Source: Tetraselmis striata
Taxonomy: Eukaryota; Chlorophyta; Chlorodendrophyceae; Chlorodendrales; Chlorodendraceae
Assembly: GCA_006384855.1 (NCBI GenBank)
Contig: VCJN01000180.1
Span: 41,807-105,806, forward strand
DNA: 64,000 bases
Direction of reading: 5' to 3'
In this document: positions 1 to 64,000 of the stretch, piece after piece
How positions within the stretch are numbered: the first letter of the stretch is position 1
How the letters are laid out: each line of letters starts with the position of its first letter
Notes under the pieces: generated by a model
Database searches by the model: none
Told to the model about the DNA's origin: nothing
Seen by the model: only the letters and a program-made list of their open reading frames with translations
Program-made: the position numbers and the translations under genes

Positions 1-1671
1 CGTGAGATTAGGCCCGACAGAACGTGACATACCGCATGGCTGTCCTCGTGCAGGAGGACGTTGCGCCCGGCGAGGTGGGGAAGGAAGCTTTCCACGGCAA
101 GCCGGACCGCTTTGAGCTCCTTCCATGTGATGTGCTGGCGCTCGTCCGCCGAGCTCCAGAATCCCAGCGCCTCCAGCCTGCCGTTCAACACCCCGCCCCA
201 CCCGTAGCCTGAGCTGTCGGTGTGCAGATAAGCCGTCTCCACCGGGCGGTGGATGGGCTTGCCGTTGGGCTGACTCGGCACCGATGTCCACCACCGTAGG
301 TCGCGGCGGAGCTGTGGCGTCATCCGGACGCGCCCGCCCCACTGGTCGCCGACCACGGAGTGGAGCTCCCGAAGGAAGAATCTTGCGGCTGGGATAGCCA
401 GAAAGAGGTACTGCGCCGGCCCTGCCAGTGACTGCAGCTCGCGCACCGGGAGCCACCTGGCGTTCCGCGTGGCGCGGCCGATGAGCCGGGGGGAATGTCG
501 GGCGAGCCGGTCCAGCTTGTCCGCCGGTGCGTAGAACATGCCGGACGTTGAGTCGATGTCCACCCCCGGGTGCATGCCGAACTGGCAGGGCTCCCAGAAG
601 CCCTTTGTGGGGTTCCGCTGCAGCCCCAAGGCGTCGAGGAGGCTGGCGAGCCGTTGACGGAGGTGTAGCGCCTGCTTCATCGACGCGGAGAAGAGGAGGA
701 AGTCGTCCACGTAAGGTAGGATGCGCGCTCCCCTCCACCTGGTCCGCCGGAGGTAGCGCTTGCTCCATGTGGGCTGTGTACATGATGAGGGGGGCTCGGG
801 CTCGGGTTTCCACAGGTGGGTGATGAATACTTGGGTGAGCGTGACGAAGTAATAGGGCGAGAGGCTCCAGCCCATTGGCAGACCCGCGAGCCTGTAGAGC
901 TGACCTCGGACGTCCACGGTGAAGTAGTCTCGGTCCGCCTCTGCGATGCCTAGAGCATAGAAGCCGTCTTGGAGGTCGAAGGAGAACATGTAGTCTCCCT
1001 TTTTGGTGAGGTGGCGCACTCCCTGTAGGGTCTCCATCTTGAGCCGCTTGCGCACACAGTAGGAGTTGAGCACGCGGAGGTCGATGATGCAGCGCCACAT
1101 GTTGACGCCGGGCTTGGGCACTAAAAAGAGTCTTGACACCCACTTGCGGCAGGTGCCAAACTCCCACGCGCCGGACTCCACGAAGCGGGGAGCCAAGCTA
1201 GCCCTCGAGGAAGGTGAGCTGCGCTGGGGTAGCGTCCTGCATGCTGATGCCGTTGTGGAAATTGGGTGGGGGGCGGTTGTGCTTGAAGGGGATCCGGACG
1301 CCCTCCTGGATCCACCGTAGGACTTGATCGCTCGCCCCGATGTCTTGCCATTGCCGCCATTTCCGCCGCACGCGGTGTCGCATGTAGCTTGAACTTGGGT
1401 AGCATGACTCGGAACGGCGGGGCATACCGTCAGTTCTGCTCCTCGGTCTGCGGGGTAGTAATCTTCCTCGCAAGGTTGCTGGGCTGAGGCTTGCCCTTGA
1501 TCTTGTCTTTGTAGTCCTTGTTCTTGTCCGCCCTCTCCTTTGTGGCGCGGTCTGCGTGTTCTGCGCGCTCCTGCTCCTTGATGCGGATGTTGCCGCCGCT
1601 GTGAGATCGTGTGTCACCTTGCGAGACTGCGAGAGTCTCGATGCCGTAGCGCTAGCTGGAAGCTGGCGCAA
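1..1671 (-). pseudogene. DIRS-like retroelement RT/RNase H fragment
   Basis: Read from 1671 towards 1, this stretch resembles the element at 28.5-30.1 kb. It starts with a basic, gag-tail-like region, then the RT N-terminus (about 1420-1200, with the shared motifs VRIPFKHNRPPP and DATPAQL). At about 270-1 comes RNase H, with the catalytic-Asp motif TDSSGYGWG and the downstream motif ITWKELKAVRLAVES. The frame is broken several times, so no full-length protein is possible. It runs off the left edge, so a methyltransferase-like or recombinase part may lie outside the window. RT plus RNase H copy the element RNA into DNA. The family assignment comes from in-window similarity to the copy that also carries a recombinase domain. 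Confidence 0.75.
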
Positions 1672-1759
1672 AGGCAGAAGGTGGAGACACCGCCGCGTCG
1701 CGGGGCGTCATATCGGGGTGAGGGATGGACGTGGGCACACGGCAGTAGCGTCCTAGCCG

Positions 1760-2900
1760 CGTAGTATGGCGGAATTGTAACGTCGGGTAACACCCGTCGT
1801 ACTTAGCCCCGTGCAATTCAAACCTCTGTAATTCTCAATATGACCATAAATATGTCGTCCGAGAGCGGGCCGGAATAAATAATGGGGCAGCGGGTTTATG
1901 CCTTTATTACGGTAGTCAGACGGCATACTTGTGTTAATTACAAAAAGGCCAGTAACAAATCCACCGCTAAAAGCAGTACGGCATACTGGTAGATATAGTA
2001 AGTACTAATAAATTATTAATACCGCGGCAGCGTTTCTATACATACCCTATAAACCTGAGCGTTTTCAGATACCGTGGAAGTAGCTGTACGCAGCTTGCGG
2101 AGTACAGCTGAAGACGACCGGTGTCTGAAAATGCGCCAGTTTTCATGCATTGCTGTCGGCCCGCCTATCGTGGCTCGTAGCTCGATATAAGGTGGCCGCT
2201 ACTGGGGTAGCATTCATTCTCTCGTGTCATACCGGCACGGTATACTAGCGACTATTTCCCGCCCGCCCGCCCTCGGGTGATCTGAATTCTATTCTGCGGG
2301 TCGACACTGATTGTTGCTTTGATGATGATTTTGTGGTGAGTTGACGATGCTTGCTGTGGTACGGGATTTGATTGGCACTGCTTTGACTGAATGGGCTAAA
2401 TGTGTGAGATTTGCCGTTTGGTTCGAATGGTGTTTTGTTGCCGGACACTGCAAGCCTGGAGACTAGTGCGCAATGGCTAGTGGCAGCGGTTTCTGGCATC
2501 TTTCATTTATTTCATGTATCGGATATCCCTTGTGGCCAAACCGGTACACACTGACGATACATACAATAGCGTATTGTGTCACAGTAGTGCCGCCTTGACA
2601 GGCGGACACAACGGTGTAAAATGTACGAGTAGTCCCTACTCGTCGATGTACACTTGAGCTAGTCGCAATAGCTATGCATGCCAGACCGACTGCAATTGGC
2701 GCACTACGAGGTCAAATGTTGCTGGGGCGGCTTCGGCAAATTACCCGTGCAGGGCGAACTTTACTTTTAGTTACACCTGCGCTATAGCAACAAATCCTGA
2801 ACAAGCATCATAGCGACTAGAATCTTCAGGTGGGGGGTTTGTACGTTTCGGTACGTTATGGTATGTGAGGAGATCATGTTAGTGACTAGCCCCTACCAAC
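1760..2900. other. no gene recognised
   Basis: Mixed-composition DNA with only short ORFs of no recognisable content. A stretch at 1940-1975 matches, in inverted orientation, the arms of the foldback element at 12541-12797, so part of this is old repeat sequence. A short inverted pair (TTTTCAGATACCG / CGGTGTCTGAAAA) lies around 2065-2140. Confidence 0.5.
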
Positions 2901-2931
2901 CCCCGCCGCTGCGAGCCGCCGGCGCCGAGTA

Positions 2932-4308
2932 GTGGTGTGCCATGGAGCGTCGAAACTCAAGCGCCGCATTCCTGAGGGCAAGGAGGATTGGACGCCTGTC
3001 GAGGGGATTCGGGAAGAGGTGACCAAGAGAATGTGCTGCCGCGCGTGTGGCGCCTCTGTCTCGAGGACTCGGTTCTACGACACGCACATATGGACGGAGG
3101 CGTGCGCCAAGCCGGCCCTACATAGATCCGCACTGACTACGCAGCAAGTAGGTGGTGGCGGTGGGGGGTGGGAGTGTGTGTGTGTGGGGGGGGGGGGGGG
3201 GGGGGGGGAGATCATCTGTTGTTTTGGCTGGGTTGCAGCTGGTTCCAACAGAAGACCCCCCCCCCCCCCCCCCCAAAAAAAAATCATAACCCCATTTAAA
3301 TTCAAACTAAATAATTTCGCCCAAAGAACAGGAAAGGTAATAGGAAACCCGTTGCGGCACACCTACGGCCGCCTCTTTAGGCAGCGATCCAGTTCTGAAA
3401 ATCCCTACGGTATGGGCGTGGCAGCTCCGATATGGTCAAGTAAAAACATCGCAAGTCTTTCCCCGAGCATTGCACCACAACTGGCGAATCCACAGGGACG
3501 GAAACGCCTTCGTGAAAAAAAAGTGCCCAATACGCCCCGCCGCAAGCAGGCAAACATAGAGGGCCTTCGGACACCGCCATGCCTGTCGCAGCCGGTGGTG
3601 ATGGCGTCCATACATGCGGTAGCCGCTGCACCGTACGTCCGTGACGCCTCTGCTCCGTCCGGACCCGGTCAGACCGAAACGCCGGGCGAGCCGGGTGCAT
3701 CGATACCGTCGCCGCCGCCATCGCCCCCGCCGCCCTCTCCGCCGCTCTCGTCTCCCCGAAACGAATCAGCGAGCCCCGCACTACCCAGCGGCGGGGAGAG
3801 GCGTTCAGTGTCGTCTGATAGTGGCTTGGCGGCAAGCATGGCAACGCAAGAGATGAATGCCGAACTTCACGTGGGCGCTGTCATAACCAAGACGTTCAGG
3901 ACGCGAGAAAGCTTTCTCGGCCAGGTAGTCCCCCCCGCCCCCCCCCCCCCCCCCCGTTGCCCTTCCTGACGTCCCATTACACCTGCCATACGCCCACCGC
4001 CGCCATGTGATAGCCACCCATGTGTATCATCCAACATCCATGTCGTCAATTGGAGATGGGATAACGAGGACGCAGACCAGGCGGATACGGAGATGGTGAT
4101 GAAGGTGATTCACGACGACGGCCACTCGGAAGAGCTAACTGAGTCGGAGATACAACCGCTAGTATACCTGACGACAGAGCAGCTGAGCGATTTCACTCGC
4201 AGGTTGCCTCAAGGCGCCATTGACGACCTACCGGCGGTTATGCGCCCCTTGCACACCCACCGACGGTGCTACCTTCGGGGGGTGCTTGCCCGCGTTGTTA
4301 CCCCATAG
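2932..4308 (+). CDS. unassigned protein with a Tudor-like end
   Basis: A 345-codon ORF (2932-3969) is followed by a second ORF (4093-4308). The first begins with a Cys/His-containing segment (CCRACG...H...C), then crosses G23 (3186-3208) and C19 (3256-3274) runs that are unlikely to be coding, then a Pro/Ser-rich part. Its end (VGAVITKTF...FLGQ) and the start of the second ORF (VMKVIHDDGHSEEL) fit the pattern of one Tudor-like domain, with a strand around F-x-G and then V-x-x-x-DDG-x-x-E-x-L. A donor-like CCAG|GTAGTC at 3924, followed at once by a C-rich run, suggests an intron between the halves. Tudor-like modules commonly bind methylated chromatin proteins, but no function is claimed. It could be a host gene or a retroelement ORF1. 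Confidence 0.35.
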
Positions 4309-4319
4309 TTCAGGTATTG

Positions 4320-6280
4320 GTAAGAGTATCGCAGTGGCAACGTGCAAAGGACAATTAGAAAGGTCCTCTACAGCGACTGCGAGGTGGAAGCAGTAACTTG
4401 AGAAGACGCATAATGGGCACGAGCCCACGCATCAGACTTGGCCATCTGCACACCGGCAGAGAGGATGCCGCCCAGGGTACCATGCACGCAAGCCGGGACC
4501 CGCTGCAACAGCCCCCGCCGTGTGCGCGACAGGTGACGGCGGAACTCAGCAGGTTGGCTGGCGACAAAGTTCCGAAGTGCCTGAACGGATTGACCAACAA
4601 AGAAAGCATGAGGTCGGGGCGGAAGGACCGCCAGGGAAGTTGCGCACAGCCAACAACACCGCGAAGATGTAGACCACCGTCAAAGCGGACTTCCCGAGAC
4701 GGCCGCGGTCCTCAACCACAAAAGGGTAGTACCGGTGAACACCCTGCACTGGGGCGGAAGACGCCCGGTCCGCTGCCAACTTACCATGCTCCGCCTCGGT
4801 CGCCGCGATTCCCGGGGTGCACCAGCGGGGGTCGTTGCTCCAAGTGGGGGTCGTGGAGGACACGCACGCGAAGTCGATCATGTAATCGTACGCCCCCCCC
4901 CCCCCCCCCCCCCCCCGACCATCCCGCCAGCGTCAAGTCCGACGGCCGCGAGCGGTCCGCTGGGCGCAGCCCACTCGTCTCAAGGGTCAAGTCGCCGGCT
5001 CCCGAACGGTCCCGGTCAAGCACCGCCCCCGCATCAATTGCCACCGATGCCCACAGATTCTTCAAAGCGGTATGCATGCGGTGCTTGTAGTTCGCTACGG
5101 GGCATATGGGTAGATGATCCACGATGAAATCCGTAGCGCTCCGGTTCGAGCCATCCGTAGAGCGAAGCCATAGGGATCAATACCACACGTGGGGCCAGGG
5201 CAAGTGACAAGCGCGGAACCTCCGCGCGGGCAAAGGCCCAGTACCCGCGCAGCGGCGGCCGAATAAGCAGCATGGGGAATCTTGCGGGCTGACTCGTGAT
5301 CCGACTGGAAAAGCGATAGGGAGCCCGGCCCGCACGCGCTGTACATGCGCAGGGTATCAAGTCGCGAGGCCGCGGCACCAGTACGCTGGAAGCTGAGATC
5401 GAGGGCCACGAAGTCACGCAAGCGAATCGCACGGCTGAGGTGGCGTTGGACAACCATGGTCGTGGGTTGATCATCGGAGGTCGCACCCGAATCCGTACCC
5501 GAGGGCGGAGCAGTAGAACCTGGCAGCGATTCTAGGAGGGAAACAGTCGCTGCTGACGGAGGGTGTGCCACTAAATCGCCAGGCGACGGTATCTTCAGAG
5601 CTACAAAAGCGCATGTAGAAACGGTATTGGCAGTACTCGTACCACCGATAGGAAGCAGTTGCTGGGCAGCAGAGGCGGCCTCACCAGTACCAACTCCAAG
5701 AGGAGTGGCCGTAAAAGGAGATGTGGTGACGCGCAGTCCTCCGCTAGTGCTCGTACCCGTACGGGTCGTAGTACCAGCTGCTGGATCCGATGCAGCGGTG
5801 GCCGTAGCATTACTGACCGTAAGTAACTCGAAGATCTCGTGGGCGTGCCCATACGCCGCGCGTGCGCGCCGCAAATCTTCTTGCGGTAACGTGGTTAGGG
5901 CCCGTACGGTCTCGTACACGCGGCGCGTCTCACGCGCCCATGGCAAAGCACTCGTAGCCACAGACGACACCTCGGCGCGGACCGCCTCGTATAAGGGGCC
6001 GAGGGCGGGCCCGTACTCCCGTACCAGCTTTGGCAGGACTGACAACCGATTGCGCGGAATAAAACACCGCAAGGGCCTCGGACTGCAGCAAGGCCAGATT
6101 CAGACCGCCAAAATCCGCGGGCATACTCATCTGAACGATTGCAGCCTACATGCGCGGTGTAGACTGGTCGCAAGCGTCCAGGCCAAGCAGCGAAAACGCA
6201 GCCGAAATGTTGGCGGCGTCCACGGCCTCCAAGAAAGGGTCCAGCTCCGACGGCGGCATCATGCCTCGAGATCATATATA
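4320..6280 (-). pseudogene. LINE copy 1, 3' half of ORF2 (post-RT region)
   Basis: On the minus strand the region reads as the C-terminal part of a non-LTR retrotransposon ORF2. The largest open piece is 6072-5095 (325 codons). Downstream frames (5122-4546) carry the segment MDHLPICPVANYKHRMH and the tail motif RYYPFVVEDRGRLG, typical of green-algal LINE C-termini that follow the RT. The frame is broken several times, and a C24 run (4893-4916) interrupts it. Homology with the copy at 20558-23139 is close to base-for-base. The RT itself is absent, consistent with 5' truncation near 6280, where an AT microsatellite begins. Its 3' end (about 4330-4390) shares the tail TCCTCTACAGCGACTGC with the other copy. 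Confidence 0.75.
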
Positions 6281-6299
6281 TATTTACAATCATGGGCAG

Positions 6300-7402
6300 T
6301 CACGAGGGCGGCATGCCGTTCCACCAACCCCCGAGCCGCGGAGCTCACTCCCATACTAGCTCCATATCATACGATCTCACATAGCTAGGAACGGCCCAGC
6401 CCATGTAGCTCACCCCTCCCTGGGGAGCTCACTACATGCACCCTCTCAGGTGGTGAGGGACTATATCTTGAGCACGGCGGTGCCCCGCCGCACCGGCTCC
6501 CGTCTAGTCTCTGAACCTTCCCCTCCGAGCATATTGCGTGTCATAGCCAGGCACGGCTCTAAACTCGGCCAAAGGTGGAGGGGCTTGGCTGCGTGTGGCC
6601 CGATCCTGGGGTGGCGCTGGTATTTGGGGAACCAGGCGCTGCACGGAAGTGTATCTCCGTGCCCCTCTCCCGCGTTGTGCCCATACCCGAGTTGCTCAAC
6701 CTCTCGGAACCTCCAGTGTTGTGCTGGAGGGTGGGAGCGGGGGCTCAAGGGGCTTTTTCCTCGCAATTTGAGAGCCTGGCCCTGGAAAAATTGCTCCATC
6801 AGGGGTTCGAGCTGAGTGGACTTGACGGCAAGGTTTGACCCCGACGCACGGCTGCACCCACTGCCGCACGCCGGGCAAGCCGCCTGCCGCAATTGGAAGG
6901 GTGCACCCTCGGTTGCAAGCTGGGGGATGTAAACCAGCTCGGGCCATAACGGACACGCAACCCTACTCCCTGCGTGGGGAGGGGGGCGTGCGATTCCATT
7001 GGCCAGGACCCGGTGCAGCCCCCAGCACCGCACGCGGGTCCCCGAGGTCTCGAGGGAACAGGTGGAACCTTGGGCTGAGTAGAGGGCAAGGGGCAAAGCA
7101 TATTCCGGGAGCGCACGCTTACACAAAGCCTCGCGCCATCCACATAAGGCAGGCAGGCAAAGAACAAGCAAGCAAAGGTCAAGATGGAGGGTGTCGCTTC
7201 GCCCGCTTGTGCTTCCCGTCGCGCTGAGTCGCCGCAGTCGCCCGCTGATGCTCTTGCTTCTCCCCCGCCTCGATGTGGAGCCCCAGCAGCCCATGCCTCG
7301 GTGGAAGTTTGCGCCGACAGGACGTAGGCCACATAGGGTGCGCCCCACTGCCCACCACACCGCATGTCGTCTGCAAGTCGTCGGCCATATAAAGCGGGCC
7401 GC
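6300..7402. other. no gene recognised (spurious long frames)
   Basis: GC-rich DNA with overlapping open frames on both strands, the longest on minus from 7513 to 6461 (350 codons). None shows a recognisable domain. The long frames overlap each other and start inside the 116-bp tandem array, so they look like chance frames in a stop-poor sequence. Confidence 0.45.
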
Positions 7403-7672
7403 GTAGTTGTCGTAACTAACTGCCGCGAGCGAGAAAATACCGGGTGCCGCCGCGATGTCGCCGCTCCTGGAGCCGCCCGCCACGCCGTAGTCGTAGCTGC
7501 CCGCCGCAGGCAAGCCGCGTAGCAGTCGTAACTAACTGCCGCGAGCGAGAAAATACCGGTTGCCGCCGCGATGTCGCCGCTCCTGGAGTCGCCCGCCGCG
7601 CCGTAGTCGTAGCTGCCCGCCGCAGGCAAGCCGCGTAGCAGTTGTAACTAACTGCCGCGAGAGAGAAAATCA
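7403..7672. repeat. 116-bp tandem repeat, 2.3 units
   Basis: Units begin at 7403, 7519 and 7635, exactly 116 bp apart; the third is cut after about 38 bp. Each starts with GTAG(C/T)(A/T)G-(T/C)(C/T)GTAACTAACTGCC and is nearly identical to the next. Because 116 is not a multiple of 3, the array shifts frame in each unit, which argues against a protein repeat. Confidence 0.9.
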
Positions 7673-7679
7673 TGGAACT

Positions 7680-8640
7680 GTAGGCCAGTGATATAGAATC
7701 CGTTCTTTTAAAATTTTCTGAAAAATCGACGCATCGCTGATTCAACGGTCAAGTTACTTCAAATATAACTTTCTCACCCTATCGTGTCAAATGTATTAGT
7801 TATTGACAGAGCTGGACATACATTACGTATTGCCGTACAATGACGGGGCTGGCGTTTTGCCTTCTGTCTGACTGTCCACGGCAGTGGACATGCTGCGAGA
7901 GGTCGGCCTGACGACTAGTGCCGACGATAGCAATAATGTTTGTAGCAAGGGGTGGTCGTGACTTGTGACACTTTTTGTATTATGAAAAACTGCAGACTCT
8001 CGTCTCTGCACCACAACTGCACACAACCACCTTTGTTTGTGTCAACTGCTGAGACTGCCGCAATGTGGCTATAGGCGCTTACGGTACCGTGCGCGGCGAG
8101 AGGGGGAGGTGATGATGTACTAAAACGCTACGACAATTTGCAAAACATGGAGCGGTGTGGCATGCAATCGTAACTACCTAGGTGAGTAGGTGGAATGATG
8201 CCATTGGGCGCTCGGTCATTGTCGCGTGTGAGGGTGGGCCGGCATGTTGTAATGCCACACGGGAGTGTGGCTGGGTGCGTGTGAGGGCGTGGGAGGGATT
8301 TGATTAATGAGCAAGCTAGCGTGTCATCTTGGAAGGCCTTTGGACTAGAGTCGAGATCTTCCAGTCGAGATCAAGATGCTACATCCAGTGCATGTTGCCC
8401 TCCCCCCTCTTCCACCGATGATTATAATTAAATGCAATTGATCCGTTGCATTTCCTTGGTATGCGTTGTCCCTGTGGTCTATGTGATTTGCGTGGTCTGC
8501 GCCCATTTTGCGCAGTCGATGCATTATCATTTACTTCCGCATGTACCCGTACTGCCTTGCGCGTGTACAATTGTCGGCCGTGAGTTCATTGTAGTTTCTC
8601 TACCGCCGAAATGACTGATCGATATTAAGTTTCTCGGCTG
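7680..8640. other. no gene recognised
   Basis: Only short, unsupported ORFs on both strands. The composition is closer to AT-GC parity than the flanks. No repeat or domain was identified. Confidence 0.4.
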
Positions 8641-8659
8641 TGAGACGGCGTACCTGTAG

Positions 8660-8885
8660 TTGCTATATGAGCATGCGGGTGGCGCTGCAGCTTTTCGGCG
8701 GGCGTGATACTGGCGGGAAAGGGCTACTTCTGAATACTCGGAATGCCTTATTCAATGAGGTATTCCGGGGTGCGATACTTTACGGCTTGCTTCAGCACCC
8801 GTGCCTACATGGCCCGATCCCTTTTTCCCAATGTACGACCGCCCTAGCGACCTGTACTACTACACGCCGGATGATTCCTGCAACT
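8660..8885 (+). pseudogene. LINE RT fragment
   Basis: The plus-strand frame contains LLLNTRNALFNEV, matching the LINE RT motif around LxLxNAFN, followed by ILYGLLQHPCLHG and DLYYY. These match the start of the RT piece in LINE copy 2 (minus, from 23132). After about 8885 similarity stops and AT-rich DNA continues to the next element at 9141. The fragment has the same orientation as LINE copy 3 (13960 onward) and could be its upstream part, separated by later insertions. Confidence 0.65.
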
Positions 8886-9140
8886 AAGACGAATTTATGT
8901 TTAATTATAACGAAAAATATTACAAAAATCACGAATATCCTCCTCCGTCCTCGCGTGTGGCGTCTTCGTGAATGAACCGTTATATGTTCGGTATTCAGTC
9001 GTTTGATTTCATGGTATAGGTACGAGTACGGATTGATTCTCAATGGACGCGCGTGTATTCTAGCCCAGGCACGCTTGATATTCGTCTGATACGCCAAAAT
9101 AACGCGGTACCGCCAGCGCGTTTTAATGCTGATTATGGTG

Positions 9141-9470
9141 TTTCAAGTTGAGTCTGGTTTTGCCAAAAAGGTCGCGCAGGCTGTTTACACGGTCAACAGC
9201 CGAAATTGGCAGGATGGTTTAGCGAAAGCGTGGAGGGAAAACGGAGTCAGGGGGGGCGCTGCGTGGAACGCAGCGAAAACTGGAAGATGGCAGGCTCAGC
9301 TGTTATGGCTGCTTTTATGTCTACTCGGGCTGCACCCAAAAAAGGCCGCAACGACAAGTGCCTAGTTCCCGTACCACTGAGTAGCACTTGTAGCTGAGAA
9401 GCGGTTAGGTCAAGGGAGGAAACCCCATAAACTAGGTTAGATCATTTCAAGTTGAGTCTGGTTTTGCCAG
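9141..9470 (-). repeat. split direct repeat B2-A2-B1, element A
   Basis: Contains the terminus starting CAAGTTGAGTCTGG (9144), the about 187-bp repeat ending ACCCCATAAACTAGG-TTAGATC (9258-9444), and again CAAGTTGAGTCTGGTTTTGCC at 9448. The 187-bp part recurs at 12145-12334. Confidence 0.8.
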
Positions 9471-11116
9471 TCACGAGCGAACGGAGAGAGCGGTGGATTG
9501 ACGGAGAAGGGGTAGCGCCTGGTCATGAAGAAGGCACCGGGAAGGGCACCGCTGCGGAGTCCTGTTGGACTTGGAAGTGGCGGAGGGGGGCGATGTGGCC
9601 AAAGAAGAACCATGCGCCAGGTGAAGGAAGAACGTTGGAGTCGATGTAGTCCAAAACGACGTCGGAGTTTGTGGCCCAGCCGCCTTGGTAGCGAATGTGG
9701 GACAATGGTACTCCGATGGCGTTGGCCGCAGACGCTGCTCCCTTGCAAAGGATGTGTGAGGTCCAAGAAGTGCCGGCGGGAGGGGCAGCACCGACATTGT
9801 AGCGGCAGTCCAAGGTTTTGACTGCTCGCTCGGGGTGACCGCCCAAAAGTTTGTCTCAGCCAAGGCAACAGTAACCAGGGGGACAGACTGTATTGTGTCG
9901 ATGAAGTGGTGCAGGAGACGTGCAACTCGGGGGTGCTCTGCCACCGGAAGGAGAAGTACGCGCAGGTCGTCGGGTCCCCGTCGGCCAGCGCGGCCTTTCT
10001 CGCGGTACACCTGCAGGGTAATGTTGTATTCGTCGACATGCACATCCCGCACTCGGCAGGACACGCCAGTAAGTCCTCTGGCAAAGAGCATGAAGTCGAC
10101 AACCGAGGCCACGAGGGCTCGGAAGTCGTGTTGGTACTCTGGGGTGGGAGCAGACACAATCAGCTCGGCCTTTGTGACGAAGCGGTGAGCTACATCAGCA
10201 GGCAGAGGAACTCTCAAAGGGGCTGCTTTCAGGCGGCGTTGCCGCAGCATCAGCCCACGCCTTGTCGAAGTGAGGTGTAGGCTATCCTTGGCGATTGGGT
10301 CGAGGTTGTGCAGCTCGAAGAACGTGTTGATTGCAAACATGTAGGGTTGTAGTGACTTAGCTCCAATGTGCCCTCGCTCACCAATCCAAACAAAGTACCG
10401 GACGACAGTAGCAGTGGTCGCCTCCAGCGGACTGATGTTCTCGGAGTCGTGGCAGAACTCCGCGAACTGAGACAGTCTGCCGGCGTAGCTCTTGAGTGTC
10501 TGAGCGGTGAGGGAGCTGGAGAGCAGGTTGAGTGTCCGTTGTCCTAGCTCGTCTGAGCCGAAAGCATCATGCAGTCGAGATCGCAGTGAAGCAGCCCAGG
10601 GAGCGACAGCTTCGGGCTCGTCAATATGTAAGTGCGTCGTTTTACCGACAGAGTTCCAGAGGTGCGACTACTGTTTGCAAAGTACTCGGTGGCAGCGGTT
10701 AGGTTCCCAGCGGTTGGCCGGTAGTTGCTGGACGGGTTTGCAGTAGCACCAGTACGGGTTTGCGGGGCTAGGTTCAGGTAGGAGGGCCGCCACGCGCGCC
10801 CTTCGCGCTCGTAGCGCCTGTCACGCGCGTAACGTACACGCACGAAGCTTGGTCGCTGCGAACCAGTTGTGACACGCAGTGTAACAACCGATGGACGCAT
10901 TGATGGAATGGTACGGGAGGCGGTTTGTTGAGCCGCCATGTCCAGGTGTGCGGATGGTTGAGCCGCACTCGGCTGTAGCTGTAAGAAGCGCCGCACCGAG
11001 GAAGGTCTAAATGAAGTCTGCAAGGTGGAGGGGTCAGGTCCTGACACATGGCGCTCATCCCGTCGTTGAGCTGCAAGGGGGCGCTTTGCGGCGGTCACCG
11101 AAAGGTGGCCTCGCAA
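9437..11116 (-). pseudogene. tyrosine recombinase of element A, broken
   Basis: Three frames (11116-10544, 10340-9471, 9846-9523) together align with the nearly intact recombinase of copy B. The N-terminal part is basic with motifs SFRPSSVRRFLQLQ and FANSSRTSGTL. The catalytic part has the first Arg in FRALVAS, then SWTSHILCKGAAS, where copy B has HSLRKGAAS, and the nucleophile Tyr in VLDYID. The second catalytic Arg of the H-x-x-R motif is therefore replaced by Cys. With that change and the frameshifts the enzyme should be inactive. In an active element this protein would integrate a circular DNA by strand exchange through a 3'-phosphotyrosine bond. Confidence 0.75.
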
Positions 11117-11152
11117 AGCGCCAGCAGCTCCGACGAAAGGCGCCCCACACCG

Positions 11153-12064
11153 TCACTCGTGCTCACCTTCGCGGCCACGCCCGCGTCCACCGCCACGCCC
11201 ACGTCCACGCCCGCGTTCTGCAGCTGCTGCCGCCACCCGAGCAGGAGCGGTTGCTTTGGCGCTGCTGGCCACAGTCGCCTCGAAGACACGACGCTCGTAG
11301 TCCCTCATGAGGTCCCCCAAAATCGCGGAACCCTGATGCTCAGAAGAAGGCTGAAAGTGCTGAGCTCGCAGCACGTCCAGAACACCTTGATCACCGTGGA
11401 CACGCTTGATCTCATTAAGCCTCCGTAGGAAGGCCAAACGAAAGCGAAACGCCTTGTCGATGGCTTCGGCGTGGTTCCGACCTCTCGCGAGGTAGGGGGT
11501 GAAGTCCTGATTTGCAGCAGGGACGTAAGGCAGCAGCTCGTCAAGAGCCACGAAAAGTGCGGCTATGTGGGCGCCGAAACACGACATCCATAGATACTCC
11601 TCCTGGGCCGGCAGACGCCGGTCATCCTGCTTGAGGTACTCGTTCGTTAGGTCGGTGCTCAGGGGGAAGAGTCCATGCACTCGGCTGACCGGTCGAACGG
11701 CCTCGTAACCAGACTCTGCTCGTGAGAGTAGCTCTGGCACCGCGAGGTAGTCGTCCTCGTCCCTCACGGATTTTGCTCCGACACGGCCGCCCTGAGCTAG
11801 CTCCAGCAAGCCGGGGCGCTTTGCGGCTCCCCCGCTGACTGTCGGCTGTCCCGCGATGCGCTACCCGGAACCGGAACCATGTGCCCCTTCTCCATCAAAA
11901 ACGCGCTCACGAGCCGTCAATTGGGCCAGCATCGCTGTAGCAAGCTCTGGCAGTAATGTAGGCTGGGCCTTCACGTCTGCGTGTAGCGACTCGAGCGTCG
12001 GCTCAACGACGGGTTCTTCTCCATCTGGCATGGTAACGCACGGGCGTATGGATGAGAATATCAC
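11153..12064 (-). CDS. gag-like protein of element A with in-frame TAG
   Basis: Reads as 67 codons (12064-11864), a TAG at 11863-11861, then the same frame continues through 17 codons to the Met at 11809 and on to 11153, giving about 300 residues if the TAG is bypassed. The N-terminal piece is helical and Leu-rich (ESLHADVKAQPTLLPELA). The main piece has a conserved core (EEYLWMSCFGAHIAALFVAL, FLRRLNEIKRVHGDQGVLD) and an RG-rich nucleic-acid-binding-like tail (RGRGRGGGRGRG). Copy B is nearly identical and has the same TAG at the same place. It precedes the recombinase, the position of gag in DIRS-like elements. No capsid fold can be asserted from sequence alone. Confidence 0.6.
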
Positions 12065-12144
12065 ACACGGGTGGTGAGCCGGGTGTGGTCTTGAACAACG
12101 TGGGGTGATCTTGCTCGCAACAGGTTACGAGATAGTTTTAACAT

Positions 12145-12334
12145 CGCTGCGTGGAACGCCGCGAAAACTGGAAGATGGCAGGCTCGGTTGTTATGGCTGC
12201 TTTTATGTCTACTCGCGCTGCACCCAAAAAAGGGCGCAACGACAGGTGCCTATAGTTCCCGTAGCACTGAGCAGCACTTGTAGCTGAAAAGCGGTTAGGT
12301 CAAGGGAGGAAACCCCATAAACTAGTTTAGATCA
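12145..12334 (-). repeat. split direct repeat A1, element A
   Basis: About 190 bp, near-identical to 9258-9444; begins CGCTGCGTGGAACGC and ends ACTAGTTTAGATCAT. It forms the upstream end of the element relative to its genes. Confidence 0.8.
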
Positions 12335-12384
12335 TAAAGATTAGTACCGGTATGGTGTAGCCGCCTCATGTCACTGACATAAAC

Positions 12385-12540
12385 AGCCCCGCGTCCGCCG
12401 ACCCGGGGGCCGGCGTCCGTCGACGAACGGGCGACGGTCGATCGACGGCGTCCGGCGTCCGGTTCCGGTACACGCGGCGGGCTTGGCGTTTCGCGCCGTG
12501 CCCGCCCCGTAGAACTGACGACCGGCCCGACCGGCGCGGT
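12385..12540. repeat. GC-rich repeat, partial copy
   Basis: Resembles the central part of the two long repeats at 19565-20070 and 20092-20557 (shared blocks CCGCCGACCCGGG, GACGGTCG, TTCGCGCC-TGCCCGCCCCG). Noncoding in appearance and very rich in CGG/CCG. It abuts the foldback element that follows. Confidence 0.65.
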
Positions 12541-12797
12541 CTCGTGCGGGATGCGGGCCGCTTTTAGGCGGCTTCTAGTGCTGATCTTTTGATACTGCTT
12601 TTAGCGGTGGGTTTGTTACTGGCGCTTTTGTAATGCACGCCAGTATTCAGCGGCCCGCTTTTACGCGGCGAGTAGATTTGTTCTTTTTTTTTAATCAATA
12701 CTGCTCTTAAAAATAATATTGACAAACCTACCGCTAAAAGCAGACCTGAAAGATCAACACTACAAGCCGGCTGAAAGCGGCCCGCATCCCGCACGAG
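12541..12797. repeat. 257-bp foldback (MITE-like) element
   Basis: The outer about 78 bp at each end are imperfect inverted copies. The left arm begins CTCGTGCGGGATGCGGGCC, and the right arm ends with its complement at 12797. Both arms include CTGCTTTTAGCGGT. No ORF lies inside. A single arm of the same family is at about 42607-42650 and another trace at 1940-1975. No clear target duplication was seen. Confidence 0.75.
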
Positions 12798-12799
12798 GC

Positions 12800-13430
12800 T
12801 CAACCCAAGAGGTAGGGGCACTTCCACAAATCCCCGGCGCGAGGCGCCGCGTAGTGACCAGAAAATGGCATAATACGATTGCATGCGTTTCAGCTTTTTG
12901 GAGCTGCGCATGCTCCCAAGCTTTCGCGCACGGAAAGTATAATAGATGATGAATAAATTGTGTAAGTATTGTGCCAGATGGATGATGGTGTGGCATCACA
13001 CCCTTGCATACGCCACTGTCTCTACGATTTTCTCAGCGTTCGAAAGGGATTGGAAATGCGATCCGTTGGTAGCATAGCACGCGACGCGCTATATGGCCCA
13101 AGCTTCACCATGCAAGTAGCCCATATCAAAGCCCTTTTGATGCGCCACTGCCATGACGCAGCGCGGGAGGTGTGCATGAAAGATAAGCATTGTGCCAAAA
13201 CACTCTGTATTGCCAAGTCGCAGAAACTTTTAGGCATCACCAGCAAAAAGTTGTCTAGAAACATGGGGAAACGCCATAATGCAAAGTTGTTGGTCCACGT
13301 TAGAGCATTTATGGACTCGAGTCTGAGGCACAATGGGTTGCATCTAGGTTCCCGTGACGTGGCCTAACAGTGGGCCCCTATGTCTGAAAACGCGTTTTTG
13401 GGCCCGTAGACCCCTTAAACGTCAGCGAAT
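12800..13430. other. no gene recognised
   Basis: Contains a 132-codon plus-strand ORF (12969-13367) and a 103-codon minus ORF in the same place; neither has a recognisable domain or coding signature. Confidence 0.4.
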
Positions 13431-13439
13431 CGCAAATCT

Positions 13440-13860
13440 GAGCGCAAGAATCCGGGCAATATAAGTCCCTTGTGCGCAATATGAGAGCGCTTTTGCTATG
13501 GCTTCTCCAACGCGACATCGTATGCCTCAATCCGACGCCGTTTCGCATATATGCCCCTTGGAACGCCTCCCAAAACTGCGATTGCAACACAATATTCCCG
13601 ACATTGACAGAGCTCGGATTCGTCTACCCTCTCGCGTAGAGACTCGTTTTTACTCAATAAATAGCAGGGAGTGGTCGCATGACACCACTATGTCGACGAA
13701 TTTCGAAGAAAAATGTACCTATGCTTGGCAAAAAACGATATTTATATGTTCCGAAACCGCTTACAGTGCTGAAATTGGGGCACAATTGCAGCGCGTCTGC
13801 CACTTTGTCTGCGACTTCTCTGCGCCAAAGTCAGCGATATTTCCCGATTAGCAACGATAC
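13440..13860 (+). repeat. dispersed repeat; empty-site paralogue of the gypsy target
   Basis: This stretch is homologous, in opposite orientation, to the two flanks of the gypsy element (63793-64000 and 56690-56887). In the middle, at about 13610, the sequence runs uninterrupted from a block like CAACACAATATTCCCGACA to CTACCCTCTCGCGTAGAGA, exactly where the gypsy copy is inserted in the other repeat. Frames on both copies share SRVETxF and SxDxTMS, so it may derive from an old coding sequence, but none was identified. Confidence 0.65.
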
Positions 13861-13959
13861 ACCCAGCTACGATTGAGCATACTTGCGGTAAGGTTGGTCG
13901 AATGGCATATAGTAATATTGCCATATACCACCACAACATTGAATTCTTGCGTCTCGTAT

Positions 13960-14775
13960 GACTTTGGGGAGGCAGGACTTTTGTGGGAAGGTGTAGTCGG
14001 ACTGGTGATGGTACATGACAGTAAGACGACGAGGTACGATCGTCACCCCGGTAACAGCGAGGCCAAGTGGCGGGCAGTACGAGTTAAGTTGGCCCCGGGA
14101 GGGTTTCGTACCCTTACCGATGACCCTGTCCAGGATGGCGCCGCCCGTGTACCTGGGTGCTCCTATTAGCTAGTACCCCGGGTGGATGACCGGTGCGTTG
14201 GGGCGGCGCCGGGAGGCCCACGCCTCACTTCTAGAGCGCATCACCTCCTTTGGCACGTCGGGATACGGCTGCCACAATGCGGCCATGCGGTTGCTGGTCG
14301 TATGAGCGGTGCGAACATACCGGCTTCCTCAGCAACATGATGTTGCCGTCGGAGCTGGGCCCTTTCTTGGAGGCCGTGGACGCCGCCAACATTTCGGCTG
14401 CATTTTCGTTGCTTGGTCTGGACGCTTGCGACCAGTCTACACCGCGCATGGAGGCTGCGATCGTCCAAATGAATATGCCCGCGGATTTTGGGGGTTTGAA
14501 TATGGCCTTGTTGCAATATGAGGCCCCGCCTCCGGCGTTTACTCCGCGCAATTGGCTGTCCTTCCAAAGCTGGTACGGGAGTACGGGCCCGCCCTCGGCA
14601 ACTTGTACGAGGCGGTCAGCGCCGAGGTGTCGTCCGTGGCTACGAGTGCTTTGCCATGGGCGCGCGAGACGCGCCGTGTGTACGATAATGTACGGGCCTT
14701 CACCACGTTATAACCGCAGGAAGATGCGCGGCACGCACGCGCCGCGTACGGGCACGCCCACGAGATCTTCGAGTT
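13960..14775 (+). pseudogene. LINE copy 3, upstream part
   Basis: Matches LINE copy 2 on the opposite strand. It begins in the RT palm-to-thumb region (GLVMVHDSKT...RHPGNSE corresponds to GLVVQDSKT in copy 2), then LERITSFGTSGYGCH, then FLEAVDAANISAAFSLLGLD. Several frameshifts. It stops at CTTCGAGTT (14775), where element B is inserted, and resumes at 18021. Confidence 0.75.
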
Positions 14776-15100
14776 TCAAAGTTGAGTCTGGTTTTGCCAA
14801 AAGGTCGCGTAGGCTGTTTTACACGGACAAGAACCGAAATTGGCAGGAAGGTTAAATGAAAGCGTGGAGGGAAAACGGAGTCAAGGGGGCGCAGCGTGTA
14901 ACGCAGCGAAAACTGGAAGATGGCAGGCTCAGCTGTTGTGGCTGCTTATATGTCTACTCGTGCTGCACCCAAAAAAGGGTGCAACGACAAGTGCCTAGTT
15001 CCCGTACCACTGAGCATCACTTGTAGCCGAAAAGCGGTTATGGAAAGGGAGGAAACCCCATAAACTAGTTTAGAGACATTTCAAGTTGAGTCTGGTTTTG
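14776..15100 (-). repeat. split direct repeat B2-A2-B1, element B
   Basis: Carries TCAAAGTTGAGTCTGG at its outer edge, the A2 block ending AACCCCATAAACTAGTTTAG, and TCAAGTTGAGTCTGGTTTTG again at 15081-15100. The A2 block recurs at 17829-18020. Confidence 0.8.
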
Positions 15101-16803
15101 AGCAAACAGAGAGAGCGGTGGATTGACAGAGAAGGGGTAGCGCCAGGTCATGAAGGGGGCACCGGGAAGGGCACCGCTGCGGAGTCCTGTTGGACTTGGA
15201 AGTGGCGGAGGGGCGCGATGTGACCGAAGAAGAACCACGCGCCAGGCGAAGGAAGGACGTTAAGGTCGATGTAGTCCAAAACGACGTCGGAGTTAGTGGC
15301 CCAGCCGCCTTGGTAGCGAATGTGGGACAGTGGAGTTCCAATGGCGTTAGCGGCAGACGCTGCTCCCTTGCGAAGGCTGTGTGAGGTCCAGGAAGTGCCG
15401 GCGGGAGGGGCAGCACGGACAAGACGAACGGTTGTAGAGAGCCGGTCCGACATTGTAGCGGCAGTCCAAGAGTTGGACTGCTCGCTTGGGGTGATCGCCC
15501 AGAAGTTTGTCTCGGCCAAGGCAACAGGAACCAGGGGGGCAGATTGTACGTGGTCGATGAAGTGGTGCAGGAGACGTGCAACGCGGGGGTGCTCCGATAC
15601 TGGGAGGAGCAATGCGCGCGGGTCGTCGGGACCCCGTCGACTAGCGCGGCCTTTCTCGCGGTACACCTGCAGGGTAATGTTGTAATCGTTGACATGCACA
15701 TCCCGCACTCGGCAGGACACGCCAGTAACTCCCCTGGCAAAGAGCAAGAAGTTGACAACCGAGGCCACGAGGGCTCGGAAGTTTTACTGGTACTCTGGGA
15801 TGGGAGCAATCACAATCAGCTCGGCCTTTGTGACGAAGCGGTAAGCTACATCAGCAGGCAGAGGGACTCGCAAAGGGGCAGCCTCCAGGCGGCGCTGCCG
15901 TAGCATCAGGCCACGGCGAGCTGCGGCAAGGTGCAGGCTGTCCTTGGCGATCGGGTCGAGGTTTTGCAGCTCGAAGAACGTGTTGATTGCGGACAGGCAG
16001 GGCTGCAACGACTTAGCCCCAATGTGCCCTCGCTCACCAACCCAAGCAACGTACCGGATGACAGTAGCAGTGGTCGCCTCCAGCGGGCTGATGTTCTCGG
16101 AGTCGTGGCAGAACTCCGCGAACTGAGACAGTTTGCCGGCGTAGCTATTGAGCGTCTGAGCGGTGAGGGAGCCGGAGAGTAGATCGAGGGTCCAATGTCC
16201 CAACTCGTTTGAGCCGAACGCGTCATGTAGCCGAGACCGGAGTGAAGCAGCCCAAGGGGCAACAGGTTTGGGCTCGTCAAATATGTAAGTGCGTCGTTTT
16301 ACCGACAGAGTTCCAGAGGTGCGACTGCTGTTAGCAAAGTACTCGGTGGCAGCGGCTAGGTTTCCGGCGGTTGGCCGGTAGTTGCTGAACGGGTTTGCGA
16401 CAGCATCAGTACGGGTTTGCGGGGCTAGGTTCAGGTAGGAGGGCCGCCCCGCGCGCCCTTCGCGCTCGTAGCGCCTGTCACGCGCGTAACGTACACGCGT
16501 GAAGCTTGGTCGTTGCGAACCAGTTGGAACACGCCGTGTGACAACCGACTGACGCAGCGGTGAGATGGTACGGGAGGCGGTTCGTTGAGCCGCCATGCGC
16601 AAGTGTGCGGATGGTTGAGCCGCACTCGGCTGTAGCTGTAAGAAGCGCCGCACCGAGGAAGGTCTAAATGAAGCTGTAAGGTGGGGGGGGGGGGTGGGGG
16701 GGGGGGGGGGGGGGGGGGTCAGGTCCTGACACATGGCGCTCATCCCGTCGTTGAGCTGCAAGGGCTCGCCTTGCGGCGCAATCACCGAAAGGTGGCCTCG
16801 CAA
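15081..16803 (-). CDS. tyrosine recombinase of element B, one frame break
   Basis: An open frame runs 16803-15784 (339 codons) and continues after a single shift near 15770-15785 in 15768-15148 (206 codons), giving about 540 residues. The N-terminal half has a basic Ser/Arg-rich leader crossing a G run (16682-16718), then a SAM-like DNA-binding region (LNSYAGKLSQFAEFC, ATVIRYVAWVGERG, SLQPCLSAINTFFELQ). The catalytic half keeps Arg in FRALVAS, HSLRKGAAS (H-x-x-R) and the nucleophile in VLDYID. A similar SAM-like region (ATVARYIAWQGLRG) occurs in the DIRS-like element at 30.5 kb, so the two recombinases are relatives. Predicted role: integration of element DNA circles in the nucleus. Confidence 0.8.
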
Positions 16804-16839
16804 AGCGCCAGCAGCTCCGACGAAAGGCGCCCCACACCG

Positions 16840-17748
16840 TCACTCGTGCTCACCTTCGCGGGCACGCCCGCGCCCGCCGTCACGCCCACGTCCACGCCCG
16901 CGTTCTGCAGCCGCCGCAGCTACCCGAGCAGTAGCAGTTGCTTTGGCGCTGTTGGCAACAGTCGCCTCAAAGACGCGACGCTTGTAGTCCCTCATGAGGT
17001 CTTCAAAAATCGCAGAACCTAGATGCTCAGAAGAAGGCTGAAAATGCTGAGCTCGCAGCACGTCCAGAACACCTTGATCACCGTGGACACGCTTGATCTC
17101 ATTAAGCCTCCGTAGGAAGGCCAAACGAAAGCGAAACGCCTTGTCGATGGCTTCGGCGTGGTTCCGACCTCTCGCGAGGTAGGGGGTGAAGTCCTGATTT
17201 GCAGCAGGGACGTAAGGCAGCAGCTCGTCAAGAGCCACGAAAAGTGCGGCTATGTGGGCGCCGAAACACGACATCCATAGATACTCCTCCTGGGCCGGCA
17301 GACGCCGGTCATCCTGCTTGAGGTACTCGTTCGTTAGGTCGGTGCTCAGGGGGAAGAGTCCATGCACTCGGCTGACCGGTCGAACGGCCTCGTAACCAGA
17401 CTCTGCTCGTGAGAGTAGCTCTGGCACCGCGAGGTAGTCGTCCTCGTCCCTCACGGATTTTGCTCCGACACGGCCGCCCTGAGCTAGCTCAAGCAAGCCG
17501 GGGCGCTTTGCGGCTCCCCCGCTGCCTGTCGGCTGTCCCGCGATGCGCTACCCGGAACCGTAGCCATGTGCCCCGTCTCCATCAACAACACGGTCACGAG
17601 CCGTCAATTGGGCCAACGCTGTTGCAAGCTTGCGCAGCAATGTAGACTGAGCCTTCACGTATGCTTGTAGCGATTCGAGCGTCGGCTCAACGACGGGCTC
17701 TCCTCCATCTGACATGATAACGCACGGATGTACGGATGAGAATATCAC
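16840..17748 (-). CDS. gag-like protein of element B with in-frame TAG
   Basis: A 66-codon frame (17748-17551), a TAG at 17550-17548, then the same frame to 16840 (Met at 17496, 218 codons). Nearly identical to the copy-A protein over the main part, including PAQEEYLWMSCFGAHIAALF, and it ends in an RG-rich tail (RGRGRDGGRGR). The sequence around the stop, GGG TAG CGC ATC GCG, is the same in both copies. Either the TAG is read through, or a short intron beginning at GGTAGC removes it, or translation starts at the downstream Met. Confidence 0.6.
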
Positions 17749-17828
17749 ACACGGGTGGTGAGCCGGGTGTGGTCTTGAACAACCTGGGGTGATCTTGCTC
17801 GCAACATGTTACGAGATAGTTTTAACAT

Positions 17829-18020
17829 CGCTGCGTATAACGCAGCGAAAACTGGAAGATGGCAGGCTCGGTTGTTATGGCTGCTTATATGTCTACTCGT
17901 GCTGCACCCAAAAAGGGCGCAACGACAGGTGCGTATAGTTCCCGTAGCACTGAGCAGCACTTGTAGCCGAAAAGCGGTTAGGGAAAGGGAGGAAACCCCA
18001 TAAACTAGTTTAGAGACATT
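17829..18020 (-). repeat. split direct repeat A1, element B
   Basis: About 190 bp matching 14890-15080 of the same element and the corresponding repeats of element A; ends ACTAGTTTAGAGACATT at the LINE junction. Confidence 0.8.
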
Positions 18021-19530
18021 ACTTACGGTCGGTAATGCTACGACCACCGTTGCACCGGATCCAAGAGCTGGTACTACGGCCCGTACGGATACGAGCACTA
18101 GCGGAGGACTGCGCGTCACCACATATACTTTTACGGCCACTCCCCTTGAAGGTGGTATTGGCAAGGCCGCCTGTGCTGCCCAACAATTGCTTCCTATCGG
18201 CGGTAAGAGTATTGCCAACACCGTTACTACATGCGCTTTTGTAGCTCTCAAGATACCGTCGCCCGGCGACTTAGTGGCACCCCCTCCGTCGACGGCAACT
18301 CCTTCCCTATACTAGAATCGCAGCTACGCGGTACTACAGCTCCGCCCTCGGGTACGGGTACGGGTGCTGCCTCCGATGATCAGCCCACGACCATGGTCGA
18401 CCAACGGCACCTCTGCCGTGCGATTCGCTTGCGTGACTTCGTGGCCCTCGATCTTGGCTTCCAACTTACGGGTGCCGCGGCCTCGCGATTTGATACCCTG
18501 CGCTTGTACAACGCGTGCGGGCCGGGCAACCTATCGCTTTTCATGTCAGATCACGAGTAAGCCCGCGAGATTCTCGAATGCTGCTAACTCGGCCGCCGCT
18601 GCGCGGGTTTTGGGCCTTCGCCCGCGCGGGGTTCCGCGCTACTTGTCACATGCCCTGGCCCCACATGTGGTGTTGATCCCGTATGGGTTCGCTCTACGGA
18701 TGGCTCGAATCGGAACGCCACTGATTTCGTCGTGGATCATCTGCCCATCTGCCCCGTCGCAAACTACAAGCACCGCATGCATACCGCTTTGGAAAATCTG
18801 CGGGCTTCCGTGGCGATTGAACCGGGGGCGGTGCTTGACCGGGACCGCATGGGAGTCGGAAACTTGACCCTTAAGACGAGTGGGCCGCGCCTAGCGGACC
18901 GCTCGCGGCCGTCAAATTTGACGCTGGCGGGGTGTGGGGGGGGGGTGGGGGGGGTGCGGCGGCGTGCGATTACATGATCGACTTCGCGTGCGTGTCCTCC
19001 ACGACCCCCACTTGGGGGAACGACCCCCGCTGGTGCACCCGGGGGATCGCGGCGACCGAGGCGGAGCACAACAAGCTGGCGGCGGACCGGGCGTCTTCCG
19101 TCCCGGTGCAGGATGTTCACCGGTACTACCCTTTTGTAGTTGAAAGACCGCGGCCGCCTCCAAAAATCTGCGTTGACGGTGGTCTACATCTGCGGTGTTG
19201 CTTGTTGTGCGCAACTTCCTTGGCGGCCCTTATTCCGCCCCCACTTCATGCTTCCTTCGTGGTCAGTCCGTCCAGGCTCTTCAGAACTTTGTCGCCAGCC
19301 AGCCTGCTTCGTTCCGCCATCACATGTCGCGCACGCGGCAGGGGTTGTTGCAGCGAGTCTCTGCTTGCGTGCATGGTACCTTGGGCGGCATTCCCTCTGC
19401 TGGAGTGCAAACGGCCAAGTCTGATGCGCTGCTCGTGTTCATTCCACACCCTCTTATTATGTTGCCGCTTCCACCCGGCACTTGGTGTAGTGGACATTTC
19501 CTATTGCGTTTTCATGTAATTTCCTGATCA
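18021..19530 (+). pseudogene. LINE copy 3, downstream part
   Basis: Continues the LINE interrupted at 14775. Recognisable blocks include HLCRAIRLRDFVALDLGF, DHLPICPVANYKHRMHTAL, YMIDFACVSSTTPTWG and RYYPFVVE, in several frames. A G-rich run at 18936-18953 breaks the frame. The 3' end near 19530 still resembles the LINE tail (ATTTCC-TATxGC-TTT). No RT here; this is the C-terminal, zinc-poor tail of ORF2. Confidence 0.75.
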
Positions 19531-19564
19531 CCTTTTGCAGCTCATGTAAATATATCGATACAAC

Positions 19565-20070
19565 TAGACCCGTTGTAGGAGTGCGGAATCGGGAGTGCCG
19601 TATTAATGATCAATCGTAGCTACATTGTACATCCCCGCTTCCGCCGACCCGCCGACCCGGGGCCCGGCGTCTGTTGACGGACGGGTGGCGAGGCGGACGG
19701 GCGACGGTCGTCCGGCGTACCGCGACGGACGAACGACGTCGTCCGGCGTCCGGGTCCGGTTCACGGGGCGGGCTCGGCGCTTCGCGCCATGCCCGCCCCG
19801 TAGACCTGACGAACGGCGACGGCCGGCCTGACCGGCGGCGGCCGGGCGGCCGGGCGGCCGGCGACCGGTACCCGTAACCATATACCGGTACATGTAGTAA
19901 GCAGCAAGTACAGGTAAGCGCGACGGCTATTTCGACCTCCGCGGAATTATCACGATACTACAACGGTTACATCTTGGATCTATCTAAAAATCTTTGCGAA
20001 ACCGTTCCGAAAGTCGGCGACAGACAAACAAACTCACAGACAGACAGGCTCACCTCGTAATTAATATGGT
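19565..20070. repeat. long GC-rich direct repeat, copy 1
   Basis: Starts TAGACCCGTTG and is repeated from 20092 with a 527-bp offset. The centre is a CCG/CGG-rich block; the ends are AT-rich and finish with CTCGTAATTAATATGGTAG. No coding content. Confidence 0.85.
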
Positions 20071-20091
20071 AGGATGGTAGGATATATACGG

Positions 20092-20557
20092 TAGACCCGT
20101 TGCAGGAGCGTGGAATCGGGAGAGCCGTATTAATGATCAATCGTAGCTACATTGTACATCCCCGCTTCCGCCGACCCGGGGCCCGGCGTCCGTGGACGGA
20201 CGGGCGGCGAGGCGGACGGGCGACGGTCGTCCGGCGTCCGGCGACGGACGAACGACGTCGTCCGGCGTCCGGGTCTGGTCCACGGGGCGGGCTCGGCGCT
20301 TCGCGCCATGCCTGCCCCGTATACCTGACGACTGGCGACAACCGGCCCGACTACCGGTGGCGGCCGGGCGGCCGGTACCCGTACCGGTAAAGGTAGGTAG
20401 TCAGTGCAAGCAAGCGCGACGGTTCTTTTCGCAAGCGCGGAATTATGACGGAATCTATAACGGATACATTGTGGATTTATCTAATAATCTATGCGAAAAT
20501 GTTCCGAAAGTCGGCGACAGGCGCACAGACTCACAGACTCACATCGTAATTGATATG
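20092..20557. repeat. long GC-rich direct repeat, copy 2 (LINE target)
   Basis: Second copy of the repeat at 19565. It is cut at its right end by LINE copy 2. Its last 17 bp, ACATCGTAATTGATATG (20541-20557), reappear with one change at 23140-23156 as a LINE target-site duplication, after which the repeat continues. Confidence 0.8.
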
Positions 20558-23139
20558 TATTAAAAGAGCTAGCAGCAGAAGGCGATATCGGAAATCACCA
20601 AAAAAAAAGGGGGGACAATCAGAAATGTCCTCTACAGCGACTGCGGGGTGGAAGCAGTAACATGAGAAGACGCAGAATGGGCACGAGCACACGCATCAGA
20701 CTTGGCCATCTGCACACCGGCAGAGAGAATGCCCCCCGCCGTGTGCGCGACAGGTGACGGCGGAACTCAGCAGGTTGGCTGGCGACAAAGTTCCGAAGTG
20801 CCTGAACTGATTGACCACGAAGAAAGCATGAGGTCGGGGCGGAAGGACCGCCAGGGAAGTTGCGCACAGCCAACAGCACCGCGAAGATGTAGACCACCGT
20901 CAAAGCGGACTTCCCGAGACGGCCGCGGTCCTCAACCACAAAAGGGTAGTACCGGTGAACACCCTGCACTGGGGCGGAAGACGCCCGGTCCGCTGCCAAC
21001 TTACCATGCTCCGCCTCGGTCGCCGCGATTCCCGGGGTGCACCATCGGGGGTCGTTGCTCCAAGTGGAGGTCGTGGAGGACACGCACGCGAAGTCGATCA
21101 TGTAATCGCACGCCGGCCCCCCCCCCCACCCCGCCAGCGTCAGATCCGACGGCCGCGAGCGGTCCGCTGGGCGCAGCCCACTCGTCTCAAGGGTCAAGTC
21201 GCCGGCTCCCGAACGGTCCCGGTCAAGCACCGCCCCCGCACCAATTTCCGCAGATGCCCACAGATTCTTCAAAGCGGTATGCATGCGGTGCTTGTAGTTC
21301 GCTACGGGGCATATGGGTAGATGATCCACGATGAAATCCGTAGCGCTCCGGTTCGAGCCATCCGTAGAGCGAAGCCATAGGGATCAATACCACACGTGGG
21401 GCCAGGGCAAGTGACAAGCGCGAAACCTCCGCGCGGGCAAAGGCCCAGTACCCGCGCAGCGGCGGCCGAATAAGCAGCATGGGGAATCTTGCGGGCTGAC
21501 TCGTGATCCGACTGGAAAAGCGATAGGGAGCCGGGCCCGCACGCGCTGTACATGCGCAGGGTATCAAGTCGCGACGCCGCGGCACCAGTACGCTGGAAGC
21601 TGAGATCGAGGGCCACGAAGTCACGCAAGCGAATAGCACGGCTGAGGTGGCGTTGGACAACTATGGTCGTGGGTTGATCATCGGAGGTCGCACCCGAACC
21701 CTTACCCGAGGGCGGAGCAGTAGAACCTGGCAGCGATTCTGGGAGGGAAACAGTCGCTGCTGACGGAGGATGTGCCACTAAATCGCCAGGCGACGGTATC
21801 TTCAGAGCTACAAAAGCGCATGTAGTAACGGTATTGGCAGTACTCGTACCACCGATAGGAAGCAATTGCTGGGCAGCAGAGGCGGCCTCACCAGTACCAA
21901 CTCCAAGAGGAGTGGCCGTAAAAGGAGATGTGGTGACGCGCAGTCCTCCGCTAGTGCTCGTACCCGAACGGGTCGTAGTACCAGCTGCTGGATCCGATGC
22001 AGCGGTGGTCGTAGCATTACTGACCGTAAGTAACTCGAAGATCTCGTGGGCGTGCCCATACGCCGCGCGTGCGCGCCGCACATCTTCTTGCGGTAACGTG
22101 GTTAGGGCCCGTACAGTCTCGTACACGCGGCGCGTCTCACGCGCCCATGGCAAAGCACTCGTAGCCACAGACGACACCTCGGCGCGTACCGCCTCGTATA
22201 AGGGGCCAAGGGCGGGCCCGTACTCCCGTACCAACTTTGGCAGGACTGACAACCGATTGCGCGGAATAAAACGCCGCAGGGGCCTCGCACTGCAGCAAAG
22301 CCAGATTCAGACCGCCAAAATCCGCGGGCATACTCATCTGAACGATTACAGCCCCCATGCGCGGTGTAGACTGGTCGCAAGCGTCCAGGCCAAGCAGCGA
22401 AAATGCAGCCGAAATGTTGGCGGCGTCCACGGCCTCCAAGAAAGGGTCCAGCTCCGACGGCGGCATCATGCGGCTGAGGAAGCCAGTCTGCCGCACCGCG
22501 CATACGACCAGCAACCGCATGGCCCCATGGTGGCAGCCATATCCCGACGTGCCAAAGGAGGCGATGCGCTCCAATAGTGTGGCGTGGGCCTGCCGGCGCC
22601 GCCCCAACGCGCCGGTCATTCACTCGGGGTAATGGCTAATAGGAGCACCCAGGTACACGGCGCCATCCTGGACAGGATCATCGGCCGGGGTCCGAAATCC
22701 TCCCGGGGCCAACTTCTCCCGTACTGTCCGCAACTCGGACTCGCTGTCGCCGGGGTGACGAACGTACCGCGTCTTACTGTCCTGTACCACCAGTCCGACT
22801 TTGGAAAGCTCCGTGCAGTACTCGTCGAAAACGCGCGGAACGTGGGCCGCGGCAGTGGCCGCGCCGCAATCATCCGCAAAACTCTGGCAAAAAGTATCAG
22901 CGGCGGTACGAGCCACAACCGCTTGCACCGGGCCCGCGATAGCGAGGCAGAAGTATAGCGGGGCCAGGACATCACCCTGGCGTACACCCGTACGAGACTG
23001 TAGGGTGGCGCGCAAAGTACCGGGATCATCCGGCGCGTAGTAGTACAGGTCGCTAGGGCGATCGTACAACATCTGGAAAAAAGGGATCAGGCCATGTAGC
23101 CGCGGGTGCTGAAGCAAGCCGTAAAGTAACATCGGCGGT
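20558..23139 (-). pseudogene. LINE copy 2: RT and C-terminal region, 5'-truncated
   Basis: Best LINE copy in the window. From 23132 the frame gives the RT palm: GVRQGDVLAPLYFCLAIAG, then the catalytic QSFADDCGA (the xxDD box) and GLVVQDSKT. The post-RT region follows in other frames: 22619-22137 (FLEAVDAANISAAFSLLGLD), 22252-21302 (316 codons), 21329-20619 (CPVANYKHRMH, RYYPFVVEDRG). At least two frameshifts inactivate it. The endonuclease and the first RT motifs are missing because of 5' truncation. It is flanked by a 17-bp target-site duplication, and the 3' end is a short A-rich tract (AAAAAAAAGG on the plus strand). This enzyme type copies its RNA at a nicked target. Confidence 0.85.
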
Positions 23140-23204
23140 ACATCGTAATTAATATGGTACGGTAGGATTAGGTCGTGGAGCCTGCCTGGAGGTGATTTTT
23201 TCGT

Positions 23205-23541
23205 AGCACGCGCCAGCAGCGCGTGCCCGTACTACAAAACTGCAGTGTCATTAAAAAAAACTGCAGTGTCATTTATTGTCCGCGCCCGCGTATTTGTAGC
23301 GTAATATGACGCGCATACAAGGGTTTTCGCAGCTAGACAGCGTAGATTTTGCATCAAAATGTACGGGGTCGGCTGGGACCAAAAGATCCACGACTGGTAC
23401 GGGGCCTCCAGACCGGATGGTGTCCGGAAAGGCGCCGCGCGTCCCGAGCCCCCGCCGGTGTTTGTAAATTACATGCCACCAGCGATCACGTGGCTCATCA
23501 GGACAGTACATTCCGATATGCTGCTCTAGGCCTTCCATCAC
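23205..23541 (-). other. hairpin-related sequence and unidentified ORF
   Basis: Plus-strand 23205-23325 contains GCGCCAGCAGCGCGTGC and ACGCGCATACAAGGG, related to the loop and flank of the perfect inverted repeat at 44.4-44.6 kb. A 90-codon minus ORF (23541-23269) is unrecognised. Its C-terminal segment VDLLVPADPVHFDAKSTLS is repeated at about 23955-24020, next to the LTR-like repeat, so it may be the end of that retroelement. Confidence 0.4.
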
Positions 23542-23751
23542 GGCTAAGATGCTGGGAAAGCCTGACTAATTGCTGCCGCACCTGGGCTTATCGGACACGC
23601 AACACCCCTGTGGGATGACGTATATCAAAATGATATTCACTCCCCACCTCAGGTGCTTTCACAACTAACCAGACTATCCCTACGGGTAATCTAAATCGAG
23701 CAGCATCCGGAAACGTACCACACAAGCGAATAATTGTCTCCGGGCGGGTGG

Positions 23752-23946
23752 GTGGGAGACAATATAGTCGGGTGCCTTCCAACAACTGAAGGCGCCCCCG
23801 GTCCGCGGCCGTCCTTTATACTCGGATAAAGGGCGCCGCCGGGCCGGCGCCGGCCGGTCCTGGCGTACCGGGCCGGCAGGGTCGTCACTTAACCCTGACG
23901 GCGCTGCGAAACCCAGGGTTTCCTAGGTCGTTCCTCCCAAGGAAAC
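23752..23946 (-). repeat. LTR-like direct repeat, left
   Basis: About 195 bp, near-identical to 26715-26909, in direct orientation. On the minus strand it starts TGTAGGGTTTCCTTGGG and ends GACTATATTGTCT. Together the pair brackets a gag and RT fragment. The 3' edge does not end in CA, so its exact limits and class (LTR or DIRS-type repeat) are uncertain. Confidence 0.7.
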
Positions 23947-24502
23947 CCTACAGTTTTCGCAGCTAGACAGCGTAGATTTTGCATCAAAATGTACGGGGTC
24001 GGCTGGGATCAAAAGATCCAACAGATGAAAGAACAGTGGCCGGTCTGGCGGGGCCCGTACACGGACTTATGTGAGCCAAATTATACCTCCAGGGAATTAT
24101 ATTCAATCAGGAACAAACACAGAACGGGGCATCACCACCATGGTATAAAATTGCCACTAGAACGGGACCCAAGTTGCGTCCCGGGAGGTATCCGAGTTAG
24201 TGTCGGATGGTGAACTGTCACCGTCACTATCGTCCAGATCGTCCTCTTCGGCAAGTGACAGGATCGTACGCGACACGGACAGAACGTGCTCCTCATCTAG
24301 CCCCATATAGCGGAGCTGAGCAGAGGTTGACTTCTAGCCACCATGCTGGCCCCATGTAGTGAGCGGGATGTCTGCGTTAGCGGCGGCGGAAGCACCTACT
24401 ATGCGCCATACTGACAGAGCCAGAGAAGAACAGCCAGTCACCAGATATTAGAGCATCCTGATGTCCCTACTGCGCCAGTGCCGCACCAGAACTCCCATGA
24501 CT

Positions 24503-25114
24503 TTAGAAAGCAGCAGGGGGGGCATCAGACAGCCCAAAGCATAGAACTCGCCAAGTGTAGAATTGCCCCCTCCATTCAGACTCATTGTAAGGAGCAGCTG
24601 AGTCATGGAGGCGGACATGGGAATAGCCCTGAGGCAGATCCATGCTGGCCAGCATGTCGTTGGGATTCACCAGGTCTGACAACTTAGATAACGACACCAT
24701 CCTGAAGGGAGTGTAAACCAAGTGTTTGTTGACATGACGCTGATCGCAGATCAGCCTGAGTCCACCACGGGGTTTGGGAACCACACCCAAAGGGTTCAGC
24801 ACCACATGACGCATAGGTTCTTCTCTGATATGGCCCAGCGGCAACAACAAAGCGATCTGTCCATCAATAAAATCGGGTTGCTGCAGCGCGGAAGGGTGAA
24901 TTGGCAGATGACTGGGTGGTGCGGGACCATCAGCCCAGTTCACACGGTAGCCATGCTTGACCCAATCTCTGACCTGACTGTCTCTAACTGATTCAGTGAA
25001 GCTGTCCCAAATTTGCCAGCCTTTACGGATAACACCGGCCGATTCCACAGGGGAATTGACGTCCAGAGCCGGCTCATGAGGAAGCTCAAAATTAGCTGAC
25101 ATTAAAACCGTCAC
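24503..25114 (-). pseudogene. retroelement RT fragment
   Basis: A 203-codon frame with the N-terminal half of a reverse transcriptase: the sequence VVLNPLGVVPKPRGGLRLIC, then DQRHVNKHL, ASMDLPQGYSHV (first catalytic Asp) and FGLSDAP. The YxDD box and everything beyond are missing, and downstream sequence runs into noncoding DNA and the left repeat. The pattern PLGVVPK...LRLICD.R.VN is closest to DIRS/Ngaro-type RTs, but a diverged LTR element cannot be excluded. It lies downstream of a zinc-knuckle gag on the same strand, so they likely belong to one internally deleted element. Confidence 0.7.
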
Positions 25115-25569
25115 AAAATGCTAACGCTACAGACATCATCATAGTGTTCAGCAAGCAGCCTGGATGACTGCTGCATGAATCAAACAGTGAGTTTGAACTC
25201 GAAATCGTCTGAAACTGAAAATAACAGTATTTTCAAATCAACTATCGTTCCGACACAACGGGAGATATGAAACGTCACATAGGGTGTGCCGCCCTTCACA
25301 TGAATGCGTCGCCGGCCAACTTATGGAAAGTTGCAGAGACAACTGCCAGGGGCAGCACAGAGTCGCAGGGACATCATATGTATTACATACAAGGTATCTC
25401 TCGGAGACACACCACCTAACAGGTGACTCTCCCTGAGGAGATCAGAGCTGCTATGACACGAGCCTGAGCTCAGATCCCGGAGGAGGGCTAATAGCTGCCC
25501 GGAGGCCTAACTGCAGCTACACGAAACACCATCACTGGCCAGGCCAGGAGGATTGCAGACTCCACAGCT
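25115..25569. other. noncoding spacer between gag and RT fragment
   Basis: About 450 bp without a supported ORF. Presumably deleted or decayed internal retroelement sequence, since gag and RT flank it on the same strand. Confidence 0.4.
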
Positions 25570-26622
25570 TCATCGACTTGCACTCGGGCAGTCCCTACTG
25601 AAGTGTCCTTTCCTCTGGCAGTGATAACAGGTGACGTCCGCAGCAAAAGACCGACCAGGAGAAGACCTCTCCTCGCGACGGCCGCCCTCCCTCCGGTTGT
25701 CGCTCCCACGGTGAAAAGACTCGGGCTCGTGAGAAGAGGAAGAAGGCTTCGCGCGCGAAGAAGAAGAGGAAGGATTATTGGTCTTGGCCTTCTCAATCGC
25801 CTTCTTCAGCTCCTTGTAGTCCGCTAAGCCCTTTTCGCCGAGAGGGTCCATTGCACCGAACTCCTTGGCGACTTCCGCGCCGTACTCGTGCTCCACATGC
25901 AGCTTCTTGCCACGCCTGTTAATACGAAGAGCCACAGTGGTACACAATGCAAGTGCCGCGGTAATCGTCTTGAACAGCTCCGCAGACGAAGCTGGCGAGG
26001 AAGCAGGAAGATCGGCGCCGTCCCCCACCAAGTCACGCAGAGGCTCCTCCGCCGGCGCCAAAAGGTCATAGATCTGGAAGACGTCGTCTAGGTCGCGTTG
26101 AAGAATACGAGCATCAGCGGTATGGCGGCGGTGAACCTTACCATCTTTGTCCAGCCAGCCATCCTCGGGTGCGTTGATGGAGCGAGACGGTGCTTCCACA
26201 GCCGGAGGTTGACCTGGTCTCTTGCCCTTGCGGTCGTTGTCGGCGTCCCCCTCCGCAACGCGTTTCGAAGCTGAAGCCGAAGTGGACGGACCGCTCGACG
26301 ACGCGACTGCCTGCCTAAGCTCAGAAACCTCTCGTTCGATACGGATTAGAGCAGCAGAAGTATCAGCCACTGCCTGTCTAGCGGCGACGAGAGAGGGAGA
26401 TTCAGCTACCCCGTCTGCATGTAGAGTGTCGCCACCTAGGACTACAGTGAGATGGTTTTCGCGCGTAACGAGTTGCTCACGAAGAGCTTTGCGAGAGTCC
26501 AGTAACTCGTTCCAAACGAGTTCAAACTTGTCTACTGCTAAAACAGAGACGAGAAAGCAAGGTGACAGCACCACGAGTGAGACAAAGAGCCACGCCCAAG
26601 ATGTACTCGCGGAGCGAGCCAT
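25570..26622 (-). CDS. retroelement gag with zinc knuckle and N-terminal hydrophobic segment
   Basis: The frame extends from 26742, but the first ATG is at 26622, giving about 350 residues. C-terminal CYHCQRKGHFSRDC is a CX2CX4HX4C zinc knuckle, the hallmark of retroelement Gag nucleocapsid. The middle part (LQRDLDDVFQIYDLLAPAEE, ADYKELKKAIEKAK) is helical; before the knuckle it is Ser/Arg/Gly-rich. Residues 9-30 (WAWLFVSLVVLSPCFLVSV) are hydrophobic and look like a signal peptide or membrane anchor, which is unusual for Gag. The ORF lies just inside the 26715-26909 repeat, as expected for the first gene of the element. The protein would package element RNA. Confidence 0.75.
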   Translation of the reverse strand: MARSASTSWAWLFVSLVVLSPCFLVSVLAVDKFELVWNELLDSRKALREQLVTRENHLTVVLGGDTLHADGVAESPSLVAARQAVADTSAALIRIEREVSELRQAVASSSGPSTSASASKRVAEGDADNDRKGKRPGQPPAVEAPSRSINAPEDGWLDKDGKVHRRHTADARILQRDLDDVFQIYDLLAPAEEPLRDLVGDGADLPASSPASSAELFKTITAALALCTTVALRINRRGKKLHVEHEYGAEVAKEFGAMDPLGEKGLADYKELKKAIEKAKTNNPSSSSSRAKPSSSSHEPESFHRGSDNRREGGRREERSSPGRSFAADVTCYHCQRKGHFSRDCPSASR

Positions 26623-26714
26623 GGTGAGTGCCGGGATCAAACACACCACAAAACGTAGAAGAAATTTGAATTTTTGTAGTCGAAGACGAAACGAAAAATG
26701 TACCAGTCGTAGAA

Positions 26715-26909
26715 GACAATATAGTCGGGTGCCTTCCAACAAGTGAAGGCGCCCCCGGTCCGCGGCCGTCCTTTATACTCGGATAAAGGGCGCCGCCGGG
26801 CCGGCGCCGGCCGGTCCTGGCGTACCGGGCCGGCAGGGTCGTCACTTAACCCTGACGGCGCTGCGAAAACCAGGGTTTCCTAGGTCGTTCCTCCCAAGGA
26901 AACCCTACA
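26715..26909 (-). repeat. LTR-like direct repeat, right (5' of gag)
   Basis: Pairs with 23752-23946; only a few differences are visible (for example CAACAAGTGAAGG against CAACAACTGAAGG). It sits immediately upstream of gag on the minus strand. Confidence 0.7.
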
Positions 26910-27450
26910 GTTTATTTGTATTACGGGTACCTGGAAGTACGGTCATATTTGTAGTAATACGGGTACCTGTACGAGTGGCGCTAGTTGTAGTATTTTTCCG
27001 CATCCAGGACGACATTTGTAATATTTATGATATTGACGGCTATTGACGTACGGTACCTACACCAGGTAGCGACTACGAGTAATCCTTATTCGTAGTGGAT
27101 GAGGGCAATATCAGCAGTATCGCTGTAGTCGCTAGTCGCCATAATATTAAGTCGTGGATAGATTTATATGGGCGCTTTGGAGCTGCTTTATATGGTCATA
27201 TTGGTAATATAGAGGTTTGATTACACCGGGTTATTCTGTCACCGGTTCTGGTAAAGGTAAGATTCTAGTTTGAATGCTAGCTACAAGTACCTGTACTCGC
27301 AGTACGCGTACCGCTTGGACTTCCCGATGTCCAGCGGCGCTAGCGACAGCATGCGACAGCCCTGCTACATGACGCACCCGCACCACGAGGGGAGTCCACC
27401 TTCTGCCTTTGCGCCAGCTTACCAGCTAGCGCAACGGCGTCGCACCTCTC
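26910..27450. other. AT-rich spacer, no gene recognised
   Basis: Low-GC DNA with phrases such as ACGGGTACCTG and TAATATTTAT that recur at 44580-44770, suggesting a shared old repeat. No ORF is supported. Confidence 0.4.
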
Positions 27451-27532
27451 GTAGGTGTGCAAGGTGTGAATATCTCTACGAGTGGACGGTCTCGACGACT
27501 AGTCTTCCACCACGACACTTGCGCACGCTACG

Positions 27533-28610
27533 ATGGCAGGCGGCAAGAAGGCGGCAGACCCTACGAAGACAACGCCAGCCGAAACGCCCGCGGAGCCGAC
27601 AGAGACGACACGGGACACGACAACGCTGCAAGCGCTGGCGTTGAAGGTGGACGCTTTATCGACCCGCTTGGACGAACAAGACAACAACAAGCGCAAGGAG
27701 CAGCGCGACATTCCCTCGGACGACGACGAAGTCGGCGAGGGTGGCAAGGAGCCGGAGCACGACGCCCGGACAGCCGCTGCTACGGGGGGGGGGGGGGGGG
27801 GGGGGGGGCGCGCGCGCGACGCCGCGGCCGTGTTCATCGACCCTCGGGATTGGGAAGACCTCTTGCCCCGGGCGTACCAAGACTGCCCCCCCCCCCCCCC
27901 CCCCCCCCCCCGTCGGGCGCCACACGCCCGAGCCTCTGGCGGCCCCGTAACGACGAGGCCGACCGCTACCTCACTGAGGCCAACAAGACTGCGTCGCGCG
28001 ACGAGTACCGCCACATGCTGTGCTATGACGTCTACCGCGCCGCCGCTAACGCGGCGGCTAAGACAGCTCTGGCTACGCTTCGCGCGCCCGATACCCCCAC
28101 CCAAGACCGCGTCGACGCCCTCGACCTACTCGACGCCGCGCATCGCACGCTTGAAGCAGTGGGCGACGCGGATGAGGCTAGGCTCACCTACCTTCGACGC
28201 TTCAAGGCCAAGAAGGCCCTCACCCCCGAGGAGCAAGTCGCCGAGCGACTCATCTACTCCCGAGTCTTCGACACCGCCGAGCATGAGCGCTCCGCCAACT
28301 GGCAGCGCTCGAGGACAAGCGCCTCGAGGTCGGCCTCGCGGCTGCGGCCAAGGCACAGGCATACGCGACCTTCAAGAGGCAAGCAGTGGAGCGCGACACC
28401 GACAGCAACAAGGCGCGGAAGGAAAAGGACAAGGCGGCGCGCGAGAGGCGGAAGCAGCAACGCCGCGAGGCGGACGCCAAGAACCGCGACAAGAAGGCGG
28501 CAGGACCGGCGACAAGACACGTGACTGACGGTGTGGCGCGCCGCGCCGACCGCTGTTGCCCCGACTCCGACTATATGCGTCACAGCGTAAGGCGGAGTTG
28601 GCGGCACTGA
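27533..28610 (+). pseudogene. gag-like ORF of DIRS-like element, split by G and C runs
   Basis: Starts MAGGKKAADPTKTTPAE with a helical stretch (LALKVDALSTRLDEQDN). A G25 run (27784-27808) and a C26 run (27886-27911) shift the frame. A second frame continues with DEYRHMLCYDVYRAAANAAA and VDALDLLDAAHRTLEA, and a third ends in a charged segment (ARKEKDKAARERRKQQRR). Read together they form one protein of about 340 residues upstream of the RT, the position of gag. The homopolymers look inserted or slipped. Similarity with the basic leader of the minus-strand copy at 1-1671 supports this. Confidence 0.55.
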
Positions 28611-28634
28611 CGAGACATCGGCGCGAGCGCGCAA

Positions 28635-30547
28635 GTGACGAGCTGGATACGGGATGGCGTACGCGTGCCTTTCCGCTACAACCGGCCACCCCCAAGGTTC
28701 AACCAAGGCGTCTCGTTCAACGACGCAACCCCTGCCCAACTCAAGTTCCTCACCGCCGAACTAAGACGCTTTACGGCGGCCGGCGCGTGGGAGAAGTCGT
28801 CGTGCGCATGGTGGGTGTCCCGGGCGTTCTTCGTTCCGAAGCCTGGCGACAACCAGTGGCGTTTCATCATCGACCTCCGTGTGCTCAACACCTTCTGCGC
28901 TCGCAAGCGACTACGGATGGAGACACTCATGGGCGTCCGACACCTGACCGCGAAAGGGGACTACATGTTTCCGTTCGACCTGCAAGACGGCTTCTATGCC
29001 CTTGGCATCGCGCCCTCCGACCGCGACTACTTCACGGTCAACATCCGCGGGACCCTCTACCGGCTGTGCGGCCTTCCCATGGGCTGGTCGCTCAGCCCTT
29101 ACTACTTCACGACGTTCACGATGACGTTCGTCAAGCACCTACGCTCTCCGACTACCCCCGCTGCGCCTGGCAATGTCCCGCGGTCGCGCCGCTGGCTGCG
29201 CCGCGGCGGTGGAGGGGAGCGCGCATCTTACCATACGTCGACGATTTCTTGCTGTTCGCCTCGTCGGAGCCGGAGGCGCTGGAGCTCCGCTAGCGCGTCG
29301 CCGACTTGTTGGACAGCCTGGGCCTGCAGCGCAACCCCGCCAAAGGGCTATGGGAGCCGGTCCAGTACGGCCAGCACCTGGGGGTGGACATCGACACAGC
29401 CACGGGATATTTTTATGCCCCGGTGGACAAACTGCAGCGGCTCGCGCGCCAAGCCAATCAATTGCTGCAGCGCGCGGCCCGCGACGCCCGTTGGCTACCC
29501 GTGCGGGAGCTGCAGTCGCTCGCTGGGCGGGCTCAATACCTTTTCTTGGCAATCCCGGCCGCGCTTCTACTTGCGGGAGCTCCACGACGTGGTGGGCTCC
29601 AAATGGGGCGGCCGAGTGCGCATGACACACCAGCTGCGGCGCGACCTGCAGTGGTGGACCGCCGTGCCGACTCGGGCCAACGGCCGCCCTATCCACCGCC
29701 ATGTGGAGACGGCCTACATGCACTGCGACAGCTCCGGCTACGGTTGGGGTGCGGTGCCGAATGGCAGGCTAGAGGCGCGGGGGTTCTGGGAGGCAGCCGA
29801 CGAGCGCCAGCACATCACCTGGAAAGAACTGAAGGCCGTCCGGCTGGCAGTGGAGTCTTTCCCGCCGCACCTCGCCGGTCGCCGCGTGTTGCTGCACGAG
29901 GACAACCAGGCGGTGTGCAGCGTCCTTGCTGGCCTCGCCTCCCGCTTTCCGGCGATGATGGCGGAACTACGCAAGCGATGGTACCTGCTGGACAGCAACG
30001 GCGTACACATCAGAGCCCGCTACATCCGGTCCGCCGCGAACGTCTGGGCGGATCGACTGAGCCGACACCTCGACAGCGACGACTGGAAACTGGACCCCGT
30101 CCTGTTCGCAGAGCTGGAGGCAATGTGGGGTGCGCACTCCGTCGATCGGTTCGCATCAGCCCTGAACGCGATGCTACCACGCTACAACGCTGCGTGGTTG
30201 GACCCCGGCTGCGAGGCGGTGGACTCCCTGCACCTGTCCGATGCGGAGTGGCGTCGCGAGAACAACTACTGCAACCCCCCTTGGCCGCTATTGCCGGACC
30301 TGGTAGGGTGCAGAAGCTGCGCCAGAGCGGCGCGGCCGCTACCGTCGTGGCCCCTCGCTGGGAGGGCAAGGTGTGGCACCAGGCACTTACCGAGATGGCG
30401 GTGGCGGAGCGCGTGGTACTGCCTCGCCGCGATCTTTTTCGGCCGGGGCGGAGGGCAGGGCGCGATATGCCCGGAGCGCCGCGCTGGGCAATGAGTGTCT
30501 TCCGTGTGCCATACCGTCATGGCTGCACCTGCGCCGCGGATCAGTGA
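28635..30547 (+). pseudogene. DIRS-like RT - RNase H - methyltransferase-like polyprotein
   Basis: RT: WWVSRAFFVPKPGDNQWRF, then IIDLRVLNTF, FPFDLQDGFYALGI (catalytic Asp) and LPMGWSLSPYYFT in one frame; after a shift, ILPYVDDFLLFASSE supplies the YVDD box. RNase H at about 29720-30070: HCDSSGYGWG, ITWKELKAVRLAVES, LHEDNQAV, RSAANVWADRLSR. A Dam-like methyltransferase domain follows (SVDRFASALNAMLPRYN and NNYCNPPWPLL), as found in DIRS elements, with its end (AATVVAPRWEGKVWHQAL) in another frame. At least three frame changes and one in-frame stop make this copy inactive. Order and content identify a DIRS-type element, which copies RNA and integrates with a tyrosine recombinase instead of an integrase. 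Confidence 0.8.
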
Positions 30548-30551
30548 GCGC

Positions 30552-31197
30552 AACCTTGGCGCTGTTCCCGGTACGAGGTGCTACGCATGTCGTCAGGCCC
30601 ACGCGCGCGCCACGCGTGCCGCAGGCAAAATATCTGTTGGACATCCAGACCAGCGGCACGAACCCGTGGGCAGCTACTATGCGTCCGTACATGCGCTCAG
30701 TACTAGGTAACGACCAACTCGGCGAAACGGCGCTTCATTTGTACGCGTCGGCGTGGGCAGAGACTACCGCCAGTACGTACGGCAATGCCATCCGCCCATT
30801 CCTACAGTTCTGCGCTGAGCAGGGTGTGCCGCCCCTGGGTGGCACGGCGGCAACCGTCGCGCGCTACATCGCGTGGCAGGGTTTGCGGGGGACGGTCAAG
30901 GCAGCCAGTCTGCAGCCTTACCTTTCCGCGATCAACGGTTTCTACCGTGACCACGGCGCGGAGCCGGTGGCGCAAGGCGACCTCATCAGCAAGGTGAGAA
31001 AGGGCCTCGCGGCATCGCAAGTTGAGCCAGATCCGCCTGGGGTCCGCACCGACGTGCCCGCCCGGTTGATCACACGGACGTTGCGGCTTGCGGAGACCCT
31101 GCGTGAGGAGTTGGGACCCACATGGACCCGCGACCAGCTTCCTCGTATCCTCCTGTTCCGCGCCGCGATGGCACGCCTTAATGTGTGCTACTGTTGA
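30552..31197 (+). pseudogene. tyrosine recombinase N-terminal domain, truncated
   Basis: Encodes the SAM-like core-binding domain of a DIRS-type recombinase: ALHLYASAWAETTASTYGNA, AIRPFLQFCAEQGVPPLGG, ATVARYIAWQGLRGTV, LQPYLSAINGFYRDHG. The frame stops at 31197 shortly after the linker, so the catalytic R-H-R-Y domain is lost where gypsy remnants begin. It shares the block ATVxRYxAWxGxRG with the recombinases of elements A and B, which places all three in one superfamily. Confidence 0.75.
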
Positions 31198-31198
31198 T

Positions 31199-32230
31199 TA
31201 GGGTGAGTGAGGGTATAGGATATATCCTCACATTCCACCCCGCTCTGATGAATCTGAGCCAGCAGATTCACGGTGGAAACCTTTGCGGGTGGCTCGCCTT
31301 AGCAGCAAGGTATGCTGGTGAGGTCGAGATATGTTTATAACGTTCTGACAGCATATAATGCTGCATCAGCGGTGAATACCGCATTGTTTCATAGGGCATC
31401 CAGTCATCTCCGGTTGCCGGAAAGTTATGGAACCTTACTTTGAACAGCAAGGTTTTGCCCTTTGCATACAGTCTTGGGTATAGTGCCAATTTACAGTCAG
31501 TGATGTCCGCAATGATTGGGTCATCAGTTCTGCGCGTCTGTCTGCCAATCAAGGCATCAGGTATGTCTGTTTGCGCAGATATGGTATCCCAGAGTCTCAG
31601 TTTAGAGACATGAAATACTGGGTGGCACTCAAGCAAGCTCAGGTGGTAACTGTATTTTGTAGGCCTGAGGGTTCACCTGTTCGATGACCTCATATGGTCC
31701 TACATATCGTTGTTTGAGCTTGGGACATTTTTGTCCGCGTATAATCATATCGTCAGTTTTTATCATTATCTTATCACCGATCTGAAAAGTTATCGGCTGC
31801 TTACTGTTTTTATCATAGTAGTACCTTTGGTATTCTTTGGCAATTATAATATTTTCATGCACCAAATTGTGTATATCTTGGATTTTTGACAGAATGTCTA
31901 TGGTAGTTTCTCGCACTCCAGTTTTGGGATTTACAATATCAATTGGCAACCGAGGATGGAAGCCATATATTGCATGGAATGGAGTAAATTTTGTTGTCGA
32001 CGATTCTGTGTTATTGTAATTGAACTCAGCAAGGGATAGGTAGTTCACCCAATCTTGCTGTGAGGGAATGCGCTTATGGTGGCGAGAGTCTGTGCTACTC
32101 CGAGGTTGTGAGGGTGAGAGTATTATGATTACAGTCGGCGTCGCGCCGTGGTGATATATCAGCAGGCGCAGTGCGGCCGACAAGGCGCGGGCGCAGCCCG
32201 ACATCGGGCGCGCGCTACGCGCCTTAACAT
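31199..32230 (-). pseudogene. Ty3/gypsy integrase C-terminus and chromodomain-like end
   Basis: Frame 32276-31629 has the end of a gypsy integrase: QQDWVNYLSLAEFNYNN, FTPFHAIYGFHPRLPIDI, IGDKIMIKTDDMII and KLKQRYVGPYEVIEQVNP. Frame 31636-31268 continues with HPVFHVSKLRL and a chromodomain-like C-terminus (LLFKVRFHNFPATGDDWMPY). Catalytic DDE core, RT and LTRs are absent. It is AT-richer than its neighbours and a different subfamily from the gypsy at 57-63 kb. It butts against the truncated DIRS recombinase at 31197. Confidence 0.8.
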
Positions 32231-32244
32231 GGTTATGGTAATCT

Positions 32245-32540
32245 AGGGTTAGTGAGGGTATAGGACATATCCTCACATTCCACCCCGCTCTGATGAATCT
32301 GAGCCAGCAGATTCACGGTGGAAACCTTTGCGGGTGGCTCGCCTTAGTAGCAATGTATGCTGGTGAGGTCGAGATATGTTTGTAACGTTCCGACAGCATA
32401 TAATGCTGCATCAGCGGTGCACACCGCATCGTTTCATAGGGCATCCAGTCATCTCCGGTTGCCGGAAAGGTATGGAACCTTACTTTGAACAGCAAGGCTT
32501 TGCCCTTTGCATGCCTGAGGCCACTGTCGCACCGCACCCA
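32245..32540 (-). repeat. duplicate of gypsy 3' end
   Basis: Repeats 31199-31490 at about 90-95 percent, including CCGCTCTGATGAATCTGAGC and the coding stretch KVRFHTFPATGDDWMPYETM. This is either a 3' end plus LTR repeat or a tandem fragment. Confidence 0.75.
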
Positions 32541-33230
32541 AGAAGGGGGATCCCCATACAGTGTCGATCACAATGGGATATGGGTTACATGGGTTGTGTT
32601 GTTGGCACATCCGTCACTGGGGATGGTTTATTCCAGCAGTCACGCCGCCGTCACATGCCATGATTGTGCCCACCACGCGCCGCCTCTTCAGTCGTGTCTA
32701 TATCCACCTGCATGCCTGCCGCTTTCATTAACCACGACACCACAGCACATGGCCTTGCCTTGTTGCAACCGCAAGTAACCCAGAACCCATCGGAACTCCA
32801 GCGGCACGGGTGAACTGCAAAAAATGCAAGTCCCCAGACAGCGCAAGTTGCTTCCAGCAGCCGTGCAGCAATTCTGGATTCCACGTGTTGAGGCCGCGAT
32901 GGATGCCCCATCTTATGGTTGCCCCCCCTACCTGGCGCGTAGTCCACAGTGGATCGCATCCGAAATGTCCACATGCTTCATCAGCCACATCCAGTCCAAT
33001 ACACGGATGTGCCCCCCTTCCGCAGCACATGCTGGAGGGTAGTCATCGGGTACCTAGTGTCGATGGGGGCACAATATTCTACGTGTCACAACCACCCAAG
33101 CACATCGACATGACCCGCTCGCGCAGCTTGAATCACCAAGTGTGAAAGCTCGTGCCCCTTCCAAAGACAATCTCCCTGAAAGTCCATGCAAGCCCTCCGA
33201 TAGCAGGGACGGTCTTATGGCGTGCGCTCA
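32541..33230. other. no gene recognised
   Basis: Contains overlapping ORFs of about 100 codons (for example minus 33030-32728 and plus 32810-33145) without recognisable domains. Confidence 0.4.
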
Positions 33231-33234
33231 TCTA

Positions 33235-34250
33235 TCCGAGGATGACCCGCCGGCGGGCCATCAGCTCACGCAATAGGCCGCGACTCATCACATCGCCCAC
33301 CAGACATAGGAGGCCCCACCCCCTTCCCCTATCGGCGTGGGGCGTATCGGACGACTGACACCCGCCGCGGCCCTCCCGCCGCGCGGCAAATGCCGCCCGG
33401 GCCCATTGAGCACAGCCCCATGCGACCCGCGGTGCGACATCCCGACTCCCACCGGCTGGTAGGTAGCTCCCTTCCCGCGGGCAGCGACCACGCGCACCGC
33501 GCAGTATGCGCCGCTCCACCCACGCTTTCCCCGCCCCAGCGTCAAGTCGGAAAATATTGCGCATGATCCGAGCATGCCCCGCCGACGGGGCATCAATAGA
33601 CGCAATAGGCCGCTACTCCCCACATCTCCCACCAGACATACGCCCATACGTATAGGCTAATCAAAGTTTGTAACTGCGTGTCCGCGCGTGCGTGATGCCG
33701 AGGTGCGGGGAGGAGGTCGGCAGGACGTAGGCACCACGGACACCACGGACTTACACACGCGCCGTCCGACAAGCCCCCCCCCCCCCCCCCCCCCCCCCCC
33801 GCGAACACAATCCATATTGGTAGACATGCCAGACACTAGAAGACGAAGGGGAAGAAGGGGGGAGGGAGGCTTCCAGGTACTGGCAAAGGATGTATAGTTT
33901 CAGCAGCGCAGTGCGGAATGGACAGGCCGAGCCGGCAGTGCTGCGCTGACGGGCCATCAGTTGACGCATTAGGCCGCGACTCCCCATATCACCCACCAGA
34001 CATACGCCCATGCGTGTGGGCAATTCAAAAGTTAGCGACTGCTTGCCCGCGCGGCCATGATGCCGGGGTGCGGTGGGAGGTCGGCAGGTCGTCGGCGCCA
34101 CGCCGGCGCTGCGGAGATCACGTGCCTACAGGATCGCCATCCCCCCCCCCCCCTTCCGAACACAGTCGATATTGGTAGATACTGGAAGACGAATGGGGAG
34201 ACGGGAGGGCGGGGGCTTACGGATACTGGAAACGGAAGTCTAGTTGAAGC
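33235..34250. repeat. diverged tandem repeat with poly(C) tract, about 3 units
   Basis: Three successive units (from about 33250, 33585 and 33943) share GGGCATCA-xx-GACGCAATAGGCCGC, then CACCAGACATACGCCCAT, then GGTGCGG-GGGAGGTCGGCAGG. Units 2 and 3 then carry a C run (33774-33800; 34141-34153), CACA-TC-ATATTGGTAGA and a GAAGACGAA block. Unit length is about 350 bp; unit 1 is partial. Open frames here exist only because of the C runs. Confidence 0.75.
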
Positions 34251-34420
34251 ATCGCGGGGCGGAGATGGGTAACGTAGAGGCCGGGCTGGCAGTGCCGCGC
34301 TGGGAAGCGCGCCGGCGCGGCACAAGCGGGGTCGAGCAGTCCGGGCGGGTTGCATCTGCGGACGCACTATGAGGTGACCGGACTACACCGACACACCGGG
34401 CGGGCGGGGCGGGGCATGTA

Positions 34421-34560
34421 ACAAGGTGATCACGGACGACCTCAAGGTGCGATCACCTTGTTAGCAACGTGCGGTCACCTTGTTGGCAACGTACGGTCAC
34501 CTTGTTAGCTTACGTTGTCTACCTTGTTAGCTTTCGCCCGGGACCGGCATCTAACAAGAC
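34421..34560. repeat. short repeats around an AAGGTGATC inverted pair
   Basis: The motif TCACCTTGTTAGC or a close variant occurs four times at roughly 22-bp spacing (34452-34540). An inverted copy ACAAGGTGATC lies at 34421 and ACAAGACGGTTACCTTG at 34554, so the block can fold back on itself. Confidence 0.65.
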
Positions 34561-34603
34561 GGTTACCTTGATGAGCTGTGAGGTCTGTCTGGGTCCCCAT
34601 AGG

Positions 34604-34830
34604 ATGGAGGACCTCCTCCATCAACGTTTCGGCTTGGATTCGGTGGCGATCCGCATTGGCCGGGTCGTCCAACATTGCGGTATCATATCATATCATATCA
34701 TATTATATGTTTCTCCGCGGGATCGAACCCGGATCCAATGCGTGCGTAGAAGCACCAACTGTAAGGATACCGCGCAAAACGCACCAGGCACTGGTTACCC
34801 ACATGGGATTTGTGTGGTACATATCCTTAC
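34604..34830. repeat. dispersed 230-bp repeat with foldback end
   Basis: The inverse complement is at 54004-54235. One end is a 70-bp foldback (GTAAGGATA...TATCCTTAC). Next to it, on the minus strand at about 34718-34727, is GGTTCGATCC, identical to a pol III B-box. A TATCA microsatellite lies between 34681 and 34704. Confidence 0.65.
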
Positions 34831-34859
34831 ACTACATGCGCGGGCATGAAATCTAGGTA

Positions 34860-35389
34860 CGAGGAGTAGGGCTTGGAAGATTTTATCCGTTGTCTTTGGT
34901 GGCCCCCCCCCCTTTTTGGGGGCCCCCCTTTGGAAATACTTCCTTCCTCTGCAGTACTGCTAAAGTACTGCCATGAAACAAATAACAAGGAAACATCATG
35001 TTTGTGCCTTGTAAGCACGCAGGAACAGCCAGGGCAACTAAAAACATGTTGTAGGTGAACTTCTATGGGTATTGGGCACCCCCACCTTCAGGTGAAAAAA
35101 AGGGGGGACTGTGACAGTACTTTGTGCAGTACTGTAGACAAGGTTGGGGCAGCAAACATGCCGTTAATACAGATGCATGAGGATGCATAGAAGACCACGG
35201 CACATAGCTAGATGAATATGGCACATAGATAGATGAATGTAATAAATGACAATGTTGTTTACATTGTCAACCCCAGACCGCCCGACTGTATGAGACAGCC
35301 TACCATGCTATTCATTGTACGTGCAACACATGATGGACACATCTAAATGCCAGCTGCATACTGCCGTGTACTGCGCCTCCTAGTCACTG
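34860..35389. other. no gene recognised
   Basis: AT-richer DNA with C and G octamer runs (34903-34926) and repeats of CAGTACT. The minus-strand gene fragment ending near 35390 may have its 3' untranslated region here. Confidence 0.35.
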
Positions 35390-35970
35390 GCTGGTTGGCA
35401 GTCCGTGGCTTCCTGCCTCTGCTAGACCTGGCATTGCGAGGCTGCCTTGGCTGCTGCTGAGGCTGGGCTGCCTCCTCCGCCGGCTGCTCAGCTGGCTCCT
35501 TGTCCTGGCGCTGCTTGTCAGCACGGGCCGCACGCTTCCGAGAAGCTAGCCTCCTCTCGCTCAGCTGCCATGCGCCTCTGCGCCCTCACCAATGGCTTGG
35601 CACCCTGGGACTTGCAGTACTCACACAGGGGCAGCACAGTGTGCCACAAATCCTGTAATACCTGAGTAATGGTACCCTCCCCATGCACACCAGCGCACCA
35701 GGCACAGGCAGTGGCATCAAACCAGGTGGCCCTCTTGGTCTGCGTAGAGTAGTACTCAAACTCTATAGGAGATCCACATGTGATGTTGCTGCGTGTCACC
35801 AACACTCCATGCAGCGGATGGTCGTCATCAAAAGGTTGCATGCCGCACAAGAAGCTATTGTGCTCAGCAGCTGCATGGAAGTTCTGCAGGGCATATTGCT
35901 TGCACTCCGCCTTCTCCGTCACGCTGGGCTGCACCTTCTTCCCATCCACCACAGTGGCTGCTGGCTCCAT
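35390..35970 (-). CDS. Cys-rich protein, possible C-terminal part of the SDGGPDHN-type gene
   Basis: A frame from ATG at 35970 to 35518 encodes a Cys-containing domain: ECKQYALQNFH, NSFLCGMQPFDDDHPLHG, SNITCGSPIEFEYYS, CAWCAGVHGEG and LPLCEYCKSQG, with four or five Cys pairs that could bind zinc. A one-base shift near 35540 would extend it into a basic tail (RKRAARADKQRQDKEP) ending about 35390. From memory of family layout, similar Cys-rich tails close proteins carrying the SDGGPDHN motif found at 39.2 kb on the same strand, so this could be the displaced end of that gene. It could also be a separate gene. Confidence 0.4.
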
Positions 35971-36059
35971 GTTCCGTGCGTGGGTGCGTTAAGGAGTACA
36001 TGCAGCGGGGTCTCATGCAGTCCTTGCAGGTAACCACAAACAGACGTTCACATAAAGTG

Positions 36060-38015
36060 TTATGTTATTCACTTGTGAAAGTTGCCTTTTTTTGAGCCAT
36101 TTTGCACGAAATTCTCAAAACGCATGTTTTGGAGGCACCATTGCACAAAATCCCCTTGGTTGCACTCAATTTCACTGTTTGCCCGCGCAAAACGTGCAAA
36201 ATTGGGCATGCGCAGAGCGGATGCGAGGAAAAACCTAAGTCAGGACCCGCGCCACCCCATCAATTCATTGCGTTTGACGTCGTATGATCGTTGGGCAAGC
36301 GTGCGAGGGAAAATACTTTAAGTGTCTAATTGTTACAGTGCTCAAATCGCATTGTCTAATGGACACGAGTAGCCAACACTCGCATCCCCCCCCCCCCCCG
36401 CCCCCCACAAAGGCCCCTACAGATACGTACGTACAATACCACTGTCTATCATTATATTGTCAACATGTCCAAACGCACTTCTTATCGTCTACATTGAAGC
36501 GGTGGTCGTTGAACCACCTGCGTTTGTTGTCGACATCGAGTTTGTGGACGTTGAGCGCGGCACGGAGTCTTCCAAGCTCGTAAGTGATCTCCATGTGCCT
36601 AATGCCGTCGAGGGGCAACAAAGCACCGCACTCCCTATTCGCCTCTTCCTGCAATTGCATGGTGTAGCGAAGCTTTGCCAAGGGCCGGCGCACAACAAGG
36701 TTCTTGTGTCTGGAGTCCTTGATCTCCGAGACGCCCTTCATGCTTGTCACGGCAGTTTGCTTGGTGCCACGGAAGTCGTGCTGGCACTGGCGGGCGGTCC
36801 GGCGAACGTTCGGGAAACGCAAGCTGAAGAGCGATAGAGGCATAGTGGTGATAGGCAACCATTTCATCTTCTTTGCAGCCTCCCAAGATGAGTCCGGTTC
36901 TGGGTCGCGACTCTGTCGGGCCGCCGCGATGGCAAAGGTGAGCGGGATGTCGGGCGTCCCCTGCGGCGTCGACAACCAAGGCTCGCACGTGGTGACGTCC
37001 AACTCGTCAGCTTCGGTGTGGTCCTCGGGCAAGCCATCCAAATCATGGACGTCATATCGGTACCTTACGTAGGCCACAAGGTACTTGTTCTCCCAATCGC
37101 CGAGAAGACCCTCCTCGCGGTACGCGTCGGGGTTGTCGGCGGTGTTGTCTATGACGACCAAATTGCCGGGACGGGCGTCAAACTCGCGACGGGTAGTGTC
37201 CTCATTCTCCAACGGGATCGCGACGGCCTGACCCCCTCCTGACGGTCTGCCTCGCTATCGGCCTCGTTCGAGTGCTCAACCGTTGTTGTAGCCGCTTGCG
37301 CCCCCCGCCGGCGCTTCCGGCGTTGAGTGGAGGTGTTGATGGTGATGGGGTTGTACGTCAAGACCCGAAGCTCCTCCTGAAGGTCGGCGTACCTGCGCGC
37401 CATGCCTTGGCATGTTTGGTCAAGCCTAGGCTGGGAACGCATACGTGCAGACATGGGATCATCGGCGTCAAGATCTCTGCCAGGTAGCAAGGCGCCTAGC
37501 CAAGTGTCCAGCTCCGTGGTAGACTCGGGCCAAAACGCAAGGAAGGGAGTTCGATCCCTCGTCTCCAGTTCCCGGAGCGAAGCGAATTCCTCCTCCCATT
37601 CTCGCCTCTCATCCGCGGAGAAGTGCAACCTATCCGCAGCCTTCCAAATCTCTTTCTCCATCTCAGCAAAAGCCTTGCCCGGGTTAGCCTTGGAGTGGTA
37701 GAGAGGGCGAGAAGCAAGGTACGCAGGGGTGCCGTCGGGGACTCCGCGAAGGATGAACTCTGGCCCATGCTCTGCGGTATCGGACCAACGACTGCAATAC
37801 AGGGCGCTGCGTACACCACCGACCACAGCCTCCGATTGCCTGATGACGAACTGGTTAGAAGTCACCGTGTTCAGCACCTGGCCTTGTCGTGGAAGACAAT
37901 TGCCAAGCCAAGTCTTGATGTCGAGGACTCCCTCGAGCTCCATGAAGTTGCATGTCGGTGTGAAGGCCTGACGAAGCTCGTGCAAAAGCTGAGCCTTGGT
38001 GAATGCGGCGTGGTG
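36060..38015 (-). CDS. unrecognised protein(s), possible insertion in the neighbouring gene
   Basis: Two overlapping minus frames, 38063-37149 (304 codons) and 37212-36460 (250 codons), read as one product if joined near 37180. The first part has ELEGVLDIKTWLGNC, VTSNQFVIRQSEAVVGG and a long acidic helix (ADERREWEEEFASLRELE), followed by a basic NLS-like stretch (RRKRRRGAQ). The second has FDARPGNLVVIDNTAD and ENKYLVAYVRYRYDVH, an all-beta pattern. No family was recognised. It separates the two Cys-containing parts of the flanking gene, so it may be an inserted element. AT-rich DNA at 36040-36440 flanks it. Confidence 0.35.
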
Positions 38016-38029
38016 GCCATGTCCTCCTT

Positions 38030-41000
38030 CTGAGCAGTCAGCTGCATGCCGTCCCCAACACATACCAGTCCCTTCTGCTGCTGGCGCGGAATGAAGGTTG
38101 GCTGGTGTGCTGTGGTGTACTCGTGATGGACTGCCTCCTCGAATGGCATGTAATGCACATCATCCCTGATGCTGTCACTGGTCACCTCAGGGATAGGCAG
38201 GGGTACCTTGTGGTTGACGATGTCGGCATATGCTGCGGCTGGCAAGCGCAGTACGCCCCACAGGCCACGCTGGCACGCCTTGCACTGGCAGTCATCCACC
38301 AGGGGCTGCTTGAAGTACTGCGTCATGTGGGCCCCCCCCAATGGTGTGATTGTCAATGACGCGGCGCAGCTCAGGATGCTTATTGATTGAGCCGGAGTCC
38401 AGCTTCAGGGATTCTAGAGTTGGGTCGATATCCTGCAGACGCTTGAGGAGTGCCTGCATAGACTGGCTGTCTGCAGGAGTGCGTGTATGAATGCGCTGGC
38501 CAGCCCACATAAGACGCTGGAATATGCCGTCAATTGTGGATATGACAGGGGCAACACTGGCCTCATAACTTTTCTGGAAGGTGGATATGGTGGGAGTTGA
38601 GGGCGGTGGCTGCGTGGCGGCGGCGGCGGGGCCCGCCTTCAGCGCAACAAGGCTCTCCACCACATGGTCCTCCTCCGCGGTGACGGACATGTCGCTGCCG
38701 GTCTCACTGCTGGAGCTGGCGTAATCAACCAGTGGCCCCTCTCTGGCTTGGAATGTGGGGGCAGCGGGCAGCTCCTCGCCAACAGGCAGTGGGGTGGCAT
38801 CAACAGCTTCGCCAGCAGCGGCCGCCTCCTCGCCACCAGGCTCCTCCTCGCTGCTGTTGGAGCTGCCATCCCCCTCCTCCGCCTCAGACTCCACAGCAGC
38901 ACTGCTGGAGCTGTCATCTGCCTGCATGTCTGTGCCCGCCTCGCTGCTGCTGGAGCTATCACCTGCCTCCTCCTCATCGCTGTCGCTGTCCTCGGCGAGG
39001 GGCGGCATCGGCTCGCCGTCTGCCTCCGCCTGCAGCTCCTCGTTGAGGGCCTTTGCAGCTGCAGCTCGGATGGCGGTCATAGAGTTGCATCTGGCGAAGG
39101 CCTTCTCGAAGTCGTCGTCCACACGCACCCTGGCGAGCGCGTTGTTCTGCAAGCCCATGTTTAGCTCACTCATGCAGCGTTCAGCACAGTTCATGTAACT
39201 CTGAGTAGGGGCTGTCCTGGAAATGGTGAGCACATCCATCTCCAGCTCCATGAACAGTGCCAGCCACGCGGCAATGACGGTGTAGAAGCTGACGTTGTGG
39301 TCAGGCCCCCCATCAGACATGATGAAGGCGACACCCGGCGTGCCGCGCGTGATGTCACCACGCATGGAGCAGCTCCTCGCGATGCTCATCAGCTCAGCCG
39401 CGTGCCGCAATGGAGTGGAGGGCTGGAAGACAGAGTCCTTGAGCACAACATGGCATTGCCCTGCAGAGGGCAACAGCAACACAGAGACACAGTCAGTATA
39501 TTAATATTCAGCAGCATAGCAGCACTAGCAGCGGGCATGGGCAGCAGCACACCTTTGTAGAAGCTCTGGAGGCCATCACCTTCTCCCTCATGAGGGTTGA
39601 TGACCACCTCAAGAGCCATGCTTGGTGTCAATGACACCTTGTGGAAGTCATGGTCGCCAGCTACATTGGTCACGTCAGCAGGCATGATGCCCTTGCGGGC
39701 CACACCGCCAAATGTTATGGGCAGGTTTGGCTCGCCCACATTGACCTACAGATAGCAATATCACACATCAGCGTCACTGCCACAGCAGCAGCAAGTAGGA
39801 ATAAACACGGCAGCAACACAGACAGCAGCACTACCTTGGATTTGTCGTCCACAGAGTAGAAAACTACCTCCTCAGGGAGGCAGTCAGGATCAGTGTGTTC
39901 TGCAATGATGTTAGCATAAAGCACTGCAGCCTTCCTGATATATTTGAAGAGAGCCGCTACATATTTTGCGCCTGCATGGTAGGCGCGCATAGCGCGTACT
40001 TGCACCTTCCACTTGACTGGCACTCTCGCTGCAGGGGGGGAGCAGCACATCAACACCCAGTGTGAGTACATGCAACCACAGCAAGGGCAGGCGGAGGGGC
40101 AGACTGAGGGCAGCACACCTGTGTACTGCAGAGAAGCACGGTAGCTGGGGTGCTTAGGGGCAAACTGGTACTGCACCCAGCTTATGCTTGGGATATGGAC
40201 GCATGCCTCCAGCAGCGTCTGTGGATGGTGCTTCTCCTTCAGCTTGTCCACAACCTGTTCCATAAGGTCACGTGTGGAGAATGCAGCAGCGAGATACGAC
40301 ACATCACCTGCCCAAGCCCATAGCAACATAGTTAGTCACTAGCAGGGTAGAGGGGGCAGACAGAGTCCGGGGGGTGCGGGAGGGGCTCCTACCCCAACGT
40401 CTATCATGCACACGAGAGTGCTCAGCCATCAACTCGGCCAGGGCATCCCAGAAGGGGTCAAATAGATCGGATGCTGGCCTCCTATTCAGCTCACGCAGGT
40501 CGGTGATGATATCAAAGTCCTGGCAAGACAGTGCCAGCTCCGACATGAGAATGGCGTGGTCATGTCCAGCCGCTCGCTGTTTTGGCAGCCGGTCACTGGT
40601 GATGTACTCGTAGATAGCCTGAGCTGCTGCCTTGGTCTTGATGAAGGTGGGGTTGACAACATGCGCCAGGAATAGCGCCTTCCTCAGCCTGGTGTGGTAT
40701 CTGGTGATGTTATTGAGCACTCTTGTCTAGAGCTGGAAGGCAATGTCTTCGTCTCGCTCTTGCCTGTTGCGGGGGATCCTCCAGATGACAGCCACAGTCT
40801 CGCCAGCACGGCCGCCACCACGTTTCCAGGTGAATAGCTGAAACGGAGTGCTGAGACCCTGCTCAAGGTTCTTCATGAACCGGTACCTGCACATTGCAAA
40901 ACAACGAGTTAGCATGGCGGGGTCGCATGCCGCGATTGAGGAGCAGCACAGGGGAGGAGCAGCCCGGCGCCGTTCACCGTCGGTACTTGTCAAAGCCGCT

Positions 41001-42047
41001 GGTGACCTCCGTCACGTCGATGGTCGTATAGACGGGGGTGTCCAGCAGCCGGTGGCTAAGCGACCGCATGTCGGTTGGGAAATCGCGGTTGGTGGCCAGC
41101 GCTTTCAGCGCCTCGATGGTCTCCACATGCGACGCCGTCTCGGCCGACCGTAACGGCTCCTCCGTCAGTTTTGACTTGAGGTCATAGTCGCGCTGCTTGC
41201 CGAGCCGCTCCTCATACCGAAATAGCGAGAGCTCCAGGGCTTTTAGCAACGCGATGATGCTCGGCCAGTTGCCCTTCTGGACCCAATTACCGTTGCCGGA
41301 CAGCGCGGTACTGAGGTACTCCAACGACTTCGGAACGTTTGGCCGATCTGCCTTATGTCCGAGTTTCTTCTTCCCAAAGAACTGCGCGAAACGTTTGTCC
41401 GGCGGGGCTGGCCCTTTGCAGAGCTGCTCCAATACCCCAGATACAACGCCAGTCTTGGAACGAGAGCTGAGAGGGAACAAGGCGCGATGGAGGGCGAAGA
41501 CGAAGTCGAAGCCGACCGATTTAGCCATGTCCGCCGACCAACCGACGCCCTCTAACTCTAGCCAATCTATCAGGGAGTTGTAGTGCTGGTTTTTAGCAGA
41601 CAGCGGGGCGCCGCTAGGCACTTTGTGAGTAGGGAGGCGGCGATGACTCTCAGGGTTCGGCGCGGCGCTGGGCATCATCATCGTCACGAATGGGTTGTGT
41701 GGTGCTGGCCGAGAGCTAGCGGGGCGCTGGCAATCGAACTTAATCGTAACCGTTCTGGTCTCAAGGAACGCCAGGGTGTCTGCGACTGCCTCTAGCAGGA
41801 ACGCTGTGCAGTCTTGCGAAAGCCCACGGTCGTGCCGGGTGCCGGCGAGGCACACCATCTTGATATCGGTGTCAGCAGGCGGGGGGTGGTAGTCGGGGGC
41901 GTGGGCCTCGATTGCCTCATTCAGCAGGTCCGTAGAGTTCTTGTCGCCCCATTCCTGAGCGCCTAGCTTTATCCATACGTTCCGCACTGCGGTCCTGCCG
42001 TCAGCGGAAATGCTGACGCACGCCGCCAGTGACGCCAGGAGGGACAT
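38030..42047 (-). pseudogene. multi-exon transposase-like gene with SDGGPDHN motif
   Basis: Minus-strand exons in order: 42047-40974 (357 codons, unrecognised N-terminus); about 40890-40400 (FMKNLEQGLSTPFQLFTWKR, TRYHTRLRKALFLAHVVNP); 40320-40120 (SYLAAAFSTRDLMEQVVDKL, WVQYQFAPKHPSYRASLQY); 40030-39840 (VPVKWKVQVRAMRAYHAGAK, VVFYSVDDKSK); 39750-39560 (VGEPNLPITFGG, HDFHKVSLTPSM); 39460-38340 (IMSDGGPDHNVSFYTVIAA, SRTAPTQSYMNCAERCMSEL, then an acidic Ser-rich tract); and 38336-38030 (CQCKACQRGLWGVLRLP). The acidic residues in VDDKS, SDGGPDHN and NCAER resemble a DDE/RNase H-like catalytic set, so a transposase or domesticated transposase is likely. A TAG at 40729-40727 and a slip at the C8 run 38332-38339 interrupt it. 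Confidence 0.5.
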
Positions 42048-42059
42048 AGTGGTGCTGCC

Positions 42060-42600
42060 TAGTGTGGGCGGCGGGTGCTCGTGGTGGTGGGATAGGGTGG
42101 AGTGATATCGGATATATGTATGGAAGGCAACGAGTGGGAAGATGGCAGACGAGATGTTGGTGGCTGTCCTAAGTAAACCCTAAACTCCCCGCCCAGGCCC
42201 GGCGCAAGGCTCGCGGGCGATATATAAAAGGCAGCCCGCAGGGTACCGGTAAAAACCGTTTGAAACCCGAAACAGATTGTACGGGTCGCACTAGGACAGT
42301 TGACTAGTTCTTGAAACCCCATAAACAGAGCTTAGAGGATGGATCGCGGCGGTTTGTCTCCCCATCAGCCGCTACTGTACCGTACCGGCATCGGGTTAGC
42401 TGCGCCGGCGATGTCGCCTACGACCTCGGGGGCATCGACGAGTACTGTTCAAAGTACTATTAGACTATAAGTTTTTTTTTCCGGAAAAGGAAGATCCCCC
42501 CCCCTTTTTCCGAGCAAAATCGCCACCAAAGACAACGGATAAAATATTCCAGGCCTAGTCGCTACTGGTACATGTACCAAAGCAGTTCCCCAGAATTTGA
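42060..42600. other. upstream region, no gene recognised
   Basis: Upstream of the minus-strand gene starting at 42047. Contains GTACGGGTCGCAC and TGAAACCCCATAAAC, the latter also seen at the ends of the YR elements, and a homopolymer-rich stretch at 42470-42510. One arm of the foldback family of 12541-12797 begins at about 42607. Confidence 0.4.
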
Positions 42601-42620
42601 AAATCAACACAGCAAGCCGC

Positions 42621-44393
42621 CTAAAAGCGGCCCGCATCCCGCATGAGGCGGGATGGATGAGTGATGCCCACACGATTCAGAGTCCGGGCCACGCGTGCAC
42701 GTGTGTGTGTGGGTGATCCTCGGACGTGCATTGCAGCTTCCGCAACGGGATGGCAGACGAATCTGCGCCGTCTGATGAGGCAGCGAGCGCTCTCTCGAGC
42801 GGCCACCAAGCTCAGGACCCCGAGGAAATCTCTTGCGAGCAAGGCCTCCTGGTGAGCCCGGGTGGTGCACCGAGTGCCCCGCGATGAGAGGGCACCCCGA
42901 TCCGCAGCCAAGCATGCGATACCACGCATTGTGCGGCGCACCCCCTTGCTCACCTCACCCACTGTGCCGAAGACCATGCCCGTGTACTCAGACATATCCA
43001 GGATGTCTCGAAGAGGACCCTTCTGACCGGGCTCCGTGTTGTGCCACGCCGCATCCCGCGCAGCCAACCCCCGTTGTTGTATGTCGCCCAACAGGGAGCG
43101 CTCAAACCGATCCACAGCCGTGGCCCGGGGCACTGCAGTGTACTTGACCCCGTACCGCATAGTCTTGAACTCCAGCAGCGTAGACTTTAAGCTCCGGGGA
43201 TCATAGCTCCCGGTCACGACGTTGAACGGCGGAAGGGAGAGCTCTGCGTTCGGCACTAGGTCCTTGAGTTCATCCATGGGTACGGTGTTGCCGAGAGGCA
43301 TTGCCTGCTGGAACAAGTCATCCACCTCCCGCCATACAACGATACCTAGGTCGTGAACACAGTGATCGCGGAAGGCATCTGCGATAGCGTCGTGCTGTAC
43401 ACGCCAGTGAGCGTCTCCAGGCGCCGGGAGGTTCATGAGCGCGTCGCCGTATAGATCAACAGTGACGGGGTTGTGCTCCGTCGAGGGCAGAATGATCTGG
43501 CTCCCAACCACAGGGGCCAAGCACGGGCTAGGCAGAAAGAAGTACCCGGCAGCGACCTCCCGCAGTTCATGCGGAGTCATGACCGTCCACGCGGTGGGGA
43601 TGGCCACTGTCCACATGCATGACGCCGCGTCGAGCTGGTTGAACAAGATCCGTTCCCTACATTTGGCAGGGAGAGCGCACACCTCATTTCGAAGCCGGGA
43701 GCTGTTGGCTTGGTCTAGAAATGCCGTCAGCTCCTTTTGCGAGCCCGACGCAGCCTCCACTTCCCGCTCCATCACGCGCGCATCTGCGTCGCCGAGATGG
43801 CTAGCAGTAGCCGCTTGGAGGCGGCCCCACGCCTCGCGCATCTCCGCGTCGTAGATGTCCGACCCATGAGCATCGTTGAGGAAGTGGTCATACTGGCGGG
43901 CGGAAGAAGTTGCGTTGAAGCTGCCTCGGCCAAGTATGGACCCGAGCTGTGGGTCAAGGAAACCAGGGTTGGGGGTGTTGGTGCCGGAGTTCCTAGGCAG
44001 GAATCTTGGGAGGATGGCATTCATGCAGCCGATGAAGGCGGCATCACGAACGGTAGCCATGCGGCGGATGCCATCTCCCTTCAACCGAGTGGGGAGGTGA
44101 AGCCTGCTGCGCGCCTTGGCCACTGCATCCTCGCTCAAGGTAGCCACCTCCGCTGCCATGGGGTCGGGGTCGTGCAAAAGCTCCGCCAGGAAATCGGTGA
44201 CCACCGGATTGGTGTCGGTGCCGTACGTGGAGGGATCAAAAGAGACCCCTAGCACCCGTTCGACCGCCGCGAGGACGGTGGCATCCACCGCCTCCGCAAA
44301 GGCCTCCACCTCGGACGGAAGACAATTGCGGAGCCAATACACCGCCTTGTGTTGCATGCGATGCTTGAGCAGGGCCCATGCGTGGTGATGCAA
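42621..44393 (-). pseudogene. second LINE type, post-RT region of ORF2
   Basis: A single 590-codon frame. Blocks match the layout of algal LINE C-termini after the RT: LPTRLKGDGIRRMATVRDAA followed by FIGC, then NPVTVDLYGDALMNL and GDAHWRVQHDAIADAFRDHC, and near the end FKTMRYGVKY, AWHNTEPGQKGPLRDIL and YTGMVFGTVGEVS. No RT palm motif is present, so this is a 5'-truncated copy although its frame is open. Fragments with the same MVFGTVG end are at 53875-53935. Function in the intact element: probably RNA or target binding after the RT domain; not established. Confidence 0.65.
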
Positions 44394-44440
44394 GGCGTGG
44401 GTGTACCGACGGCTGGGCTTGGCAGATAAAAAATATCTTT

Positions 44441-44563
44441 ATAAATACGAGGGCGCGTATAAATAATACGGCAATTTGTACGAGCACGCGCTCCTTCCTT
44501 CGCGCGCCAGCAGCGCGTGCTCGTACAAATTGCCGTATTATTTATACGCGCCCTCGTATTTAT
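44441..44563. repeat. perfect 52-bp inverted repeat with 19-nt loop
   Basis: Arm 44441-44492 (starts ATAAATACGAGGGCGCG) is the exact reverse complement of 44512-44563; the loop is 44493-44511. All 52 pairs match by eye. The arms contain no ORF. Related but imperfect sequence is at 23205-23325, and both sites are followed by CGCATACAAGGG. Confidence 0.95.
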
Positions 44564-44771
44564 ATTACGACGCGCAAAGCGCATACAAGGGTTATTTTGT
44601 ATTGCACCCAGAATATTACGGTCATATTTGGGCAATACATGGTACTGCCATGTATTGATACGGGTACCTGTACGTTGTACTTAGCGGTAGTCTTTTGTAA
44701 TCCAAACAAGTAGCGCTAGTTGCCCCGAGGACGACAGTTTTAATATTTATAGCGCCTATATTAGTATTGAA

Positions 44772-45174
44772 TTAAACTACTTCCATGAGCAGGCAGGTAG
44801 GCACTGGGCAGAGGGAGGCACAGCCAGTTTTGCCAAAGGACCAGTGTCGGTGAATTACATCGGCGCTGAGGCCTGGCAAGACAACCAGGATGGGAGTGGA
44901 GGGTGGGTGTTGCGCAAGCAACAGCAAAAGGGATGGACTGTGCCGAGTCCGTGTCCCGCCTAAATAGCCAGTGCTGTTGAAGGGTCTAGAGCTGCTGCCA
45001 CCAACCCTCCGGTGCCGGGGATGCCGGCGGCCGACGTACGAATCGGCGCAGGAAGATTCCGGAAATTTCCGGAGCATCGTGGCGCCGATTGCACACGGCC
45101 GACTAGGGCTGGCACCGCTATAGGATTGGGGCATCACTCCGTTGTCGTTTTCTAACCTCAGTTAATACTTAACA
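44772..45174. repeat. internally deleted copy of the 45177-46322 repeat
   Basis: Shares the left end (TTAAACTACTTCCATGAGC) and right end (GGGCATCACTCCGTTGTCG) with the longer copy that follows directly, but lacks about 740 bp of its middle. The two copies are head to tail with only 2-3 bp between them. Confidence 0.8.
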
Positions 45175-45176
45175 AC

Positions 45177-46322
45177 GATTAAACTACTTCCATGAGCAGG
45201 CAGGTAGGCACTGGGCAGAGGGAGGCACAGCCAGTTTTGCCAAGGAAGCCGAAGGCCACAGCGGCCTGGCGGCGCGCGCTTCCCACGTGCCCGCTAGGCC
45301 GGTGTTTGAGAACAAACAACACACCGACGGATGCGCGGGCCGGCCACACGAGCGGCGGCTGTCTCCACGCTCCCCGTCCATCGCTTGTGCGCAAGCTGCG
45401 GACGCTCCACTTGCCGAACAACGAGCACGGCTCGCGCGACGCATCGGAGGCGCCGCGGAGCCGATCGTGCAGGCGAACGCGGGACGCCAGGCTCACGCAG
45501 GGACCGTAGTGTCGCGACGACACGCGCAAGCAGATGCGATTCGGCCCCCTCTCCAACGTTTCCACCACGAGGCGCTCGAGTAGCGCTCCAGTGACACGTC
45601 GCGCGCGATAAGGTGGCCAGTAATTTTAGACGAAAGCTCCGGCGGCGCCACACGTCGGAAGCAGTAGTAAAAACCCGGCAGATCAGCGCACGACGCGCCG
45701 GGATGTCAGCAGGGTAACAACTCGGGTGTCGTCTCGCGCAAGGGTGACGGACTCCCGCCACGCCGAAGGCAAGCAGAGGTCGGAGGGATCCGGGCTGCAA
45801 GCACCATGGACGGCTGATACCACAGGAGTGTCGGACGTCACGCTGGCGGGCGAGCAACGCGGGGCCGGCGCGCGATGGGAAAAGCGCCGGCGTGCCACGC
45901 CATACGGGCCGGCGCGGCTGGCACGCCCGCTCTGCGCGATTGGGCGGCCCATGAACAACCTAGCAGCGGAACGCCATCGCTGCGGAGGTTTAACGTGCAC
46001 CGATGATGCCGAGCACACGGTCCCTCACGGCGCAGAGCACCGTGCGATTGTCTGTTGCGCAAGCAACAGCAATAGGGATGGACTGTGCCGAGTCCGTGTC
46101 CCGCCTAAATAGCCAGTGCTGTTGAAGGGTCTAGAGCTGCTGCCACCAACCCTCCGGTGCCGGGGATGCCGGCGGCCGACGTACGAATCGGCGCAGGAAG
46201 ATTCCGGAACTTTCCGGAGCATCGTGGCGCCGATTGCACACGGCCGACTAGGGCTGGCACCGCTATAGGATTGGGGCATCACTCCGTTGTCGTTTTCTAA
46301 CCTCAGTTAATACTTAACAACG
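45177..46322 (+). repeat. full copy of a 1.15-kb repeat, possible LINE-derived
   Basis: Begins TTAAACTACTTCCATGAGC and ends AGTTAATACTTAACAACG. Internal plus-strand frames include RCGGLTCTDDAEHTVPHG, which resembles the C-terminal C-x-x-C...EHT zinc motif of R1/Jockey-type LINEs, but other frames on both strands are equally open. No RT is present. Confidence 0.5.
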
Positions 46323-46424
46323 AATAAAATATTGCTATGGGTACCTGTACCCTTCAAGGTTCGAATGCGGCAATTGTCTGAGGGCTGTGCCAGGCCTACA
46401 TCTGCAGTTGGATAATTTACATGA

Positions 46425-46610
46425 GCTAGCAGCCGAGGGCGATATCAGGAAATCACGAAAAAAAAGGACTGCTATCAGAAAGGTCCTGCAGTTGGATATA
46501 TAATTACATGAGCTAGCAGCAGAAGGCGATATCGGAAATCACCAATAAAAAAAAAGGCAATCAGAAAGGTCCTCTACAGCGACCTCTACAGGTCCTGCAG
46601 TTGGATCAAG
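46425..46610. repeat. two LINE 3'-tail fragments
   Basis: GAGCTAGCAGC-GA-GGCGATATC, then an A-run, then AATCAGAAAGGTCCTC occurs twice (46422-46490 and 46507-46585), matching the 3' end of LINE copy 2 at 20565-20640. These are solo tails from extreme 5' truncation or tail-only repeats. Confidence 0.7.
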
Positions 46611-47047
46611 GGGCAAAGTGCTGGGGCGGCTTCGGCCGATGTCCCGGGGCGAGCTTTACGTTTATGAGATACTACTTTTACATTTTTACAATAGCGACCA
46701 TATAATTGTTCGCTATCTACGCGATGAACGACAGTCGTCACACCTCATCAACCCCATCAATATCGTCGTCACACCTCGACAGCGGAACAAGTCACAAGAA
46801 CTTTTGCGTGGCCCCGTAGAATCTGGGCTATCAGCTATCATCGGTATCTCATACCATCGATAGCATGGCGAACGCAGCGCAAGGGAGAACAACCCGTCAG
46901 CCGGTACCCGCAGACAGCCTGCTGGAGCGCCCGGCAGGCGTTTTCCGGGTGCACCCCCCCCCAACACCCAAACCCGTGACCCTGCCGAAACCAACGTGGG
47001 TCGTAGGCAAGTCTCTCTCCCTCACCCCTTGCGCTTCACTCCCCGAC

Positions 47048-47202
47048 AGCCTAATCGCGTCATAGATGATTCGGTAGAGGGTGCGCGCCCTAGATGTCAC
47101 TCCAGGTGTCACTCAGATGTGTCACTCCTAGATGTCACTCAGCCTAATCGCGTCATAGATGATTCGGTAGAGGGTGCGCGCCCTAGATGCCACTCCAGGG
47201 TG
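47048..47202. repeat. 93-bp direct duplication upstream of the p25-alpha gene
   Basis: The block AGCCTAATCGCGTCATAGAT through GTGCGCGCCCTAGATG occurs at 47048 and again at 47141, exactly 93 bp apart, with short CACTC-AGATGT repeats between. It lies about 190-340 bp upstream of the proposed start codon, so in the promoter or 5' leader. Confidence 0.85.
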
Positions 47203-47387
47203 AGGGAAGTCGAGTGCCGCCATCCCGGATTCTGCATCCAGCGCGTCAGCGCGGACGATGCGTGTGTTCGTCCTTTGTATGCATCGGACCTACGAATGTG
47301 TGTCTATTTGCGTCCTCTGTACACCACCTGATCCGACCCCCGACCCCCTCCATCATCTTTGCGCTGGCCTCATTCCCCGCCCTTGCC

Positions 47388-50048
47388 ATGCCTCCTTCAC
47401 AGTTTTTCAGTGCAGACAAAGGCCCGCATAGCCCGGCGAGTGGACACCTCCCGCCGTTGGAATTTCCGAGCTCGAGCAGCAGCAAGAAAGGGCGCGGAGC
47501 AGCGCCCTCCGACGCCGCTCGGGCAGCTGACAGCCTATGCGCGATGATCCTCAATACAAGTGCCGTGTACGACGAGAGCAAACGACGAACCTCCTCCGAC
47601 CTGCAGGACAATCGAGGTCAGGGTCATAACCTGGTGACCCGCAAGCAGTCCCAGAGCCGCACTCGCATGCGCCGAGACGCCCCGGTCGCGAAGCGACGGT
47701 CTCTGGATTCCCATAGGAAACATCCACAGTGTCGCACTTCGCTCGACGCAGGCTCTTGCGAGGCGTCAGAGGGATCCGGATGGGGCAAGCTCCGCGGCAT
47801 GCACTCGCGCTTCCCGTCGAACATGCGCAGAGACTCTTCTCGGCGCTCTTTGGACTCAGAGGAGGCGTTCGGAGGTCGAAGTCCTCGGAGCGGCCCCCAA
47901 AGGAGCACAAGCTCCATGTCCACAGAGGGCGTCGCCGTGTCGTATGGACGCAGCGACTCTTCTCGGCGCTCTTTGGACTCAGCGGCCGCGCCCTCGGCGC
48001 ATATCCCGCAAAGGAGCGGGCCCCAACGGAACCCCAGCACGCTGCTCTCACCGGACCTATTAATAAGTGCGCCGGTCAACTCTTCGATATCACACGGACG
48101 ATCGCTCGACGAGGCATCAAAACCCACGAAACTGGCGCGCTGCCCCAGCTATCGAAACAGGACTGCCACAGCGCCTCGCGACTCTGTGAGTAGTCAGCGA
48201 TCTGGTGTCGACCTGGTAGCTTCAAAACGCTCGTCATTTCGCCTTTCCGGTAGTGGCGATGTGCGGGAACCGCACTCAACAAACCCACTTCATGCAAACC
48301 AGGCCAACGCCATGACCGTCAACCTGCAGCTGGCATGCCGCACGTCCGCATCTGTGTCTATCAGCGGAGACACGAGCGATCGCGCGGTTGAGCTTTTTGG
48401 CAGAGGCTCCAGCACCACTTGCGAGCGGGAGAACTGTGATACTGACCTAGATATCTCAGGACTCAGATCTTCTAGTGCATCTGCGGCGTCATCACTGAGG
48501 AACTCCGAATTGGAAGATCACCGACAGGTTCGCCATCTCTGCTGTTGCTATCCCAAGAGATCGCCCTTTATTTTAGTGGCAATGCACTGATAGCAGATCT
48601 TTGCCGGGTGACTGACATGCACATTATGGTCCATTTGTGTTGCAGAGGGTCTCGAACTTTGAGATGAAAGTGGAATCTTTATTCAACTTATCGCCTCGCG
48701 ACGTAATGCTCCTGCTCATTCACAACATACATGCTACGCAATGCTGCAGCACCTGCATTACGAACATTCTTCGCCATAGCATGTCCCCGCAGTCATTTCA
48801 TCAGTCTCTTGAAATGGCTAGTGTTGCTGTCCGCAGGGTAAGGACAAATATCAGAGAGCTGTCGAGGATATGCATCAGAAAGAGTAAGCAGTGCTTAAAC
48901 TCCACAATGTCTTCAAAGTTGTGTCGAATGGCTTTCTGCCTTTCACGCAGACATTTGTTGTATATAGTTAATTCATTCTGCTCTTGTTAATTAAGACGCA
49001 TACACACACACATATATGTTTATACATCTGCCCACAAAAATCTTCCCCCCCTTGTCGAATATCGCGTTTTTTGTTGTGACTTCAGGCAGGAAGCCTTCAA
49101 GCTGAAGGCAGGTTCCAAAATCAAATCGGACTTTGAGATCGCCATGAAACGCAATGACGAGCTGCGCCGTACTAAGGAAGCTGAATCCCAGCAGCAAAAG
49201 GTGTGTATGAAGCCTGCAGTCCTGCATGCATGCAGAGCAGGCACCCATCAGCACCCCCTCTATAGCTCAGACCCTTAGCAGTTTCCCCGTTGTGCGCATC
49301 CCCTGCAGGCAGCACCGGGCTCTAGCTTTGCACGAATCTTCAAGAAGGCGTCGCAGCTCGTGAGCCGCAAGCCGCAAGCAAAGCATGAGCATGCGTCAGG
49401 ATCCATGGTAGCCACTGATCCAAGGCCGTTCTTTTCAACTAGCCGCGAGGATGGTGAGCCGCTATGTCACCCTGACTGCTCTAAGAAAACATGCCTTTGC
49501 ATCCTGGTCTGGCCTTGTGTCGCCATGGGGACAGTACTTCCTGCTCATCAAAGGGTCTCACTTACCGAGTGTGTCTGACGAGTGCAATGTGCACTTTTTG
49601 CAGCCCTGATGGAGCGCCGCCTGGAGGCAGTCTTTGTTTCATTCGCCCTTTACAACAAGTGGGATGGGGATGCCCTGGTTACAGCCCAGAAGTGCCATGG
49701 CATGTCGGGGCTCCGCTTCCTGTCGCTGTGCCGGGCATCCGGACTCCTAGAAATGAGCCAGCTCACTGTGGGCGTGGTGAAACAGGTCTTTGACGCGAAC
49801 TTCGAGAAGGTGACGCCTGCTGCTCCCTTACAGGTGGAGCACCCATACCTTTCTGGTATTCACTGCCAGCAGGCACTGACTCGGCTCACTGCTGTGCCGT
49901 GCAGGCTGACCAGCTCTGCCGCATGCCCTTCCCCAACTTCATATGCGCACTGGATCACCTGTCGCGGGAGGCCTGTTTGCAGCCGTGCGCTGTCTACCGC
50001 GCAGTGGCGGCTCTCAACACGGAGAACCGCCTATACCTGCACGTGTGA
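47388..50048 (+). CDS. p25-alpha (TPPP-like) domain protein, 6 exons
   Basis: Proposed exons 47388-48527, 48646-48837, 49090-49200, 49309-49453, 49604-49809 and 49905-50048 use GT-AG sites and keep frame, giving about 645 residues ending in TGA. The first 380 are low-complexity and Ser/Arg-rich, with two copies of DSSRRSLDS 123 nt apart and further RRSL sites that fit basophilic kinases. The C-terminal 130 or so (LEAVFVSFALYNKWDGDALV, LRFLSLCRASGLLE, VKQVFDANFEK, MPFPNFICALDHLSREA) follow the p25-alpha helix pattern. Known members bind microtubules, and algal relatives occur in cilia. ATG 47388 is chosen because upstream frame is Cys-rich and leader-like. It converges on the OGG1 gene. Confidence 0.7.
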
Positions 50049-50405
50049 GCAGCCGCAGAGAGGCAGCCACCGTCCAGTCAAGTACTGGAGCGTCTGGAGT
50101 ATCCGCCCAGGCAATCGGTGTGGAGGACATGCTCCCCAAGTCATTCTGGTCTTGGTGTTTGGGCACATGTGCCCCCTTTTATATCGATGTTGGCCGCCTG
50201 GAAGGCCGACGGCGTGGCGTATGAGGGGCATGCCGATAAGAGAGAGTATCAGCCGGCACGGGCGGCCCATCCTATCACTCTCTCGTGCTGCAACCCCCAT
50301 GGTGATGTGCAAGGCTTGCTTGCTGCAAGCGCTCCGAAATGGAGGTGGAACTACTGTCTTTGCAATGAAATGAAACAATAACCTGGTATAGATATTTGAA
50401 ATCCG

Positions 50406-50410
50406 TGTAA
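50406..50410 (+). promoter_or_regulatory. candidate polyadenylation signal TGTAA
   Basis: TGTAA, the usual chlorophyte poly(A) signal, lies 358 bp after the p25-alpha stop codon and before the convergent gene ends at 50524. It is consistent with a 3' untranslated region of normal algal length. It is only five bases, so chance is possible. Confidence 0.4.
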
Positions 50411-50523
50411 CCACTGAGAAAACGCGCACCTAGCCAAGCACAGGCAGTCAATTGTGCACATGCCTGGCCCCATTTGAACGCCCTGGCACTGCGTAAGCTG
50501 TCCTGCGCGTCTCTTGCCGCGCC

Positions 50524-53500
50524 CTAGGAATCCATGCAGTCGACACCGCGCTGCATCTCGCTGCGGACATTCATCCATATCTGCCCCATGCGATTGCATC
50601 CAATGATGGTGTCGCCAGTGGTCTTGTCCACCCGGCCAGCCCAGAGGTCGCCCTCCGTTGCTCTGGGAGACAGGTGCAGGATGTGCTGGTCGCCCGTGCC
50701 CAGCAGCGCTTGCTTCACTTCGCAGCTGCGGAGTGCCTTGGCCCGGCAGATGGCCTCCATGACCTCCTGGGAGGCGCCGCCGTTCCAGCACTCGAGCTCC
50801 GCATCCTCCAGGCGCATGCCGCGGCCCCCGCCCCCCGCCTTTGCCGCTGCTGGGGAGTCAAACCCGTCAGCGGCGCCCTCAAGGAAGCGCTCTGCGTACT
50901 GGCACAACTGCTGGTGCCGCTGGCGATCGCCTCGGCGCAGCGACGCTTCCGCCGCAGCTCGGTACTTCTCCCCATGGAACGCGTGCTCCCCAGTCGCGTA
51001 GTCCCGCCCGTGAATGCAGACGCGCACCGCAGCAGAGTTGGACAGAAGCCGCATGCCTGGGTCCTTGCTCTTGGAGAAAAAGGTGGCAAACTGGGACAGC
51101 GCAAGAGGCAACATCAAGACTGCTGGCGAGGCGCGAAGGCCTGCTCGTGTGGTCCACCCGCTGGGTGCGTGTGTGGCCACTGCTGCAGGCTCCTCCCATC
51201 CATTCGTAAGGATGCATCAAAGTACAGAAGCCGTAACTAGTAGCATCTGCTGAAAGCGGACTCAGTCGAAATGACCGCTACTTGCCGTATGGACAGTATC
51301 TTGCAAACGCTGCCGCCTTATGGACGGATATTTAAACGGATATGAAACAAGGGAAAGGGGGGGGCGGGGGGGGGGGGGGGGGGGGGAGGGGTACCTCTCC
51401 GGCAGGCCTAGGCCTGGACTTGGTGGGGGCCGCTGGTGGCGAGCGATCCACCTTCGTTTTCCTCTTTGCCGACTGCGGCGTCACAGCGACCAGCACCGCA
51501 TCCCCATCGCGCTTTTTCTTGGCCCCCGTGACCTTCTTGCCTGGCGTGGCGGCCTTAGCGGCGTTGACGGCCTTAGCGGCCTTGGTCGCCTGGCCCGCCA
51601 GGCCCTTCTTCTCAGCCTTTGGGGGTGTGGGCGGCGGCGGCGGGGGTTGCAGGTGCTCCGGTAGCCTTGCCCGCACGCTGGCTAGCTCACTGATGAACAG
51701 CGCGTTGTGTGCCCTGCAATGCATGGCCAAGCAGCGATAGGGGTGGCGCACTCACGCCTATGTTCCCCCACAAGTCACTGCAAACGGGGGAAGGGGACCC
51801 GGCGGGGGGGGGGGGGGGGGGGGGGGGGGAGGGGGGGGCACGCCATACGCTTGCAGATCCGGCAATTAATCTGGAAGGGAGGAGCTCGGGGTGGGCTCAC
51901 CAGCCACAGTGCTCGCCAAACACCTCCTGAAACGCCTGCTGGACCTCCCCGTGGATCTGTCCCGTGTAACCCATACTTGGTCAGGGCGGAAAAGAGGGCA
52001 ATCATGACAGCAGGTGAATGTAATCCAGTCGCAGACAGCTGGGCGTGGTGGGGCAACAGAGTTTGGGGGACGGGTGAGGGGGAGGGGCGCCGGGGGCGGG
52101 GGGGGGGGGCACCACACCCGTGGTGTCAGCGTCTTGTCCGCCAGGTGCGGACAGTAGTACCGCACAGCCAGCTGCCACACGTGGGTGTCCACTGGAATAG
52201 CCTCCGCCTTGTCCAGGCTGAAAAGTGCGATGCAGGCCGCCACCTGTTTGCACCCAAAGCAGCGGTAAGGCATTCCGCTGCACCATGTTGCCCCCCCCCC
52301 CCCCCCTCCCCCCTCCTCCTAATCCTGCCCCTCTGCCTGGGCCATAAGTGGTTTGCTTGCGCCTATCTGGTAGTTTGCACCTTGGGCCCGACGCCCGGAA
52401 GCGTCTGGAGCTCTGTCAGCGCCTCCTGGTAGCTGGCTTTCCTGAGGGCCTGCGCAGTGCCAGCGGCAGCTTGCGGTCAGATGGCCCGCATGGTCGCATG
52501 CTACAGCCGGTGCTCAACGCGGTCACCACGCCGCCCATCTGGTCATGCAGCATCTGCGCGCGCATCATCTTGTGCGCGCTGCATCTGGTTGTGTGGCGCG
52601 GCATCCCGGAGCATTCCCGCGCAGAGGTGAGGCTGGCACATGCAGCGGTGAGCTTGCTGGGCCACTCACCATCAACCACGCCCTGCCGCCCCCTGGCTTG
52701 GAGCACAGCTCTTGCACTGAGCCCACGATGAATTTGGCGCGGTATCCAAAGCCATTGGCACGCAGCTGCTCCTCCGTGGCTGCAGCCAGCTGCTCCAGCG
52801 ATGGGAACGCGTAGTACTCCATGCTGGCAGGACATTCCCCCTCTGGAACCTGGCCAAGTGCACCGGAAGAGGCTGACGATTCAGCTAACCGTGCCGCCAC
52901 GGATGTTCAGCCAGCCGCAGCGAAGGCCGCCGGCAGAAGCGTACCTCGAAGGGCTCGCCGTACTGCGCTGCCAGCCGCTCCACCATGCTGTGGATCCGGC
53001 TGATGTGGTTGTTGGAGGAGCAGATGAAGGAGAAGAGGCACTCCACCGGGTCCTGGCGAAGCATCCGCGCGCCAAGCACGTATGGGTGGACCTGGCCAGC
53101 CCCCCAGTCCTCCGATCAAATGTTGGCCCTACGTCCACCCAGCATATATACACACCTGGGAAGGGGGGAGGGAAAGAATGCCAGTGGATAAGGGGGCGGG
53201 GGGGGGGGGGGGGGGGCGCACCTCTGCGTATCGCTGGTCCTTGGAAGACCACAGCTTAGACAACTGCGACAAGCACACCGCCTTCTGGAAATAGGTCTCT
53301 AGCGACCGCGCGTCATCATCTGTGTGCCCCAAGCAGCAAGCGTAAGCCGGACAGGGGGTATAGCCCCAGAAGGCGCCGTGTCCTCCCGACTGCCCCCGGG
53401 CAGACGGCTACCCAAATGAGCAGCGGCAGCTCACCGGGGCCCACGCCAGCGCCGCGTGCAAGCACCCGAAACGCCACGTCGTCTGCCGTTTGCTGCAGCG

Positions 53501-53672
53501 CCACCAGTCGCCGGCCCACGACACCCGTGAACTCGAGCGGCTCGCTGCCAGTCTGCCGCCACCGGAAGGACTGCCCCGTCGGGAGCGTGTGCTCCAGCCT
53601 CAGCTCCCGCGCGCTCATCCCCAGCGACCGCCAAGCACCCGCACGCCCTGCTCCCACCGCCATCGCCCGCAT
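50524..53672 (-). CDS. OGG1: 8-oxoguanine DNA glycosylase (OGG1), predicted fusion to a NADAR domain
   Basis: Exons in transcription order: 53672-53435, 53319-53222, 53091-52945, 52849-52670, 52449-52381, 52243-52116, 51975-51901, 51713-51395, and 51090-50524. All have GT-AG edges and keep frame, for about 606 residues. OGG1 part: [13 protein letters not shown], the DNA-binding [32 protein letters not shown] with the catalytic Lys, and IPVDTHVW with the catalytic Asp. The human Gln that reads the lesion (WAQ) is His here (WAHNALF). It then has a Lys-rich, NLS-like tail (KRKTKV). NADAR part: [55 protein letters not shown]1 excises 8-oxoguanine and NADAR enzymes remove ADP-ribose from guanine. 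If the last intron is not used, OGG1 ends at 51332 and NADAR may start at ATG 51114 as a 196-residue protein. Confidence 0.85.
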
Positions 53673-53874
53673 GGCGCAATGCGGGGTGCGGGGCCCTCGG
53701 GCGCTGGCAAGTCTCAGGTGCTGCGACAGCGGCAAGTAGCAGTCTGTCGACTTCGAGTTTGATGAGTCGGCATGCCGTTTATGATTGAGTTGCGCGCGCG
53801 CGCCTCTTCTGATGGATGTCAGCTACCGGACTGGTGTGAATTACAAAAGCCATCAGTAACCCACAGTGCGGCGC

Positions 53875-54320
53875 ACCCCCCTTGCTCACCCCACTGTGCC
53901 GAAGACCATGCCCGTGTACTCCGTGACATGTATCCAGAAGGGTTCCTTTGTTACATCAAGAGCTTTAATGTAAGTACTCGTGGCAGTACATAATGATACA
54001 GGTGTAAGGATATGTACCACACAAATCCCCATGTGGGTACCCAGTGCCTGGTGCGTTTTGCGCGGTATCCTTACAGTTCGTGCTTCTACGCACGCATTAT
54101 TGGATCCGGGTTCGATCCCGCGGAGAAACATATAATATGATATGATATCCCGCAATGTTGGACGACCCGGCCAATGCGGATCGCCACCGAATCCAAGCCG
54201 AAACGTTGCTGGAGGAGGTCCTCCATCCTATGGGGGGGGGGTGGAGTGTAAGGATATGTACCACACAAATCTCCATGTGGGTACCCAGTGCCTGGTGCGT
54301 TTTGCGCGGTATCCTTACAC
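53875..54320. repeat. LINE end fragment plus 230-bp repeat and two foldbacks
   Basis: 53875-53935 repeats the MVFGTVG-coding end of the LINE at 42.95 kb. 54004-54235 is the inverse of 34604-34830. A 71-bp foldback (GTAAGGATA...TATCCTTAC) is present twice, at 54004-54074 and 54248-54318, and GGTTCGATCC at 54109-54118 matches a pol III B-box. Confidence 0.65.
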
Positions 54321-54600
54321 AGGGCTCTACTCGTAGTATTTTGGCGAATTCAGTCTGTTGCAGAATGTACTCTCTTATTACAACTTGTTAGTGGCATTTG
54401 ATATTTATCCTATAGCGGTCCGACTCGGCACCGCGGACAGGCAGCTAGTATCCTGATGGTCTAGGAATAGTAGCGCGTTTTGTATGTTAATACAAGGAAT
54501 ATTACTGGCGTTTGATTGTGGCCGTACAAGTAAATAATATACGCGTGCTGAAATATCAGTACAGCAGTACAGGTGCAAATACTTGGCCGTAATCTCGGCG

Positions 54601-56450
54601 TCACAGGTTTGTGGTGGTACTAGGGTAGTCGCTAGGCGTAACCCTAACATTTAACATATGAGCACTACAAACAGAGCTAACATCAACTATGAAAGGTTGC
54701 CAGCAAAAGAGAGACATAAGCCTAAAACCAAGGTCGAGCAGGAGGCCAGGGAGCCAAGAACCAAGGAAGAGCCAAGGGAACCACGAAGTCGCCAAGCTGC
54801 CAGAAACCAAACGGTCAAGGGAAGCATTATTGAAACCAAGGAACGACCAGAAAGACCGAAGGGGGAACATGAAACCAATGGGGACCACCGCCCCGGGGTA
54901 GGCCGTCAGCCGCGGCGAGTACGCTTGCAGCCAATGACTCGGGTCATAGCAATGAACACAGGCCGACGAGCGACGCGACGCAGGCGCAGGAGCACCATCA
55001 CGTGCCGCGCGCTCGGCCGCGACCCCGCCAAGAACGTTGTCTGCATGTGCCATGTTGATGAGCAAGGAGAAACGGCGGCGCCACGCAGACAAGACCTGGC
55101 CTATTTTTTTGCCAGTGTGTGTGTGTGGCTAGCTTTTGCGAGCTCCACCAAGAAAGTCTCAGCGTGCGGGGCCAGCGAGCCGAACTCGGAAACGGCGAAA
55201 GGAACAAAGCGAAGCATGCCGGCGGCGTTTCGGACACCCTCGTCATACTTATGGATTTTGTGGCGCTCTGCAGCCCGCAATGCAGTCGTTGGATCCGAGC
55301 TTGACACGCCAAGGACATGGGCAATGGTGGTATCGGCAGCAATAATCGTGTTCCCGCGGATACCACCATACCCAAAAAGCCCAACATCGGCCGGCCGGCC
55401 GTCGCTGCCCTTCGGAAGAGAAACAAGCACCGACGTTCCGTGAGGATCTGGACACCCACGCCCAAGGCGGACTTCACGTCGTGGCAAACGTCGGAAAGGC
55501 CATGTGCCGCCCACTCGTGTGCGGCGTGATTGGAGTCGCCGCCACATCAACGTGCCGAGTGATCAGCGTACGCGACCGCCCAAGCTAAAGGAGTGAATTC
55601 CACACTCAAAACGGGCCAGCGTGCCTTGTACCGAGAAGGAGCAAAAAGCACAAGGGCAGGCTCGCCAAGGGAGAGGACAGGAGCCGCCGGAAGGCCAAAT
55701 GGGCGGCAAGCGGCAACGCGGAACATGGGATCGTAGTACTCAGGGGAACGCTCACGGACTTCACCAAGGCGACCCTCACTTGGAGGATCAGTCACCAGGG
55801 ACGTTGTCGCAGCGCGCAAGAGGCGGCCCCGGAAGCGGTTATTGTCAGGGCCGCTTGTAGGCATACGCGCAGCAAGCTTTGCGAAGCGGACCGTGTGAAT
55901 GCGGTGGCTCTTGGTTTTCTGGACTTTCCGCATGGAGTGCAAGGGGAAGTCCGAGTAATGCGGGATAGCTTGGAGGTCGGCCGCCGAGCGCATCGCAGAC
56001 GCCGGCTCAGCCCTAGCGGCCGAGCAGCCGGCACGGGCAACGTTAGAGCGCTTGGAGGGGAGCAACTTAAGGGCAGAGGCCAACGGCCCCGCTAGATCCT
56101 CGAGCACCGCGTCTCCACACTCGTCAACGACACGGGTATGAGCAGCGCGAAGCTCGACAGCCCACATCGGCGCCGGCACGTTGGCTCCGGCATCGGGCTC
56201 CAGCGCTGGGGTGGCCAAAGCCTGGTGAATCGAGGACGCCCCAACGAGGTAGAGGCTATGAGGGCTGGATACGCCTGACGGCTCGGAAAGGAACGCGCCG
56301 GCATCGCTCAGGGTGGCGTGTTGAGCACGGAGGAAAGTCACAGCTTGGCCAACCACAAGGGCGGTAGCGCCGATGTGGGAGGCATCTGCGATAGCCACAT
56401 TATCGCCGATGCCGAGGCCCCCAAATTGGGTAGTCTCTCGAAGAGGGCCC
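54601..56450 (-). pseudogene. third LINE-type C-terminal region
   Basis: From 56450 the minus strand reads GGLGIGDNVAIADASHIGA, then a 283-codon frame (56398-55547), then 55550-55101 with GYGGIRGNTIIAADTTIAHV, AERHKIHKYDEG and LRFVPFAVSEFGSLAPHAE. This is the typical end of an algal LINE ORF2, with an A-AE-x-K...Y motif followed by FxPFxxxxFGxxG. It then continues in 55092-54960 (FSLLINMAHADNVL). One or two frame changes are needed and the RT is missing. Noncoding AT-rich DNA at 54320-54600 follows its 3' end. Confidence 0.65.
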
Positions 56451-56689
56451 TTCTACCAGGGGTAACCCCTGCTTCTACCCGTTATGGTAGAGTTGGTAAA
56501 CTACTGGTATCTGTATGGTTGTATATGTCTATATGAGTGGTACGTGATGGGTATTCGACACGTACCCGTAGTACGCGGTAGGTACCAGGAGTATGTACCA
56601 TGTACTGCTGATAGTACATGCTGGCATCAACGCGACCGTAGCGGGTACCTGTACCCTCCCCCTCTACTCTAACTGCTACAATGCCCCAT

Positions 56690-56887
56690 TTTAAGCACTG
56701 AGTAGAGGGTTCGGAGCAGCATACAAACATATTAATTTATAACGCTTTTGGCAATATAATATACAGCACAATCCTTTATCGGTGCGATATTCTTCCAACA
56801 AAGTCGCCGACATAGTGATGTCTTGCGACCTCTCCGTGTTCATGGAGCAAAAATGAGTCTCTACGCGAGAGGGTACATGCATAAGAG
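56690..56887 (-). repeat. dispersed repeat interrupted by the gypsy element (one side)
   Basis: Homologous to 13620-13830 on the opposite strand (shared TACCCTCTCGCGTAGAGACT). It ends at the left LTR with AGAG (56884-56887), one copy of the target-site duplication. Confidence 0.7.
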
Positions 56888-57405
56888 TGCGGCAGTCTCG
56901 CCCCTCACACGCGCAAAAGGCAAGACTGTCGTGAAAACACAGAGGCAATAGAGAAGAAAGAAACAATGGTTACAACGTTGTCACCACCCGCCGCTATTTA
57001 TGCGTATGGCTAGCTCACAGCTAGCCACCACCAAGCGGCACGCGCACTGCTAAGCGCGTCACCGTGGAGAGTCGTGCCTTGAAGTGTCGAACAGGAGGTC
57101 GTCGCTTAGAGACCTCCGCACATGTAGTTGACACATCAGTTTATACACAAGTATACAACTGATGTTACAGAGGCAGATGCATTATACATATATGCCCGCT
57201 ACGGGTACGCACATGCGTATTATCCCGTAACTACTACTGAACAGTGTACCGGTACCAGTAGGACTCATCTCATGATTCATCATCCACCAGTACTCGTATT
57301 GTGGCGCGTGACACACGCGCGCACACATACGATACAGCAGGTACTCGTACATGAATGATGCTACGATCATACAGTACCCGTACAGAGTATGCCATTATTG
57401 TCACA
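56888..57405 (-). repeat. 3' LTR of the gypsy element
   Basis: 518 bp; starts TGCGGCAGTCTCGCC and ends ATTATTGTCACA on the plus strand (TG...CA). Near-identical to 63275-63792; visible differences are a C/T at about 56900, an A/G in CAGRTGC and a T/G in ACTACKACTG. Confidence 0.95.
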
Positions 57406-57425
57406 CTACATCTCTCCCCCCTTGA
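57406..57425 (-). other. polypurine tract
   Basis: On the minus strand AAGGGGGGAGATGTAG directly precedes the 3' LTR, the expected place and composition for the plus-strand primer. Confidence 0.75.
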
Positions 57426-57456
57426 CAACAGTGTGAAATAGCATTCCACAGGCAGT

Positions 57457-60400
57457 TTAATTTGCAGTCGGCACACGTGCCGGGTATTTATGCATATGCT
57501 CCACAAATTCAGGTGACTTTACAAAGTCCAACCATTTGGGAGTAGCCATAAAATCCTGCAATGCGATTGTCCTTTTAACATCGAACAAACGATGCCAAAC
57601 AGGGGCAATAGACTCATCCGCAAAGTGAACAAGAAATTGCAACTGAGTACCACGTAAACCGGGCATGGAACCGATCTTAACGCTGGTAATCTTGTCAATC
57701 TCATACTCATCATCAGAGTCGTCACCGGTACCAACAACAAGAGGTACATGCGGGCGCAACGGCGCAGTGGGACAGGGTCTCAAGTTATTAACATGAAATA
57801 CTGGGTGCAACTTAACACCAGCAGGTAATTTCAGTCGATAACTATGACCGCCAATTTTCTCTACAATAGAAAATGGGCCAAGCTGCTTGTCCATCAGCTT
57901 TTTGCAAGGCTGACCTTTGACCTTAAGCAGACGGGTATCCACAGATACTCTATCTCCAACATTGAAGATAGGAGGATTGTGCTGTTGCCTAACACTAGGT
58001 CGAACAGTCAATTCATCTTTATGGACAGCCAACACTGACCGAACCAACTCGTGAATCTCCTTCATATCTTGGATACGTTGCTGAGCATCACGAGAGAATG
58101 CTATTGTTGGTCTCATACCAAACAATACATCCGGAGGCGTGTCAGGATTGAAACCATACATAACCTCAAATGGTGCATGCTCAATGCCAAGTGCTTTGTT
58201 GGAATTATACGCAAATTCCATCAATGGTAACTGGTCTACCCAGTTTGAACCATCGAAACAACAAAACGCACGAGCCAACTCAGTGACTATGGCATTAATG
58301 CGTTCAGTCAAACCATCTGTTTCAGGATGTTGGCCACTAGACATGTTCAATTTAGTGCCAAGTCTCCGCCACAGAGTTTGCCAGAATGCAGACAGGAACC
58401 GTGGATCTCTATCAGAGACGATCACACGAGGTATTCCATGCAGCCTGAATACTTCCTTCAGAAATAATTCAGCTGCCTGTCCACCAGTCACGTTGACTGT
58501 GGTTGGAATAAAATGTGCTTGCCGGGACAGATGGCAACACACAACCAACATAGTATTATAACCATTACTCTCAGGTAACTCGGTTATAAAATCCAAACCA
58601 ACCGTATGCCATGGACGTGGCGGTACTGGTAAGGGCTGTGTTGGTGCAGGTGGCTGCGGACGTGCACGAACACGCCGGCACACCGAACATTGTTCACAAT
58701 AGGTTTTCACGTCATGTCGTATGCGTGTCCACCAAAAACGGTCCAAGGCACGTGCCAAGGTGCTTACATAAGCACGGTGATCAACAGAATCATGTAGCTC
58801 ATACAATATCTTATTGATGATGTCACGATTGGTTGGTATGCAAAGACGTCCATGTCTCCAAAAATAACCATCGTGCTCTACCACATGACCGGACTGCTTC
58901 CACCCCCCCCATAAGGAGTAGAACGCGTCCTCTGCATATCCAGCCTTAATAAGGCGGAGAATATTGTCATCAAGGCTAAGTGACGACGCACTTACAGCCG
59001 ACAATACCGCAGTACATGGGCGATGTTCACTCACGAGTGATTCAGCCGCGTCCGGCACATCCCCGGTCCAATATAAGCCACCGAAACCAATCGGCTTAAA
59101 ATCCGGTCTACGCGACAACGGATCAGCTTCATTCCACTTGCCCTTTCGGTATGCAAGAGATATGGACCCAACAAACGGCTGCAAGTCGCGTACATAGCGC
59201 ACTTGTCGCCGGTTCAACCTTTCTGCCGGTTGCCTGAGCAGATGACGCAGGGTGTCATGATCTGAGACAACAAGGAATCGACAGCACCCTTCAAGGTAAC
59301 AACGCCAGTGCTTAATTGATTCACAGACAGCCAAAGCTTCCAAATCATAAGCACTGTAGGTATTACCACGCTCAGCTGCATTCAGCTTTCGCGCCCAGTA
59401 ACTCACTGGTTGAGGACCTCCTCCTTGGTCCTGCAGTAGCACTGCAGCAAGCCCTACGTTGGACGCATCTGTCGCTACGGTGAACGTCGCATCCGCCCCC
59501 ATGGAAGGAATGGAAAGACACGGAGCGGAAATCAGTCGCAGACGAAGGGTCTCAAAGGCTTCCTGACACGCCGGTGACCAGTCAACATGAACTGGTTTAG
59601 ACTTACGCAATAAGTCAGTCAATGGTGCAGTTAAATCACTGAAATGATGAATAAACTTAGAGTAGAAATTGCAGAATTGTACAAAACTTCTGATTTCACT
59701 CTGAGTTTTAGGGACAGGCCAATCCCCAACTGCAGCTACTTTGGCCTCTGCAACAGACAACTTACCATCAGCGACGGTATACCCCAAATAATCCATAGAT
59801 TGCATGCCAAAGAAACATTTCTTTAATTGCAACCTCAGATTATATTCATTCAGTTTCTCAAAAACTAAACGAAGGTGCTTTATGTGGTCATCATAATTAT
59901 CTGAATATATACATATATCATCCAGATACACCACCACAAAGTCACGCAAAAATGGTCTCAAGATGTCATTCATCATGCGCTGGAAAGTGGCTGGGGCATT
60001 GCACAAACCAAATGGCATTGCAGTCCACTCCCATAGACCATCAGGTGTCTGAAACGCTGTCTTGTGGATGTCCTCCTCTGCAATGGCAACCTGCCAATAA
60101 CCTGATGCTAAATCCAGATGGGTATAGCAACGGGCATTGCGGAGAGAATCCAACGTTTCATCAATTCGCGGCAAAGGATACATATCCTTTCGAGTGACCT
60201 CGTTCAGCCCACGAAAATCGACACACAACCGAAGGGATCCATCTGCCTTCTTAACAAAAAGAATAGGCGAACCAAACTCAGATTGACTAGGACGAACAAG
60301 TCCAGCGGCAATCGCATCTTTGAGTTGGCGATCCAATTCAGCACGTTCAGCGGGAGACAAACGATTAAGTCTTTGGCGTTTCATTTTGCCAGTTAACTCA

Positions 60401-62052
60401 ATTTTGTGATCCCATGGCCGATGAACAGGCGGCCTGTTGACTGGACGCAAAATTTCAGGAAACTCGTCATACAACAAATGACGAATAGCATCCTTTTGCT
60501 CTGGTGTCATAGCATTGTCTAAATGCAGGTCAGGATCATCCTTTATAACCGACATTTCAACGACATAGAATTCAGCCAAAGAATTATGCTTAGACGCACG
60601 AGCAGTTTTGCGCATCAACTTTTGTACCCTAGTGGAAGTAATCATGCTACATGCAGGAGTACGACCCACTATTACAACAGGTACATGGGTTCCATCCATT
60701 AGAGTCATGATACGTTCCGTACCATACTTAATGGTAACTTGCGCTTCATCAAGCCAAGTTAAACCCAATACAATGTCGGAGACTTTGAGCTCACGCAGTA
60801 TATAAAATACTCGATTCTCAAATACATGTCCTCCAACAGACAGAGACACAACAGTTGTATGGCAACATGAGACACGTTGACCATTAGCCAAACGGACAGG
60901 TGTTCTGGCTTTCAACTTTTGTATCTGCAAGTTGTTTCTGCGCACAAAGTCCTCAGATATAAAATCTAAAGATGCCGCATTATCAACCAGTGCATCCACA
61001 ATGGCGTCATCGTTAATTGTCACATTAACTTTCAACAATGGCCTGGGGTCATCCCAACGAGTCAAAGAAGCAATCTGAGGCAAACTTTGCCTTTGCATAC
61101 TCCAAAATGATGGATCAGTCACATTGACAGCATCACACTCATTTATAGACTCAGATGCACGTTCACCAATACCAACGCTAGAATCCGCAACTTTTGCAGA
61201 GTCCACGTTAAAACTCACATTTGGACTTGTGACAGTTTTAGGTACAAAGTCATCAGGAAAAGCACAGTTAGCATCAACTAACCAAATGTTAACCCCATAC
61301 TTTGGCGGTCTAACATTTTCCTGGACTGTGGCATTTTTATGAGACCACCTGGTGAACAAAGGTGTCTTTGCCGGGTATTGCTGCAATAGTTTCCAATGCT
61401 TTGTCAAAGCACTGAATCTATCAAATGTAGGCAATACATACACTCCTACAGTATGTTCTTTAGCTCTATTACGGCATTGCTCAAAATGCCTCGCAATAGA
61501 CTCAGTCATATGCCATGGAGGGTGAATAAACACACGTTCATTCGACAAGTCGCGCGATAATATCGAATCTTGTTCTGAACAGAACGGCAAGTTTCGATGG
61601 GTATTCAGACCCTCATTATCCGCACAGCCCTCCAGCGTAAACTGGAACATCTCATGTAAGGGATCGAAGACTCTATCGACCAGTCGCCACTCGGCACTGA
61701 CTGCAGTCTTTCTAGGCATACGACGCCTCAGAGCCTTTACGCGACGACGAGTCGAAACTTTCCGAGCACCCGTTACACAGGCTACTGGCAAAGTCGTACA
61801 GGACTCGTGTACACTATTCGAGTTCTCATCAGTAGGCGACTCAACATAGTCGTTACTACTCTCAGAGATGACGACATCGTCACTCGAACATGTACTCGTC
61901 ACAGGTATATCGTCATTCAGACGTGCATTAGACAATAATGCAGATACCTCAGGTGCCAATGACATATCGGCAGCAGTAACTTCGCAATCATGCGACTCGA
62001 CAGTTACTGGACAGCATGATGCAACACAAACATCATTTACATCCCTATCCAC
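57457..62052 (-). CDS. pol: gypsy pol: MTase-like - protease - RT - RNase H - integrase - chromodomain-like
   Basis: 1531 codons without interruption, ending in TAA. Domains by residue: 120-270 a segment with HPPW at 177-180 and FTLEGCADNEG, resembling the methyltransferase-like module of algal retroelements; 345-440 retropepsin with VDNAAS (356-361) where DSGAS is usual; 590-780 RT with YLDD at 709-712; 855-975 RNase H with TDASN (861); 1085-1125 integrase zinc finger (H1087, H1092, C1119, C1122); core Asp 1154, Asp 1214, Glu 1250; 1445-1520 a chromodomain-like end (IDKITSVKIG, VWHRLFDVKR). The first codon is GTG, and the frame is open upstream through a TAG into the zinc-knuckle ORF, so pol is probably made by readthrough and not by its own start. 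It replicates and integrates the element. Confidence 0.92.
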   Translation of the reverse strand: MDRDVNDVCVASCCPVTVESHDCEVTAADMSLAPEVSALLSNARLNDDIPVTSTCSSDDVVISESSNDYVESPTDENSNSVHESCTTLPVACVTGARKVSTRRRVKALRRRMPRKTAVSAEWRLVDRVFDPLHEMFQFTLEGCADNEGLNTHRNLPFCSEQDSILSRDLSNERVFIHPPWHMTESIARHFEQCRNRAKEHTVGVYVLPTFDRFSALTKHWKLLQQYPAKTPLFTRWSHKNATVQENVRPPKYGVNIWLVDANCAFPDDFVPKTVTSPNVSFNVDSAKVADSSVGIGERASESINECDAVNVTDPSFWSMQRQSLPQIASLTRWDDPRPLLKVNVTINDDAIVDALVDNAASLDFISEDFVRRNNLQIQKLKARTPVRLANGQRVSCCHTTVVSLSVGGHVFENRVFYILRELKVSDIVLGLTWLDEAQVTIKYGTERIMTLMDGTHVPVVIVGRTPACSMITSTRVQKLMRKTARASKHNSLAEFYVVEMSVIKDDPDLHLDNAMTPEQKDAIRHLLYDEFPEILRPVNRPPVHRPWDHKIELTGKMKRQRLNRLSPAERAELDRQLKDAIAAGLVRPSQSEFGSPILFVKKADGSLRLCVDFRGLNEVTRKDMYPLPRIDETLDSLRNARCYTHLDLASGYWQVAIAEEDIHKTAFQTPDGLWEWTAMPFGLCNAPATFQRMMNDILRPFLRDFVVVYLDDICIYSDNYDDHIKHLRLVFEKLNEYNLRLQLKKCFFGMQSMDYLGYTVADGKLSVAEAKVAAVGDWPVPKTQSEIRSFVQFCNFYSKFIHHFSDLTAPLTDLLRKSKPVHVDWSPACQEAFETLRLRLISAPCLSIPSMGADATFTVATDASNVGLAAVLLQDQGGGPQPVSYWARKLNAAERGNTYSAYDLEALAVCESIKHWRCYLEGCCRFLVVSDHDTLRHLLRQPAERLNRRQVRYVRDLQPFVGSISLAYRKGKWNEADPLSRRPDFKPIGFGGLYWTGDVPDAAESLVSEHRPCTAVLSAVSASSLSLDDNILRLIKAGYAEDAFYSLWGGWKQSGHVVEHDGYFWRHGRLCIPTNRDIINKILYELHDSVDHRAYVSTLARALDRFWWTRIRHDVKTYCEQCSVCRRVRARPQPPAPTQPLPVPPRPWHTVGLDFITELPESNGYNTMLVVCCHLSRQAHFIPTTVNVTGGQAAELFLKEVFRLHGIPRVIVSDRDPRFLSAFWQTLWRRLGTKLNMSSGQHPETDGLTERINAIVTELARAFCCFDGSNWVDQLPLMEFAYNSNKALGIEHAPFEVMYGFNPDTPPDVLFGMRPTIAFSRDAQQRIQDMKEIHELVRSVLAVHKDELTVRPSVRQQHNPPIFNVGDRVSVDTRLLKVKGQPCKKLMDKQLGPFSIVEKIGGHSYRLKLPAGVKLHPVFHVNNLRPCPTAPLRPHVPLVVGTGDDSDDEYEIDKITSVKIGSMPGLRGTQLQFLVHFADESIAPVWHRLFDVKRTIALQDFMATPKWLDFVKSPEFVEHMHKYPARVPTAN

Positions 62053-62082
62053 TGAGCTGTCATCAGTAGAACACGGGCACCC

Positions 62083-62322
62083 CTATTTCATCTTAGGGCA
62101 GTCTCTCAGAAGGTGAGCCTCACCACATTTAAAGCATGTTTTGGCAGCCATGTGCTTAGCATACTTCTCTGGCTCATGCAGTTTTGTGCCGAGGCAACTT
62201 ACCGAGAGAACGGGCGCCACTAAAAGACCATAGCAAAGGTCGCCGAACAGCGTGTCGACTCGTCGACTCCGTCGTGCTTCTCCTCGGATAGCAAGCGAAT
62301 GATACGCCGAGGTTCGCCGCAC
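62083..62322 (-). CDS. gag: gag remnant with zinc knuckle, ends in TAG in frame with pol
   Basis: Only 79 codons. The end, CFKCGEAHLLRDCPKMK, is a CX2CX4HX4C knuckle that binds element RNA. The stop (AAA TAG GGG, 62085-62083) is followed in the same frame by pol, with 10 sense codons before residue 1 of the 1531-codon ORF. Upstream residues are not capsid-like and a GTAAGT lies within it (about 62203), so an upstream exon or a deletion are both possible. Intact gypsy Gag is usually 250-400 residues. Confidence 0.6.
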   Translation of the reverse strand: MRRTSAYHSLAIRGEARRSRRVDTLFGDLCYGLLVAPVLSVSCLGTKLHEPEKYAKHMAAKTCFKCGEAHLLRDCPKMK

Positions 62323-62470
62323 ACTCGACGGTCATCGGCTCGTTGCTTATCTCCTGTCGAGATATCGCCGGTATGTCGACATATTCTTGACGCGTACTCA
62401 GCGGAAGTTACCGGCACTCCATCAGCACGTCTTGCTGTCATCTGTAGTAAGAAACTTACCTGCATGCAAA

Positions 62471-62573
62471 CTATAGATGCAAATGCAGGTGCAGATGCTA
62501 CTATAGATGCAAATGCAGGTGCAGATGATACTATAGATGCAGATCCATATGCAAATGCTGCTATAGATGATGC
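62471..62573. repeat. 30-bp tandem repeat, 3.4 units
   Basis: Units at 62471, 62501 and 62531 start CTATAGATGCA and are rich in GATGCAAATGCAGG; a fourth begins at 62561. The 30-bp period keeps the reading frame (minus frame SAPAFASIV twice). It occupies the place where gag capsid sequence would be expected. Confidence 0.9.
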
Positions 62574-62751
62574 AAGATTCTCGTTGAGGATCTTGTACTT
62601 GAGCCGAAACATGAACGGCTATACGACGAGCTCCCAGGTCGCAGTCACAGCAGGTCGTTGATCAGCATGTGCAAGTCCGGCAGTAGTCGTCGACTTCAGT
62701 CCCACTGTACCGAGCTGCTCCGGCAGTCCAGTACAGCAGCTACTGGTGCAG

Positions 62752-63195
62752 CTAGGTGCGATATATGACTAGAGCGTGCGACCTTCCTGGCGTGCTCATT
62801 TCAGGCGTGCGCATTTCAGGCGTGCGCATCTCACTGACTATCTTTCTGGATGATAGCCTAGATGCATATAAGAAACATTTCATGCCATCTATGATGAGAA
62901 CGTCAAACAGTTCTAAGTCGTCCTCAGAGACAAGCAGACCAGTTTCCTCGCGGAGTTTCCGCACAGCCGTGCCGCGCACAGTAATGTCAGATGCTGTCGA
63001 CTTTCCGACTGGTATGAAAAGAGTCGATCTAGCATTTGGCTCAGTCGTTAAGATCACTTGACGTTCGACAGAGTGACCTTTACCATAAGTGACCACTACG
63101 GCAGCACAAACCTCAGTAGTCGACAGGTCGACTGAACTTTCCTCGTTGAGCAGTTGCTCTCGGCTTTTGCCAGCAGAATTCATCGACTCAGACAT
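62752..63195 (-). CDS. Nudix-like ORF in the first-gene position of the gypsy element
   Basis: 147 codons starting 80 bp inside the 5' LTR, just after the PBS. Residues 31-115 follow the Nudix order: AAVVVTYGKG strand, FIPVGKS (compare PGGK), TAVRKLREETGLLV as the box helix and IIDGMKCFLYAS strands. Against the canonical GX5EX7REUXEEXGU box it keeps the EExGL end and the Arg, but the first Glu is missing or shifted and the RE Glu is Lys, so metal binding may be impaired. The tail has three repeats of the type EMRTPEMRTPEMSTP. Nudix enzymes cleave nucleoside diphosphate derivatives. A captured host domain is one reading; chance resemblance cannot be excluded without a profile search. Confidence 0.5.
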   Translation of the reverse strand: MSESMNSAGKSREQLLNEESSVDLSTTEVCAAVVVTYGKGHSVERQVILTTEPNARSTLFIPVGKSTASDITVRGTAVRKLREETGLLVSEDDLELFDVLIIDGMKCFLYASRLSSRKIVSEMRTPEMRTPEMSTPGRSHALVIYRT

Positions 63196-63255
63196 GTCGA
63201 ACTGCTCAGTCGAGGTATCGCAGGTTGAGCAGTGGAAGCTAGAATAAGGAGCGCA

Positions 63256-63273
63256 ACAACAGCTCCGAGACCA
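63256..63273 (-). other. primer-binding site
   Basis: On the minus strand TGGTCTCGGAGCTGTTG begins 1 base inside the 5' LTR. TGG at this place pairs with the CCA end of a tRNA. The priming tRNA cannot be named from here. Confidence 0.65.
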
Positions 63274-63274
63274 G

Positions 63275-63792
63275 TGCGGCAGTCTTGCCCCTCACACGCG
63301 CAAAAGGCAAGACTGTCGTGAAAACACAGAGGCAATAGAGAAGAAAGAAACAATGGTTACAACGTTGTCACCACCCGCCGCTATTTATGCGTATGGCTAG
63401 CTCACAGCTAGCCACCACCAAGCGGCACGCGCACTGCTAAGCGCGTCACCGTGGAGAGTCGTGCCTTGAAGTGTCGAACAGGAGGTCGTCGCTTAGAGAC
63501 CTCCGCACATGTAGTTGACACATCAGTTTATACACAAGTATACAACTGATGTTACAGAGGCAGGTGCATTATACATATATGCCCGCTACGGGTACGCACA
63601 TGCGTATTATCCCGTAACTACGACTGAACAGTGTACCGGTACCAGTAGGACTCATCTCATGATTCATCATCCACCAGTACTCGTATTGTGGCGCGTGACA
63701 CACGCGCGCACACATACGATACAGCAGGTACTCGTACATGAATGATGCTACGATCATACAGTACCCGTACAGAGTATGCCATTATTGTCACA
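63275..63792 (-). repeat. 5' LTR of the gypsy element
   Basis: 518 bp, partner of 56888-57405; ends ATTATTGTCACA and is followed by the AGAG target duplication (63793-63796). Confidence 0.95.
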
Positions 63793-64000
63793 AGAGCGCC
63801 GTCAATGTTGAAGAAGAAATGTTGCAGTTGTTATTTTGGGAGGTGTCCCAAGACGCATGTCTTCGCGAAACGGTGTCGGCTTGAGGCGCACAAGATGGCG
63901 TTGAAAAGCGCATGGCAAAAGCGCTTTCACATAAGCCAAATGGACCTATGTTCCCCGGATTTTCGCGCTCGGAACTGCTATTTGTGACGTTTTAAGCCCC
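63793..64000 (-). repeat. dispersed repeat interrupted by the gypsy element (other side)
   Basis: Read on the minus strand it aligns with 13430-13612: GAGCGC-AA-AATCCGGG, AGCGCTTTTGC, TGCCTCAA-CCGAC and CACCTCCCAAAA blocks in the same order. No gene recognised here. Confidence 0.65.

Follow-up and report, generated by a model that had tools for sequence, protein, structure and literature searches.

The minus strand of the window, by which we mean the whole 64,000-nucleotide stretch of Tetraselmis striata DNA analysed here, carries the exons of an OGG1 glycosylase and, directly downstream, a NADAR reading frame. The question raised by this locus is whether the two are made as a single protein or belong to two neighbouring genes and, if they are one protein, which reaction its NADAR half would carry out.

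Structure of the gene

The locus was modelled as a nine-exon gene running on the minus strand from 53672 to 50524; its spliced frame is open for 599 residues, and 8 of 8 introns have GT-AG borders. Exon 1 (53435..53672) begins with an ATG at 53672 and contains the start of the OGG_N domain (residues 17-131 of the spliced protein), the donor of exon 2 (53222..53319) is followed by a run of C residues, exon 3 (52945..53091) continues the spliced frame, and exon 4 (52670..52849) ends on an ATG codon which is also the first residue of the public protein P0121 described below. The final codon of exon 5 (52381..52449) is that of the catalytic lysine K244, within LPGVGPK, and exon 6 (52118..52243) carries the catalytic aspartate D263. 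Exon 7 (51901..51956) opens at the acceptor GGGACAG/ATCCAC (slashes mark splice junctions), in agreement with P0121 (TLTPR/IHGEV); a start of this exon at 51975 was rejected, as the frame is lost there and is restored by the acceptor chosen. In exon 8 (51395..51713) the OGG1 core ends and a Lys/Pro/Ala-rich linker follows. Together, exons 1-8 (53672-51395) encode 411 residues, a complete OGG1 with OGG_N and HhH-GPD. The eight OGG1 exons with catalytic Lys and Asp listed by the initial annotation were thus recovered, with seven GT-AG introns between them, and so was its NADAR reading frame downstream on the same strand: exon 9 (50524..51090; 567 nt) has no internal stop and encodes the NADAR part (residues 412-599) and the stop codon. 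The two parts are separated by intron 8 (51091..51394), a GT-AG intron of 304 nt.

It had also been remarked that the donor of intron 8 is followed at once by a C-run, as in two other introns of the gene. This is the case in introns 2, 6 and 8, where the run begins 5-8 nt past the donor. C-runs of 12-26 bases were seen in introns 2, 6, 7 and 8 (window positions 53216, 52109, 51829 and 51386, minus strand). When the DNA of the gene was used as a query, the 42 matches obtained beyond the gene itself all fell on stretches of introns 7 and 8.

Upstream of the gene, the window holds two copies (54247-54319 and 54003-54075) of a 73-bp element with inverted ends (TGTAAGGATA...TATCCTTACA). At 100% identity, the second copy matches at least 41 sites in the genome, at least 34 of them over its full length, the window's own included (40 of 804 candidates scored); the element looks like a young, abundant MITE-like repeat.

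A protein record crosses the predicted junction

The junction proposed by the initial annotation, a phase 0 join of donor GAG/GTACCC (last exon base 51395) to acceptor CTGTCCCAG/TTTGCC (first exon base 51090), was reproduced and yields the 599-aa protein. That it is in phase carries little weight. In the stretch scanned, 51 GT/AG pairs leave the fusion frame open, and with the donor held fixed an in-phase open CAG acceptor appeared in 1034 of 2000 dinucleotide-shuffled introns; the in-phase open join was therefore not used as evidence.

The join rises above chance because a public protein contains exactly the predicted junction. The NADAR part alone was searched against ~5.8 billion proteins, and two of the 200 candidates, P0121 and P0122, matched at E <= 0.001. 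P0121 is a 319-aa protein from a JGI contig of 2,246 bp, in a cluster of 5 member sequences, and the predicted fusion is identical to it at 312/312 residues, through joins 4/5, 5/6, 6/7, 7/8 and 8/9, at which the window holds introns of 220, 137, 161, 187 and 304 nt, respectively; intron 8 is accordingly absent from the record. P0121 starts with a Met followed by ALRK, a succession encoded only once exon 4 has been spliced to exon 5. By far the simplest account of these features is that P0121 comes from spliced RNA, rather than from gene prediction on a DNA contig, and we infer such an origin. Coming as it does from another contig, this record supports the union of OGG1 and NADAR that the initial annotation had proposed. 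The statistical strength of the case lies in the domains and in P0121, not in the in-phase open join alone, and the OGG1-NADAR fusion is very probably real.

The two sequences part near the end of P0121. After RAKALR it continues with RHSAAAK and ends (residues 313-319), which corresponds to another frame of the same DNA and is consistent with an 11-nt tandem duplication, as judged from the protein. Either an error of assembly or an allelic variant may account for the frameshift; so truncated, the NADAR domain would lack its third catalytic residue and its last strand and helix.

One gene or two

The main rival to a single gene, which we regard as unlikely, is a conjoined transcript. In this reading, two adjacent genes, one for OGG1 and one for a free-standing NADAR, would mainly yield an OGG1 of 431 aa (stopping at the TAA at 51332) and a NADAR protein of 196 aa (starting at 51114), and P0121 would stem from occasional read-through with the spacer spliced out. 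The gene structure would permit this: when intron 8 is retained, OGG1 stops after 431 residues at the in-frame TAA, 20 residues into the intron, and the ATG at 51114, a possible alternative start that would add 51091..51114 to the coding sequence if NADAR is a separate gene, preserves the NADAR domain. That start, however, leaves 10 residues ahead of TFFSKSK, compared to 50 in P0122. The absence of TGTAA between the two parts, which had been put forward in support of a single gene, was confirmed, but argues at most weakly against two genes and is not diagnostic, since TGTAA is missing from the minus strand throughout 53845 to 49832, that is, also for ~690 nt past the NADAR stop.

Composition bears on the same issue. 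Third-position GC is alike in the two parts (80.3% in OGG1, 80.4% in NADAR). Intron 8 is the longest intron of the gene, the others measuring 95-220 nt, and without its C-run its GC content is 54.5%, nearer to the values of the 300-bp flanks (54.3 and 57.0%) than to those of most of the other seven introns (57.0-67.0%). Such composition and length would be in line with a spacer that once lay between genes, or with two genes that are still separate, and it is because intron 8 resembles intergenic DNA in composition that a conjoined transcript of two genes stays the main rival. The frameshift of P0121 within its NADAR part would also fit a read-through product, as would the unfused state of the nearest relatives described in the next section; against this, the only transcript-like record found for the locus is the fused one.

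Relatives and possible origin of the fusion

Of 7,990 candidates scored in a search for OGG1 relatives, 471 reached E <= 0.001, and 120 of them were listed. Among these listed matches, 0/120 had a NADAR domain according to precomputed Pfam domains, and 0/120 matched the NADAR part or P0122 by phmmer. A search among proteins of fusion length gave the NADAR part in 0 of 2363 candidates, P0121 with its 319 aa being below the length range searched. As none of the 120 listed OGG1 relatives has NADAR, the fusion looks recent. The best OGG1 relative among the matches listed, P0001, is 75% identical over 54% of the query and comes from a 1,438-bp contig; its similarity to the fusion extends into part of the exon 8 linker and is lost around the exon 8/9 border, as if the two were different in the last exon alone, and it may be incomplete. 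The second-best among the matches listed, P0002 from Tetraselmis sp. GSL018, shows 65% identity over 54% of the query. In both of these nearest relatives OGG1 is unfused, and P0122 is a NADAR protein without OGG1. A search for the OGG1 tails of the relatives elsewhere within the window gave nothing significant (best E 1.3).

For a viral or bacterial source of the NADAR part, searches relying on short exact stretches gave no support: the 57 and 13 pattern matches in viral_contigs and the 129 in genome_contigs included no relative by tblastn. Six weak matches to the NADAR part were found in phage records (32-35% identity over 37-38% of the query), and a roseophage protein has Glu where the fusion has His.

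As the origin of the fused gene we propose that, in a single lineage of algae, the terminal exon of OGG1 may have been replaced by, or spliced onto, an adjacent intronless NADAR gene of the His type, with the former spacer turned into intron 8.

The OGG1 part

In the spliced protein, both OGG_N (78.5 bits, 5.8e-22, cut-off 23) and HhH-GPD (42.9 bits, 6.8e-11, cut-off 26.2) score above their Pfam cut-offs, and the catalytic Lys and Asp are present, as in members of the OGG1 family. The structure entry 1ko9, human OGG1, aligns with this part at 7.7e-67, and the alignment identifies K244 as the catalytic Lys and D263 as the catalytic Asp of the HhH-GPD motif. The residues which are catalytic or lesion-contacting in the human enzyme are retained at K244, D263, H265, G33, C248, N139, R144, Y197, R198 and F311; Q315 of human OGG1 is replaced by His in the fusion, and likewise in P0001-P0003. 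No second place with OGG_N was found in the assembly, which has one in 224 Mb and 2,903 contigs. HhH-GPD occurs at four places in the genome, the OGG1-NADAR locus included.

The NADAR part and its candidate substrates

The Pfam NADAR model scores 32.3 bits in the fusion (1.5e-7) and 35.4 bits for the 196-aa frame, against a cut-off of 35.1. Profile comparison by hhalign with YbiA and two roseophage proteins gave a probability of 98% (2.7e-13), and PHROG 1017, a phage family without assigned function, matches this part at 3.4e-12. The active-site Glu and Lys are present as E446 and K453 (E43 and K50 of the oomycete enzyme). The third catalytic position is H550, which stands opposite E125 of YbiA in the hhalign alignment and opposite the His of T4 gp30.3 in a MAFFT alignment, and which fits the set of Glu, Asp or His found at this position in the subfamilies. 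P0122 is 36% identical to the NADAR part by BLASTP and 40% in the alignment, and both proteins keep E43, K50, W110, H147, W158, N174 and G177; as read from the alignments, the Arg that contacts phosphate, R93 in the oomycete enzyme, has no conserved counterpart in the fusion. An AF2 model made from an input of four sequences reached middling confidence (pLDDT 68.9, pTM 0.68; 58.4 pLDDT with two sequences as input), and its helices and strands are compatible with a NADAR fold. In the model, the first strand and exon 9 start at the same residue, and H550 lies within a strand.

According to earlier work, NADARs hydrolyse guanine-ADP-ribose in vitro (PMC11543638, PMC11125620). In the E. coli C7 NADAR the matching Lys is reported there as essential, and an E-to-Q change inactivates the enzyme while E-to-A has a minor effect in vitro (PMC11543638). 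Phage gp30.3 NADARs are described as being of the His type (PMC11125620, PMC11543638), and a phage NADAR was active on guanosine-ADP-ribose in vitro but did not rescue cells from DarT1 (PMC11125620). The role on two guanine adducts suggested by the initial annotation is plausible, but the NADAR part of the fusion is divergent and has His at the third catalytic position.

The NADAR model matches seven places in the genome, the OGG1-NADAR locus included. One of them lies next to a riboflavin gene domain: RibD_C is found at C1691:94610-94810, and 2.3 kb after it, on the same strand, a NADAR with the usual Glu at C1691:97121-97489. In plants, a riboflavin enzyme carries a NADAR. Given this separate riboflavin-type arrangement, the riboflavin role seems to be already filled by the C1691 NADAR. 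This riboflavin-type NADAR exon (L003, G000:C1691:97121-97489) and another on a second contig (L004, C2014:51228-51596) have the same protein sequence, as might be expected if allelic copies are retained in the assembly; for the OGG1-NADAR locus, a single copy was found. Elsewhere, at G000:C2605:242000-242515, a further NADAR-like frame (L007) shares 27% identity with the NADAR of the fusion; Asn occupies its third catalytic position, and its N-terminal extension contains a repeated segment. It is possibly an inactive reader.

These observations bear on a second alternative, in which the NADAR half acts on another substrate: ADP-ribose placed by PARP on repair proteins or DNA ends, or a Fapy-like N-glycoside of ring-opened guanine, which would resemble the intermediate of riboflavin synthesis that NADARs of the YbiA type cleave. 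OGG1 also removes FapyG, which is chemically similar to that intermediate. The best NCBIfam model for the NADAR part is the riboflavin-intermediate N-glycosidase TIGR02464, at 36.1 bits (7.1e-9), far below the cut-off of 73.7. PARP models match at five places in the genome; the model of DarT, the one family of guanine ADP-ribosyltransferases covered, had no match there. We nevertheless hold another substrate to be rather improbable, given the separate riboflavin-type arrangement at C1691 with its usual Glu and the report that all four NADAR types tested hydrolyse guanosine-ADP-ribose (PMC11125620).

It is very unlikely that the domain lacks catalytic activity and acts as a reader of ADP-ribose recruiting OGG1 to PARP-marked damage, for although its third catalytic residue is His, its sequence is divergent and L007 has Asn at that position, the Glu/Lys motif and the His are common to the fusion and P0122 despite 40% residue agreement, and phage NADARs, one of them active in vitro, are described as having His there (PMC11125620).

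Discussion

We consider it probable that one nine-exon gene encodes a single 599-residue OGG1-linker-NADAR protein with the origin proposed above and a role in clearing two guanine lesions. In such a protein, the OGG1 part would supply DNA search, base flipping and the excision of 8-oxoG and FapyG, and would bring NADAR to damaged or guanine-rich DNA, with the basic Pro/Ala/Lys linker as the tether; NADAR would hydrolyse the N-glycosidic bond between ADP-ribose and guanine. One protein could then clear 8-oxoG and FapyG by excision and ADP-ribosyl-guanine by direct reversal. The specific reading of a two-headed enzyme, whose OGG1 half excises oxidised or ring-opened guanine and whose His-type NADAR reverses guanine ADP-ribosylation in the same DNA, is one that we put forward tentatively, as a possibility. 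If this is correct, a green alga would routinely carry ADP-ribosylated guanine in its DNA, as a lesion or mark linked to base excision repair.

Both domains are already known; their union was found nowhere else in our searches. According to the initial annotation, no OGG1-NADAR fusion is known to have been described, and in keeping with this a search of open-licence papers returned no title on one; the word 'glycosylase' is absent from the NADAR papers PMC11125620, PMC11543638 and PMC9503650. A 2024 paper on specificity calls the roles of NADARs across eukaryotes unclear (PMC11125620). A NADAR covalently joined to a base-excision glycosylase would, as genomic evidence, point directly to a eukaryotic NADAR in DNA repair, and the fusion offers a single purifiable protein for assays of the two activities and of any coupling between the two. 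A precedent for a NADAR near DNA repair is provided by the ybiA-like genes of K-12, which the same paper describes as part of a LexA-controlled, damage-induced operon with dinG (PMC11125620).

Compared to known systems, the protein shares with OGG1 the whole OGG_N and HhH-GPD core, the catalytic Lys and Asp and all but one of the other lesion-contacting residues, and adds to these a C-terminal NADAR domain. The DarT1-linked NADAR antitoxin belongs to the same superfamily and has the same Glu and Lys (PMC11543638), but has Asp where the fusion has His, and its DarT partner had no match in the genome. To the NADARs of the YbiA or riboflavin type there is a clear profile likeness; their third catalytic residue is Glu whereas that of the fusion is His, and the partner in the fusion is OGG1 and not a riboflavin domain. 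Plant NADARs, too, are often fused to other domains (PMC11543638). With the His-type NADARs, phage gp30.3 and P0122, the fusion shares the Glu/Lys motif and the His at the last catalytic position, T4 gp30.3 being 20% identical to the NADAR part in the alignment; unlike these free-standing proteins, the NADAR of the fusion has insertions and is attached to a DNA glycosylase.
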